Part shown: piece by piece, positions 1 through 64,000 of the stretch | Layout: every line of letters starts with the position of its first letter | Numbering within the stretch: position 1 is the first letter of the stretch | Assembly: GCA_017506865.1 (NCBI GenBank) | Contig: JAFCMP010000527.1 | Coordinates: forward strand, 186,001-250,000 | Reading direction: 5' to 3' | Origin: Tribonema minus | Lineage: Eukaryota; Sar; Xanthophyceae; Tribonematales; Tribonemataceae | DNA length: 64,000 bases | Notes under the pieces: generated by a model | The model's database searches: none | The model's input: the letters and a program-made list of their open reading frames with translations, nothing else | What the model was told of the DNA's origin: nothing | Program-made: the position numbers and the translations under genes

Positions 1-3000
1 CTCAGTGTGCACCTTCTCAAACTGGCTGTAGGAGTTTGTGATGTTTTTGACCCCCGAGTGCAGCATCATCGCTGCTAACTCTAGCAGAGCCTGAGCCTCG
101 CCGAATCGACCGGTGGCTTTGAGTTCAGCTACGTACTTGCAGAGGCTGGTGCACCACGAGGACCTGCAACTGTATGCACCGAAATGAGGGATACCTAGAT
201 TGTACCTGCCAACGTCACGTATGCCAACTCTGAGCTGGTCGGCTGTGACCCTCTGATTAGAGTAGGATGGGAATCCGACGCAATAATCTGGTACGTTCCC
301 ATACATGATCTCACGCATCGCCCGGCAGACGAACAGCACCGTGAGGTACATCCGCGTCATGGCCGCCGGGAGTGGCACGCTGGTCGGAAGTGGCCCGTCG
401 CTGTCACGCCTTGCGCCGACCTTCTTCAATGTGGGCTCATCGATGCTCTGTTGCGTGACAACAGCAAGGCAATAACAAGTATACTGAGACCGTCTAGTGA
501 CAGTCACTGTGAATCTGGAGGTGTTCACAATAGCACAGAGCAGATGCAGGTGCACTCGATGCTGCAGTGGCTAAGCAACATATAGCCATAAATTAGCACA
601 CATACCGCATGTAGCCTACGCACATACATGACATTGTGCGCAAGCAGGCCATGCACGCCATGGCTGTTGCCATTGCTCACCTGACAGAGCCGGGGATGCC
701 CGTTCTGCATCTTGACGGCGTACACCAGCGAAGCTTTGTTGTTGAACAGCGCCTGAGGTCGCACCGGACTGTTCACCAGCACAAAGATGTGCGCGAGCAG
801 CTCCAAACGGGCCACATCATTGATCGTGAAGCCAGAAGTCTTCAAAAGCGCCTCGGCCAGGAAGTGTACCCAGCGCACGCGCAGATGCTCTCCGGTTTGT
901 GCTGCTGGTTTACCTCTGATGTTGATGAGGATGTTGACGAGGCTGCTCTCCTTGTCGAGGCTGTCGAAGTCGTCAAATGACATATTGCTCATCTTGAGGT
1001 AGCCGGCGATGGCGCTCTCGAAGACGTGCCAGGTGCGCCGAAGCATGGAGTCCATCATAGTCGCAAACAGCACGCCAGCATCCTGGTCCGGCGGCAGCCT
1101 TCCCATCGCCACCATCCGCCGATCCCTGATCTTGATGGAGAGGGACGCTGTGAGGTCGGTGCGCTTTTTTCGCTGCCATGATGCCTGCTGACTCTTGAGG
1201 GCATCGAGGTACTTCCTGATAGCGAGCCCGGTGTGGTGCCTGTGACACCAGAATGTGCGTAGCAGATTAAGCGCTTCACTACAACAGCAGTGCGACGCTC
1301 ACACAAGATGGCTTACACAGGCTGGACATCATGCAAGGGGGAGCAACTTACCGTATTGTGTCGTATGTGTACACGGCCTTCTCGTTGATGGCATTGACAG
1401 TGGCTTCCACATACTCGTTAGCTCTTCCCTTGTCCATGGCCCGGAAGAGGACCTCGACACGGCTCAACTGCCATTGTTGAACGCCAATCTCGCACGTCTC
1501 CAGGAGCACAGTGAGCGAGCGCGGAACCAGTTCTTCGATGTCGGGAGGGGGTGGAGTCGCAGCGATGGTGCTGTTGTAAGCTGACAGGCTGACGACGTTG
1601 GAGCAGCGGTTGGAGACGTTTTGCAGCTCCTCTCGGCTGAGCTGTACACAGTTGGAGGCACATGTGGGCAGTCGCCCCAGAGTAGCTGCGGTGCTGAGAC
1701 ACTTGACGCAGTCGTTCACCGGGATCCCGGCGTTGCCGCCGATGGTGTCTCCGGGGCTCTTGAAGAGGATGAAATCGTCCAGCAGTCTCCACTTCAGTGC
1801 TGGCCAGCAGAAGCTGAGGTACCTTGACAATGTGTCGAGGTCGGTGTCGCCGTAAGAGTGGGTGCGCCACAGGAGCTCCTTGCATGTGACCGCCCTGACA
1901 ATCGCTTGTGCCAGTCCATGAGTGCGAGGCAACGCACCAGCAGCTACGCCAGTCCCGTCGCGCAGTATGTTGACATTTTTGTCCTTGTACTTTTCAGGCG
2001 TTGAGCGGTGTGCGCCCTTGCACTTCGCCAGCTTGATGGGGTCCGTAATGAAGTCACGGAAGACGAGCACCCCCTCAAACCAGAGCGCCGCCCTCTGTCG
2101 CAAGTAAATTCTCCATGCCTCCCCCACGGACATGACACCCTGCCCGGGGGCAGCAGACCCCAGCACTTCGAGGAAGTGCATGTATCGAACCATCTGTGTG
2201 GCAGGTGCCGAACTGTTGCGAGAAACAGCAGCAGTGCAATGGGTATGAATGTCAGTTGTGGCGACTTGAGCGGGCGACTCGCTGAAAATTTTGTGCAAGT
2301 TGATCCGATTGAACGATCTGCATACTCACCTAGGAGCTCTGCGTTTCCTACTGGCGGTGGCATGAGGTGCTGGTGCATCGGGCGCACTGCGTTCAAGGCT
2401 CCTGTGCGACGAAATCAGCAGTGAGAGTGGGAGGAACGTCAGTTGTGGCGACATGCGCTGGTAGCGAGGAGTATGGTGAGTCAATATTCTCACCTGGGAG
2501 CTCTGCCTCTTTTTGTACTCGCGGTAGCAGGAGGTGCTTGCGCGCTGGGCTCACCGCGTTCACTGGGTTCAGGGCTCCTGAGCACGACAAAACAGCGTGA
2601 TGTAAACGGCGTACATGTCAGCAGCTTGAATGCGACTTGTCTGCGAACCACTAGCCAGCACCTGCCATGCACTCACCTTTGCATGACTTGAACTTCCTCT
2701 ACGAGAACCCAGCTGCCGCGTGTTACAGCCTCACCGTCAGGACCTTTGTCTGTCATGAACATCCTCGTGTCCAGGTCAAGCCGCAATGTGCGGTGAGATG
2801 TGTGCGCGTGCCTCTCCTTGCTGATCTCGGCTGAAAAAGTGAAGACGCCAGAGGCTGCAGGTGAGGCAGAAGGGGCTGTGGTAGCGTCGTCAGCTTGGTG
2901 GCTCTTGAAGGAGAGCAGTTTGCACAGCAGCCAGGAGCCGCAAGTGGAGTGCGAACACATACCACAGGTGCTGCATGTGGTGGTGTTGCCGCACCGATCA

Positions 3001-5047
3001 CACTTGCGCTGCGCACACCTGCAGCTGCACTCAGCTGAGGTGAACACCCATACATCGCTGCCCCTGCTGTTGTGCCCGAAGTCGGCGGGCACGAATGAAG
3101 CAGGTGCTCGCATGGTTGTAAGCTGTACCGCACGCGCTACTGCCGGTGCTGTTGGCGATGTAAGAGCTGCCAGAGCTGCAGTAGCGGGGGAGCCGCTGGC
3201 GCTGCAGTAGCGGGAGCCGCTGGCGCTGCAGTAGCGGGAGCCGCTGGCGCTGCAGTAGCGGGAGCCGCTGGCGCTGCAGTCGTGGGTACCGCTGGAGCTG
3301 CATTAGTGGGTGCCGTCGGAGCCGCAGCAGCGAGAGTCGCCGGAGCTGTAGCATTGGGTGGTGCTTGAGCTGCACTGCTGAATGCTGTCGGAGCTGCAGT
3401 AGTGGGAGTCACCGGAGCCGGAGCCGCCGTAGATGTGGACGCAGTAGTTTTGGTGGCAATGTGTTTGTTGTACGTCACCTTGAACAGTGTGCCCCCATTG
3501 CCACCAGCAGCCTCCATCGACACCACTACCCCTCCTCCCGAAAGCCGTGTGACGCCGCCGAGTTTTATACCTGCTCCTAATGGGTCGCATGGATGGCATG
3601 ATGAGTTGAGGCAGCGCACGTCGTCGTCGTCTGTCGGCTGTGCTGTGCAGTATATAGTGCGCCCGTCTTGTGTCTTGCAGAGTACCTGGGTGTGAGTTGC
3701 TGATTTAGTCCAGGATGTCTGCGAGCACGGCAACAGACATGCAATGCATCGGGCTCAGTCATCGGCCTTATGTGACCAGCTCATACAGTAGATTGCATAC
3801 AGGAGGCGATGAGTGGCCTACTAACCTCACGAACGAGCAGGTTCTCCAGGTACAGAAATGTCTGTCCGTTGCCCTGGCTTGTCGCTGCGGTGCTCGGGGC
3901 AGTATCATCGTCATCGCTGTCACCTGCCTCAGGCTCGGCAGTGCTGACAACCTCACAACCAGACCGCAGAGCTGAGACTTCCACCGCCCTCCGCGCTGCC
4001 GCAGCCAGCTTCTCCTCGTGATCTGGCACAGCTAGTGACGTCTTCTGGCCTTTGCCTACAATGTCAAATGCCTGCATGGGCACAGAACGACCGAGGCAGA
4101 GAGTCAGCGTGACGTTCGGCAATGTGAGTTGTGCTGCCAACCAAGTACTGATATCATGGCAACAGGTTAAGACATGTTGATCATCACGTACCCGGGTCAT
4201 GGTGCCGCGTTTCTTGTGTGCACGTGCAGCCAGAGCGCTCGCTGCGGTTCCCATAGCGGCGCTGATGGCCTCTGCAGCAGCGGAACCGCCGGTAAAGTCG
4301 CTGGTGTCCGTGCCAGCAGCTTCAGTGACGCAGAGCGATGCGATGAGGAAGAGCCAGATGACATTGCGGCGATGCTTGCAGCCAGGCATACCTACGTTGT
4401 CGAAGAAGCCGGTGTTGTAAGGGAGGCTGATGACAAATGCAGACATTGCGATCCACATGTGCTCCACCACAGCAGTTGTGGCTATGTAGGCACCTGGCGC
4501 CATGACGACAGTTGATGTAAGTATGCCAGTGCATCCGCAGGTGCACTTGAGCCAGTTGAAATGAAGCGCCTGTGATAAGGTGGCAATAAGGTGGCAACAA
4601 AGCTCAAGCGGTTCAGGTAAGGCTTGACATGCAACCCGCGACTGTGACTCATGTGCTTGCGTGTGAAGGCCAACGCATTCATCACCTCATGTGCAGCCCT
4701 CTCAGCCTTCAGGCGGGGGCCCAAGCGATGCCGCGTTGCTGCGCGGCCCAGCTTGATGTGCTTCTTGTGACGAGGGCGCTGTTAAGCAGCAGCAGTGGCG
4801 ACAAGACACGCGTGTGAGACAGATGTCTTGGAAGCCTGCATGACACTGAGATATCACAGGTTCCCCTGACACTGTTGCTTACCTTGGCCCTGGCGCTTTC
4901 AGCTCTGGATTCCTTCTCTGCCTTGCGCAGTGCACGTCTCTTGCTCTTGCTAAGGCGCCTGGCTCTGTTGGCGTTGGGAGTGTCCGTCAAAGCCTGTGAC
5001 AGGCGGAGCTGTGCGGCGCGAATGTCAGCTTGATAGCCATGCATATA
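1..5047 (-). CDS. Large multi-exon gene with tyrosine-recombinase-like C-terminus (partial, 3' end beyond window)
   Basis: Eleven exons can be joined in phase: 5047/5044-4883, 4778-4629, 4569-4392, 4319-4188, 4133-3826, 3685-2677, 2577-2494, 2401-2330, 2212-1352, 1239-681 and 447-1, giving at least 1,320 codons. In order the product has a very basic N-terminus, a hydrophobic segment with a CTCGC cluster, an acidic run (GDSDDDD), an Ala/Pro/Thr repeat linker, and a Cys cluster (CSCRCAQRKCDRCG). The C-terminal part resembles tyrosine recombinases: a candidate first Arg in SPVRPQAL, a YSCRSSW box in the place of HxxR, LHS in the place of the second His, and Tyr in TNSYSQF. Recombinases of this kind cut and rejoin DNA through the Tyr. 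The fit is by pattern only; no close relative was recognised. The exon at 3685-2677 carries two surplus bases in its repeat, so this allele may be broken. The splice between 4629 and 4569 (a 59-nt intron) is weak. Confidence 0.5.
2250..2605 (-). repeat. Tandem exon duplication
   Basis: Two adjacent copies of about 180 bp each carry one short exon (2577-2494 and 2401-2330) and the intron sequence before it. Shared blocks include GTCAGTTGTGGCGAC and the AGAGCTCC(C/T)AG donor end. Both exons begin after two bases of a codon and end with two bases of a codon, so both can be retained without a frame change. The peptides are related and low-complexity: SPEPSERGEPSAQAPPATAS then KRGRAP, and SLERSAPDAPAPHATASRK then RRAP. 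Confidence 0.7.
3178..3430 (-). repeat. 24-bp coding minisatellite (Ala/Pro/Thr linker)
   Basis: About ten units of 24 bp. The four at the low-coordinate end are near-identical (GCAGTAGCGGGAGCCGCTGG core); the rest are degenerate. On the minus strand they encode AAPAAPAT-like repeats inside the 3685-2677 exon. The unit at 3186-3190 has five G where its neighbours have three. This shifts the frame, and the downstream Cys-rich coding frame resumes only if those two bases are discounted. Confidence 0.8.
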
Positions 5048-5049
5048 CT

Positions 5050-5350
5050 ACCACAAATGTAAGCAATTGCTCATACTCTTGGTAGTGCTTGTATATGCGG
5101 TACATTTGTGGCAACATTGGCAATGTTGCAAATAACACGGTTGTAAGCAGCTGTTTGTATTCTTGGCAGTGCTTGCACACGTGGTACAGTGGCGGCAATG
5201 CTGGCACCATGATCCGTATGAAATGCCACAAATGTAAGCAACTGCTTGTATTCTTGGCAGTGCTTACCACGTGTTACAGTGGTGGCAACGTTGGGATTCG
5301 TTTCAAATGCCACGAAGATAAGCAGCTGCTTGTATCCTTCGCAGGGTGGC
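5050..5350. repeat. Tandem repeat of about 87 bp, three to four copies
   Basis: The core TGTAAGCARCTGCTTGTAT, followed by a TTGGCAGTGCTT-like block and then GTGGCAA/GGCGGCAA, recurs near 5056, 5142, 5231 and 5317. The spacing is about 86-89 bp, with moderate divergence between copies. It lies just upstream of the first certain exon of the neighbouring minus-strand gene, in its 5' region or first intron. Confidence 0.7.
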
Positions 5351-5516
5351 ATGTGAAGGCAGATCAATGAAACGCCATTCCAGTCAACCAAAGCATGTAG
5401 TAAGTATATTTTTGCCAATGATGTGCAAGCAGAAGGACGTTGAGCGCCTTCTGAAGAGGATGTGATTACGTTTCAAGTAAGGAGATGGACCGAGGACTCT
5501 ACCGCACATTATCAAG

Positions 5517-7013
5517 TTACCCCTTCTCTTCATCAGTGACACATGACGCACAGAGCTCCTGAAGAACGTCTGGCAAATTAACTAACTCAAACTGTGGAAC
5601 GCTAAGCTCATCTCTCCAGTAATACAAGGTGCGTGTGTTCTCTACATACACATCATGTGCCGACAAAATGGAGAACTTCAATGGAGTCACTCTCTCCTTA
5701 TCCCAGTACATGATCAATACATGGTCACACAGGTGAACCGCTGGGTATTTACCCTTCTTGAAGATCCATCCCTTGAAGTTACCGCTGTCACTGTCATAAT
5801 GCAGAGTCGCTGTTTTGACTGAGAAAGTCATCATCACGCGAAGCGTTGGAGCACAGATTGCGACATCAATGGTTTCATTCTTCCGGGCAGGAAACACAAT
5901 GCTCATACCAGCCGGAAGCCGGGAATAAACTTCCCGTATGTTGCGTAGCTCCAGCTTCTGCGTCTTATACATATTGGAGTTGAATTCCTCGCTGAAAATG
6001 CACTGCTCCCACGTTGGTGCGTTTGCCAACTGCACTCGCCGCTCCATTTCAGCAACAAATTTAGAAGCCATATCATCGAAGTCACCGCTGCCCGGCACAG
6101 CACGGTATCCTTTGAATGAGTCGTCACTATTGCCTGCAATTGGTGTGAAAACCTTGGTCTTGATACATGACACATCCCCCACGAAAAATACCTCCTTCAC
6201 AGCATCCACATCGCACCGTGGTACATCAAAAATGTTGAGCGGTATGTGTCTGGAGGTGTCTGGACGGATGTATGCGATGCACAGCACATAGTGACCATAA
6301 TACCTCTGTCCCACACCACCATCGCTACTCTTGAGGTGAAAATCCATGTAGCATTCACGCACCCACTCAGCTGTTTTGATCTGCACCGGGGTCCATTTAC
6401 CTAGGTGATGCAGTGCCTTGGGTCGGACGAGAATGTCTACAGTATTGCCGTCATATGCAAAGTCAAACTCGAGGGCTGCAAATTGCGGAAGTGCGAAGAG
6501 GGCCATGACTGACATGGCCTCATCCAAGTTCATCTGGCCTAAGTTCCGCGCCAACCGTGTAGTATTGCGCTGCTGGTTGGTCAATGCTTTCTCAGTGTCA
6601 GTTCTGTTTTTAGCGGCTATGACACCTCTTCTCAGGTTACCATATGCAGGTGTCGGAGTAAGGTCTGCGTGGAGAAACTTGTTGTTGTACATGAACTTGC
6701 TCTGTGACAAGAAGTACTACAGCTGTTTTGCCTCATCATCAAGTAGAGGCTTCCTCTCATAGTTCTTCTTGAACCACTCAAGGTAATCTTCTGCACTTGC
6801 ACCCTTGCAAACTCCCTCAATCCTCCTTGAATCATACCTGGCATTGTTGTCCTGATTCTTTTCAGCCCTCGTTTTCTTGGCAGTGCCTGGATTGGCTGTT
6901 GGAGATGATTCAACAGAGCTCCTTTCACGCTTGAGCTGCTGCTGTGCTATATCAGCGATGACACTCATCATTTCATTAGCGTTATCGCACACGGGCTTCG
7001 AATTGACGTTCAT
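5517..7013 (-). CDS. Protein with two PD-(D/E)XK nuclease-like modules, interrupted by one in-frame TAG
   Basis: Starting at ATG 7013 the frame is open to 5517 except for a single TAG at 6717-6719: 98 codons, the stop, then about 400 codons in the same frame. The N-terminal part is Lys/Glu/Ser-rich and probably disordered. Downstream, LEFDFAYDG, TVDILVRP and WTPVQIKTAEW fit the beta-hairpin of PD-(D/E)XK nucleases, with the acidic residue in VDILVRP and the lysine in QIK. About 190 residues later a second, weaker module has ETIDVAICAP and MTFSVKTA. The family cuts DNA and is common in phages, giant viruses and mobile elements. No intron is needed. It may sit inside an intron of the recombinase-like gene if the 7267-7097 exon belongs to that gene. 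The TAG could be a nonsense mutation, read-through, or the boundary of two ORFs. Fold assignment is from motifs only. Confidence 0.55.
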
Positions 7014-7096
7014 GGTAACTAATGTGTGTGACGGTTCACTCCTTTGCGTTGACAACACTATATTTTTTCATGTAATTTTAGCACGCTCAGTCTCAC

Positions 7097-7267
7097 CTGA
7101 GCCACAGATGTGGGGCTTGAAGGCCAACAAGTCATCCCACGCAGCGCAAATGGCGTCGCCAGAATGATGAACAGTACATACACCAGAAGTCGGGGTAACG
7201 CGTTTTCATCTCGCAGGAAGGCAAATATGGTGGTTGCTGCGATGCCCCAGCCAGATCCAGACACCAT
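7097..7267 (-). CDS. Candidate exon with a transmembrane segment
   Basis: This 57-codon open segment begins with ATG directly after a TGCTGCAG acceptor and ends at a CAG/GTGAGA donor, in phase 0. It contains the hydrophobic stretch LLVYVLFIILATPFALRG. Because it ends in phase 0, and a TAG/TATATG acceptor at 5048-5050 also opens in phase 0, it could be the first coding exon of the recombinase-like gene. The nuclease-like ORF and the 87-bp repeats would then lie in one 2.05-kb intron. It could equally belong to an unrelated small gene. Confidence 0.35.
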
Positions 7268-8493
7268 CTGCAGCACTGTGCATAGTTGAGAGCAGCAAAG
7301 AGCAGTGATCATGCTTGTCGACAGCAGGTGGGTAAATCATGTATGGGTAGCTCGAGAGCACTTGATCCACAGCTAAGAGACAGACACTGCAGCAGCAGGT
7401 GCTTCACCGACGCCAGCACTAGCAGCCACCATAGTTGGATGCCACCTGGAGCAGGAAGCAATAGGCACTCTGCAATATGGGTCGCACACTGCAGTGGTGC
7501 TGCCGGAAGGGTCTTGCTGTCGGCAGCAAAGTTCAGCTCGACAGGTACTAGAGCGAGAGCATGGCTTGAGGACTGTGAAAGTGAAGATTGGTCTTGAACT
7601 CACCCCGTGTTCCTGACGCTCAGCTGTCAACGTGTCGAGCGTTGCGCCTTGGCGCACGATCGCCGATGGCTGCAGGCGGGCCAATTATGCGCGAAGGCAG
7701 CAGCAGGTCAGCCACCGAGGCATGGCGTGTATCGCCGGCGATGCAACGGTGTGGTTATATTCATGGCAACACAACGCGCACACTCGCCTGTATTCCCCGG
7801 ACGTTAGCACGCCGCCGGCGTTGATGTCCCAGCAGTGTACGATGCAGCGCTGTGGTGTGGGGAGTGCAGCGTGTCGCGCGTCAACTCTCAGGAATGCACC
7901 GGCATCAACCGCTATATTTCGCGCAGGTCAGTGTGTCGCAGCTGACTCGCCAAGAGTTGACGCCCCAAAGTCTTCTTAAAGTCTCTTGAACACAAGAGGT
8001 TCCGCAAAGTTCAAAAGGCAATCTTCTGAAGCCTCGAGAACTGTACATGTATGCAGCTGCAGCCATGCAGGAAGCAGCGGGCCGGCTACTGTGACTGTCA
8101 AGAGTAAGGTCGCACGTTAGTCATTTGGACCGTTCAAAAAACGGTTCATCACCAGCGTTGCTATAGACTGCTCAGGCACAGCGTTCTAACCGCATCCCCC
8201 CACCTGCAGGGCTATAGGTGGTCAAGATTGGCGAACTTTTCATGTAGCAGGGCAGAATATTATGGAATTAAATTGTAAATCTTTCAAAAGAAGGTCAAGA
8301 TCAAGAGTCAAAGATCTTCCGAACCAAGTATTGTTGTTTTTTGTTGAATAAAAAAAAACTAGGGGGGGGGGGTTGGGGTTACTGTAAGTAGTTGTGTCAG
8401 CCAGAAGGCAGCTTTTTGCACTGCAGCGTGGATTGCGTAGTGGATCGGATTGAGCAGCCATTGTTGGCGCTGTGCAGCTGGTCGGCGCTCATC
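7268..8493. other. Intergenic region
   Basis: No gene recognised. A donor-like CACGGG/GTGAGT near 7602 on the minus strand could mark a 5' untranslated exon leading to 7267. Close to the PPR gene there is an A-run (about 8350) followed by a ten-base G-run (about 8363-8372). Confidence 0.4.
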
Positions 8494-10281
8494 ATGTGGC
8501 GGCGCGTTCTCGGGCAGCTGCACTTTTCATCTGGACATGCTGCCTGGCGGTCATTGCAGCGGCGTCATTTGCACAGGGCGCCGCTGCGTTTACCAAGGAT
8601 CAGTGCTCTTGTCAGGTGCGTTGGCCACAGCCACATTGACAACGGCCTTGTGGCATCTAGAGCAAATCTGTGCAGTCAGCGTGAGGATGGCCCGTTGGAG
8701 TCGGAGATAGCTCTAACGACCTCAGCACCTGTTCAAGGGCGAGCCTGTAGCAGTGGAAGTGCCAACGACAACAGCAGGAGCAGCGGTGGTAGTGGGGGCA
8801 GCAATAACGGCATCAGAAGCGGCGGCAGCATCGGGGACAGCAGCAGCAGCAACAGCAGGAGCACCGGTGAGCATCGTTGTAACAAGGCCGTGAGCCTTCC
8901 CACAGATGTTCGTCCAGTGAGGGGCGTCCTGCGGGATGCTGCTGCACATGGGGATCGTGAGCACGCGCTCAGCGCCGTGCGCAACCTGCAAAAGGCTGGC
9001 GTTGCCGCTGTGCAGGATTGGAGCGATCGTGTGCAAGCACTGGTTAAGACAGGCAATGTTCACCGCGCGGTGTCTTATCTCTCCGGGCTCGTCGAGCGAG
9101 GGCACCAGCCCAACATAAACGCTTTTCATTTCGTCCTGGAGCCCCTGAGTCGGAAGAGGATATTGTCCACTTCACTGATCGTGGTGGCACTCATGCGGCA
9201 GTGCGGTACTCCGCTAGACACAAAAGCGTACCACTACGCTCTCGGTGCGTGCGGCGGCCAGCACGCCATGCAGCACGCCGACCAGCTGCTGCGCGAAATG
9301 AAGGCGGCAGGCGTGGCTGCTGATCAACACACCTTTGCTGCAGCTGCTCACGCTTGCATTGTGTCGAAAAAATGGCAGCGAGCGCTTGATCTCTTTGCTG
9401 AGATAGAGGCAGACTACCCCCATCTGGTCACTGTGGGCATGTGGAACCGCCTGTTGCGCGTCCTCATCCGTACGGGCCAACCAGAGCAAGCAATAGCAAA
9501 GGGCGCAGAAATGGTGGAGCGCGGGCTTAAGCTCAACTCAGAGACATTCTCCTATTTGCTGGGGGCTCATGCGAGGCTTGCTGATCAAACTCAGATAACA
9601 GCGTTGACCTCCGCAGTGCGGGCTGCGGGTGTGAGAGTGACGCATGCCTGCCGCTTTCAGATCATAGAAGGCTATGCTCTAACCGGGCACTTGCAGCTCG
9701 CAGAGGAGGCGCTAGAGGCGGCCGTTCAGAGTGGTCAAGCTCGGCCAGACATGATCATGGCCATAGTGAGCGGGTGCAGGCTCGTAGGGGATGCATCACG
9801 CGCACAGCGCTGGCTGCAGCGCTCGCTGTCGCTAGGCCTGACCCCAAGTGCAGCGACATGGCACATGGCCATCGAGACGGCGCAAGAGGGTGGCGATGAG
9901 GGTGCGGCGGATGCGCTGTGGCACGATGCGGAGGCAGCAGGCGCCCTCTCCTTTTACAAGGTAATGCGGAGGAACAAGGAGGGGGTGCTCATTGTGGACC
10001 TCGATAGAACCTCCGTGCTGCGCCAGCCACTCAAGTCAGCACTGGACGTCAGTCGCTGCAATGTGGTGCTGGCGCACGCGGCGCTGCGCGCAGCAGCGCG
10101 TGAACTAGCACAGATGCCGCCGCCTGCCATCAGGTACATTTGCACAGGGGCATTCAATCCCAAGCAGCATGCAGCTGCAAAGGCCCTTGCTGAAATCATG
10201 CAGGATGCTGGCGCTCAGGTATCAAGGGAGGCAGGCACCGGGGGCTTGTGGAAGGTGACGATGCCACGTAGAACACGGTAA
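8494..10281 (+). CDS. PPR protein with SMR-like C-terminus, organelle-targeted (predicted)
   Basis: Single-exon gene of 595 residues from ATG 8494 to TAA 10279-10281. The frame is open further upstream, but only from a TTG. The N-terminus (MWRRVLGQLH) is Arg-rich and lacks acidic residues for about 50 residues, as in mitochondrial or chloroplast presequences. A Ser/Gly/Asn-rich linker follows (about 85-135), then about nine PPR-like helical pairs (about 145-480), for example AYHYALGACGGQHAMQHADQ. The last 80 residues (LDVSRCNVVLAHAALRAAA onward) resemble a degenerate SMR domain. PPR proteins bind organellar RNA and act in processing, stability or translation; PPR-SMR members can also affect transcription. 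The target cannot be read from this sequence. Two paralogues lie on the minus strand at 56.4-62.1 kb and share the C-terminal YKxMRRNKxG region. Confidence 0.8.
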   Translation: MWRRVLGQLHFSSGHAAWRSLQRRHLHRAPLRLPRISALVRCVGHSHIDNGLVASRANLCSQREDGPLESEIALTTSAPVQGRACSSGSANDNSRSSGGSGGSNNGIRSGGSIGDSSSSNSRSTGEHRCNKAVSLPTDVRPVRGVLRDAAAHGDREHALSAVRNLQKAGVAAVQDWSDRVQALVKTGNVHRAVSYLSGLVERGHQPNINAFHFVLEPLSRKRILSTSLIVVALMRQCGTPLDTKAYHYALGACGGQHAMQHADQLLREMKAAGVAADQHTFAAAAHACIVSKKWQRALDLFAEIEADYPHLVTVGMWNRLLRVLIRTGQPEQAIAKGAEMVERGLKLNSETFSYLLGAHARLADQTQITALTSAVRAAGVRVTHACRFQIIEGYALTGHLQLAEEALEAAVQSGQARPDMIMAIVSGCRLVGDASRAQRWLQRSLSLGLTPSAATWHMAIETAQEGGDEGAADALWHDAEAAGALSFYKVMRRNKEGVLIVDLDRTSVLRQPLKSALDVSRCNVVLAHAALRAAARELAQMPPPAIRYICTGAFNPKQHAAAKALAEIMQDAGAQVSREAGTGGLWKVTMPRRTR

Positions 10282-11633
10282 CAGCGGGACTGTCGCAGCG
10301 AGTAGCCGAGTTTTCACTCAGGCGCAGAGTGCATGCATGTCGCAGTGTTCAGGGCATCACACAGCTCAGGTGCTGCTGTACTAGCTAAGACAGTCAGACA
10401 TCACAATACCATGGCGGCGGCATATTTCAGAAGTTCGTGTGCATCGGCTTGCCTTTTTCATTTTTTGTGACAAAATGTGCTGCAGTTACTGGCATCACCA
10501 TGCATGTCTCATATTTCCATGGGTGCATCACGGTGTTTGTGTTTGAGGCACTGCTCCTGCCAAAGTCTATGAACTGCCATGTGTCGCTATGCTTGTCCAG
10601 TCTGTCCACCATGGTGCAGCGCGCTTGTGGGCTTCAGTATATGGCATCAGTTTGCGATATGACATCATCCACGGCTGTGTACACTGTGATGCGGTGGTCA
10701 AGCCATGTTGATAGGTCTAATGGGCTAATGTTCACTCTCCATTGGCTCAATGGACTTGTGGACTGTAAGAAAAAAGGGCCAATGGTCAAATGAGATTTAA
10801 GAAAAAGTATCAATTTGCACACAGGAGTGTCTGGTAAGAGAGGATCGATCGTTGACGACTCGCGAACACAGCACAATGCCATTTGCTGCAACATGTGCAC
10901 ACGTGCTGTACCTTACTTGACAGTGCATGCAAGCTAGAAGGTGACAGAACGTCATGTGAATGATTGTACTAGTAAACAGACTGCGGCAGGTGCTTTACCC
11001 CCTGCAATGTCACATTTGAGGGAAGATCATGCCACAAACTGCCAGGGCCATATCATTATAATGTGTACCTGCTCGAAACCTGTCTGAATGGCATCTATGT
11101 AGTCATGAGGGTCTCCTGAAGGTCCGACAGGAGCCATTAGGATAGGTGGTGAAGAGCATATGAGCAGCAGTGGCAGATGGACCTCGCAATGGACACTGGT
11201 CACTTTCTGAAAGAGCCAGAAATCCCATCAATGCTAGGAATACCATCTCAAGATGAAGTTGCAAAGGTTGCTTCTCTCTCACTCACTGGCTGCATGTGCT
11301 GATCTGATCTTCATTTTATCTTCATCAGCCACATTTAGAAAGAAAGAGGATGAGACGTGGCTACTGATGATGATACTGTGTACGCAATCTGCCGCAAACA
11401 AGTTCAAGATTGCCTTGCGTGGATTATATGGCGCACGCTATGAAACGAGTGCGCTTGCTTCGTAAGTGTGCAATATTCGACCTCAATTGTACTGTCACGG
11501 TGGCTAGTAGTAGCAGTCTACTGAACGAGCCACCGTGATGCAGAAAACATTCTCAAGAGCACAAGCCACCAAAATGTCATGGGAAGCCATATCCTATTGA
11601 GGCACATATCTATGTACAAATAACGCCCAGCTC
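10282..11633. other. Convergent intergenic region
   Basis: This lies between the 3' ends of the PPR gene (plus) and the LYRM7-like gene (minus). The short open frames have neither splice-site support nor recognisable products. Confidence 0.5.
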
Positions 11634-13712
11634 TCACTCGCGTGGACTGCCAGTTTTTGTCGTGCAGCACTTGTCAATTTCTACTTGGCCGGAGGCTTGT
11701 CGTGCTGACTCGTGCGCAGCCTGCAGAGTTGCCTTCTGGCTCTCATCGCCAAGTGCACTGACTGTGTCTGGTCGCAAACGCACTTCGTAGTTGCCTCGTT
11801 CATTGCGCTTGCCCTGCGCAGACAATGAGAACAGCCTGCGCTGTCAGCTTGATCAGTTCAAGGCCAGGATAGCATTTGATGTGTTTGAGGAAGGGGGGGG
11901 GGCACTAATACAGATGTGTGATGCGCGCCGGGCAAAGAACCACTGCGGCAGCCCGCCTGCATGTATGCAGGTATGGGCACTTGGGCCACATGCGCTTTAC
12001 CTGCACACGTGCAGCAACAGTGTCAGCATGGATATTTGAGTTATTGCAACATGATACATGGCTACTGCTGCAGTGTGTCCCTGCCTTGAAAGCAACTGAG
12101 GTTACAATTGCCTCGTAGGTGCATGTCAGCTGTTCAATCTGTTCCTAATGTTCACTTTAATCCTAATTCTGAATCATCATGCCGACAAGCTTGGAACTCT
12201 GACCCTGCAGACTACACATCCTGCCAGGAGAAGCTACCATCCAGTCCATGCTCAGCCTGCAAAGCCGCTGTGCGCACTACCAGCCACGCCGCTGACGAGC
12301 GCTGTAAACCATCCAGCTATACTGTAGGCACAGTCCACAAAGCTTGCCATGCTATAAAGCTGAGTTGGCCATCGGCGCTGCTGCACGTGCTGCACAGTGG
12401 CGAAGTCAGGGCAGACACACCACCAGGGAGCATGCTGTTGTAGTTAACTGGCGGTGTCAATCAAGATCCGACAGCCAGTTCCTCACGCATCTGCATACGG
12501 TCTAGCTAGCCGATAGCATGCACTTCCCCATAAGAGCAAGCGGCAAAATGATCCCTGCATCTGAAGCTGCTTTGCATGATGCGAAGTACATAGTAACCTT
12601 TGGATTTATAGGCGTGGAACTCGAACCTTCATACTTCTACCATGAGAAGAAGCATTTTGGTGTTGTGGGTAATGCAGACATGACAAGTTGTGCGACACGA
12701 TCCAAGGCAAAGTTTGCATAACAAAGGACTTTTGAACAACGTTGAAGGTGTCCAATCCTTATGTGTTGACGATCCTGCTCAAGCATGAGTGGATGAAATC
12801 AGCACCATCGCATACTGCGACAAATGCGCACCTGTACGACGTTGTGTAGTAGCATCTGCTGAACCTCCTCAATGCCCTTGAGCAATGACGCCAGTTTGTT
12901 GGCATCCGTCACGTTCTTGTTCTTCATAAACTCTTCCTTCAGCTTCATCTTTGATGCCCTGTGTCATACATACATAGAATGCCCGCCCACACAGTCAGAT
13001 CTGTCGATGAATGAAAGCTGCTGTTGTTCATGTGGCAGTCATCAAAGATGAGATGCGAAAGCGAAACACAATAATTGCAACTCACTGGCAGCGTAGTCAG
13101 TTTGTGAATGCGGAACAGGAGGCTGTGACGCTAGTGCATGCGCGGACTGCAGGCAGAGTGATTTGACTTGTGTGAAACGTGACGACGCGATGATGTAAGC
13201 AGCACGCAACAAGTGCTACCACGCAATTTAACATTGTCTGCCCAAACGGCGCGCCAGCAGCTCCAGCTGCAATCATATTCGGGGGAGGCACCTCGTTTTG
13301 TTTAGTACTGCCCAGTGATACTCTGTGTCATAATGTGTACTATACATCACACCTGCCCAACTAGCTGAAGCGGAGCAGCACTGCTCAACACATGCAAAGT
13401 GCAGGTGTCACACCCTGCTTGAGACAGGGTGTTTTGCAGCCCCCCGTGATCGCAGTAATGGCAGCTAATCGTTGAAAGTAACTGTTGACTCTGGCTGTTA
13501 CTGGTTGATGACGCATTCTCAGTTGCCGCTGATGTTGTCATCTGCACATCAAGCCTCTAACGGACCTGATTCACATAGCTGCGCCGGCATCGAACATCAT
13601 GCATACATCACGAGAGAACGGACCTGATGGCCCGGTCATCGTCCTTGAACACCACCAGCCTGGTGCGCAGCAAACTGCGGTAGCCCGCCATGACTCGTGA
13701 CCGCATCGCCAT
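11634..13712 (-). CDS. LYRM7: LYR-motif protein, LYRM7/MZM1-like complex III assembly factor
   Basis: Three exons join in phase: 13712-13624, 12958-12832 and 11813-11634, giving 131 residues from the first ATG (ATGs at 13706 and 13691 are alternatives). Exon 1 encodes VMAGYRSLLRTRLVVFKDDD, the LYR helix with GYR in place of LYR. Exon 2 has MKLKEEFMKNKNVTDANKLA and ends LLHNVVQ, matching the family's EEF..NK and VIQG features. Exon 3 continues GKRNERGNYEVRLRP. Human LYRM7 has about 104 residues; this one has a longer C-terminal tail. LYRM7/Mzm1 is a mitochondrial matrix chaperone that holds the Rieske iron-sulphur protein before its insertion into complex III. Splice sites are canonical: CAG/GTCCGT, CAG/GTGCGC, and acceptors ACACAG and GCGCAG. 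The symbol is by similarity; another LYRM member is less likely because of the VVQG region. Confidence 0.75.
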
Positions 13713-14126
13713 TCTGGAATGTCGTTGTCACAATCCCCTGCCCCCTGCACGCCTCCCAACCCGTAACGAGGAACTGGGTGCTGTCTGCACCAGTAATCCA
13801 GAGCTGTGGCAGTTCAGAGCTCGAGCTCAAGAATAGCAATCTTCAGCATCGACCATCTAAACCTCAACAACTTTCGAAGGAACAAAGTTGCCCGCGGCGC
13901 GAGGAGGACTTGTCTAGCGTCCCTGACGTATCTTCTTAGAGCTGGATACTTTGGCGAAGCGGTAAATCGCGGCGGAAAGGCGTGCCTCGTCAAGTCAGGT
14001 TTGTGCTGAGAAACTTGGGGCACTGCTATCACATCACTCGTGTGTGCAAGGGTTTGTGTTGGCTGTACGCTCTTCGTGTGGTCGACTACCAGAGTCTCTG
14101 TCGGGCTGATTTGCTCACAAAAAGTC

Positions 14127-14510
14127 TTATTGATAGCTAAACGAGCAGCGCTTCAAATGCACTGTTCCATCGACTGCGAACCCGGATGGATCTATCGCTG
14201 CCAGCATAACAGCAGTGGCTTGCGCGGTAGGCAAGCACATGTCCTTTGATACGACGAGGCAGCAGAACTTCACTGACAAAAGGCATGTGCTCGACTCCTG
14301 AAGGGTCGCAGTCCCGTCGTCTGCAAGCTGATAGTTCAAGTACCGCACGAAACCCAGACACTTCTTTGTGCGAATCGTCTGGCTAAAGTGCTCTGGCTGC
14401 AATGGCTGAGGACATCTCCAGATTTCATGCGTGGCAAGCTCCAACACGGTTTTCAGCGCGATCGTACAATTGCCCTCAGTGCATGCATCGTAACGCACAC
14501 CAACTTGCAC
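14127..14510 (-). CDS. Exon-like ORF, unrecognised
   Basis: A 127-codon open frame with a natural-looking composition (for example VLELATHEIWRCPQPLQPEH and KKCLGFVRYLNYQL). The nominal start is not a good ATG context, so it would be an internal exon or a fragment. A second short open piece on the same strand ends near 14557 (MSELKTTLMAQYMRGQ). I found no convincing splice pair that joins them and do not recognise the product. Confidence 0.25.
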   Translation of the reverse strand: MQVGVRYDACTEGNCTIALKTVLELATHEIWRCPQPLQPEHFSQTIRTKKCLGFVRYLNYQLADDGTATLQESSTCLLSVKFCCLVVSKDMCLPTAQATAVMLAAIDPSGFAVDGTVHLKRCSFSYQ

Positions 14511-15361
14511 TTCACCAGCGTGGATTCATGGTAGTTCTCCAGCAAATCATGTGGTATCAATGACTGATGTATGTCTTGAGTTGACTCTGCTGCAGATCCT
14601 TGGCGCCAGAAGTTTGTTGGCCACGCATATACTGCGCCATAAGTGTTGTCTTGAGTTCAGACATTGTTTTTTTACCTCCTGTGAGCACCAAGTGAATCTT
14701 TGAGTGAGCATGGGACAGTGGCGTTATGGACAGAGCAGCATCACCTGCAATACAGCAGTGTTCATTGCATGAGCCTGATGACAACGGGCTCGTGCATATT
14801 GTGTTTACAGAAGCTGTCAATGGCAAGTTCGCCGTGCATCCTTGACAATGCGCGTTGGCTTGCACAGGATGAGGCGGTTGCTTTCACACATAAATCATGC
14901 ATTTACCAGCATTGTCATTATTGTTAAAACATATATGCGCAGCTCAACACTTTACCACAACTTATCGGTTCCTCAGTCCTTACAACAGCTTGCAGCTTCG
15001 CTTGTGTCATTTAGACACGTTGCCCTTTGCAATCTGTGAGAGTGTCCTGAGCATGCTTTCTCCTTTGTCCAACTGTCTCTGCAACGGGCTGCAAAACGCT
15101 TTTTTATGTCACATGTGCTGCTCCATTGCTTGGTACCTGCAGCCAACTGACACCATCATAGGTATGCAGCTCATGTTTGCCTCATTATCCCTGTCACCTG
15201 TAGGTAGCCAGCCCGACAAAACCTGTCTTGCACAGCTGCGGCGTATTCTACTATGGTGATCATCGGCCTGGAATCATCAAAGCCTCCCCCCGATGTCAAT
15301 ATCAATGATCCCGACACGGCGGTGAGTTTGCAGTCTCAACTTCACTGTGCCGATCAATGCC

Positions 15362-15388
15362 ATCCACTGATACAGAGTTTCAGTGGAT
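15362..15388. repeat. Perfect 9-bp stem hairpin
   Basis: ATCCACTGA (15362-15370) and TCAGTGGAT (15380-15388) are exact inverted repeats around a nine-base loop. No gene or element end is attached to it, so its role is unknown. Confidence 0.6.
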
Positions 15389-16185
15389 CTAATACAAACA
15401 CACAAATTCAACAAGGCACCTGCTCAGTACACATTTGCCTTCTTACATTTCAGCTGCTCAGCGTGCTTGTGTCAGCAGCTCTTAGCCTCCCAGAATTTTT
15501 AAAAAATTGCTGCTGCAGCGACCGGTGCATCGCGCCTCAAGTGTGCTTGCTTCAAACACTTGTACTTCGAAGTAACGCAGTTGCCTTTTCCGCCTTCATC
15601 GCATGTTAGCTTGGGGATGTCTCCTACATGGCAACCACACTTTGGTACTATGTAAGGCCTCTGTCCACAGCACCTGGGATTGTTGACGGGAGTACCTGGC
15701 ACTACCGTTTGTGAGCAAACTATTGTGCAATGTCGCAAAGCACTGTTGATGCAGGCACGTTACAACTGCATCTGCGTGCGCATTGCTCAAAGTGCGTGAT
15801 CACTTTGCCAGCTGAAGCCAGAGACCAGCAAGAAGATGCCGATTCGCAGCGGTTGTTGTTGCATCTATACACAGCGGCGCATGGCGCTCTGGACTTTGAA
15901 GTAGTTGCTGCTGTTGTGCAACGACACTGTGAGGCTTGGAGCACTCAACATCTACATCGCAAAAGTGGGCGAAGTTTGAAGTACATGCTGAAATGCAAAT
16001 AGCACTGATAAAATGGAGCTCGCAGCCTGACTGTATCAATGATAGTACAAGCCAGTGACATGTGTGAGGAATACAACTGCATGCATTCAGCAATTCGAGC
16101 CTGCGTCATGTCCACGATTGGCAACTTTCACAGCACACGTATATTCGCACTGAACGCTTTGTGTTGTTTGCTTCTGCAGCTGGGC

Positions 16186-19100
16186 ATGTCGCTGGACGAC
16201 ATGATCAAGCTGCACCAGCGCCAGCGCAACGCAAAGGCCAAGCCAGACCCTGGTGCATCGCGCCAACGTGTGAGCGCTGCTGCCAAGGCCACGGGCCGCT
16301 CCAAAGCTCATAGACAGGCCGACCTCGATGCACGCAGAGGCTTGCGCGACAGCGGAAGGGCAGACAATATGGAGGTTGGTACATATGAGTGACGCTTGTC
16401 ATCGCATGTTGAGCCCCATGTGCACTGCGTTGGTGCACCAGAACATGGCGTGGGCCACTCAATATTGCAATGAGTTGTAAGAGCTTTGACCGAGTGGTGC
16501 AGGCCGACTGAACGACGGTGTTGATGTGGGGAGGGGGAACTTGAAGTAGGCTGCTGTGGGCTACTGCTTTAACAGCTACAGCGAAGCATGCCACATGCAA
16601 GTAGTGCTTCCCTGCATACTATTGCTGTACTCCTCTCCAATCGATGCATCAGACTTCGCCCCTCCTCCCTTTTACAACCCAGTGTTGCAGATGTGCATCA
16701 CATGTGTTGTCAGACTGCCACCGCTTCACACAGTGGTCAGTTGGTATCAGTCATCCCTTTCAGGTTATCATGGCATGATCTGTGTGCGTTGCCGGGACCA
16801 TTGATTCGCCAATTTGACATAACTTTAAAGTAATTGTTCGTATTTAAAGCCCTGTGGCTGAGCTGCAACTGACACTCTTAGGTGCAGGTGGTGTAGGTAG
16901 TGAGGACTGTGGCAGCAGCGAAATGATTCGTGCAATCAGCCATGCTGTAGCAAAATGCCGTTGTCACCAACAAAGTCCCTTGACCTCTGCAGTAGGTATG
17001 CATGGTGTTCATGAGCATGTCAGCAATGCCCATGCGTGTGTGCTCCTCATTGCATTCGGTTATTTCCGCCTGCTCACAGGTCGACCGTGAGGTGCAGAGA
17101 CAGGACCACATGCAGCCCGCGGTGCGTTGACTTGAACTTTGTCATTTAATTCTTGTACATGGTAAACTGATGCTAATCGCAGGGTGGACATCAATGAAGT
17201 GATTGATAGGATGACCAATGAACCATGCTGTCCCGTTCTTAAGTGATCGAACACCACATCTAATGTGTTGTTGGACTTGGGGAGCGCACATAGGCGCATG
17301 CACGCAGCAGTGCGCAAACAGCTCATGCCATGCATGTTTGTGCAGGACACTGGGGCATCCCAACACAATCTCTAATGTGCCTCGTGGGTGCCATTGCATT
17401 TAACCCCTGAACACGTTCACCTTCATGCATGAATGTAATCTGTGCTGTAGCATCTGCATCCATACATGTCTCAGGCTGTATATATCAGCCCACCATAATT
17501 TGCGTGATGCAGCACTCAGTGCACCTCAAGGCAGGGCGAGCTGTAGTATGGCTGGCATGTAACTTGTTACTGTTCTGGGGTCAGAATTCCCCGTTGGTTC
17601 AGAATTGCCACTGACGTTGCCGGAGAGAGAGCTGCTTCAAGTTGGCAGTATTGCGTAATGTTACAATGACATCAGTGGGGCGTCTGCCTTGCTGAAATGG
17701 TTCCATCAGTCTGAGACTGATAAGCCCAGAACTGCTCCTGAAGTTTATAGTGTGCACATGCAGCGCGCGCAGTGGGCCGCATATTATACTTCATATGGCA
17801 CAGCGCTTGGTAGTTGAATGCTCATGCGTGGTTTATGATGCAACGGCAGCACTTTGTGCGGCACGGCAGTAGCAGATCCCCCCCGGGTGTGAAGCACTGT
17901 CACGTTATTCAATGTTCACACACTTACAGCAGTGCATGTGGTCACCAGCATTGCTCACATGGTGCTGCGTTGCAGAACTTGAGCAGCATCGCAAGAGTGG
18001 CAAATAGTATTTTCACGGCATACAATCTTGTTGACATTGTTCCCGTGCTGACATTTGTGCTGCACCCTACATGTGTGCGGTCACTTGTGAGCATCTAAAA
18101 TCCTGCGCAAACATTAAAACGCACCGAGTAAACGACGCAACTCAATCAGACTCAAACATGCCTGCCTGTCCACCTACAAGCATAGCAAATTGCGCAGCCA
18201 TCAGACCATGCCTTGTCAGCCATTCTGCTCAGACCTACCCAGCCAATTTTCTCAAACCTACCCAAAATGCAATACCCACCACTGACAGGCGGCAGATGCG
18301 CAACCCAAGAGGAAAACCAGCAGACGCAAGCAGCAGCGCATCAGGGTGAGTCACCATGATGTTCAAACATGAATATGATCCCATTTTCCTCAATTCATCC
18401 AAAGTACACATCATCGACTTGCCTGCCAGGCCTATGGAGATCCATGGCTTGAGCATTCAGGCTTGAACACTCAACTGCTGAAACCAACTGCATGCTGCTA
18501 ACCCGGCCTACTTGAGTCTCATGCACTATGGACACGTGCAAAGGGTGCAGGTCGCTGCATCAGACAGCCGTTGCTCATTCTGACTTCAGGCACTCGTGAT
18601 GGCCAGGTAGCGAGCATTAACAAGCACGCATCTCTACCAGCCACTGTGGTCCATGCCTATCATATTACTTAGGGGCGCAGAAGGTGTTTTCAAAGAGTTT
18701 GATTTCTGCGCACATTGCTGCCCTACATTTGACTGCTCCTTTTGTGTATTTTTTGACGCGCATCACATTTTGCTTCCAAGCATGGACTCATAACTTGACC
18801 ATGGTCAGATGCATCTGGTGCGGTTGACATGTCCCCAATGATTGCACACACAACTGCAGTGCAACATGCATGTATAATGCCACATGACATCTGCACCAGC
18901 AACATGGATCAGAGCTGCGGGTGAACTGCAAAGGTGTATCTGACTATACCCACCTACTTCAAGTATGCCCATGTGGTAGCTCGCTGACACTCGTACACTC
19001 ACTTGCCCCATGCACACATGATAGCGCTTCTTATTGGCATGTAGTAGCTGAAGCGAGGCCAGGTTGAAGTGAGCATGATTAAGTCGCGGTGCACCACATG

Positions 19101-21724
19101 ACTAGTGTGTGTTGCGCACACTTGCAGTTTTCTCTCAGTCTGTGAGTCAGCAGTGCTCACAAATGCGTGCTTGCTTTTGTGCATGTGTCTTTGACTTGGT
19201 TGGCAGCGCCAAGAAGCCGCAGTTCAGCAAGACAAGCAAGGCTCAAATGGCGGCAATGAGAGAGCCAGGTGAGATGGTGCTGCTGGGTGCAACTGTTATA
19301 TCTTGAGTATGACTGGCATGATTGTAACTGACATGAAAGCCTTGAAAGATTTCTTGAATTGTGCTGGGCACTGCCTGCTGTTGACGTGGACTAAGATGAA
19401 CGTCGATCATAGACATCGCAGGAGGCGATTTCAAACGCCCATGAATGCATCCACGCATACGCACCAGCTTGTAAAGAGCCTGCCTGCTCAGCACACGGCA
19501 TACACTGCGAGCGGTAGCGACAAGCGGAACTCTCAAGCGCTGGCGACATGCTGCAATGCTCAGCGCTTGTGATACACGCAGCTTACGCATCATGTCTCAA
19601 GTATACTTAGTCTAGGACCCGGATGTTATTGTAGGCAACGGATGCCATGTGCGTTTTACGAAAAGCGGCCATCAGGGCTCATACAACGCAGGTGTTCGTA
19701 CTTGTTGGGCAGCATCACACGTGGTCTGCACAGGACACCAGGCCTGTCCTGTTCCAGTGCCGTGTGCTGGAATTCAATGATTGGCCTCCCTATCTGCTAC
19801 CATGGGCACAAGCGTCCCCTGTAATGGGCACAAGCGTCATCGCGTGCATGACTCCTGAGCTTCATTTGGGCACTAAGAGAGTTTTCAAAGGCATTGTGAA
19901 AAGCACGCAGAGCTGGTCTACTAAACACACCTCGAGATTGTGGGTGGATGCATGGTGCAACCACTCTTCGGGCGCCCTCAGCCTTAAATGTCTGTTGGGC
20001 ACATTCCCCGGAATTCAATCTACAGCGAAGCTGTTTTGCTTGTTTGCATGCTGAGCTGCACCATTTTTAAATTCATTGTCCCTCGTGAAAGCCTTTTTAA
20101 CTTGAAGTTGCATTATTAAAAACTTCTGCAACCTTACAACGTTGAGCAATTGAGCTTTTATCAATGTGCAGGCGGGAGATCCGAAGAGCCATGCCGATCG
20201 ATATGTTGCCGCACGGCCATAAAATATGTTGCTGTGCAACTCAAAATGGACCGTGACAATAGAATCTTCACTTGCTTGTTCTTGGTTGCTGTTGCACAAT
20301 CACGTTATATAGTAAAGTTGACGTCCTCTTAACTTTGAGGACAACCCAACGCAGTGTGCGTACATAGAGAGAGGACTACATGACCAAAACACCATCTTGC
20401 CGCTCATGCACATGAATGCATGGGGTTATGGCTGTGCAGAGAGGGGAACGGAAAGCCCAAGAAAAGGCAGACTCGCGGAGGCAAGAGGGTGCAAGCTAAG
20501 AAGGACAGGAAAATTGCAGCAGAGGCTGAGGCTGAGGCGCTGATATGGCTGAAGGCGGAGGCGGAAGCTGAGCGGAAGGCGAGCAGCTCCAGGAATGATA
20601 CGAGGGGCGGCAATCGTGGTGGCAGGTATGGTCATGGATTCTGGAGAGGCACAATGAGCTGGGTTGCTGCTTTCTTTGATGGGAGGGGAGTAGGGGTGCA
20701 AGTATGCATGTCTGCTGATACACGCAGTGTTACTTCACGGCACCACACCTATCATAGTCCCCACACAGAATTGCAGTGTTGAAATCATTCCATTATAGCC
20801 TTTCGGCTTCTTCGAATGCATCATCCCTGCATCTTTTTCACAATGCGCCATTTCTGACTGAAATGTCCTCTGTATGAATAAGCTGTGTACTCATAATTTG
20901 AAAAACCAACTTGGTACGGCATGCATATGAATACTATGGTAGTGGTGGCTCTTGGTGTTGAATGATCAATGTGTGCAATGCCCCGCAGGTCACAACGGGA
21001 GGGTGGGCTGGAGGCTCAAGAACGTGGCAGGGAGAGGGGTGAGCGCTCATCTCACGGCGGGGGGCACCGGCAAGCGGAGTCATCATATGATCAAGTACGT
21101 AGTATTGTGAAATGCTTGCGTGTGATCAGTGAAGCCAACATGCACTCCAGTGATGTGTCTGTCATCTGGGCTTCAGCAGCCTCAAATGCGCAACATATAC
21201 CAACTCTTAGGTATGTACCCCTTGGCCAGCATTGTGCATGGCAGTCACTGTCTGTGCTCACCGTCTCTACCTGTAGTCCACTTTTGTGTTTATGATTGAA
21301 GTCTATTTGGAAGTGTGCATAAACAGGAGACAAAGAGCTATGTTGCACGCAGATGTCACGCTTCACTGATGACATCTGCCGCATCTGTTCTGTGTGCTAC
21401 TCCAATCTTGCAAATGCTCATCAGCACACAGGCCACCTCGTCTGGCTCTCGCCTACTTGCGTGTTCTAGGTCAAGATCCAAAGGATGAAGTAAAAGTTCA
21501 GGAAAACATGCAACGGCTGTCCGGTCACATGACTCCTGACTCTGCCTGACGCTGCTCTGCACCTTGCGACTCAGCAGCAAGATCAACGTCAGAATGGGCG
21601 GGGCAGTCGAAACGGCGGCGGGGGCGGCGGCGGCGGCAGCAGAGACCAGGCATATGGGTACTATAATGGTGATCGGGAGGAGAAAGGATATGGCGACAGG
21701 GGCGGACGCAAGCCCAGGCGGTGA
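16186..21724 (+). CDS. mRNA-export-factor-like protein: UAP56-binding motif plus RGG tail
   Basis: Five exons join in phase to 230 residues: 16186-16374, 19207-19268, 20440-20625, 20989-21094 and 21575-21724. The protein opens with MSLDDMIKLHQRQR, a close match to the UAP56-binding motif of ALYREF and UIF/FYTTD1 (MSLDDIIKLNR...). A Lys/Arg/Ala-rich helical segment follows (RVQAKKDRKIAAEAEAEAL), then Arg/Gly stretches (NDTRGGNRGGR), and a glycine-rich end GSRNGGGGGGGGSRDQ that finishes GGRKPRR. There is no RRM, so it is not ALYREF itself. UBM proteins are recruited by the helicase UAP56/DDX39B to hand mRNA to the export receptor; this role is inferred from the motif. Acceptors and donors are canonical (GGCAG, GTGAGA, GCAG/GTCACAA, CAA/GTACGT). 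The 2.8-kb first intron may hide a small exon, and an alternative frame for exon 2 is possible. Confidence 0.65.
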
Positions 21725-22187
21725 CCAAGCGAACAGGCTACAAACGAGTGACGCAAGTCATCAGAACCTTCCATCTGCCAGTGTCACAAAGTGTGAACAC
21801 GCACGCAACTCCTAACCTTCTGGGCACATGCTCCAATTCTTACATGTGAGAACTGGTGGTATGGACCGTGGCGGCACAGATTCAAAATGTGCAACCCTCC
21901 ATCACTGCTGGTGCGAGCTTGCAGCTGTTGTATGCACCGTGCTGGACAGAGAAACTGACGGCCTAGAGCAGCAACGATCCTTGAAGATGGCATGGGGGGA
22001 GAAAGGGTCAAAGAGAAGGGAATTGCGGTGGTGCTTGTCCATGCTGTTGTGTGCTGGGTGTGATGGGGTATTCCAACAGGGCCTGGCGGACAACATGAAC
22101 GATACGGAGTGTGTGCAGGTTATGCAGGACAGGATGTTTGGGGACACGGGTTGACTTGATGGTACAAAAGGACTGGAGGGGACTGGC

Positions 22188-22210
22188 GGGGGGGGGGGGG
22201 GGGGGGGGGG
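22188..22210 (+). repeat. Uninterrupted G tract (23 G)
   Basis: A run of 23 consecutive G on the plus strand. Such runs form quadruplexes in vitro and are error-prone in sequencing; the length should be treated as approximate. Confidence 0.9.
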
Positions 22211-23434
22211 AGAGGATCAAAGCAAAACTCTTGCTGATTTTGTGCGAGTGTGGCCATGCTTTACCCCGTTTTTGCTGTGTATACACTGTTGCAGCTGAGC
22301 CATTGTCTCCTGTGTGTTTGTGGCAAGCACTAGACGGCATGGTGTTCTGAGCCTGCAGTGTGTGATTCCACTCAGTGTCCCGTATGTGCAGAGCATATCA
22401 TTGACACAAAACGAAAGACATGCTGTTGAGCATTTGCATGCATTGAAACATTGTGCCCCGCCTGCCCAGTGCCACTTTCTTGCTGCCGCTGATATGCATC
22501 ATTGCAAACACACCAAGCTGGGCAAAACGGATTGTGCGCCGTAGTGTACTCATGCATGTTGTCATTTTAAGCATCGTGGCAACAATGCCGACAGATTGGG
22601 CAGCAGCACAGAACTGAGCCTGCCAGCATTTAGGGAGCGAAGCATGTGAGATGGATCCCTGCGAGCATTGCATGTATTACCATGTAGCGGCATTTCTGCA
22701 CACCCCTAAGTGGATCTCAGTCATCAAGTATCTTGAAAGGTGCGTGCCACACAATGCAGACACCTCTTTTCAAAAAGTTTTTGCGATCGCTGTAAGGGAT
22801 ACACTTTGATGTGCCGACTAGCCTAGGCTGCTACATAGGAGCATACCCTATGAATGCATGGTAGACCCCTGGCCTCCCTTGCCAATGAGTGCAAATACAA
22901 GTACTCAACTACTTGCATGTTCCTGCTTCCACGCATACGCCAACAATACACTTGTTTGATGTAACATAAAGGCACACAACACTAATGCGCAAATGATCAT
23001 TTGCAATGCAATGCAACCCATGTTGAACAATGTCAGTATATCTTGTTTTGAGGACGCAATCGCAGCAAATGCTCTCATAGCCTTGTCTTCCATCACAATG
23101 ATGCATGAATCAAGGCGTGAAGGGAAACTAGGTGCACACAGAAAGGCAAAGAGGGCAAGGCAACGGTGTACAGAATGTGGAGGTGAGCACTGGATTGTAC
23201 ATCCGTGCACGTACCTCATGGGTATATTTTTTCCCTATGCAGCAGCTACAGCATGCATGCACACTTCATATTGGGCTGCCATTGGCTCAGGCCATCAAAG
23301 TGAATTCATTAATGTTTCATCAGGCGCGTGTCAGTGTGGAAGTATGAGCTCTCGATAGACATGTGCATTACACATATCGCTGATTGCATGTGTTGAGCAC
23401 TGCTGTCTGCTGTTCAAGTTGCTGCCATTCAACG

Positions 23435-23473
23435 TGTGCTCATTGAGCACACAGCATGTGCTCATTGAGCACA
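23435..23473. repeat. Two identical 17-nt palindromes in tandem
   Basis: TGTGCTCATTGAGCACA occurs at 23435-23451 and again at 23457-23473. Each copy is a perfect 8-bp inverted repeat around one T, and the copies are offset by 22 bp. They could pair within or between copies, or serve as tandem dyad sites for a DNA-binding protein. No adjacent gene was identified. Confidence 0.75.
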
Positions 23474-24223
23474 GTGCTGACAGGCTGCTTCAATTACTGA
23501 CGACAAGACAAGGTGCCATTATTGAGTTGCTGCTGGCCAGGGGTCATTGAATGGTGCATACTGAGATGACCACTGCAGTACATGGAGCGGCGAATCGCTG
23601 CCTGTCGGATTTGGTGCATAGGGGCTGTGATACTACAGCGATGCAGGAGGCATGAACACAAAGCACTGCTCGACAAGTCGGCAAGATGGAGAACAGGGGC
23701 ACCTGAGTGTATGCCTTGCAAAGCACGACTCCTTCGCACTTAGGTATATGCAAATGTACACGCTGCGCCGTACTGGTTTCAAGCACCAGTGCCTCGTTAC
23801 ATTGGCCGTATACACTTGTACGCAGGGGATGTACAGCCAGGGAGTGAGTGTCTTAGCCCAATAGGCGCGCAAAGTAGTTCAACTGGGTGAAGCGACAACT
23901 TGTGTGTCCCATACGACAGCGGGTCGATGTTGCAAGCGTAGTTTCTTGCACACGGCTTGCGCCAATGGCTCCTGACTCGAGTCCGCGCCGTGCATGCAAG
24001 CGCTGTGTGCGTTTCCTTGTAGTGCCATCAATGTGCTCGAGCGTAGATGAAACAGCCCTGATGACAGTTTGTTTGACGCATGTGGACCAAACCCATAGCC
24101 ACGTGCCTGCCGACACTCTGCTGCGGTGTACATACACTGTGCATACTCAGGTGGAGTGAATATGCTTGCACGCACAAGGGGCGTGGGCACACATGCTGCA
24201 ATACTATGCACAGGATGCATCCG

Positions 24224-26095
24224 TCAGCTGTTTGCCTGTACCCACTCTCGCACCTCCTCAGTCCCCGCAATGGCGACACACGCGCGCGGACTCCACGGGC
24301 ACCCATTGGCACGGGCCCACTTGAGCACTTCCAGCTGCCCAGCTCTGGCAGCGGATAGGCACGTCACCATTGAGAAAGGGCTCAGGCTGCCGTTCTTGTG
24401 CATCCACTTGAGTATGTGCAGGTGGCCGCCTTTGGCTGCCAGGCTGCAGGCCCCCTCGTTCCAAGGGCAGCCGTGCGCGCGGGCGTACTTCACAATGTCC
24501 AGGTGGCCTGCGCAATTGCAGCAATTGCATAGGATTGGGCGTGCGATGAACAGGGTGCTGTGGTGACACTGGATGTTGGAGTGTCACCTGTGACTATTAC
24601 AGTTGTGGCAGTTACAACCTGCGTTGTTCCCTGCATGCGCTTGCTGAAGTGTAGTATGGAAGCTAGTTGTTTCCTCAGTGCAAGTGACAGAAGGGGTGGT
24701 CAGAAAGTGCACCATTGCTGCAGCTATGATGCAGGCCCACTCAATGATTTTCTGGTTGAATCACAACAAACTGCCAGCTGGTTTGGCCCCATCGCGGCAT
24801 CCAAAGGTTTGCATGCACATGGTTCATGCTTGAATTTCCTCTGTTCCATCGGGTGTGTCCCAAAATCTGACACCATGATGCCCACCTGTCCAGCCTACAA
24901 CTTCAATTTCAAAGTGTATGAGCATCCTGACATTAAGCCGACCGTTGTAGCTCTCCACAAACGGCAAGCTGATTGTTTACACAATACGTGGCCAAGCAAA
25001 ATAGCCCTTTTGCAGTTTTGAAATGTGCGGAAACTTCAGCAGCAGATAACCGTCTTCAAGAAAATTCTGAACTGTCATGCCAGTCGTCAGCAACGAGCTG
25101 CAAGGATATCCAGCTGTTGGCATACGTGCCAGTGCACCAGAAAACCAGCAGAGCGAAGAACAAGGTGGTGTAAAGTATGCAGTCAGTGCAGTCCCATTTT
25201 CAACAAGATGCATTTTCTAATTAAATTATACTTCTAATTATAATTATTAATACTCTAAAGTACTTCGAAGTACTAGACCACATGGCAGGCTTGACCCACG
25301 TTTCAGCCCATTGAGAATGGACAATGACAGGTACAGTAACAGCATGCATTTGTGTGCAACTACATGCAGTAAGTAGTGGCATTGTGACAACTCAGCAAAC
25401 ATGCTGGAAGGGCATGTACGCGTTCATGCTGGCAGTCTATCCCTGGGAATGTCTAAGCCGCTGGGAGCGTGTCATTGCATGCTGGCAGGTGAAGCAAGGG
25501 ACCAGATGCGACCAGAGTCTCACTCTTTGTCTGCAGGTTTAAGGTGCAAACTGCGGCATCATGCCTCAGGACACAGTCACTATCAGTCAGCATGACACTG
25601 CAAGCTTCCTATGCTTGTAGCCTACTAAACCATATTATGTTAGTACACTTCTACTTCTTTCTGAGTTTAAATAACTGCAGCAGGCACTGAGCTATAACGG
25701 CACCTCACCTGCTCCGGCGGCACACGTGCAGGTTGTGTAGTCCCAGGGGGCTCCAGTCTCGTGGGCATACTTCAACATTTGCAGGTGCCCTCCCTCTGCT
25801 GCGGCAGCGCATGTGCGCGCATCCCACGGAATGCCGTTCTCGTGGGCGTACTTCATGATCTCAACATTGCCGCTTTTAGCGATGATCGCGCACAAGTCAT
25901 CGTTCCAGGGACAGTCCGCGGCGCGTGCCCACTGGACCAGGCTGAGCGTTGTGGCAGCAGCTCTCATCAGAGTCGTGGGGGGACAGGCCCCCAGGTACAG
26001 GTCTTTCCATTCTTTGCACACGGACGCCACTATGGCAAAGTGGCCGGTGCCTAGGAAGTCGAAAATGCGCACCCAGGCATGCGGGCCCAGTCCGC
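24224..26095 (-). CDS. Ankyrin-repeat protein with F-box-like N-terminus (first exon missing)
   Basis: Two exons join in phase: 26095-25709 and 24507-24224, ending in a stop at 24224. The junction restores a repeat: CTCAAGAG then HLDIVKYARAHGCPW. The first part (WVRIFDFLGTGHFAIVASVC then KEWKDLYLG) resembles an F-box helix pair. About six divergent ankyrin repeats follow, with the algal/amoebal signature KWARANGCPW. Such proteins are usually adaptors; with an F-box they would present substrates to an SCF ubiquitin ligase, but the F-box call is weak. The 25709 donor is CAG/GTGAGG and the 24508 acceptor is GCGCAG. The exon at 26095 starts after a CCCGCAG acceptor and has no usable ATG, so at least one upstream exon was not found. 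The 1.2-kb intron has no recognisable content except a palindrome. Confidence 0.7.
25259..25274. repeat. Perfect 16-bp palindrome
   Basis: AGTACTTCGAAGTACT is its own reverse complement. It follows an AT-rich stretch within the intron of the ankyrin gene. A partial match (GTACTTCGAAGTA) occurs near 15564. Confidence 0.8.
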
Positions 26096-28559
26096 CTGCG
26101 GGAGCGCATAATGTGTTGGAAGCTTTGAAGTCAGAGAAGGGTGAAAAATGCAATGGAGGCAGGAGCACAGTGAATGGCAAGCTGGCAGGCGGTTGATAAG
26201 ACTGACTGCCGCAACTTGAAGCCTAGAAAGAGCAGCTAGCTCTTCTTAAGCAGTACAGGTGTAGAAGCTATGTATCCTTTTAGGCAATTGCAGTGCCTTG
26301 GTTGTGTGACTTCAAGACGGATGTGCAGCGAATTCTTGAAGCTATGTATCGTTTCACTGAAACGGTTTCAGGCAATGATTGCCCTGGCTGTGTGACTTGA
26401 TTTACATTGTGCAGCTACTGCAAGCATGCGCGCCTCGAAGTGGCACGTCTTTGGCAAAGTGTGAAGTCAGAACAGGTCACACTCAAGTTCAATAAGCTAA
26501 TACTAGTATATAGTGTTGAAGGCTCTCACTTGCTTGAGGACGTAGCTGTGTCGCTCCGAGTGCTCCGCCGCTGGATGCAGAAGCAGCAGCAGTGTCAGGC
26601 CCTGTAGCAGCGCCTGCAGCAGGAGCTGCTGGTATGCAAGGAAAGAACATCACCAGTAATCAGTGACTTCAAATTACACCACGGTCGGGTCCATGTTTGG
26701 GAACTTCAACTTTAACATGAAGGCCTGTCTGCGCAACTGTGGGCAGGGCTGGTCCGTCCGACTTCACCAGTCATGACTTTATGTACGTGTTTGAGAATCA
26801 GATGCGCAGTGTTTTCAATGCAGTGAAACACTCCAACCACTGCTAAGTACTATCTGTCAGTAAGCAACGACACGTCACTGCAGTCAATGACATGTAGCAA
26901 CACGGTGAAGGGCTGTAAGATTACCGCTGTACCACTTGTTGTACTTTAATGGAGCGGTTCAATAGATTGTATTAGCTGTGAGTAAAACTGAAAGTAGAGT
27001 ATGACACACGACTCGTAGACGAAGCAGGTGCTCAGTGAAAAATGGCGTCGAAACTTGCAAGTGCTCAGATTTGGAAGCGCTATAACATTTAGAAGTCACT
27101 TGATTATGTAGGCGTCACAAGCCTTAAAGTGCTGCCAGATTTTGAACAAGCAACATAGCCACAAAGATTCTGAGATGCTTACCAGTAGGCTAGTGACGTC
27201 TCCTGCGCTCTCAGGCTGGCAACATTACGATTGCACTTTCAAGGTTGAAGCAGGTTGTAACATATTTTTGACAGCCACCGTAGCAGCTGTTGCGGTCGCA
27301 TTTGATTTGCTGTTAAACTCATAGTCTATTGCCAACAGTCTACCCATTCCTATGGCATACTGGTCAACAAATGTCAGAAAATGGTTTTTGAAACTTTAAG
27401 GCAGAGGTGCTGCAAATGCTGTGAAGGCCAAGCTCAAAGTTTGCTGACTGAGACCGCGCTTTATCTTCTTTTTTATCGTAAACCAAATTTGGTGTCCAAC
27501 CTGCAGATGCAGCATCCAATCTTGACTCTGAAAACATATGGTTATAACAATATTCACCACCAAGTCTTCCAATTTGAAAGGTGCGGTCTGTGGTAGTACA
27601 ACTTCAACATGTCGTTGTCCCCGACGGTGAGTGCAACGACAGCTGCCGCTGCTGCATTTTTGCAAAAGATGTTGACAAGGTGTATCACGACGCTGTAGAC
27701 CACACCAAGCAAAATTTGATTACATACGTGTCACTGAATGAAATGCTGCAGCAATACATCAACGCCATCATATAAGTACTACACATCCGATTCGCTTCAA
27801 AAAATATTATCTGAAATATGCACATGAAGTCTGTCATGCTGTCCGCACAGTTCTGCTTGACTGATTATGTCATCTGGCTGATTTCTTAAATGATGCCGCA
27901 GTAGTCAACAAGTACCTAGGGAAATGATCGGTGCTCACAGACTGAATACTGAGCACTCACTGCACAATTGAAGCTACAATGATCGTGGCTGACCTTGCAA
28001 CTTTAACAATCACAGGCAATGCCCATACTGCACTTCTTTCATGCCATAAAAATTTCACAGTCGCTCGACCAACAATTTCTGCGCTCTGTATGATACATAC
28101 AAGAAGCAGCCTGAAGTGTCGACGAGTGCTTGTTTGAAGTTAGTTCATTGTTCGGTCGCCTTTCGACAACGCACTGCTGGTAGCGGGATCGGAGCACTTT
28201 CAAGATGGCACAGAACTCAGACAAGCACTTACCGGCATATGATACTGCCATCTCCTCGCCTGCGCCTGCAACAAGGATGGGCCCGCAGGAAGCAATAGGC
28301 TTGGCAAAGGCTTTCAGCTTGTCCAAAAAGTTCTGCCACATGCCAGTGACGATCAAGTACTGAAGGCTTCAACAGCACTAAAGGTACCGTCGGCTTCCTG
28401 CTTCCTGCAGTTCCATCGACTGCACAGCCACTATGCTTTAGAACAACCACCTGAAAAAAAAAAAAAAAAACTTTCTCCCGAGTTGATGTTCAAGTTGTAT
28501 ATTATGTCCTGGACCGCATGGGCTGCGCGCACGATAAATCGGGCTTGCAATAACTAAAT
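26096..28559. other. Intergenic region
   Basis: This should contain the missing 5' exon(s) of the ankyrin gene, which I could not place. A candidate minus-strand exon lies at 28341-28233. A run of 17 A (about 28454-28470) lies near the 3' end of the retroelement, but on the wrong strand to be its poly(A) tail. Confidence 0.4.
28233..28341 (-). CDS. Candidate first coding exon, unrecognised
   Basis: ATG at 28341 opens a frame (MWQNFLDKLKAFAKPIASCG, then PILVAGAGEEMAVSYAG) that ends at a strong donor, CCG/GTAAGT. An acceptor-like GTGGCAG also precedes it, so it may be internal. No downstream exon was identified, and I do not recognise the product. Confidence 0.25.
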
Positions 28560-31048
28560 CTACGGAGGGGCCGGCGGTTCGGCGCTGGCCGGCGAGGGCC
28601 GCGGCACTTGCAACAGTGCGATGCGGCGGTAAGCGCTGACGTCGCCATCAGGGGCAATGACTGCGTTCCAGTTGTCGATCACGACACGTGTGAGCGCGCG
28701 CTGTAGCGCGAGGGAGGTGCGGCGGCGCCAGAAGGCAACGCGCTGCGCGAGATTGTAGCTGCCATGCGAGCTCTGCTCGGCGAGTGCGTGTAGCAGCGCT
28801 TGGGTGTCGCGTGACATAGCGCCGAAGTGGTCAAAGGCTGCGGAAAATAGGGTGTGTGTAGTGGGGTCCAGGGCCCCTGAGACTACGTATGTGTCTATCT
28901 TTTCCTGCGAAGCCGATTCAAGCACGCGCTGCACATCGCGCGCGCCCCCCTGAGCCTGACGGAGGCGGGAGGGGCATGAGCTGTCACGTATGGTGACGTC
29001 TATGCAACAAGCTACTTCAAAGCCGCCGCGCAGTTTAGTGCACCGGCCTGCTGCTACCGCGTCGGCGCTCGGCTGCACTTTAGGGACTGGAAGGCAGACC
29101 TGGTTGCTGCCAAAGACGATGTCCATGAACTTGTTGAACCCGTGGCGCGCCGCGTAGCGGCGGAAGGGGGCAAGGGTGTCCCGGTCGAGACCGCGGAGGT
29201 GGGCCACCTGCTTGAGCAGCTGAAAGAGCGCGTCTGCGAGCAAGTTGTGTCGCGGGACGTTAAGCCCTTGTGTGCAGCGGCGCAGGTGGGCACCCAAGTC
29301 CACTGGTCTATGGCACTTGGGGCACCGCGCCGCAGCGGGGGCGGGGCGCTCCACGCCCAGGTGGCGCCGCAGCGTCTCGCGGAATTCCGGCGGGGACATG
29401 GTCTCCGCTGGGTCAGTGCTCGGCAATTGCGCCAAGAAACCCATGGCCCCCTTAGAGGCGCCGCTGCGCCACGCCGCGACTGCTTCCAACGCATTTGCTG
29501 CTTCAAGCCGACGCAGCTGCGTGGCGGCGAGCGCTGCGTCTAGCACCCGTGATAGCGCCGCTTGACGCCGCGGCAGCACGGCGGCCGGCGGGGCCTGGGC
29601 AGAGCCTGGCTCGCGCGCCACCGCTGGCGCAGCAGCGCGGCGCGCGCCGGCGCGAGTCCGCATGCCCGGCCCCGCAGCTCCGCCTGCCCGTTGCAGCAGA
29701 TCGCGCAGCGCCCGCCATGCGCCGTCGTCGTGGCGCCAGTCCTGGTACCAGACCGTGGGCAGGAGCAGTGCGAGGGCCGCTGCAGCCTCATCGCTGCCGC
29801 TGCGCAGCTGCTGCAGGCAGGTAGCTATCTGGGTGAAGGTGAAGCCATAGCGGGCATGCTCTAGGACGCGGCTGCCCGTGCCGCGACTGGAAATGCCGCC
29901 AGTGCCGGCCCCATGCACTGAGTCTCGAGGGAACGTGCAGCAAATGCGGCACATGCACGGGGCGCCGCGCCCAGCACGCCAAAGCCACCACTCCCCAGCC
30001 GCAGATGCACGCGTACCTGCTGATGTGCTGGTAGCGTCACTGGGGCCTCGCCACCCCAGTCGGCGCCGCGTACCCATGCCACTGCCGCCGCCCACAGAGA
30101 GGGCGGCGCCGCCGCCGCCGAAACCGCCGGCGGGCCGCAGCAATCGTCACCCGCCGCCGGCGCGCCCTGGTGGGCCGGCGGCGTAAGACCCGCCGATGGC
30201 TCCTGCGCCAGCGCGGCCACGGCCGCTAGCGTGATGGCGTCGAAGCGCCGTAGCTCCTCGTGCGTGAGGGATGGCGCTGTATTGCGCGAGACATGCCCTG
30301 CGCGGGCGGGGACGGCAAGACGCAGAATGGAGAAGGCAGCCTGCACATCCTCCATCTGCACAAGCTCCGCTACCAGGCGGTCGGTGCCGGGGGCACGAAG
30401 GGTCGCCGCCACTTGCGCGCGCACGAAGCCCTCGGTGCCGACCGGCACCCCCATCAGCGTGATGCCGTCGTCACATACTGGTACGGGGACATTGGCGGCG
30501 GCAAAGACGGCGGCGGCGCGCTCGCGGGCACCGCCTGAGGCCGGCACCAGCGCCGCGCATTTCGTGACGTTGACCTGAATGTTGAGCTCGCTCAGCGCCT
30601 GTTATATGAAGCAGAACGCGCGGCCAACGTGGCCGAGCACCGGCGCGTCACAGCTGGGCGTCATGATGGTGAGGTCATCGAGGTAGCCCGGAAGCGCCAG
30701 TTGCGGGAACTTGGCGCGGGCAGCCACCATGGTGCCGCGCAGTGCCAGCGCGAACAGCAGCGGCCCCAATGGGTCGCCCTGCTGCACGCCCTGTTGGGAG
30801 AGGATGATGGCGGCGTCGGCGTGCCCATCTAGGCCAAATTGTAGCCAAGGGGCCCGGCCGGGGCCGTAGATGTGCTCGACGTAGCCGTACAGGCCAGGCA
30901 GATGCTCGGCCACCGCGGTGAGGACTGCCGAGCGCGACAGCGCGTTGAAGGCATTACTGCCGTCAATGGCAAGGAGCACGCCGTTGCACTCATGCGTGAG
31001 CTGCGCCATGAGCGCCACTCTCTTTGCGCCCCCCCGCGCGCCGACCCC
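28560..31048 (-). pseudogene. Element 1 ORF2, 3' part: RT motifs, zinc finger, RLE-like nuclease
   Basis: From 31018 leftward: RT motif A (LLAIDGSNAFNAL), motif B (GVQQGDPLGPLLFALAL) and motif C (GYLDDLTI, with LDD as the catalytic pair). An in-frame TAA at 30600-30602 follows, then continued coding (LVPASGGARERAAAVFAAAN) to 29861. The frame then changes to that of 30143-28560. This last part has a CCHC-like finger (CPKCHRPVDLGAHLRRC), then RHNLLADALFQLLKQ, FMDIVFG and CCIDVTI, which fit the PD-(D/E)XK endonuclease of RLE retrotransposons. The nonsense codon and the frameshift are direct observations; the nuclease call is from spacing and the D...DVT pattern. Confidence 0.7.
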
Positions 31049-31564
31049 TGTCGGAAGCGAAGGATCTAGCAGGAGTCTCCAGCAAGTGACCAGGCAGGAG
31101 CAAGGGCACGAGGCAGGAGGAAGAGAGACTCCGGCTTGGCCGTGTGTAGAAGAGAGAGTGAATTGATGGGAGTGAGGCGACCTTCCAAAGTGCCGAACTC
31201 CAGAGAAGCCGAGAACTCCGGAGAACTCAAGAACTCTGTAGAACCGGCCTGATGCAACTGGCCGATGTGGGCCGAACTGTAACTACAAGTGGCCGATGTC
31301 ACAATCTCAAGTTCAACTTCCTACTTCAACATGTACTTGAAGTTGACCAGCAAACTTCAACATGTACAGTTCAACCTGCTGGTGAACCCTGCTACTGCTG
31401 AGCATCGCTACGCTACAGGATAGCGCACCCAGTCATGACTCTCCTGGGGATGGGGGCATTTCACCGCTCTTGCGCACACACTAGGATGACAGCAGCTCTT
31501 GCTACAGCTGCTGCGGTATGCTACACTAGACTCATGTGAGGGTGTACATGACCATATTCCGACA
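31049..31564 (-). repeat. 3' LTR of the gag-only element
   Basis: 516 bp, TG...CA ends, and preceded in element orientation by a purine-rich tract. By eye it is identical to the other LTR across its full length. Confidence 0.92.
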
Positions 31565-31640
31565 CCCCCTCTCGCACTCAGCATGAGTCTTGGCTACTGC
31601 ACATATCCTGGAGCCCCCTCTGGCTCTGACGTGGCTCACG

Positions 31641-32480
31641 CTAGAAGCCTACGTTCGGTCTAGGCTTCGTACCTGGTGTGCGGCCCTGAGCCTGGCACTC
31701 GAGATCAGAGTGCGACGTGGACTTGTGGTATTCGCACCACTTGTCTCCCGATGGTCTGGACCTGAGTGGGCACGCATTGGCCTTGTGCCCCTTCCTCTTG
31801 CAGTTGAAGCAGACAGGATTGCCGGTGGCGAGCAGTGCTGCGTCGTCGGGTGGCGGTGCGGTGGTGATACGCCGGCTGTAGAACGCCCGAATCTTGTCCT
31901 TCGTCTCTTCGTAGGTGAGGTTGTCGGCGGAGTCGAGCACAGTGGTGAGCTCGGCGTAGGCCTCCGGTAAGGCGTTGATGGCGATCCCGATGAGCCAGTC
32001 ATCGTCGATGTTGCGGAGGTTTTCCCAGTAAGAGAGCTGTTTGACGACTTCGTTGACCTTGGTGAAGAGCTCCTCTGGGTCTTGAGAAGGGGTGAGCTTG
32101 ATCCGCATCAGCTCGCTGAGCAGCTGTATTTTCTGTGCTCTGGTCTTGGTCTCGTACCTGTTGAGAAGTAGCTGCCAAGCTTTGTTGCCCTGGTCCTCAG
32201 GTGCTTGTGAGACGACGTTGAAAGCTGCGTCGCTGACGTTGGTGATGATGAAGGTGTAGGCGGTGCTGTTCTTGGTGTCGAAGCTGGCTCGTGCACTTGG
32301 TTCAGAGGGTGGCGCTGTCCTGCCGACCATGACGTCGTACACGTCGATGAGCTTCATCCATGCTGTGAAGCGTAGTTTCCAAGGCGTCCATGCCTCGTTC
32401 TTGCCGTCGAATGGTAGTCGTGGGATTCTCGCAAGGCTCTTGAAGTCCGTTGCCGATGAAGTCTCCCCGCTATCTCCCAT
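31641..32480 (-). CDS. Gag polyprotein (UBN2/DUF4219-like) with CCHC zinc knuckle
   Basis: 279 residues from ATG 32480 to a stop at 31641. The N-terminal part (RIPRLPFDGKNEAWTPWKLR) and middle (AFNVVSQAPEDQGNKAWQLL, then RYETKTRAQKIQLLSELM) match the Copia gag family UBN2/DUF4219. A zinc knuckle, CFNCKRKGHKANAC, follows at about 222-235 with the exact C-x2-C-x4-H-x4-C spacing. The family packages retrotransposon RNA into virus-like particles. The frame is intact, unlike the surrounding retroelement. It ends about 75 bp before the 3' LTR, which leaves no room for pol. Confidence 0.9.
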   Translation of the reverse strand: MGDSGETSSATDFKSLARIPRLPFDGKNEAWTPWKLRFTAWMKLIDVYDVMVGRTAPPSEPSARASFDTKNSTAYTFIITNVSDAAFNVVSQAPEDQGNKAWQLLLNRYETKTRAQKIQLLSELMRIKLTPSQDPEELFTKVNEVVKQLSYWENLRNIDDDWLIGIAINALPEAYAELTTVLDSADNLTYEETKDKIRAFYSRRITTAPPPDDAALLATGNPVCFNCKRKGHKANACPLRSRPSGDKWCEYHKSTSHSDLECQAQGRTPGTKPRPNVGF

Positions 32481-33218
32481 GTCGCTCGCTGACGAAGCCC
32501 GTTAGGCGTCCACCTGTATAGGGCGAGCACTGTATGGAGTCTTGTCCGAAGATCTCGCTAGCCGCTCCCCTGTGTAGGCCGAACCCTGTGTAGAGCCTCC
32601 GCTGCGTCCTGTATAGGCCACTCCTGTGATGTAGGAGTCCTGTGTAGGACCTCGTTGCTGGTGCCGTGTTGAGACGCTCGCAGGTCAGGTCAGACCTTCC
32701 CTATTCCCGCTGCTCCTGTCCGAGGATGCGCGCAGTACTGTCCCTGCAGCTCCCGTATACGCGCTACCAGATCTCGTAGTCGTTCTGCTACGCCGCCTTC
32801 TGCAAGGTGTTCGACCTACTCCAACCTGGCAGGTTCGCAGCCGTTCGCGCTAAGGCGCACACTCGCACCAGTCGCAGTGCGCGTGTGGAGAGCCGCAGCA
32901 GTGTCTCACCAAGGGGGACTTGACAGGTTTCGAACCTCAGTGCCGCCCTTGCGTGGTTTGCCCGCGCTCTGTGAACCCACACCACACTACTCTGTGGAGC
33001 TAGGCAGGAAATGCCAGTATTGGACGTACCACGGGGTGGTTGCAGTCCAGGCCAAGCTGCTCACCTGTAGAGTGATTCGATGCAGCTGATTTGTTCTCGC
33101 ACTGGTGCTGTGCGGATTGAGCCGGCTCCAAGCCGTGCACTTGACTGTGCAGATTTGATGACGCACTGGTGCTGTGCGGACTCCCTCGCTGATGGCTCCT
33201 AAGCTGTCGGTGTGACCA
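32481..33218 (-). other. 5' leader of the gag-only element
   Basis: About 740 bp between the 5' LTR and the gag ATG. It starts with a candidate primer-binding site (TGGTCACACCGACAGC), does not match the plant-type initiator-Met consensus, and holds no convincing ORF. It presumably carries packaging signals. Confidence 0.5.
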
Positions 33219-33734
33219 TGTCGGAAGCGAAGGATCTAGCAGGAGTCTCCAGCAAGTGACCAGGCAGGAGCAAGGGCACGAGGCAGGAGGAAGAGAGACT
33301 CCGGCTTGGCCGTGTGTAGAAGAGAGAGTGAATTGATGGGAGTGAGGCGACCTTCCAAAGTGCCGAACTCCAGAGAAGCCGAGAACTCCGGAGAACTCAA
33401 GAACTCTGTAGAACCGGCCTGATGCAACTGGCCGATGTGGGCCGAACTGTAACTACAAGTGGCCGATGTCACAATCTCAAGTTCAACTTCCTACTTCAAC
33501 ATGTACTTGAAGTTGACCAGCAAACTTCAACATGTACAGTTCAACCTGCTGGTGAACCCTGCTACTGCTGAGCATCGCTACGCTACAGGATAGCGCACCC
33601 AGTCATGACTCTCCTGGGGATGGGGGCATTTCACCGCTCTTGCGCACACACTAGGATGACAGCAGCTCTTGCTACAGCTGCTGCGGTATGCTACACTAGA
33701 CTCATGTGAGGGTGTACATGACCATATTCCGACA
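33219..33734 (-). repeat. 5' LTR of the gag-only element
   Basis: 516 bp, TGTCGGAA...TTCCGACA, flanked outside by ACCCC. It carries the promoter of the element by analogy with the class. Confidence 0.92.
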
Positions 33735-35425
33735 ACCCCAAACTGGCCAATTGGTTCCAGCAGCGCGGAGACGCGGTCCCGGGTGTCCGTGCAGAAGGTG
33801 CGGGCGAACAGGCGGCGGATGGTGTCGCCGCACGCGATGGGGCGCGCCTTCTCGCCCACAGCGCTGAGGCGCGCGGCCGCGTGAAGGCGCCAAAAGGGGG
33901 CGGGCAGCGCGGCGGGGGTGGAGTACACCGCGGTACCCAGCCACGCCAGCAGCTCAAGGAGCCAGTCAACCGTGCGCCCCGACGTGTGCGCCGTGTGCCG
34001 GACGCACTGCTGGAGGTGGGAGTTGCGCAGCCCAGAGGGACCGGCGGCCGAGCCAGGGTTGGCGGCGAGGATGGCCTCGCGTAGCCCGTCCGCCGTGAAT
34101 GAAGCGCAGTTGAGTGGTGCCGGCGCCGCCAGCGCCGCCGCCGCCATTAAGCTGCGCGCCCGCGATGCCGCGGCATCCAGCTTCGCAGACGCATCGCCAG
34201 CTGGGTGTTTAGCCTGCAGTTTATGCAAGGTAGCGGAGTCGCGGGGGGCAGATGTGTCAGCACCCTCCGCCAGCAGCCGCGCGGCGCGCCCGACGCCGCC
34301 CGGCTGCCGCGCCGTCGCCGCCGCGCGCTCCCGCACTGCCGCCGCCGCCTCCGTCATAGACCTAGCGCGGCGCGTGCACGCACGGGCGGCGCCGCGGCGG
34401 CAGAAGGCCAGCGCTGTGCGCGTGAGCAGGTCCAGGTCGCCTGCCACGAAGGCCGCAAAACGGTGCGCCCGCGGCAGGGAGCCGTCGGGTACAAGCAGCA
34501 GGCACGGCAGCAGATGCAGCAGCTTGCACCATGCACCGGCTGTGGCGGACGCCTGTGCCGCTGCCTCAACCCCGTGTGCCTGCGCTACCGCCGTCTGCGC
34601 TTCCCGGAGGCCCGCCAGCGTGGCCGTCAAGGCGGCTGTGAAGTCCGAGCGGTGCTCCAGGCGAATGCAGCGGCCGACCACCAGTTGCTGCTGCAGAACA
34701 TAGTCAAAGGAGAGGTCGTCAAGCGCTGCGCGCGCGGGCGAGAGCGGCGCCAGCGTCCAGAGCGGAAGCGCGCTGCGCCATGTTGGCCCTGCCGCAGCCA
34801 CAGCTGCAGCTGCGCGGGCGCCGGGGCCGCGCGCGCCGCCGCTGGCTGTAGAGAGGGGGAGGATGGGGGGCAGAGGCGCGACGTGGGGCCCGTGTGGCCG
34901 CTGCGTTGCGGCCGCCCCCCGGGACTTGTACAGGTGGTCGCGCTGGTGCAATTTCGTGCGCACGCACCCTGGCTCGCCGCACGAGGCGCATGCGCAGAGT
35001 AGCAGCTCGGGTTCCACGGCGTAGTAGGTGTCCGCGCCGGCGCGGTGGAGAGTCAAACACTCATCGTCGACCGCCTGCATACGCGCGAGAAAGTCGGCAG
35101 GCACATTCGGATGCTCGCGGCACTGGTGATCCGCCAGCGTCGTGGCGATGCGGCGCGCCAGCGCCAGCGACGCCGACGTCTGCGCCGTGAGCGTGTGCGC
35201 CTCCCCGTTCCGGCAGAGGCGCGGTTTGGGCACTGGCACCCGAAAGAGGCAGCCAGTGTCATATAAAGGGCAGCGCGGATAGATGGCAGCCGTTGCAGGC
35301 TGAGCGGGCGCCTGCACTGCCTCAGGCTGCGCAGGGTCTATGCCCGCCGCGGCAGCCGCTGCTGCAGCAGCAGCTGCCGCAATGGCCGCCGGTGCGGCTC
35401 CCCCTGAAGTAGAGTCAGACATCAT
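33735..35425 (-). pseudogene. Element 1 ORF2, 5' part: N-terminal fingers and start of RT
   Basis: The frame opens at ATG 35425, 33 bp after the ORF1 stop. It begins with a poly-Ala tract and has a Cys/His-rich region (LLLCACASCGEPGCVRTKLH then QRDH). It continues through an Arg/Ala-rich region into RT motifs before the palm: GPSGLRNSHLQQ, then VGEKARPIACGDTIRRLFAR, and SALLEPIGQFGV. There it is cut by the 5' LTR. The matching 3' part resumes at 31043 on the other side of the insert. Confidence 0.75.
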
Positions 35426-35458
35426 TACGGTGGATGAGGGGAGCGCCGCACCGGCGGC

Positions 35459-38131
35459 TTACAGGCCCGAGGCGCCGCCGCCTCCCTCCGGTGCCGGCGG
35501 CTGGGCCGTCGAGGTGGAGAGGAAGCGGTCGGCGGCGGACTGACCTTGGGGCAGCCCGCGCGCGGGGCGTGCAGCGGGGGGTTCCGCCGCCGAGCCCGGC
35601 GTGCGCTCAGCAGCCGTGCGCTTGCGGCTGGCGCGGGGTGTGCCACTGTCGGACATAAGCGCGCTGCTGTCACTGGCAGGCATGGGGGGCTGCCTACTGC
35701 GCGAGGGGGAGGCGCTGCAGTCGCTGCCGTGCCGAGCCGCTGGCGACGATGCGCGCCGACACCGCGAGCGCCCGCGTGAGCAAGAGCGCGGCGGCTGCCG
35801 CGGCGCCGCCGCTGCCTCCAGTGCCACCGCGGGGTCCGCTGCCGCGCTTGCGGCCGCTGCCGCTGCCGCGCTGGCAGCACCTACAGCAGGCGGCGGCGCG
35901 CCCGCCGCCGCCGCGCCTGCCGCCGCCGCGCCCGCCGCTGTTGCCCCGTCCGCCGCCACCGCCGCCGCAGCGCCAGCCGCTGCAGAGCTAGCCTCAAGGT
36001 CTCCCGTCACGGGCGTGGTGGCCACCGCGCCGGCGGCGTCCGCCGCCGGCACCGCCACGCTCGCAGCGCGCGCCGCTTCCGCTGTCAGCTGCGCCTCGAG
36101 TCGAGCGGTCGCCGCAGCGTTGCGCACCTGCTCTCCTTCGCGCAGGCTCCGTTGCTGCGCCGCCAGCCGCTCCGCACGAACTTGCTCTGCCAGAGACCGG
36201 TCGCGATCGGCCTCAGCAGCCCGCTTTCCCGCCTCGGAGGCTGCCAGCAGCTTTGTCAGTGCATTGACCTGCTGCTGCAGCCCCTTCCGCGCGGTCCTCC
36301 CCTCCAGGATGGCCCCCTGCAGCTGCTGAATGCGCTGCTCCTGGCCCAGCTGCGCAGGGTCCGCGTCGGCCGCCGGCGGCGGCGGCGAGGCGCCCGGCGA
36401 CGCGCTCGCCAGCGCGGGCGTCGAGGCGGCGGCAGCGTCCGTCGCGGCGGCGCCGGTCGCCGCCGGCGCTGGGGGGTGCGAGGCGGCGGCGCCGGTGGGC
36501 GCACGCTGCGTCGCGGCGGCTGCCGCCGCGGCGGCTGCAGCCGTGGCTACCGCAGGGGCACCGGCGGCTGTGCCAGTGGCGGCGGCTGGCGTGGTGCAGG
36601 CCGCGGGGAGCGTGGTGTGCGCGCAGCGCGTTGCCCGGCACTGCTGACCCGGGCGCGTGAAGTGCCGTCGCAGGCAGGACGGGCACGCTGTCAGATTGTC
36701 AGGGCCCAGCAGCCGCAGCGCTACTTCCGTGCCGTCCACCGCGCATAGGACCGAGTGCGCGAGTCGCCGCGCAATGCCGCGGACCACTGTTAGCTCCCAA
36801 ACACCCGCGGCGCCTGGCGATGCCGCCGACGCCGGCGCCGCGGATGAGGCCGCGCCGTTAATGCCTACGCTGCAGGTCTTCAGAGCGCTGGCCAGCAGCA
36901 GAAAGGCGGCGGAAGTGCCGCCGCCGCCCGCCCGCAAGCGCACCGGCGCGATGGGCATGCCAGGAGCTGCGAGTGCGGGCGCAAGCAGCATTGCAAGCTG
37001 CGCTGCAGACCACGCCGCCGGCGCGCCGCGCACGGTGACCGTGACCGGGGCGCTCATGTCACCAGCGCGGGTGATGCGCAGGCGGAAGCCGCTGAAGCTG
37101 AAGTCAGCGGAGTCGCCGACCGTTCCGAGCGCCGCGTCAACGAGCGCGGCCGGCGCCCGCAAGCATAGCGTGCGGAAGTCATCACGAGGCGACAGAGGCC
37201 CCAGCGTCTCTGCACCCTTGAATAGGGACGCAAGTGAGGCAGCGTCTCCAGCGCCGGCCCTCGCCGCGTCGTGCATGTGCGTGAGCGCCGCCGCTAGCAG
37301 CTGCTGGCGCCCCCGCGTGAGTCGGGCGCGGCGCTGTGCAGCCGCCGCAGGGGTGCTGCGCTCGCGCTCGTGAGGCTGACGGGCCGGCGCGAGCTCCGCT
37401 AACAGTGCGCGGACGCTGGCCGGCAAGGCAGCCAAGTGCTCCTGGGTGTAGCAGGTGACTGGATCCACCGTAAACGAGACTAGGTCTGTGCCGGCTGCCG
37501 CCGCCGGCGGCACAAATGGCTGTCCCTCCGCTGTCGGACGGCCCTGCACGCGCGCCGCCATCGCCATGAGGCGGCCCGCAGCGGCTCCACCCTGGCGCCC
37601 CACCGCCGCGACAGCGGGGGGCACGAAGAAGTACTGCTCCTGTTCCGCAGCGTGGAACATCTCGCTCGCCTGTTGGTCTAGCTGCCCTGGAGTGAGGGCG
37701 GATGGGGCTGGGGTTGGCGTGTAGCTGCCTCGGGGAGTGAAGTAGGCTCCATCGTGGCCGTGCAGCAGCCGTGCCTCCTCTCGAGCAGGTTGCTCTTCGC
37801 TGTAAGCGACGGGGGTGTTGTCGCAGTTTTGGCGGCTTTGGCCGCCCACGAGGCAGCAGCAGCAGGAGGAGGGGCCGCGCGACCATTTGGGCCAGCTGGC
37901 GTGTCGCCAGTCGCCGCTGGCAGCACCACCTCCATCGCTTCGGATGGCATGAAACGACTTGAAGTTGAAATGGGGCGGGCCCTGCCCCGCCCCTGGGACA
38001 CGGTGGCGGCTGCCCCTCGTGGAGGGTGCCGAGCGTTGGCTGAACAGCAGGCACACAGGGTGGGAGTCACCAACGTGGCGCCAGCAAAATCCACCCCTGC
38101 ACCACGGTTTTTTGTTGAAGTTGATATCCAA
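35459..38131 (-). CDS. Element 1 ORF1: gag-like protein with zinc finger and coiled coil
   Basis: About 890 open codons. The nominal first codon is TTG and the first in-frame ATG is near 37660 (EMFHAAEQEQYFFVPP), so the true start is uncertain. Visible parts are a conserved VNP-type N-terminal block shared with the truncated copy at 43.5-44.3 kb, a Cys cluster CPSCLRRHFTRPGQQC, a predicted coiled coil (QEQRIQQLQGAILEGRTARK onward, rich in Glu, Gln, Leu and Arg), and a poly-Ala then Arg/Ser-rich tail. This resembles ORF1 of two-ORF non-LTR elements, an RNA-binding and oligomerising chaperone; the role is inferred. GC content is far above that of the host genes. Confidence 0.6.
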   Translation of the reverse strand: MDINFNKKPWCRGGFCWRHVGDSHPVCLLFSQRSAPSTRGSRHRVPGAGQGPPHFNFKSFHAIRSDGGGAASGDWRHASWPKWSRGPSSCCCCLVGGQSRQNCDNTPVAYSEEQPAREEARLLHGHDGAYFTPRGSYTPTPAPSALTPGQLDQQASEMFHAAEQEQYFFVPPAVAAVGRQGGAAAGRLMAMAARVQGRPTAEGQPFVPPAAAAGTDLVSFTVDPVTCYTQEHLAALPASVRALLAELAPARQPHERERSTPAAAAQRRARLTRGRQQLLAAALTHMHDAARAGAGDAASLASLFKGAETLGPLSPRDDFRTLCLRAPAALVDAALGTVGDSADFSFSGFRLRITRAGDMSAPVTVTVRGAPAAWSAAQLAMLLAPALAAPGMPIAPVRLRAGGGGTSAAFLLLASALKTCSVGINGAASSAAPASAASPGAAGVWELTVVRGIARRLAHSVLCAVDGTEVALRLLGPDNLTACPSCLRRHFTRPGQQCRATRCAHTTLPAACTTPAAATGTAAGAPAVATAAAAAAAAAATQRAPTGAAASHPPAPAATGAAATDAAAASTPALASASPGASPPPPAADADPAQLGQEQRIQQLQGAILEGRTARKGLQQQVNALTKLLAASEAGKRAAEADRDRSLAEQVRAERLAAQQRSLREGEQVRNAAATARLEAQLTAEAARAASVAVPAADAAGAVATTPVTGDLEASSAAAGAAAAVAADGATAAGAAAAGAAAAGAPPPAVGAASAAAAAAASAAADPAVALEAAAAPRQPPRSCSRGRSRCRRASSPAARHGSDCSASPSRSRQPPMPASDSSALMSDSGTPRASRKRTAAERTPGSAAEPPAARPARGLPQGQSAADRFLSTSTAQPPAPEGGGGASGL

Positions 38132-38460
38132 AAGTTGGTGCGAGACACACCACGTGCGGGTCGTGCAGCTTGATACTCTTTCCGCTTGCAGAGGCCAGCT
38201 TGATATCGTGACTGGAATGCTCGCCAGCTGCCGTCCTTGTGAGGCTAGCCTGAACTTGAAGGTATCCTCACTGGTTTGACGAGATCCCGAGGCGCTAAAA
38301 GTTGCCGATCACAAATGATCAGGTATGCCCATCTTCATGCGTAGTTCTAGTTGATCCAATCTGGTGTTTGAGTCGTTCGCCTATGCTTCGCATCTACGAA
38401 CCTGATCCGTGTTGTGGACATGCGTGAGAGTTATGATCACAACCTGCAAGTTCTTAAAAG
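38132..38460. other. Spacer between two head-to-head retroelements
   Basis: About 330 bp that must hold the 5' ends of element 1 (minus) and element 2 (plus). No terminal repeats or target duplications were recognised. Confidence 0.4.
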
Positions 38461-41400
38461 GTGCTCAGCAAAAAGAATTCGAATTCGGGGCAGAGGCAAT
38501 GCGCGCTGACCTCGCCATGCCACACGTGTCGACGGAATGGAAGCGCCCCCACGCGCGCACGCCCGGCAGTACCCCCGGGCCAGTCCGAGGGCGGGGGTGC
38601 GGGTAGCGACGGCGCGGCCGCGGCGGCGGGGGCTGCCGCAGCGACACCTCCAAAGCCACCGGCGGTGCCGGCTAGTGGCGCTGCCAACTCAAAGTCCAGC
38701 AAGAAACGCCCGGCGGCCACGGCAACCGGCGCGCAACGCCGGCGCCGAACGGCAGCTGCTGCGGCACCGCCTGGCAGCGCCGGCAGCCGCACTCAGTCTA
38801 ACAGCCTAAGGCTGCAGGACAGCAGCCCCCCCCACGGGACGGCCGTGGGATGGGCGGACATGGACTTGGACCCGCCGGACGATGCCGCGTCACCGCCCCC
38901 CCCGACCACCACCACCAGTGGCAGGCCCTCAAAGCCCCAGTCACGAGCATCCCTGGCTTGGGACCTCTCGACGCCCTCGGTCGTCCACGCACTTGACCAG
39001 ACCAATGAGGCGGATCTACTGCTGCTACGGTTCACCACGACTGCCAACCCCTTCCGCACTCAGCTGCAGTGCACCCAGTGGGCACGGCTAGTGGAGCACG
39101 CCACACGACTACTGGCGGACGCCACAGACAGTGCACGTGAGGCGGCACGGGTGCGCCTCCACCATGGTGCCGGGGCGTTTGCTCATCAGGTTTCTCAGAC
39201 TCTAGTGCAGCGCGGCTACAGGCTGCTGCACCTGCTAGCAGCAATGGCCTTTGGTAGGCAACCGGAGGGAACCGGTATGCCGCCTGCGGCCCGGCTGGCA
39301 GCGTTGCTGTCTGGCGACTTTGCGGAGCTACTGAGAAAGACGCTGTCAGCAGCAGCGGCGCTGCGGGCCCCCACACCAAACAACGCAGCTACGGCGTCGG
39401 CACAAACGAACTTCGATGCCGACTGGACGGAGGCTGACTCCAGGCATGCGCTGCCCTCTCAGGCAAGCGACGGGGGGTAGGCCTGGCTGCCGCACGACTA
39501 GAGGCGCGTGAAGCATGCGCCCCAGCAGACGAGGTCACCGCACAGGTGCTGGCAGCAAAGCACCCTGAAACTGGCACCCGGCCCGGGGTAGTCGATACGC
39601 CAATGGAGCAAGTGCGCGGCCTGGTACGCGACGCCCGGCGGCACTGCTTGCACGGCGCAGGGGTGGCAACGACCGCCGGGCCCGCTGGCAGCGGCAGTCC
39701 CGTCTTCGAATCGGGTCAGGCGCATGATCGCAGCGATAGGCCTGAGGATGCTGCCAGCGCAGCCGGACGGCGCCTCGAGGTGGAGGCGACAGACATACTG
39801 TCGACCTTGTCCGCAGCAGGGGCGGGGAAGGCAGGAGGGCTGGACGGCCTACGCTATGAACACCTCTTGATGGCCGCTGGGCCTGGTGCACCAGTGAAAG
39901 CAGCCACCCGCCCCGTGGGCAGTGCCTCGCCAGGACTAGCTGGTGATTCAGAATCGGATGTGATGGAACCGGCATTCGCCCATCACCTGGCCAAGGTGTT
40001 CACGACGCTGCTTGTTGAGCCCGAACTGCTGCCGGAGCAATCGCAACGGCTTCTCCGCGCCGCGGCCCTCTCAGGCATAGGACAGAAGCGGCGTCCGATC
40101 GCCTGCTCCAGTGTCTGGCGCAGACTCCTCGGGTCCACAGCGGCACGGGGTGTCAAGGGCAAAATATCGGGGCTGCTGGCCTCCATGTCGCAGTTTGGCG
40201 TAGGATACCGGTCTGGCGTCGAGCATGTGGCAGCGCGCGCGCGCGTGTGGCACGAGCTGTATGGCACCACAATCCAGCTGGACTGTGAGAACGCATTTAA
40301 CAGTGTGGATCGCGCCGCCATTGTGCGGGGACTTATGCTCTTCTGTCCGGAGCTGCTCCCGCACTTTGAGTCCGTATACTGTGGTGACACTGCCCCAGAG
40401 ATGCGAGTGGAGGTGAACGGTGAAGCTCGCATTATCTGCTCCCACCTAGGGTGCCAGCAAGGGGACCCTCTAGGGCCGCTGTACTTTGCAGTGGCAGCGG
40501 CATTCCTACTCTTCTACCCTGATGGAGTGAATGCGACGCCCGGCAGTATGCCGGCCTACGGCCACAGCACAGCGGAACCGCCAGCCCCGCACTGCGCTTT
40601 CCTGGATGACCTCAACGTGCTGCAAGCTGCCTACTTCGACGATGCAGCGGCCGCTGGGGTGGCAGAGGTGATCCGTCGGCTTGCGGCAGGGGGCCTACGC
40701 GTTCGACCAGACAAGTCGCTGGCCATTGCCATGCGCGGCACAGTGTTTGATGAAGCGGCCAGAGCACGCCTGCGCGCCCTTGACATACCGTTTGTGGACG
40801 CCACCATGCCAGAATCCAGTCAGGGCTTTACGTCGGTCGGGGTACCGGTAGGGCACCCAGCCTATGTGCATGCTGCCATGAGCAAGCATCTTGTTGACGC
40901 AGGGACATGGCGATTGTCGTGGCAGCTAGCTGGGATGGCGCGGCATCACCTACAGGCAGCACAGTTCATTCTGCGCAGGTCACTGACGAAGCGGATGGGC
41001 TTCTTAGCTCGGGTCGTTGACACGGCTTTGAGTGAGACATGGCTGCACGCATTTGACGGGTTCTGTGCATGGACGCTTGAACGCATGCTGCACCTGCACG
41101 GCTGCGCTACCGCGGCAGTCATGAAGTCACACCTGCTGGCCGCCTGCACTGCTGGTGACAATGAGGTAGCCAGCAGTGGCAGCGTGCTGGTATTGCCGCG
41201 CTTGGGCCCGCCAGAACTCACGGACATCGCAGTGCCACTGCGGGCGTCACGGTTGCCGGAGCGACGAGGCGGTCTGGGCATGCCGCTTTTGGGGCTACTG
41301 GCACCAGCCGCATACACGGCCCAGGCATGCACAACACTGCGGCCTGCAATAATTCATGCCACTGTGGCAGCAGGGGCCCTGAGGCTCGGCACTGACGAAC

Positions 41401-42911
41401 ACGGCGCAGTCACCTGGTTCGCGCAGCACTCATGCGCAATACGCGAGGACCAGGGACTGCCGCCAATCATCGAGGCCGTGCGACGCTCTACGCGAGCGCT
41501 GACAGCTGATGGCGGCGAAAAATCACGCACAGCTGTGGCCGAGCAGCTCCCAGCATCGTTGCTACGGTGGGCAGCGGATACAACGGCCGCAGCGTCGACG
41601 CTCCCCACTGCGGTGCAAGCGATCTACGCCGCAACTGCCGTCACGGAGACGGGGACCACTGAGCCAGCCCCACACACCCACGGCATTGTGCCTGGCGCCG
41701 AGGCGGCCGCTGCGGCGGCGACCGTACCTGGCCCTCAAGCCGCTGCCGCGGCTGCCTCTTCCACGCCCGCTAAAACACAAACTAGCGCGGAAGAAAGCAG
41801 CTGCAGCGGCGGGCAGGAGGACGACGACGACGACTGGGAGGCCTATGCTGACGAGATCTGCAGAAAGGTAGTGCCCCGCCGCCGGCGCGGTCACTTCACG
41901 CACGGACTACAAGCCCGCCTTTCAAATGTTCTTCGACGTCAATACGAGGACTGCCTGGTGGAGGACCTAGAGGCTGCCTCGGCTGGTGCCGTGGGCAAGC
42001 CGACGCAGGCTACACTTATTGGTGACTTGCGTGACACCAGCCGCCGCCGCCAACAGGCTAGCGCGCGGGTCCTGGCGCAGCTGCGCAGCCAGCGTGCGTC
42101 CGGGGCAATGGCGTGGATGAGCGTGCCACCCGCTGCCAATGACCGCCCGGGTGCGGCGCCCATGTCCAGTATGGCAGCAGCCACGATGATTATGGTTGCG
42201 ATCTTTATAGACGGGTGGGGCATACAGGGCGAGGTGTGCCCATGGCGGTGCAGTGACGTGAGCCCCACCTCCACGCATGCGATCAGCTGCCCCAGCCAGC
42301 ACATACGGGGGCACAACGCGACACACACTGCCCAAAAGCGGTGCCTACAGCGCATCTTGAGACAGCACCATGTCTCTATTGTCCGCAATGAGGACGCTAG
42401 CGTCTTCAAGGTACCGGGGTATCGGGCGGACACAGTCATTGACCCAGGGTGTCTGCACTTTAGCAGTGCATACCGTAACAAGGGAATAGTGCTAGACACA
42501 AGTGTGCGCGCGCCCACAGCGAGCTCGTACCTGACAGGCAAAACAAATGCCTCGAACACGGACGGCTATGCTGCTGGGGTGGGGGAGGACGCGAAGGTCA
42601 AGCACCACACCGGCACCTTGACGTCATCTTGGGCTTTTGTGCCATTCGTGCAGGAGTCGTACGGACGGCTGGGCAAGCAGACAAGCCTTTTTGTTAAGGA
42701 GTTGCCAATGCACTCAGCACTGTGCTCAGGGGGGGGGAAGGCAGATGTGTTACGCAAGGCCGGGTTAGCTAAGCGTCAGATCCACATTGAGCTGAGCATA
42801 TCGCTGGCGCGGGAGTTGGCGGAGCGCGTCATGGCATACACACGTGGAGCGCGAATGCTGGGCTGTGTTGCGGCGCCGGTATCCAAACTCCTAGGGCACA
42901 GCGCAGACTAG
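38461..42911 (+). mobile_element. Non-LTR retrotransposon with RLE-like nuclease (element 2), frameshifted
   Basis: One long coding stretch of about 1,480 codons, broken by a single frame change at a G6 run (39472-39477). Codons run from 38461 to a TAG at 39478-39480; the other frame is open from before 39450 (ALSGKRRGVGLAAARLEARE) to the TAG at 42911. The first part has a short Cys motif (CALTSPCHTCRR) and Pro/Ala-rich linkers. RT motifs are RPIACSSVWRRLL, SQFGVG, motif A (TIQLDCENAFNSV), motif B (GCQQGDPLGPLYFAVA) and motif C (AFLDDLNVL). The C-terminus has a Cys/His block (CPWRCSDVSPTSTHAISC), then YRADTVID and GIVLDTSV, a PD-(D/E)XK-like pattern. No in-frame ATG precedes the N-terminal part, so the 5' end may be truncated. 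Confidence 0.75.
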
Positions 42912-43497
42912 GCTGCTGCGTTGACGCAAGCTTTTCGATTGCATAGGCAACCCGGCCTCCCTTGGGCCTTTATAAATACAAGTCCATACGTCCTTGACTC
43001 GCTTCAATTTTCAGAAGAGAGAGCCTGCTTTATTGTCTGCCGCCTTGCTTTACAAACCAAGCTGTTGCAGTGGGGTGGCATGATGAAAATTGCCTGCGGC
43101 AATGCAACGATATTATACTTGTTGTACCATGGGTGTGCACTCAATTGCAGCTTTTGTTGGCCAAATTGAATAGGACTCATAACTTCGAGTTGAAGGATCC
43201 TAGGGTTAGGATCCCCAGCTGAGGCTCTAGCGGTAACAAAATACTGTGGTTGCCAACGAACATTTATTTTGAAAGCCCCAGCAGATGCATGCATGGCTCA
43301 ATTCAGCTTACCTAAATTACTTGCAAGTAAAAATATTACTGCCACTTGCAGACTGAGTGCAGTATGTATACTCTTTATTAATTCTTGCTCAGGGCGCGAA
43401 AAAGCCCAGATGTCATTGAATGGCATCTAACTTGATGCTTCAAGTTGCTGATGTATTACATTCTGAAAGGTTGTGAATGCATGCATGCATGTGAATG
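42912..43497. other. Spacer with conserved AT-rich motif
   Basis: Follows the stop of element 2 and probably includes its 3' UTR. It contains an 8-bp inverted repeat (GGATCCTA/TAGGATCC near 43195-43214) and one copy of the dispersed CAGGGCGCGAAAAAGCCC motif. No gene seen. Confidence 0.45.
43388..43412 (+). repeat. Dispersed 25-bp motif, copy 1
   Basis: Contains CAGGGCGCGAAAAAGCCC followed by AGATG, preceded by a TATACTCTTTATTAATTC-like AT-rich block. It matches copies at 54991 and (reverse strand) 62335. GGGC...GCCC can form a short hairpin. Confidence 0.7.
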
Positions 43498-44345
43498 TCA
43501 ACAAACTCGCGGCGCTGGGCGGCTGCTGCTGGGTCGCTGTGCTCGCGCTTCAAGTTGTGAGGCTGACGGGTCGGCGCAATCTCCGCTAACAGTGCGAACG
43601 CTGGCTGGCAAGGCAATCATTGACAAGTGCTCCTGGCTGCAGCAGGTGACGGGGTCATATGTGAAGGACATGTAGTCTGTGCCAGCTGCCGCCGCCGGCG
43701 GCACACACGGCTGTCCCTGCACTGTCGGGCGGCCCTCAGGCTGCAACCACAGTGCCGCTACCATGAACTGGCCTGTAATGGCTCCACTCCTGCGCCCCGT
43801 CGACGCCACAGTGGGAGGCACAAAGAAGTACTGCTCCTGTTCAGCAGCGTGAAACATCACACAGGCCTGCTGCTCCAGCTGCTCTGCGCAGTGCTCCGGC
43901 ATGAAGGCGGGCAAGGCTGGAGCTGACGTGTAGCTGCCTGAGGCTCTATGAGTGAAGAAGGCCCCACCGAGGCCGTGCAGCAGCCGTGCCTCCTCCCGAA
44001 GCAGGGTACTGTTCCGAGTCGCTGTAGTCTGGGATGAGGCTGTTGACGCAGTTTTACTGGCTTCGCCGCCAAATTCAACAAGTTGAACGAGCAGCAGCAG
44101 CAGGAGGGGTGGTCACGCGATCAGCTGGCTTGTTCAAGTCGCCGGTGGCCGCTGGCGACACCACCTTTCATTGGTTGAGATCTGAGATGGCATGATATCG
44201 ATGTGAAGTTTGAAAGTAGGGCAGGCCCTGTCCGCCGCGGAAGCACTGTGGCGGCTGCCCCTCACGGAGGGTGCCGAGCGCTGGCTGAACAGCAGGCACG
44301 CAGGGTGGGGCTCACCAATGTGGTGTCAGCAAAATTCCCTGCACA
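43498..44345 (-). pseudogene. Truncated, decayed copy of element 1 ORF1 5' region
   Basis: On the minus strand the peptide MFHAAEQEQYFFVPP and the block PCVPPAAAAGTDYMSFTYDP closely match ORF1 of element 1 (about 37.4-37.7 kb). The sequence at 44262-44345 matches the element's extreme 5' end (GGGTGCCGAGCG then TGGCTGAACAGCAGGCAC). Frame changes between 43.9 and 44.1 kb show that it is non-functional. It ends abruptly near 43.5 kb within ORF1; the start of the element is kept, so this is an internal deletion or rearranged fragment rather than a usual 5' truncation. Confidence 0.75.
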
Positions 44346-45591
44346 AACGTTGAAGGTTTTTCAGTTGAAGATCAACTTCATGAAATTTCTGTTGGTTTAA
44401 CTTAACAAAAGACAACAGTGTGGGGGGGGTGGCGCAATTGAGCTCGTAATGTACCACGCCCTGTTTGCCATAGGTGTTCATTAGATGACACCCACGCGCT
44501 TATCACCGGCATAGCGCGACCCAATAAGACCAGAACTACTAGCCCGGCTTAGTAAGTTTCGTATTATACATGATGTCAAATCTGGCACAGGTGCAAGCGT
44601 GCGCTGTTGCTGTTCGTTGCAGGGCTGCGCAGCTGCTGCAGCGGCTCATGCACACACTGTGGCACATGCAGTGAGCGCCTGCCTGAGGGATCTTGGCGCT
44701 GGCTGCTGCTGGCATCTCACGCGCATCTGGCTGCTGCTGTGTGGCATATCGGGCAGCAGTCATCCAAAGGAGCTGAATGTCGATGATACAACACGCATGT
44801 GGCCTGCAACACATGATTTTGTTCTGACCATGTCGGCTTCAAGCTGCTTTTCGTGCGGACGTTGCAGCAGCTATCCCATGCGGGGTGCTATATTGGGGAT
44901 GCTTGCCCTCTGCATGTAGAAGTATACATTACTGCACCGGAGCCTGTTAGGCAGGCGCAGGAGGCGTGCAACGACACTGCAGCGATTTGGCAAATTCACG
45001 CTTGCAGGGAGGGGGGGGGGGGGGGCGAGCGAGTGCACGACGCACAAACTGCGGTCATGGTTGCACCTTGTAGAGTGAGCACCTGGTCGACAGTATCCCA
45101 GCCAAATGCACGGGAGTGCCACTGGCAGTGCAAAGCAGGCACTCACTGCCAGTGGTCTTTCCAGCCAACTGCACATGCTCATGAGTGCAGAGCAGGCACT
45201 CTCTCAGTGCAATATGCAGGCACTCTCGCGCAACTGCCTCCAGTACATGGCTCCAAACTACCCCTCAGTCGCATCACTTGCAAAGCACAAATGCGGCCTC
45301 GGTGAGATGCATTGAGGTGGCCTGTAAGGCCATTGCCGAAACAATGTCCACAATAAACAATTGCAATGATTATCGGTCGCATGGATGCGAATCGCTGCGT
45401 AGATATGGCGCCACTGAAAACAGTCAAGCAGCCCCAGAGATCAAAACCACTGGGTTTGGAAAGGAACAAAAGCTTCATGGAATGGACAGCAATACTTCAA
45501 AGTAGCATTATGCTGTACGAGTGCCGCTTCACCTGGCAACATGCCACGTGGTCACGGCACAACAAGCACAGTGCATGCCTCTCGGTGGCGC
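44346..45591. other. Intergenic region
   Basis: No gene recognised. It includes a G run of about 15 (45011-45025) and a short imperfect repeat with the core CAGGCACTC at about 45.1-45.2 kb. It forms the 3' flank of CFAP298. Confidence 0.5.
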
Positions 45592-48500
45592 CTAGAGCTT
45601 CCTGACACCTGGCGCTGATATCGCCCCTGTTCCGCGAAGACTTTTCTGTAACTGCCGAGGGTCTGCCCACGCGCTGCCTAGGTAGTCGTCGTCGTTTGCT
45701 TCTGCCAGCTTCTTCATCTCCTCCTGGCGCTTGAAGTAGAACGCCATCATGGCCTTGCGCTCTTCTTCTGATACCGCCTGCGAGTGATACAGACAAGCGC
45801 ATTGGCATGTTGGACCAAAACTGACATCGCGAAACCAATGCAAATGGATACTGGGGGTCAAATGGTGTACGCTGCAGCTGTTGTGTCTGACCGATCTGTT
45901 GTGCAGCTTGCTGGAGCGGCAGTGGTCGCTGAGACATGGGAAAAGCGCGCCACCTTGCGTACCACACGGTCCAACGCTGCCCTGGTTGACACGATCATAC
46001 ATTTAAATTTGTCGATGGAAGTTTGGCGAGTGTCGCTTTTGAGCGCAAGCAGCCACGGCGAGTGCAAGGCCGAAGGTCCAGACCGATGCAATTACCAAAG
46101 CATGAGACATGACGAAGGATATGTGATGCTTTGGTGAGGGGTGTGGTGTGTGATTAGGGAACGTGCACCCTCACGCTCCGTTCGGTGGCATGCCAGTGCC
46201 CTGAGGACCGACTACGGTCAGGGTTAGGAGTAGGGTTAGCCTAGATGGTTCATGTATGATTGGCTGCTCAGGCAAGGGCGACTTGATGTGCAGGCTGACA
46301 GCCTCCCTTTAGAGTGCTGCCATAGGCTTAGATGACCGATTGAATAGTCCTACAATCTTCAATTGTTACTCACCGGCTCCCTGCATGGTGGGCCTGCCCC
46401 CGAGCGCTGCAGCTTACACGTGGCCTTTGTCTTCTCGTTCTTGCCAATCCTGTCTGCCACCTGACCAGAAGCAGCAATGCACAAGGCAACCGGTTGTTGT
46501 GAGAATGACCCAAAGCTCCAATATGCAATGCGTGCTCCAACATGTTACTCGTACAGTAAAGTGCGCGAATAACACCGTGCTGTTGCTATAGCTGCCAAGA
46601 AAGCTTGCACATGGGTGGCCCCAGAAAGCTTGCGTATGGGTGGTGGCCGACAATAATTCGCACGCCCTGGTCTGACGAACCGACACACTGCACCAAGACA
46701 AGGCTTCGCATGTGTGGTCTCTGTGTCTTGAATCCCCCGCTGCCCCATTTGAAATTAGGGTCTGTGACACATGCATCCAGAGCTTGAATTGCTGACTTCT
46801 TATTCCCATTTTTGAGCGTCACACCAGTTCCTGCATGAAACGACAGAGTTCATCTCCACCGCAAACTACTCCTGCATCAAACTCCAAGGTAGCTTTTTGT
46901 CTCACAAAGCAAGGTGGTTTTTTTTTTCAATTGCGCGCAGAAACGCATGAGTGCTTGCAAAGTGCATACACATGAATGTGTACTGCGTGTGTGTGATTGA
47001 CAGTTTCTGCCACACCAGCCAGATGTGCTCACCGTCTGATCTCGTCTAAACTCCTTGCCCGCCATCCACAGACCCGCTGTGTCTTCATCCATCAGTTCCT
47101 GCTCAAAAGGATAATCAAGGTACGGGGTGCATTTGAAACTCTTGCCTTGAGTGCCTTCAGAACATAGCAGTATGCAAGGACTCACGACTTATTCATTTTC
47201 ATGTACTCGTGGCGTGTCAATACAATGCTAACGGGGTGCTGATCATGATCAGTGCTCTAAAATCTTCACATGATCATGGTGAGTGCTACTTGAAAGTTCA
47301 AGAGTAGGCGTTGTTGTTGATGTTTTAAACACATTAGTTCCTTGCTACATGCACAGTTGCGCAAGTCTATTGTACATATCGACTCTAAACCCCTAGCGGG
47401 CTGCACCTAGGCTTCATCAGCAAACACCCCAAGATGTGCTTGTGTGTCAAGTAGTGCACCGATAGAAGTTGCGCAAACGCAACGCTGTGCTCCCTGCCTC
47501 ACTAGTGAGCGGCAGGCACTACTAGTAGCTGACAACTGACCTTTAAGAGTTCACTGCAGGTCTTGGTCAGATAGCCGCATGCGATGGTGCTCAAGAGGCA
47601 CAGCCACTTGTTGACAACATCATCACAGACTCACCCTCTCTGAACTGTCGCACTGAGCCGTACACCTGAGAGCCACTGTATTTTGCGCAGTTGCATAACC
47701 GCGGTGGAAGCATAATAACTACAGGCGACAGAACAGTAGCCATGGTGGACCAATACAACAGACACGCAATCTACGCCATTGTGATATTATCGTTCTTCAT
47801 GCAGTTAGGGACGTCCTTCTTCGGGCTGGCTGCTCAATATGCATGTGATCACACTTCGGCAATAATCTTCATGAGCTCTGGGGAGAAAAGCGTATTCAAG
47901 TATGTACAGTTTGCAGCATACGTACCTGCTGAGCACTGGTGCCGTCTAGCCCCTCCATGCCCTTGCCCTCGATAGCAAGCCGCACTGGGTCAAACAAGGG
48001 GAGGCCCATGGGGTAGGCCATGGTGACAGCACCCCTAATATTGTCCAGCTTCTCATCCAGTTGCTCCTGACAAAACAGTATGCACAGCGCCAACAGTGCA
48101 ATGATGAGCATCTTGCAGTGCACATGGAGGGAGTGTGAGGGTGGTGCAAGTTGCAAGACAGTAGGTGATAAAGTACAAAGTGGCAATTCCTTGCAGATTC
48201 CACCTCACCATTAGCCATGTACACACGATATGTATAAATCATGCGCACGGGTCAGCATCCTTGTGTAGTAGCAAGCCACGCGCGATATCCGTCAAACAGC
48301 TCTACAAACACCTCTACACCCACCCCCATGGCACTCTCGTGGCCAATTGTGGCTTAAACATGAGCGCTGCTATGACCTGTAAGTAGTGCGCTGCTATGAC
48401 CTGTAAGCAGTGCGCCCCAAATGATTCAAGAAGAGCATCGATATCGGTGCCAGTCACTGCAGTATCAGCATTCATATTAAATCCGCAGCAGTGTACCTTG

Positions 48501-51500
48501 TGGGCACTCAGGACAGAATTTGACAGCAGAAGCGAAGTTATTACTTGCCTGTGTGGTGGCCACCTTTGACGCAGCTGCCTTGCTCACGGCCATCTCAGCG
48601 TCCTGCGCAAATAGCCAAATGTAGTTGAAGTTTTGAGATGGAGAGCAAGCTCAGATACATTGATGATGCTGGTGGAATTTGATGCGGCGGTGACTTGCCG
48701 CTGCCACCTGGACCGTCATGCGCACACACTTTAACACTAATGAAGAGCACACAATGGTGATACCGTAACGCGTGAATGAACGTGCACAATTCGAATCTGC
48801 TGCTCTGCTCACTGTCATCCCAGCGGTTTGTAGAGATGAAGATGATGCGATGACCAGAACAGCGTGTTGTCGAAATCCCATGCATGCTGCATGCTGAAAA
48901 CATTTTCAGCATTCTAGGTCGACTCATTCATGCTTGTGGTCAAGACAAAGTCAACACTGACTCGCTCTGGTAAATTACGCACCGGTGAATCATAACATGC
49001 CCACGAGCACATGGCACTTGCGATGCGTTTGGCAAAGTTCTGCAATGTCATGAGATGTGTCAGATGTCAACGCAGTGCGCACGCTTCAAGACACGGTGAC
49101 ACATAGAATTATGATACAGAAATATGACAAAAGTGAAGCATGATTACTAATGTTACGCATTCACCTCCGCGCAACAACAACATGCCAGACTCTCAGATTG
49201 AATGCTGTCTTTTGCCTCACATCTGCCACTCTCAGTGCCTGCACCAGCCTACCTGACACACACGTTCAATGGTCTCCATGAGCTGCGGAGAGACCCCATT
49301 CCCTGTGCGCTTGCCGGTGGGGTCTGGTCGGTAAAACTCCCCCTTATTCACCTGCAGTAGCAATAAGCATTGGGATCCGACACTGCTTGACCATGCACCC
49401 AGCAATTGCGACGTCAATCGTGATATAATCACGGCAAAGCTCAGCCTTCAACGATACTGAAACAACTACACACGACCAACTCCTGCTTGTTCGCCTGTAG
49501 CAGCAAAAGGCATTGGGCTCAGCTTCCATCGTAGCATAATCACGGCCAAGCTCAACTAAAGTTCAGCTTTCAACGGAAATGACAAGTCGGCATCACACGG
49601 CGTCTCAATTGGCCTGCCGTATGTCAGCAGATACTGTCGGCTCAGCCTGGTCAGTCCCTGGAAACAATTAAGATTTGCGATGTGCATTGATAGACTCCCA
49701 TCACAGTATTCTAGACCGTGAATTTGTATGATGGCCGCCACACTCACGCTCATGGCTACATTCACCAGTTCACACTGCATTTGTTCATCTACCGGTCCAC
49801 GTTGCATGTATGACTGGGTATATTGGTACCAAATCACAGACATTTTCTTCAGCAGGGCATACTCAGACCCCTTGAAACAGGTACCGCCGACAGCTCGTCG
49901 TGTATAGGGGCTGGGATTGCGCTTTGTTTCAAGTTTCTGTGATCATTAGCATGGATCAGCACCAGTGAAGGCTGATGCCACAGAGCGCATCAAACAGAGC
50001 GCCGTCAATACATACATATTGTATGACAGGGCCAGTGCACATGGGGTACGGTGGCACCTGATACTGCACTCGTGGCAGTCCGTGCATGCGTCCGCTGTGA
50101 GGTTACTCGCCTTTGAGCCGTTAGCACAGGCTTTGTGTTGATGGATGCCATGCTGTACTGACAACTGATTCTTGTAGGGCGTAGAAAGGCCAGATGATTG
50201 ATGTCAAGCTTGCTAGCAGAGTATCCATATAACTTGTGCTATCTTGCACAAGGTGCTGCGTGCGGTATTCCAAGTATTCCTACCACTCTCCTTACATCTA
50301 CATTGTGGAAGGGCTGGTAGAGTACAGTAGTGAAACCTTGCAAACGCTCTACGAGCAGCCTGTCAGCACAGCAGGAAGAAGCAGTGCAGCCCACCCACCC
50401 CCCTCCCCCCCTGCGCCCCCTCCCCCCCTGCCTGACATGTAAAACTAGCCCTTATCTGCGCTTGCTTGTCATAGACAGTCACCATAGCCCCTGATGCTCT
50501 GCATACAGCTTGAAAGGCCGGTAACGCACCACCCAAACAGGTACCCCCATACTGGCCAGTTTGATAGCACCCCATGTGGAACTACGTACAAGTACACACT
50601 CATATCATTCGACCCCTTCAAGCTGTATCGTGTGATCACATCTGCCTCCCTGTGTTTGTATACGCATGTGCTGTGCCGCGCTAGACTATGCTCACCAAGA
50701 CGAGCGCCATGCTTGTAGCTCGGGCCAGCAGTCCCTCCAATGCGCGTGATACCAGATTGACCATATTTACCCTATGGTCAATAGATTCTTGCCTCTGCTC
50801 AACACTTTGTCAGTTTCGCCCTCACCTCAAAGTGAAGAAAGCCTAACTCTAGCTTGCTAGCAGTAGTACTGTCTGGCTTGCCAGCAGCACCTTGTGTGCA
50901 CATGATATGAAATTGAGCATGTTCTGTCCTATGACCGCTCCTTGCTCTCGCAAGACATCATAATAAATGCTGTCTTGTGTCAAAAAGCTCCACGCTTAAT
51001 TCCTTAGCGTAACCCCAGCCCATGCCGCAACCCTACGTAACCTATCAATACCTACATGCCTACTATACGTACCTGTACTCCTTCGTACTGCTCCTTGATC
51101 TCGTCAATGCCGTGCTCTGCCTCCGGTTTGTAAGGTCCGTGCTGCGCCAGCTCCCGCACCGCGCCTACCAGGTACATGAGCCGAACTCGCGTGTTCCACA
51201 TCCTAGCCTGCAGTGGGGTGACCATAGGCGACCATCGAGCGTGAAGTGTTGTGTGAGAGCAGAGTCAACTTCAAGTGATGCACACGTGAGATGGCAGCGC
51301 CGTTGCACAACAAGCACTGGAGAGAGAGTGCAGATGCAATGTGCACATCACATGCACATCACATCGCATATATATGGAGCTGGCCTACCGAACACGTGAG
51401 ACCTTTCCAATACTGAACACCCATGCCTCGAACGCTAAAAGCTTGCACACAGAAGTCTTTTTGACTGGTGGATACGGTGGTACTGTTTGACTCGTGGCCA

Positions 51501-52515
51501 ATTGCTGCAGCAGCGGCAACCACGGTTGGGCACCTGCGGCTAACCATCCCTTGTCACTTAGAGCTCTACGATCTTTTGATTTGTTTTCATATATCCTGGC
51601 TTGCACTGCACCGTTGGCATCAAAACTGAACTCATATACAGTGGTGTTAACAAGTACAATGCGCACAAAATCAACTGCAAGTGACTGGACGAACAGTCAC
51701 AGCATTGCGACAGTATCGCTGTCTTTGCTACCATCAATGAGAGCTCGGCACACCCTGCTCGTGCTGCGTCTTGCAGGACAACTGGAAATGATTGATTTGT
51801 AAAAATCATCAGAACCAATGAGGTGCCGTCCACTACACATTATTGTCCAGGTGTACAACGCCAGTGCCAATCTGCACTGGCTTCAAGAACTGCAGTCAGA
51901 TGTACTTCAACAGTTATGACAGGCCCGTCTTGACTGGCGATGGACAGTCACGTGCGGACTATCAATGTGGTCTTGCCAACATTAACAACGTTCATTGAGA
52001 GCGAATAAGCGTGAAGGATGGGGGAAGAGTACATTTTGCTCATGTTGGGGTTCGGATTTGCAGCAGAAATGTTTCTATCACATTCAAGGATGCAGGCTTG
52101 AACGAGCTTTGAGTGAGTGGATGAGTAATCGTTCGTCGGTTGACTGATGGTTTTTCAACTCATCCTCAGGCATCTAGGTGGCTCAAAATTGCTCTGGCTG
52201 CTGTTACTGCCGCTGCTGCACAAACAACTGCAACGTGACCTTGTAAACCGGTTCCAATCCGGTTGCGGTTGCTTGCCAACCTAATGCTCATGGCAAAAGA
52301 CGAAGGCATTTGCCGAACTCGTGCTCCCCTGGTCATGCTCGATCCAACCAAGCTCTGTCAATCAATGCACTCACTGCCCCATAAACAATTCGTCAAACAA
52401 GGGTCAAGCATTGCTGACTTACCAGTCGGCGCACCAGGGCATCATTCGACTCGCTGCATGTGGCCTCGCACAGGAAGCTGTCAGTGTCAGACCGCTTGAT
52501 GTTCAGCACCACCAT
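45592..52515 (-). CDS. CFAP298: Cilia- and flagella-associated protein 298 (FBB18/Kurly homologue)
   Basis: Eight exons, all joined in phase 0: 52515-52423, 51207-51073, 49351-49253, 48602-48549, 48066-47926, 47098-47033, 46460-46374 and 45777-45592, giving 286 residues (human protein about 290). Diagnostic blocks in order are MVVLNIKRSDTDSFL, ELAQHGPYKPE, DPTGKRTGNG, LDNIRGAVTMAYPMGLPLFD, GLWMAGKEFRR, VADRIGKNEKTKATCKLQ, and SEEERKAMMAFYFKRQEEMK followed by NDDDYLGSAWAD. CFAP298 (C21orf59; FBB18 in Chlamydomonas) acts in the cytoplasm in pre-assembly of outer dynein arms and is needed for motile cilia. Splice sites are canonical, except the intron after exon 4, which starts with GC (CAG/GCAAGT). 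Its presence argues that the organism makes motile flagella. A further short exon between exons 2 and 3 cannot be ruled out, but the length fits without it. Confidence 0.93.
49350..49580. repeat. Partial tandem duplication at a CFAP298 splice acceptor
   Basis: About 49350-49453 and 49496-49576 share blocks such as CCTG(C/T)AGCAGCAA-like, AGCATTGGG, ATAATCACGGC and CTTTCAACG. The left copy contains the acceptor of CFAP298 exon 3; the right copy lies in the intron upstream and carries an altered version of it. Confidence 0.55.
51385..51674 (-). CDS. Exon-like ORF inside CFAP298 intron 1, unrecognised
   Basis: An open frame that begins after a CTTGCAG acceptor and reads DFVRIVLVNTTVYEFSFDA, then VQARIYENKSKDRRALSDKG and SVCKLLAFEAWVFSIG. 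The composition looks protein-like. A weak donor (AAAG/GTCTCA) lies near its end. It is on the same strand as CFAP298 and has no counterpart in that family. It may be a nested gene fragment or old element. Confidence 0.3.
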
Positions 52516-52960
52516 GACTGCTGCTTTTCCTGCTCCGGTCTCCAGCTGCTGCCGCTGCTTTCGGTAAACCTGTTGCTTTCGTACTTTTGCACAATCTCGT
52601 TGGGAACTGCAGTTCAGCTTTTGCGGCGCCCGCTTTGCTGTCACAGCAGGTGATTGATGACACAAATCTGCCCCGAATTGGTTGCTTTGGCGTTATGGCT
52701 ACTGTGCCAAGTGGAGGATCTTGATCTTTTCCGTTTTTTCGCGTACACAAACTTCAACAACTCGTTGAACTAAGTAGGACAAACGAAACGCAGCGCACAG
52801 CGCAGGCGCAGGTCCAGGACAAGAGGCAATAGTGCAGTGGTATGAGCAATATCACATGCAGCAGAACCAGCAGCGAAATGGCTGCCTTTGATACTGAACT
52901 GCCGGATCTGCAAGTCGAACGAGAACGCGTTGAAGCCGAGGTTGATGCGCTGCGGAGTCA
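52516..52960. promoter_or_regulatory. Divergent 5' region of CFAP298 and the LRR pseudogene
   Basis: A 445-bp interval between the CFAP298 ATG (minus) and the decayed LRR coding sequence (plus). It presumably holds the CFAP298 promoter; no TATA box or other element was identified with confidence. Confidence 0.35.
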
Positions 52961-54480
52961 ATGAAGGAAAATGCCCGGGTAGTGGACGGATGCGCTGGTG
53001 TTGGGAAAAGTTTCTGGTGGGGGGCTGCACAGCATCGAAGCGTCAGCCTGGATGAGCTCTCGCTGGCGCTCACGGTCATGGCGCAAAACCGCATGCTGCC
53101 AAAGGCCGCCTGGAATCTACGCAAGGTCATACGCTCAAAGGTGAAGCCTCTTGCGCATCTGGTCAATGAGGGGCCGTGGCCTTCAATGACACTCACCGAC
53201 TTGTTTTTCAGCAAGACTGTCGTCCATGTTGAGTTGCGCGGATCATTCGGCCACGATCCCCTCTTCGCATTGACTTCCAGCCCTGCCATAGCCGCCTCTG
53301 GCGCTGCAGTCGGTTTCGACCTGCTTTTCGAACATGTCACGGTGCAGCCGGTTACGACCTGCTTTCCGAACATGTCACGGTCATTACCTTGCGGGAATAT
53401 GAGGGCGCGCCAATGCGCATGCCCCCGTGCATTGCATTCGCTGCACATTGTAGAATGCAATCCTGCGAGCACGATGCCGTTGCTGTTGCTGCAGGCACTC
53501 ATACGCGTCACCCAGCTGGGCCCTCAGAGGGATGCACTGGCGCTAGTGAAGTCAATTTCTTGTGGCCCTGACAGTCAGCGTCTGCCAGGCTGCATTTTGA
53601 CCTACAAGCGCTGACAGAGCTCATTGAATATGAGTCATATTGAAGGGTCGCACAGACTTGAGCATCCCTCACAGCATCGGAGCTCTGACATCGCTGACGA
53701 GGTTTGACATCAGCGATTGCAGCAGCCTGGTGAATTTGCCAGACAGCATTGGCAATCTCCCTGCGTTGAAACACCTGTGCATCGTTGGTTGCGACAAGCT
53801 AGCCAGCCTGCCTGCTGCCATTGGAAGTCTGGCCTCTCTCTGGAAAAACTCCATGTGGCCAGGTGCATTGACCTGGAAAAACTCAGTCTGCCAGTGAGAA
53901 TGGGCGACCTTTTGGCACTCAAAGAGCTCATTGTTGCCACATGCGATTCTTTGATAACCCTGCCACCTAGTATTGGGGGTCTGGCAGCGCTGACAAAGCT
54001 CCTGATAAGCCGTTGCCCCAACTTCCGTTACCTGCTCAATACCATTGGCGAGCTGCGGGCGCTTACATGCCTAACAGTCCGCGGAAGCGATGTGCTTGAC
54101 ATGCTGCCTGATGTCATTTGCTCCAAGTCCCTGCCAGCGCTCACCGAAGTTGGTGCCAGCTCTTGCAGGTGGCTGGCGGCACTGCCAAACGCTATAGGCG
54201 CGACATGCACACGCTGACACACCTCAATCTCTCGCGGTGTCAGCGGCTGGTCGCACTGCCACAAGCAACGTTCAGTCGGTTGCCACGGTAGAGCTCATTG
54301 CGTGCACACAGGTAAAAGGCACTGCCAGACAGCGTGGGCGACCTGGCAGCTCTGAGCAGGCTAGTTTTGTCAGGATGTGTTTGCTTACGACGCTTGCCGG
54401 AGACGATGTGGCAGCTGAACAACCTCACTTGCATCTCTGTAGAAGGGTGCCTAGAGACTGTGAAATGGAGTGCAAAGGCT
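52961..54480 (+). pseudogene. Decayed leucine-rich-repeat gene (plant-type LRRs)
   Basis: From 53640 onward, repeats such as LTRFDISDCSSLVNLPDSIG, LKHLCIVGCDKLASLPAAIG, LKELIVATCDSLITLPPSIG and LSRLVLSGCVCLRRLPETMW follow the LxxLxxxxCxxLxxLPxxIG pattern of plant and algal LRR proteins, about 23-24 residues each. Adjacent repeats sit in different frames: changes fall near 53840, 54195 and 54275-54305, so no single frame encodes the array. Upstream (52961-53614) an open frame may be its N-terminal part. It contains a 38-40-bp tandem duplication around CGACCTGCTTTTCGAACATG (53318-53396) that also breaks the frame. LRR proteins of this type bind protein partners. Short introns could explain one junction but not all. 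Confidence 0.65.
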
Positions 54481-56405
54481 CTTGCGGACCAAAGTGGGTG
54501 CTGCCAATGTTCAAAATGAGCCTTGAGCTGGCAGTGTTTGGTGGCAACGGCAGTGCCAGTATGAATCAAAGACTTTCTTTGTGTGTAAGAGAACCAACTT
54601 GAAATTGGACTTCACGTTTTTTGTTGTTGATCTCTTTGCACACACAATGCTTAATTTTGCATTGCATTTTGCCAGCATCATTGCTCAGGACATGCGTATT
54701 GCCGTGCGTGCGCAAACATGCCATCCCCGCATGATAACCTGTGTAGACTGTGCATCAGTGCTTGTGCACACATGGCCTGCACGCTGGCTTTTGTCTGCAT
54801 GTTTTGTTACCTTCACTTGCTAGTTTGGCAAGTCACAATGCCATACGATGCGTTGACTGCAGCCTCACTTGAAAAATGCATACCTATTGTTTGGCCCATC
54901 ATGATGGTGCTGGTTGCATCTACTACAGCAGTGTGCATTTATGTACTGGCTAATAATACAGGTGTATACCAACTGCCATATACTTTTTATCTCAGGGCAC
55001 AAAAAAGCCCAGATGAATGGTATCTAAGCTGCCATGTACCTGTCAGTGCCATGGAGCTGGGCGCGAAAGACGTTCACCTTGCCTTGCAAATTTGGTGATT
55101 TGAGACGAGCACACTTACTAAACCAGAACTCGGAGGCTTCTGGTGCACCAGTGTGCGCTTTTTGCCGCGAGGCGTGTACTGTAACAGTATGTACTGTAAC
55201 AGTGAAGGCTTGCATGACACCATCATCGACAAGCTTGCTACTTGAGTCTGCGCATTGTCACAAAACAGCTACTCTGAATACAAAGCGAACTTGAAGTTCA
55301 CTGACATAACTAGACTTTTAAATTACTGATCTATCACAAACTGGACGTACCTGCTTCTAGACCTATAGTAGACGCGGGTGCTGTATTACATTGCATATGC
55401 AAACGCTAGACCTATACAGTCTTCAAGTTGATGTCTAGCTGCAGAATGGTCCTCCACCTAGTGATCCTCCAACACCATCTCGTTGATGGGCTCGGCATTT
55501 CGACGCATGAAAACAATGCATTCATGAAGTTGCTTATGACAAATGTATGTAGGCCTGTACGACCTGCTGGGAAGTGTTATCTTCAACCTTTGTCAGCACA
55601 TCCATATTTTTTGTTGAGCCGCAGTATGTGCTGGTTTTGGTCGCACTGGATGCATCTGGCTCATCACCATGCAACAGTGGTGCCCATAACCGTCACAGTG
55701 AGCAAATGAAGATGACGTTGTACAGTATCTGTTTACAAATGTTCAAGTTGTGAACAATGTTATTGCAGTGCTAGGTCAACTTGCCAAGTTACTCATCTGA
55801 AGAAGCTGTCAAGTCCACACCATGCACAATGTTGCTGTCCCGCCAGGTAAAGTTACTCAAGTGTACTGCTATATCATGCAAATGCAACAATCAAAGCGCA
55901 TCCTTCTGCATGACGCGCAATCAAAGGTTCGTAAGTTGTGCAAAATTGACTGCTGCTCATGTCATATCATGTATGCAGCCTACTAGTAGTGCTCAGGCAC
56001 TGCGCCTAGCACAGAGCATCCAAACATTAAAGCGAACCTTCTTGCTGAGCGCGCTTCAATATTCACATGCCGGTACCCCTGCCTGCTAGAACGCAACAAG
56101 GCTGCAGCATATCAACCCCTCGAAAGCTGACAAAGTACAACAGTGGGATGGTGGCTCCGAGTGCATTGTGCTCCTGATTGAGCCAAGATCCATCATGCTA
56201 CACAATGTCATGCTAGCAGTGCAAGGCGGGCAGCATCATGTTGTACCTCATGATTGCAAGCACGCTACAGGAAGTACCAAGAACAGCAAAGTGTGACAAC
56301 AGCGGATTGGAAATGCAAACATGAAAGGAAAACCGTGCAAGCCAAATTGTATGAAGGCCTCAAAAGGGACGCATGCATTGATGGCTGTAGCTCTTGCAGC
56401 TGCTC
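54481..56405. other. Intergenic region
   Basis: No gene recognised. It contains the second copy of the dispersed CAGGGC...GCCC motif. From about 55.85 kb it forms the left end of the PPR segmental duplication. Confidence 0.5.
54991..55015 (+). repeat. Dispersed 25-bp motif, copy 2
   Basis: Differs from copy 1 at two positions (CAGGGCACAAAAAAGCCC). It shares the preceding TATACTTTTTAT block and the following GAATGG(C/T)ATCTAA. Confidence 0.65.
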
Positions 56406-58214
56406 TTATCCTACTGGCTGGCTCGCTGGCACCACAATTTTGCAGAAACAAGCAGCCCCCGGCACCTCAGACACCTGCAACCCTAGCTCATGCATGCCCA
56501 CAGAAATTTGTTGAGCAACTGCAGCACGCGAAGGCGGGCGCGTGCCCATGTATACATACCTGAACGCCAAGGGTGACTTACGGCGCAAGTCACGAGCCTC
56601 TGCGCGAAGCGCCGCCAGTGCCATCCCTGCGCTGCAGATGCTGAGGTCCAGCACTGTGCTGGCAGCGTCCCGTGAGCGCGCGGGCTGATCGCGCACCACG
56701 TGCCACCCCACACCCCCTTTGTTCCTCCGCATCCCCTTGTATACACCCAGGCCGCCCGCCGCCTCGGCGTCGCGCCAAAGTGCGTCTGCTGTATCCGTGT
56801 CGCCTGCCTTGTGTGCCGCGTCTATGGCCGCATTCCACATGCTCGGATTTGGCTTGTGGCCTGACGCTGACAAGCGCTGTAGCCAAAACAGCACCCGCGA
56901 CAGATTTCCTGCATTGCTGTATTTCCACAGAAGTGCAATGGCCATGTCTGGACGAAAAGTACCGCTTGTTAGGGTTGCCTCCAATGTGTCCTCTGCCCGC
57001 TGCATGAGCCCACCTTGCGCGTACCCCTCAATGACCCAGCGATAATACGCAGGCGGGATCTCCACTCCTGAGGCACTCATCTGTGAGACTAGGCTGTCTA
57101 CCTTGGCTTCGTCACCAAGAGCTGCATGAGCCGCCAGCAGCAGGGAGTATGTGATTGAATCGGGTGCAACGCCGCGCTGTGTCATCTCGGTGGCCTTTTG
57201 TAGTGCTGACTGTGGATCGCCGCTTGCGATGATTGCACGCAGAAGCATATTCCACATGTGCACATTGACGAAGCTGAGATTGGTTGCCTCCATCTGAGCG
57301 AAGAGCTCCAGCGCACGCGGCATGTCACGCGACATGCGGCACGCGCGCAGCATCGCCATGTATGTACCCCTGTCTGGGGCTACGCCAGCGTCCACCATTT
57401 CCTTGAGCAGCCAATCAGCAGACTGCAACCTGGTTTGTGCACGCAAAGCCAAATTGTATGCTGTCACATCTGGCTTAGTGCCAGATTGCCTCATGAGTGC
57501 CAGCAGATGCAGCACATGTCTAGATTGATACCGTCTGGTGGACACAGTCTGCAAGACGAAGTGAAAGAATGGCCTGTTTGGGTAGAACCCATGTCTGATC
57601 ATACCACCCAGGCACCCCGTTGCAGCCTCCGTATCACCTTCTGCCAATCGTGCTCGCACCTGTTCGGACCGCACCTCGAGCTCAGCATCACCAGCTTGCT
57701 CTACGGCATTGGTCGGTGCAAGATCTTGGCTACTGCGGCTGCTGCTGATGGCTTCGCTGCTGGTGGCGACGCTGCTGCTGCTGCTGCGTTTTGATCTGCT
57801 GCTCGCGCCTTGCTGCTGTTTAATGGTTTTGTTGCTGGGATTTGATCTGCTGCTTGTGCCGTGCTGTCTGGGTGCGTGGATTGCTGATGTTGTGCCAGAG
57901 TCCAAAGCAGAATCCTGACTACCTTCGGCGGCACCCGCCTCCACCGCTGTGTCCTTCTTGAAAGGCAGATCAGCAAAGGTGCGGCGAGCGTAGTCGATGC
58001 CGCGGCAGCAGGGCATTACTTGGCGAGCTACGTTCGTTGCCGTGAGCACGCATGAAAACTTCCGCTGAGGTACCTCGTATTGCTGTGTCCGCCGCCACTG
58101 CTTGGCAGGAGAAACTACGCGCAGCTGGATTCCTCTGCCCAAGCGCCAGCCTTGCCGTCCTGCATTCGCTAGCATCGCCCTCCACGCGCCCCTTCCTTTG
58201 CTCTCTGCATCCAT
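56406..58214 (-). CDS. PPR protein with SMR-like C-terminus, paralogue 2 (intact)
   Basis: Single-exon, 602 residues from ATG 58214. The first 60 residues are Arg-rich (MLANAGRQGWRLGRGIQLRV), suggesting organelle targeting, and a Ser-rich linker follows. PPR-like pairs run from about 150 to 480, for example VTAYNLALRAQTRLQSADWL, PDRGTYMAMLRACRMSRDMP and PDSITYSLLLAAHAALGDEA. The C-terminal 90 residues (LDLSICSAGMALAALRAEAR onward, with FRYVYMG) resemble a degenerate SMR domain. Architecture and length match the gene at 8494-10281. It is expected to bind organellar RNA; the target is unknown. The third copy next to it is broken, so this is probably the working member of the pair. Confidence 0.8.
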   Translation of the reverse strand: MDAESKGRGAWRAMLANAGRQGWRLGRGIQLRVVSPAKQWRRTQQYEVPQRKFSCVLTATNVARQVMPCCRGIDYARRTFADLPFKKDTAVEAGAAEGSQDSALDSGTTSAIHAPRQHGTSSRSNPSNKTIKQQQGASSRSKRSSSSSVATSSEAISSSRSSQDLAPTNAVEQAGDAELEVRSEQVRARLAEGDTEAATGCLGGMIRHGFYPNRPFFHFVLQTVSTRRYQSRHVLHLLALMRQSGTKPDVTAYNLALRAQTRLQSADWLLKEMVDAGVAPDRGTYMAMLRACRMSRDMPRALELFAQMEATNLSFVNVHMWNMLLRAIIASGDPQSALQKATEMTQRGVAPDSITYSLLLAAHAALGDEAKVDSLVSQMSASGVEIPPAYYRWVIEGYAQGGLMQRAEDTLEATLTSGTFRPDMAIALLWKYSNAGNLSRVLFWLQRLSASGHKPNPSMWNAAIDAAHKAGDTDTADALWRDAEAAGGLGVYKGMRRNKGGVGWHVVRDQPARSRDAASTVLDLSICSAGMALAALRAEARDLRRKSPLAFRYVYMGTRPPSRAAVAQQISVGMHELGLQVSEVPGAACFCKIVVPASQPVG

Positions 58215-58228
58215 CAGCTAACTAGTCA

Positions 58229-58805
58229 CCTGAGGTGGAATCATGAACTCGCTAATTAGTGCTGGCATAAAACTCATGAAGCCATGGACGAAGGGTTACA
58301 TACATACCAACTCATGGCGGTTGCATAGTGCCCGCATGACCTATCGTCTGAGCACCATTTCAACCACACACAGACAACCATTAAGACCAGCCTGGCCCGT
58401 GCATGCCAGCTGCAGTTAAAGGGCTGCAGCCGCAGCCGGTGGCCGCCGAGCCGTGCTGACACAATGCCTACTTCAGACCTATACGGTGTTGCTGTATTGT
58501 GCCTGCCTTCACATCGGCAGCTCATGAGGTGGAATCATGAACTCACTAATTAACGCGGGCGCAATGAAGGTTGTGGCTTCCATACCACATGCCATGTTCA
58601 GCCTGAGGTCATTACAATAGTGCGTTGTGCCACGCATGACATGCTGTCTGCGCACCAATTCAACTACACACACACAACCACTGAGTGCCCTTCTGAACCG
58701 TGCATGGGCGCAGCTGCCAGCCGGCGGCCGCCTTTCAACATTTAAGCCTTGCTGTAAGCACGCAATGCCTACTTCAGACCCATACGGTGTTGCTGTGAAC
58801 ATGTT
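58229..58805. repeat. Tandem duplication of about 290 bp upstream of PPR paralogue 2
   Basis: Two diverged units (58229-58523 and 58524-58805). Each begins with GAGGTGGAATCATGAACTC and CTAATTA, contains CGCATGAC and CAACCA(T/C)TGAG/TAAG-type blocks, and ends CCTACTTCAGACC(T/C)ATACGG then TGTTGCTGT. Confidence 0.8.
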
Positions 58806-60426
58806 GTGTGTCTGCGTTGTGATATCTTCTACCTACACCTCTCATGGTTTGCCCATATCACACAATTAGCCTACAGTGGCTTCTTCACTGTGACACTGAG
58901 TGGGTAGCGATGCATTATGGCACTTATCTGCTCGAGCGATGACATTCTGTCAATTTGAAAGTGGTCGATATATCTACTTAGCATAGGGTTGCTTTAGAGC
59001 GCTTTCTGATGGCATGCTGTAGCATGTATGACTCCATCCTGGATCCCTGTGTTAGTTGATGCCTCAGCTCCAGTGCTCTGTTCCTCCACCCAACTTAATT
59101 GAATTTTCCAAGTTGCTGACAAGCTGAGGGTACACATGTACCTAATCACATAGAAGTATACATGTCATGACCAACACACGGACCCGTACCTTACCCTTTT
59201 GATTAAACGTTTGTGGTCATCATATAATCATCAGCCTGTGGACTCAAGGGCAGATTGTTCAGCTGCAGCAGTGGCGTGGTGTAAACACTGCATCACTGGT
59301 GAGTTGAGCGGGAACCTGAAGTTGACAATTGTTGTCGCCGAACAACAATTCATTGCAATGGCAAAGGAATTGCCAACAGTGTGATTAGTTGACTTGAGCA
59401 AGGCTCCCCCTTCCGAAGCTCGGTATATGCGAGAAACTTTCGGAAAAAGCATCAATCCAAGTGCTGCACTGTCATGGTGAATCAGATTAAATAGTATGAC
59501 AAGCCTTAGGAAGCCTTAGGGAGAGTGCCCCTGTGAGCGCAAGTTGTCATAATATTACATGTCAGTGACCCCGCTGAATAGCTCCAGCTCGCACAACCTT
59601 GAAGTACACACTTGAACTATGGCTATTCCATGAGAAAACCACCTAATTAAGTAGTGCCCACTGCCAAAATAATCACTGCGCAACAATTGGAGACTATAAA
59701 AGGCTGTTACAGTAGTGAGCAAATGTACATGCATGTAGACCGTCTTTGTGAACAATGTGCTGCCGCAGAAACATGAGTGCCAATTGTTCAGTTGCATATT
59801 ATGCGGTGGCAAGCTGTGAGTTCACAGCCGTGCATGCATCAGGATGAACACTGCCCTCAGGCTGCCAGCAACAGTGCTGCTGTACTAGTAGTGTATGATG
59901 CAATGCAACAATCAAGGGCACTTTCTATATATGCCTTGCAAACAATGGTGCATAGGTTGACAATGTGTCAATTGCTACTACTCAATGACATATGCAGTCT
60001 AATCAAGCACTGCACCTAGCACGTGAATGTCAGATGTGGCGGGTCACCTCTGATCAGCGCTGAAAAAACTACACAGACATGTGCCTGCTAGCGTGCCCTG
60101 GCAGGCTGCAGCACTGGCAGGCTGCAGCACTGGCAACTACTCGGAGTCCTCAGAAGCTGACACAGTATGAACCAGTGGGATCGGTGGTTCCACGTGCATC
60201 GTGTTCCCCATTGCAACAGGATTTATACACAGCGAAACGTGCCACTGGGCAGCATAACGTCATATCATCTTACACACTCATTGCAAACAACAGCAACATG
60301 CAAGAACGGCATATGGCATTAGCAAGTGTGGACCAGAAAAGAAACACATGCAAGCCACACTGTGTGAGCTGATGCATGCATTGACGGCTGCAACAACTGC
60401 AGCTGCTCTTATCCTGATCAATGCCA
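58806..60426. other. Intergenic region
   Basis: No gene recognised. From about 59.9 kb it matches the 3' flank of PPR paralogue 2 as part of the duplication. It contains a 16-bp tandem repeat (GCAGGCTGCAGCACTG) near 60101-60132. Confidence 0.5.
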
Positions 60427-62112
60427 TCATGGTTGGCTTGCTGGCACCACAATCGTGTAGAAATAAGCGGCCCCCGGCACCTCAGACACCTGCAACCCTA
60501 GGTCATGCATACCCTCAGAAATTTGTTGAGCAATTGCATCGCGTGAAGGCGGGCATGTCCCCATGTACACATACCTGAACGCGGAGGGTGACTTACGGCG
60601 CAAGTCACGAGCCTCCGCGCGAAGCGCCGCCAGCGCCACCCCTGCACTGCAGATGCTGAGGTCCAGCACTATGCTCCCGGCATCCCGTGAGCGTGGGGAT
60701 TTATCGCGCACCATGTGCCATCCCCCACCCCTGCTGGTCCTCCGCATTTCCTTGTACATACGCATGCCGCCCGCCGCCCCTGCGTCGCGCCAAACGGCGT
60801 CAGCTTCGTCTGTGTCGCCTGCCTTGTGTGCCGCGTTAATGGCCGCGCTCCACATGCTCAGAGTTGGCTTGTGGCCTAACGCTGACAAGCGCCGTAGCCA
60901 GTACTTAACCCGTGGCAGGTTTCCTGCATCGCTGTACTCCCACAAAAGCGTAACAGCCATGCCTGGCTGAAAAGTACCGCTTGTCAGGGCCGCCTCCAAT
61001 GTGCCCTCTGCGCGCTGCATGAGCCCGCCTTGCGCGGACGCCTGAATGACACAGGGATATTACGCAGGTGGCACCTCCATTGCTGAGGCACTCATACGTG
61101 AGACTAGGCTCTCTACCTCAGCATGGTCACCGACAGCTGCATGGGCTGCCAGCAGCAGGAAGTATGTGACTGCATCGGGTGCAACGCCGCGCTGTGTCAT
61201 CTCGGCGGCCACTTGTAGTGCTGACTGTGATTGCCGCTTGCAATGATTGCATGCAGGAGCATATTCCACATGTGCACATTGACGAAGCTGAGATTGGTTG
61301 CCTCCATCTGAGCGAAGAGCTCCAGCGCACGCGGCATGTCACGCGACATGCGGCACGCGCGCAGCATCGCCATGTATGTACCCCTGTCTGGGGCTACGCC
61401 AGCGTCCACCATTTCCTTGAGCAGCAAATCAGCAGACTGCAAGGTGGTTCGTGAGCGCAAAGCCAAATTGTATGCCATCACATCTGGCTGAGTGCCAGAT
61501 TGCCTCATGAGTGCCAGCAGGCGCCACGCTTCCTTCGCTCCACATTTGGCAGCCACAGCCTTTAGAAAGAGGTGAAAGAGCGAGATGTGGGGACGATGCC
61601 CGCCTTTCACCATGCCGCCAAGAAACCCTGCCGCGGCTTCGAGTTTGCCCTCCTCCAATTTCTTTCGCACGACTTCTGAAAAGGCGTCCGTGGCGACGAG
61701 CTGACGCTTCTCAGCGGTGGGTGCCTTGTCATGGCTACATGGCTTTGCTGCTGCTGACGCGTTGCTGACGCTTGATTGAGTTCGTGCTTGACAGGAGTTT
61801 GCCTGACTCTAGTGCAGGATCCTGACTACTGTCGGCGGCAGCCGTGCCCACCGCCATGACATTCGTTGAGGACACACCCATAATGGTGCGGCACGCATAG
61901 CCGATGCCGCGGCAGCAGGGCAACACATGGCCATCGACTGTTGTGAGAGATAGGTGGCGCTGTTGAGGTACCTCGAATTGCTGTGTGCGCCGCCACCGCC
62001 TGGCAGGGAACGCTACGTACAGCTGAATTTCTCTGCCGTAGCGCCAGCCTTGCCTTCCTGCATTCGCTAGCATCGGCCACCACCACGCGCCCCCCCCTTT
62101 CCTTTCCTTCAC
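60427..62112 (-). pseudogene. PPR protein paralogue 3, broken
   Basis: Coding blocks colinear with paralogue 2 lie in three frames: 62112-61735 (N-terminus, MLANAGRQGWRYGREIQLYV), 61670-61197, and 61020-60427 plus the part before it (C-terminus, LDLSICSAGVALAALRAEAR). Near 61230 one base is missing relative to paralogue 2 (TGACTGTGATTGCCGC versus TGACTGTGGATCGCCGC), which shifts the frame. A stop interrupts the 62112 frame near 61735, and another defect lies near 61.06 kb (PPA then stop). The SMR-like end is preserved. It is most likely a non-functional duplicate, though more than one sequencing error would also produce this pattern. Confidence 0.8.
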
Positions 62113-62368
62113 CCACGTGATCAGCGAGTGGGGGTCGAGTCCGCGTATGTGAGCGGACGTGAACGTGCTGGAAGAACAGTTCTATTTAGAACTGTACGTT
62201 AACGCTTTTGCAAGCCAAAAGCACCATGTAGAGTTCATTGATGAACCTTCACCTGCACCTACTTTTGTAGATGACATGACAGCATCTACTTCATTTCAAG
62301 AACCCACAATGTTTACGCTCGGGTGATGTACAATCATCTGGGCTTTTTCGCGCCCTGAGCGAGAATAA
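62113..62368. other. Spacer before retroelement 3
   Basis: Short interval containing the third copy of the dispersed motif on the minus strand, reading towards the PPR pseudogene. No gene seen. Confidence 0.5.
62335..62359 (-). repeat. Dispersed 25-bp motif, copy 3
   Basis: Exact reverse complement of copy 1 at 43388-43412. On that strand it is preceded by TACTTTTTATTTATTCTCG, as the other copies are by similar AT-rich runs. Confidence 0.7.
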
Positions 62369-64000
62369 ATAAAAAGTACAACCCAGGCTAACGCACTCTC
62401 TGGATGGGCGGGGGTGCTACAGCAGGCGGCTCCTCAAGCGGCTGCAGACAACGCTGCTGAGGATGCGGCAACACAAGCGGCACCGGCAGCAGCGGCAGCA
62501 GCACCAGCACCAGCAGCATCAGCAGCGGCAACTGTTACAGCGGCAGCGGCGGTTGCCAGTGGAGGCGCGACCACTCCGGCAGCGGCAACTGCATCAGCGG
62601 CTGGCCGCGCTTATGGCGCAGCCATTCCGGCAACACACAACGCAGCTGCCGCTGGATCAGGGGCCGCGGCGGCAGCACAGGCGGCACCAGCGGCAGCAGC
62701 AGCAGCGGCGGCGCACGGCGCAACTACTCCGGCGGCAGCAGCAGCGGCGGCAGCAGCAGCTGCTCCAGCATCAGAGGCTGCTGCAGCAGCGGCAGCAGGT
62801 GTTGCACCTCAAGTGGCCTCGGCGGCATCACTAACTGCAGCATCAACAGCAGCGGCTGCGGGCATAGGCAACACAGCTGCTACAGGCCCTACTAGCCTAA
62901 GGGCTGCTGCAGCACCTGCAACAGGAGCAGCGTCGGCAGGCGGCGCCGCAACCGTGCCGGCTGCGACAGCGGCAATGGCGGTGGCAGCGGCCAATGCGGC
63001 AGGTGCTGCACCAACACCTGCGGCAGCAGCAACACCACTGGCAGCAGCAGCAACGGCAGGCGGCACAGCTGCAGCACCAGCGCACGCAGCAGCGGCAGCC
63101 GTCAATGCAGGCGCTGCGCGTTCCACACCAGCAATGCTACAAGGCGCAGCAGCAGCAGAGGTGGCGCGCCTGCCCCTCATGCGGACGATCGCCACAGCTG
63201 CCACATCTCTACGTGCAGCAACAGGTGACAAGCTGGAACATATACTGCCACCAGCGCTAACGCCACTGCAGCAGCAACCACCTACGCAGCAGCCGCCGCT
63301 GCGGCCGACAGCAGGTGGTGGCACTGGTGCGGATGCTGCTTGCGTACTTGACGCCAGTGCTCTGCAGTTGCAGTGTAGCCTGAAGCGCCCCAATCAGAGT
63401 GCGCTTGCAGATGCCGTCGCTACCGAGCTTGCAGATAAGGTGGAGGCGGACCTGCAACAGCTGCCGCAGGGCACGCAACGCACGCAAGCACTTGCTCGAT
63501 TCCGGTCGCAGCGCCACATGCACTCGATCGGCATGGCATTCCTCAACGAGCCCATGTACTCCACAACGGCTTCGTTCGATGGCCTATCCTGGCAGCTGGC
63601 CGTCAAACGCGCCATCGGAGTAGAGGAGCAGACGGCAGGCTGCAAGCTGTGCGGGAAGTCGCCGGGCGGCACCCTGCATGCACGGCTGTGTCAAGCGCCA
63701 CGCGTCAAGGCGCACGACACCATTGTCCACAATAGCGTCAAGAGGGCCACGCAGCGCCTCCTGCGGCAATACCTCAAAACGGGGCTGGTGGACGAGGACT
63801 ACACGCCGTTTCTGGGGTCCGCCGGGCCGCCGGGGAGTCGCAGGATGGACATCGTGCTGCCTGCCGACGCCTTCCCGGTGACCGGCTACGACGACCCGAC
63901 ACGCCACCTACCGCTCATGGTGGACGTTACCTGCTTCGAGGCACAGGTGGCGTCGCGGGCGGCGAAGACTGCAGCAGACCCCGAGCGATGCTGCCGCGAC
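62369..64000 (+). mobile_element. 3' part of a third RLE-type retroelement (runs off the window)
   Basis: A frame without stops runs from 62369 to the end of the window, more than 540 codons, with no ATG at its start. The first 290 codons are almost pure Ala with Gln, Thr and Pro, encoded by a long GCN/CAG-rich trinucleotide tract that keeps other frames open too. Near the end are a Cys/His finger (CKLCGKSPGGTLHARLC), then HDTIVHNSVKRATQRLLRQY, RRMDIVLP and LMVDVTCFE. These match in order the zinc finger and PD-(D/E)XK-like domain of elements 1 and 2. No RT motifs lie upstream, so this is an internally deleted copy or a separate ORF. Confidence 0.6.

Follow-up and report, generated by a model that had tools for sequence, protein, structure and literature searches.

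Tyrosine recombinases (YRs) carry a catalytic arginine, an (H/K/Y)xxR motif, a histidine or tryptophan, and a tyrosine nucleophile, in that order along the protein. Among the eukaryotic elements that depend on such enzymes, Starships are much larger than 9 kb, carry the YR gene first, and encode a captain YR that corresponds to DUF3435. Cryptons are YR-only DNA transposons; many Crypton groups have short terminal direct repeats, some encode a C48 peptidase, and most of the YR DNA transposons described so far come from fungi, oomycetes, and animals (PMC3212892). For green algae, PAT-like DIRS elements are reported, and the word Crypton is missing from the main text of the Chlamydomonas comparison (PMC8226300, PMC3266345). 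Endogenous giant viruses of the alga Ectocarpus use a YR integrase (PMC13236599). Finally, Fanzor/TnpB proteins occur in eukaryotic transposons and giant viruses, and a methyltransferase role has been proposed for them (PMC3627910).

The locus studied here lies in a window of 64,000 nucleotides from the xanthophyte Tribonema minus, which comprises bases 186001 to 250000 of contig C524 in an assembly of 158 Mb and 554 contigs. Positions 1 to 8014 of the window, together with ~1 kb to the left of it, form a single dispersed repeat of ~9 kb (~9.0 kb at the C524 copy). This repeat contains two genes, both on the minus strand: a recombinase-like gene with many exons and, upstream of it on the shared strand, an intron-free open reading frame that we refer to as ORF2 (Table 1). 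We interpret the element as a Crypton-like YR DNA transposon of ~9 kb, one old lineage of which carries a double PD-(D/E)XK nuclease related to genes on giant-virus contigs, and we put the probability of this reading at roughly 0.7. A preliminary description of the locus had placed it at positions 1 to 7267, which proved too short: the right end lies at 8012 to 8014, and both the element and the recombinase gene leave the window leftward. Its suggestion of a YR-based mobile element holds up in the dispersed unit, the fixed right end, the copy-number variation, and the associated nuclease gene, while the YR fold itself is unsupported. A single fixed locus, constant in boundary and copy number, would have spoken against mobility; within this genome, copies and flanks vary.

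Table 1. Features of the element in the window (positions from the first base of the window; strand and basis where given)
Feature	Position	Strand	Basis
Right terminus (5' end relative to the direction of the two genes)	8012-8014		Copy ends with differing flanks
5' non-coding region of the element	7017-8012	-	Conserved among copies
ORF2, intron-free, two PD-(D/E)XK-type modules	5517-7013	-	ORF and family alignment
Nuclease module 1, catalytic set E...D...QxK	6375-6521	-	E, D, and K in 21/21 rows; Q in 19, E in 2
Nuclease module 2, catalytic set E...D...SxK	5814-5951	-	E, D, S, and K in 21/21 rows
Four imperfect repeats (family D2), 84-91 bp spacing	5046-5349		Between ORF2 and the recombinase gene
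Recombinase exon 1 (start ATG)	4883-5044	-	Spliced model; identical peptide in the C4 copy only
Recombinase exon 2	4686-4778	-	Spliced model; peptide matched in the C4 copy only
Recombinase exon 3	4192-4569	-	Spliced model; 79% C4, 35% C110
Recombinase exon 4	3826-4071	-	Spliced model; 88% C4, 47% C110
Recombinase exon region 5-6, 24-bp repeat array and Cys-rich Zn-finger-like segment	2677-3718	-	Spliced model, copy matches
Recombinase small exon 7	2494-2577	-	Splice signals and frame only
Recombinase small exon 8, resembles exon 7 by eye	2330-2401	-	Splice signals and frame only
Recombinase exon 9, core domain preceding the catalytic region	1352-2212	-	Peptide 1351-2208, at least 68 genome matches
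Recombinase exon 10, YR-like box I SPVRPQAL	681-1239	-	Motif and copy alignment
Recombinase exon 11, YR-like box II AYSCRSSWCTS, LHS, catalytic Tyr candidate NSYSQF	1-447	-	Continues left of the window

The right end of the element agrees to within 2 nt in six copies with differing flanks, including the one on C524. Matches extend to position 8014 in the copies on C4 and C130 and to 8012 in those on C24, C529, and C537, with unlike DNA beyond. Five near-identical copies (C49, C255, C260, C362, and C74) are truncated, matching to position 8002 and also ending in TTC; four of this set were read, and because all four have a flank of their own in common, the truncated copies look like segmental duplicates. 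A portion of the 5' non-coding region, at ~7613 to 8012, recurs by itself at C24, C537, C529, and C130. Reading of the left end in C529 and C130 showed that these copies start TTGGTGCTCC. A 21-mer from this end has two exact matches in the genome, which are these two copies, and two more with three mismatches. At C524 the left end could be placed only to ~100 bp (contig positions ~184966 to 185064), where the similarity to C4 overlaps that to the neighboring LRR-gene repeats. Virus-like features, namely a dNMP kinase model and ankyrin repeats, are found at C524:176001-179656, 5 to 9 kb left of the element.

In C529 and C130, which were read at each end, no target duplication was visible by eye in the 20-bp flanks (2/2 copies), and no inverted repeat between the first 100 bp at the left and the last 30 to 45 bp at the right rose above shuffled sequences. 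Imperfect repeats of the form CG[CT]AAA..TTC near both ends were convincing by eye as terminal direct repeats, but a shuffle test put them at chance level within a copy (2110 and 1105 of 5000 shuffles).

The copy on C4 matches the window from 3641 to 8014 and then stops. Its identity to the C524 copy is 98 to 100% from ~4.65 kb to 8014 and ~79 to 98% to the left of ~4.65 kb (200-bp bins), and because of this mosaic we consider that a right-hand block of ~3.4 kb was probably exchanged recently between C4 and C524. The C4 copy spans 21.4 kb and contains two insertions (~3.1 and ~9.3 kb), one of which splits exon 5; by coordinate arithmetic, it measures ~8.9 kb without them, against the ~9.0 kb at C524.

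The recombinase gene begins at the ATG at position 5044 and runs on the minus strand past base 1, leaving the window at its left edge; the glutamine-rich tail of exon 11 lies in the adjoining leftward stretch (L031, 9323 to 10000). An in-phase chain of exons had been proposed for this gene, and the peptides of exons 1 to 5, of the Cys-rich Zn-finger-like segment, and of exons 9 to 11 each have a counterpart in one or more further copies within this genome, so that the chain is supported independently of splice-site guesses. The Cys-rich segment, at 2676 to 3116, is matched in C4, C529, C525, C110, C510, and C157. In the C524 copy the reading frame shifts inside or beside the 24-bp repeat array, near 3164 to 3451, and by coordinate arithmetic the flanks of this array share one frame in C4, C529, C525, and C110. 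Together with a premature, in-frame TAG in ORF2 (6719-6717), which is absent from C4 and C110, this frame shift leaves the C524 copy broken in both genes.

ORF2 extends on the minus strand from an ATG at 7013-7011 to a TAA at 5519-5517. As the preliminary description had recognized, this same-strand, intron-free frame contains two nuclease-like modules: the E...D...(D/E/Q/S)xK core set of the PD-(D/E)XK superfamily is present twice, the E-to-D spacing is 28 residues in both modules, and both motifs are conserved in all 21 rows of the family alignment. These rows are the window sequence plus 20 ORFs drawn from 30 loci, with the C4 row near-identical to the window. Outside the alignment stand the window's own locus, five truncated copies that occupy six loci, one duplicate, one ORF interrupted by a stop, and L027, whose ORF is full length and was omitted on no particular ground. 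When the two modules were compared with hhalign, E/E, D/D, and K/K fell in register, at a pairwise E value of 0.013 and a probability of only 3%. Searches of ORF2 against Pfam, PADLOC, and PDB sequences returned no match of weight. A single-sequence AlphaFold model had a pLDDT of 31.8, too poor for use, and a Foldseek search with this poor model gave a best E value of 0.13 and no nuclease fold at the top.

The recombinase family is numerous, with at least 68 genome matches for exon 9 and at least 58 for exon 11. Locus counts were based on 54 of the 68 exon-9 rows, after removal of 14 second pieces; on 45 of the 58 exon-11 rows, after removal of one second piece and of 12 weaker rows (E values of 3e-9 to 9.5e-4); and on 39 of the 45 ORF2 rows, after removal of 6 second pieces, the 45 ORF2 matches amounting to 39 places once pieces are joined. 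From the 54 exon-9 and 45 exon-11 places we obtained 39 loci at which the two exons share a strand and lie within 8 kb of each other. At 3 of the 39 ORF2 places (C524, C4, and C110), a recombinase match lies within 15 kb in the same orientation as ORF2, and no more appear within 30 kb. None of the 31 distant loci of the ORF2 family has a same-strand recombinase match within 30 kb; at two such loci, C109:19002 and C112:1642095, a match lies within 20 kb on the opposite strand. The C110 copy is 54% identical to the window copy in exon 9 and 66% identical in ORF2, and because this pair has diverged so far, the pairing of the two genes is old. The ORF2 sequences of C524, C4, and C110 form one group with 99/99 support in a tree that was midpoint-rooted for drawing only.

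Both the recombinase gene and ORF2 are under purifying selection. For the recombinase, dN/dS was 0.11 to 0.43 in 16 of 17 exon comparisons, the synonymous sites being saturated in the 17th; pS was below 0.6 in only 9 of the 17, and the comparisons with C110, C510, and C157 (0.58 to 0.77) are near saturation. For ORF2, the comparison of the window copy with C110 gave a dN/dS of 0.11, at a pS of 0.71.

The best-surviving alternative to our reading concerns ORF2, which might be a viral gene that landed by chance in one ancestral copy and is no working part of the element. Only 3 loci have both genes, against 39 recombinase loci with exons 9 and 11, and ORF2 has no match in C529 (7.0 kb) or C130 (6.1 kb), the copies for which each end was read. 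The distance from exon 9 to the right end is 3,965 bp in C529 versus 5,804 bp in C524, a gap that by coordinate arithmetic fits the absence of the 1.5-kb ORF2 from C529. These counts, along with the broken ORF2 of the C524 copy, speak for a chance arrival; it is at odds with the open frames of 516 codons in C4 and C110 and with a non-synonymous difference between the window copy and C110 of 0.21, near the 0.24 to 0.30 of the recombinase exons, at the low dN/dS given above. We consider a chance arrival unlikely and take the putative ORF2 nuclease to be an accessory function kept by selection in one lineage.

The minus-strand motifs listed in the preliminary description (SPVRPQAL, YSCRSSW, LHS, and NSYSQF) belong to a multi-exon gene as it had proposed, and in an alignment of six copies, 2 of them partial and with 41 to 95% identity to the window, R160 (VRP), Y278-S-x-R281 (YxxR), and Y326 are invariant. 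R160, YxxR, and Y326 follow one another in the window protein in what we take to be the order of the tyrosine recombinase boxes. The box-II His position is occupied by Tyr, and the second His, before Y326, is H in four of the six copies and N or Q in the other two. R160 and R281 are separated by 121 residues and R281 and Y326 by 45, the latter spacing exceeding that known for bacterial tyrosine recombinases. A first, tighter YR regular expression, which fitted the window, recognized none of 10 real integrases and was abandoned. The generic YR pattern that replaced it, which was loosened with the window sequence already known, fits 5 of the 6 copies, 10 of 20,000 shuffled versions of the window protein, none of 144 other ORFs, and only 4 of 10 real phage integrases. 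On the strength of these motifs, the gene quite likely encodes a tyrosine recombinase.

The competing view is that the element is a DNA transposon whose enzyme belongs to some other, unknown class and has a motif order that merely mimics a tyrosine recombinase. This view draws on the lack of profile or fold support for a YR. Profile searches had been proposed as a check in the preliminary description, and searches of Pfam gave no credible match for either gene; nor did the recombinase have a credible profile match in Pfam, PHROGs, or PDB sequences. PF00589 found 13 weak places over the whole genome, none of them at recombinase loci, and hhalign of the recombinase against 10 phage integrases gave no signal. 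A single-exon structure model (single-sequence AlphaFold) was poor, with a pLDDT of 40.7, and Foldseek with this model returned a best E value of 0.94 and no YR named among the best 50 of 118 matches. The replacement of the box-II His by Tyr, the variable second His, the chance-level terminal repeats, and the Cys-rich segment ahead of the core point the same way. What tells against another enzyme class is that R, YxxR, and Y are invariant and in YR order, that neither target duplications nor inverted repeats were seen in C529 and C130, and that the KDZ transposase model PF18758 gave a single, sub-threshold place in the genome, away from the recombinase loci; its absence from these loci led us to reject a KDZ transposon identity. 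We regard a different enzyme class as improbable and retain the tyrosine recombinase. Two further profile matches went unused: one to MvaI/BcnI in exon 9, which was weak (E value of 0.035, under the family cut-off), and one to DUF3311 in 2 of the 6 recombinase rows (best E value of 0.003). No domain of a DDE or other mobility gene was detected in the scanned parts of the element.

Since all nine places matched by an NCLDV capsid model in this genome (9/9) exceed the cut-off, the genome carries giant-virus DNA. The 39 ORF2 places divide into 8 close and 31 distant ones, the latter with 25 to 34% identity. None of the 8 close loci is on a capsid-bearing contig; 21 of the 31 distant loci are, each within 600 kb of a capsid match, and the other 10 are not. 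Because 18 of these 21 loci sit on C112, C90, C179, and C21, which make up 3.3% of the genome (a share reckoned from these four contigs, with the other four capsid contigs uncounted), the concentration of ORF2 relatives on giant-virus contigs is strong. The neighbors of ORF2-family genes include RNase HII and a GH5-type cellulase. Searches of IMG/VR viral contigs with both genes, as single sequences and as alignments, found no relative. GC3 is 0.56 in ORF2 versus 0.69 to 0.77 in recombinase exons 9 to 11, and this lower GC3, together with the lack of introns, suggests that the element captured the nuclease gene from a virus, a direction of transfer that we offer as a proposal.

The preliminary description had also raised the possibility of a virus-derived block, and in its full form this would make both genes ordinary components of a giant endogenous virus. 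The location of ORF2 relatives largely on capsid-bearing contigs agrees with such an origin, as do the presence there of 8 of the 54 exon-9 places and the dNMP kinase model and ankyrin repeats to the left of the element. It conflicts with the remaining 46 of the 54 exon-9 places, which are on contigs without capsid matches, with a recombinase gene that is intron-rich and higher in GC3 than ORF2, and with copies that end sharply in differing flanks. The viral connection is partly borne out, through the relatives of the nuclease, and we judge an endogenous virus containing both genes to be very improbable. Least probable of all is a decayed DIRS/PAT-type tyrosine-recombinase retrotransposon that has lost its reverse transcriptase: Chlamydomonas and Volvox are reported to contain PAT-like DIRS elements, which belong to the YR elements (PMC8226300, PMC3266345), but no reverse transcriptase or RNase H match was found in the scanned parts of the element (the non-coding ends lay outside the scan), and C529 and C130, at only 6 to 7 kb, would leave little room for one beside a recombinase gene that alone takes ~5.7 kb in C524.

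For the Crypton-like transposon that we favor, a simple mode of action can be proposed. The recombinase would excise the element as a circle and, judging from its motifs and from insertions with no visible target duplication, would insert that circle elsewhere without duplicating the target. A nuclease with two active sites could cut both strands, and it may be directed at element-free DNA or at rival DNA, such as that of a virus, which might help the element to gain copies or to exclude competitors; cutting of this kind is the simplest use for a putative two-site nuclease here. A broader and more speculative scheme, which we put forward tentatively and hold to be doubtful as a whole, is that the double-nuclease family passes between giant viruses and algal YR transposons. 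In the virus, numerous copies would persist, diverged from one another yet intact; as a transposon gene, it would form part of a two-enzyme mobility system in which the nuclease cuts unoccupied DNA for copy gain, or it would act against incoming giant viruses.

The old, selected pairing of a YR-like gene with a two-site nuclease, in a genome where most distant relatives of that nuclease lie on giant-virus contigs, provides an example in which the sharing of genes by transposons and giant viruses can be tested, and it touches on the question of how cut-and-paste YR elements gain copies. Neither protein family has a credible match in Pfam or among PDB sequences, and both are therefore open ground for structure work.

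Among known systems, Starships resemble the element in being YR driven and carrying an extra gene. The comparison with them in the preliminary description nevertheless breaks down, as the element is only ~9 kb long, has its YR gene last, and has no captain model in its Pfam results (E values up to 10). Fanzor is a nuclease; Fanzor/TnpB differ from ORF2 in belonging to another protein family and to other transposon classes. The likeness to them lies in an accessory gene common to transposons and large viruses (PMC3627910). DIRS/PAT elements of green algae likewise encode a YR, whereas the element described here has no reverse transcriptase or RNase H match (PMC8226300, PMC3266345). The integrases of phaeoviruses also tie a YR to giant-virus DNA in an alga (PMC13236599). 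In that case, however, the YR serves as the integrase of the virus itself; in the present case the YR gene belongs to the element and is rich in introns, and what viruses share is the nuclease gene. Active Crypton-type elements reportedly feature in a study of new structural mutations in Chlamydomonas reinhardtii, so that a YR DNA transposon in a green alga is probably no novelty in itself. That study is cited in PMC13236599 where the text turns to eukaryotic mobile elements.

The closest likeness is to Cryptons, with which the element shares a (putative) YR as mobility enzyme, no detected reverse transcriptase, no terminal inverted repeats, and a second protein, which is reported for some Cryptons (PMC3212892). 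It differs from them in direct repeats that do not exceed chance, in a second gene that encodes a putative double nuclease, and in its ~9-kb, intron-rich structure; the likeness is one of layout, with the YR of the element deduced from its motifs and the YR sequences of Cryptons outside the comparison. Our literature search, which covered titles, abstract openings, and few subscription papers and in which the term PD-(D/E)XK was not searchable, found no YR element with a double PD-(D/E)XK gene. What is new here is thus the combination, a YR-type element of a known kind that has a double PD-(D/E)XK gene as its second gene.

When we compared window positions 3641-8014 with the copy of the ~9-kb element on contig C4, identity changed stepwise at ~4.65 kb, and a 3.4-kb right-hand block has probably been exchanged recently between the window and C4 copies. 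The 9.3-kb insertion carried by the C4 copy contains a 564-codon open frame within the portion read (C4:530001-536416, stretch L032).

At a separate locus, C537:270450-270660 (stretch L068), the element's right end occurs twice in tandem with a spacing of 131 bp, and both occurrences then run into nearly identical flank. To the left of the window's copy of the element, a repeated array of ORFs, NB-ARC-like and weakly LRR-like, occupies positions 3726-8447 of L031, a stretch of the window's own contig, C524. The 3' flanks of this array were found again on C524, C533, and C110, and they have up to ~120 bp in common with the element's left end.

The first part of the same stretch (L031 1-3656), just to the left of the window, contains virus-like open frames and looks like a giant-virus fragment.

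Features in the window and in the DNA to its left
Feature	Location	Strand	Remark
Long open frame with PPR repeats	window 8392-10281	+	directly past the element's right end
ORFs resembling retroelement pieces (gag-like, LINE-like)	window 28563-32501	-	resemblance judged by eye
Ankyrin repeats	within C524:176001-179656		virus-like open frame
Match to dNMP-kinase model PF21448	within C524:176001-179656		virus-like open frame
Kinase-like ORF, weak	within C524:176001-179656		virus-like open frame

Elsewhere in the assembly, NCLDV capsid genes scored over the cut-off at nine places, on contigs C90, C179, C112, C21, C223, C144, C485, and C40. Six of these eight contigs also carry members of the double-nuclease family (21 in all), and the capsid-bearing contigs probably represent regions of endogenous giant virus in which the nuclease genes form a paralogous family.
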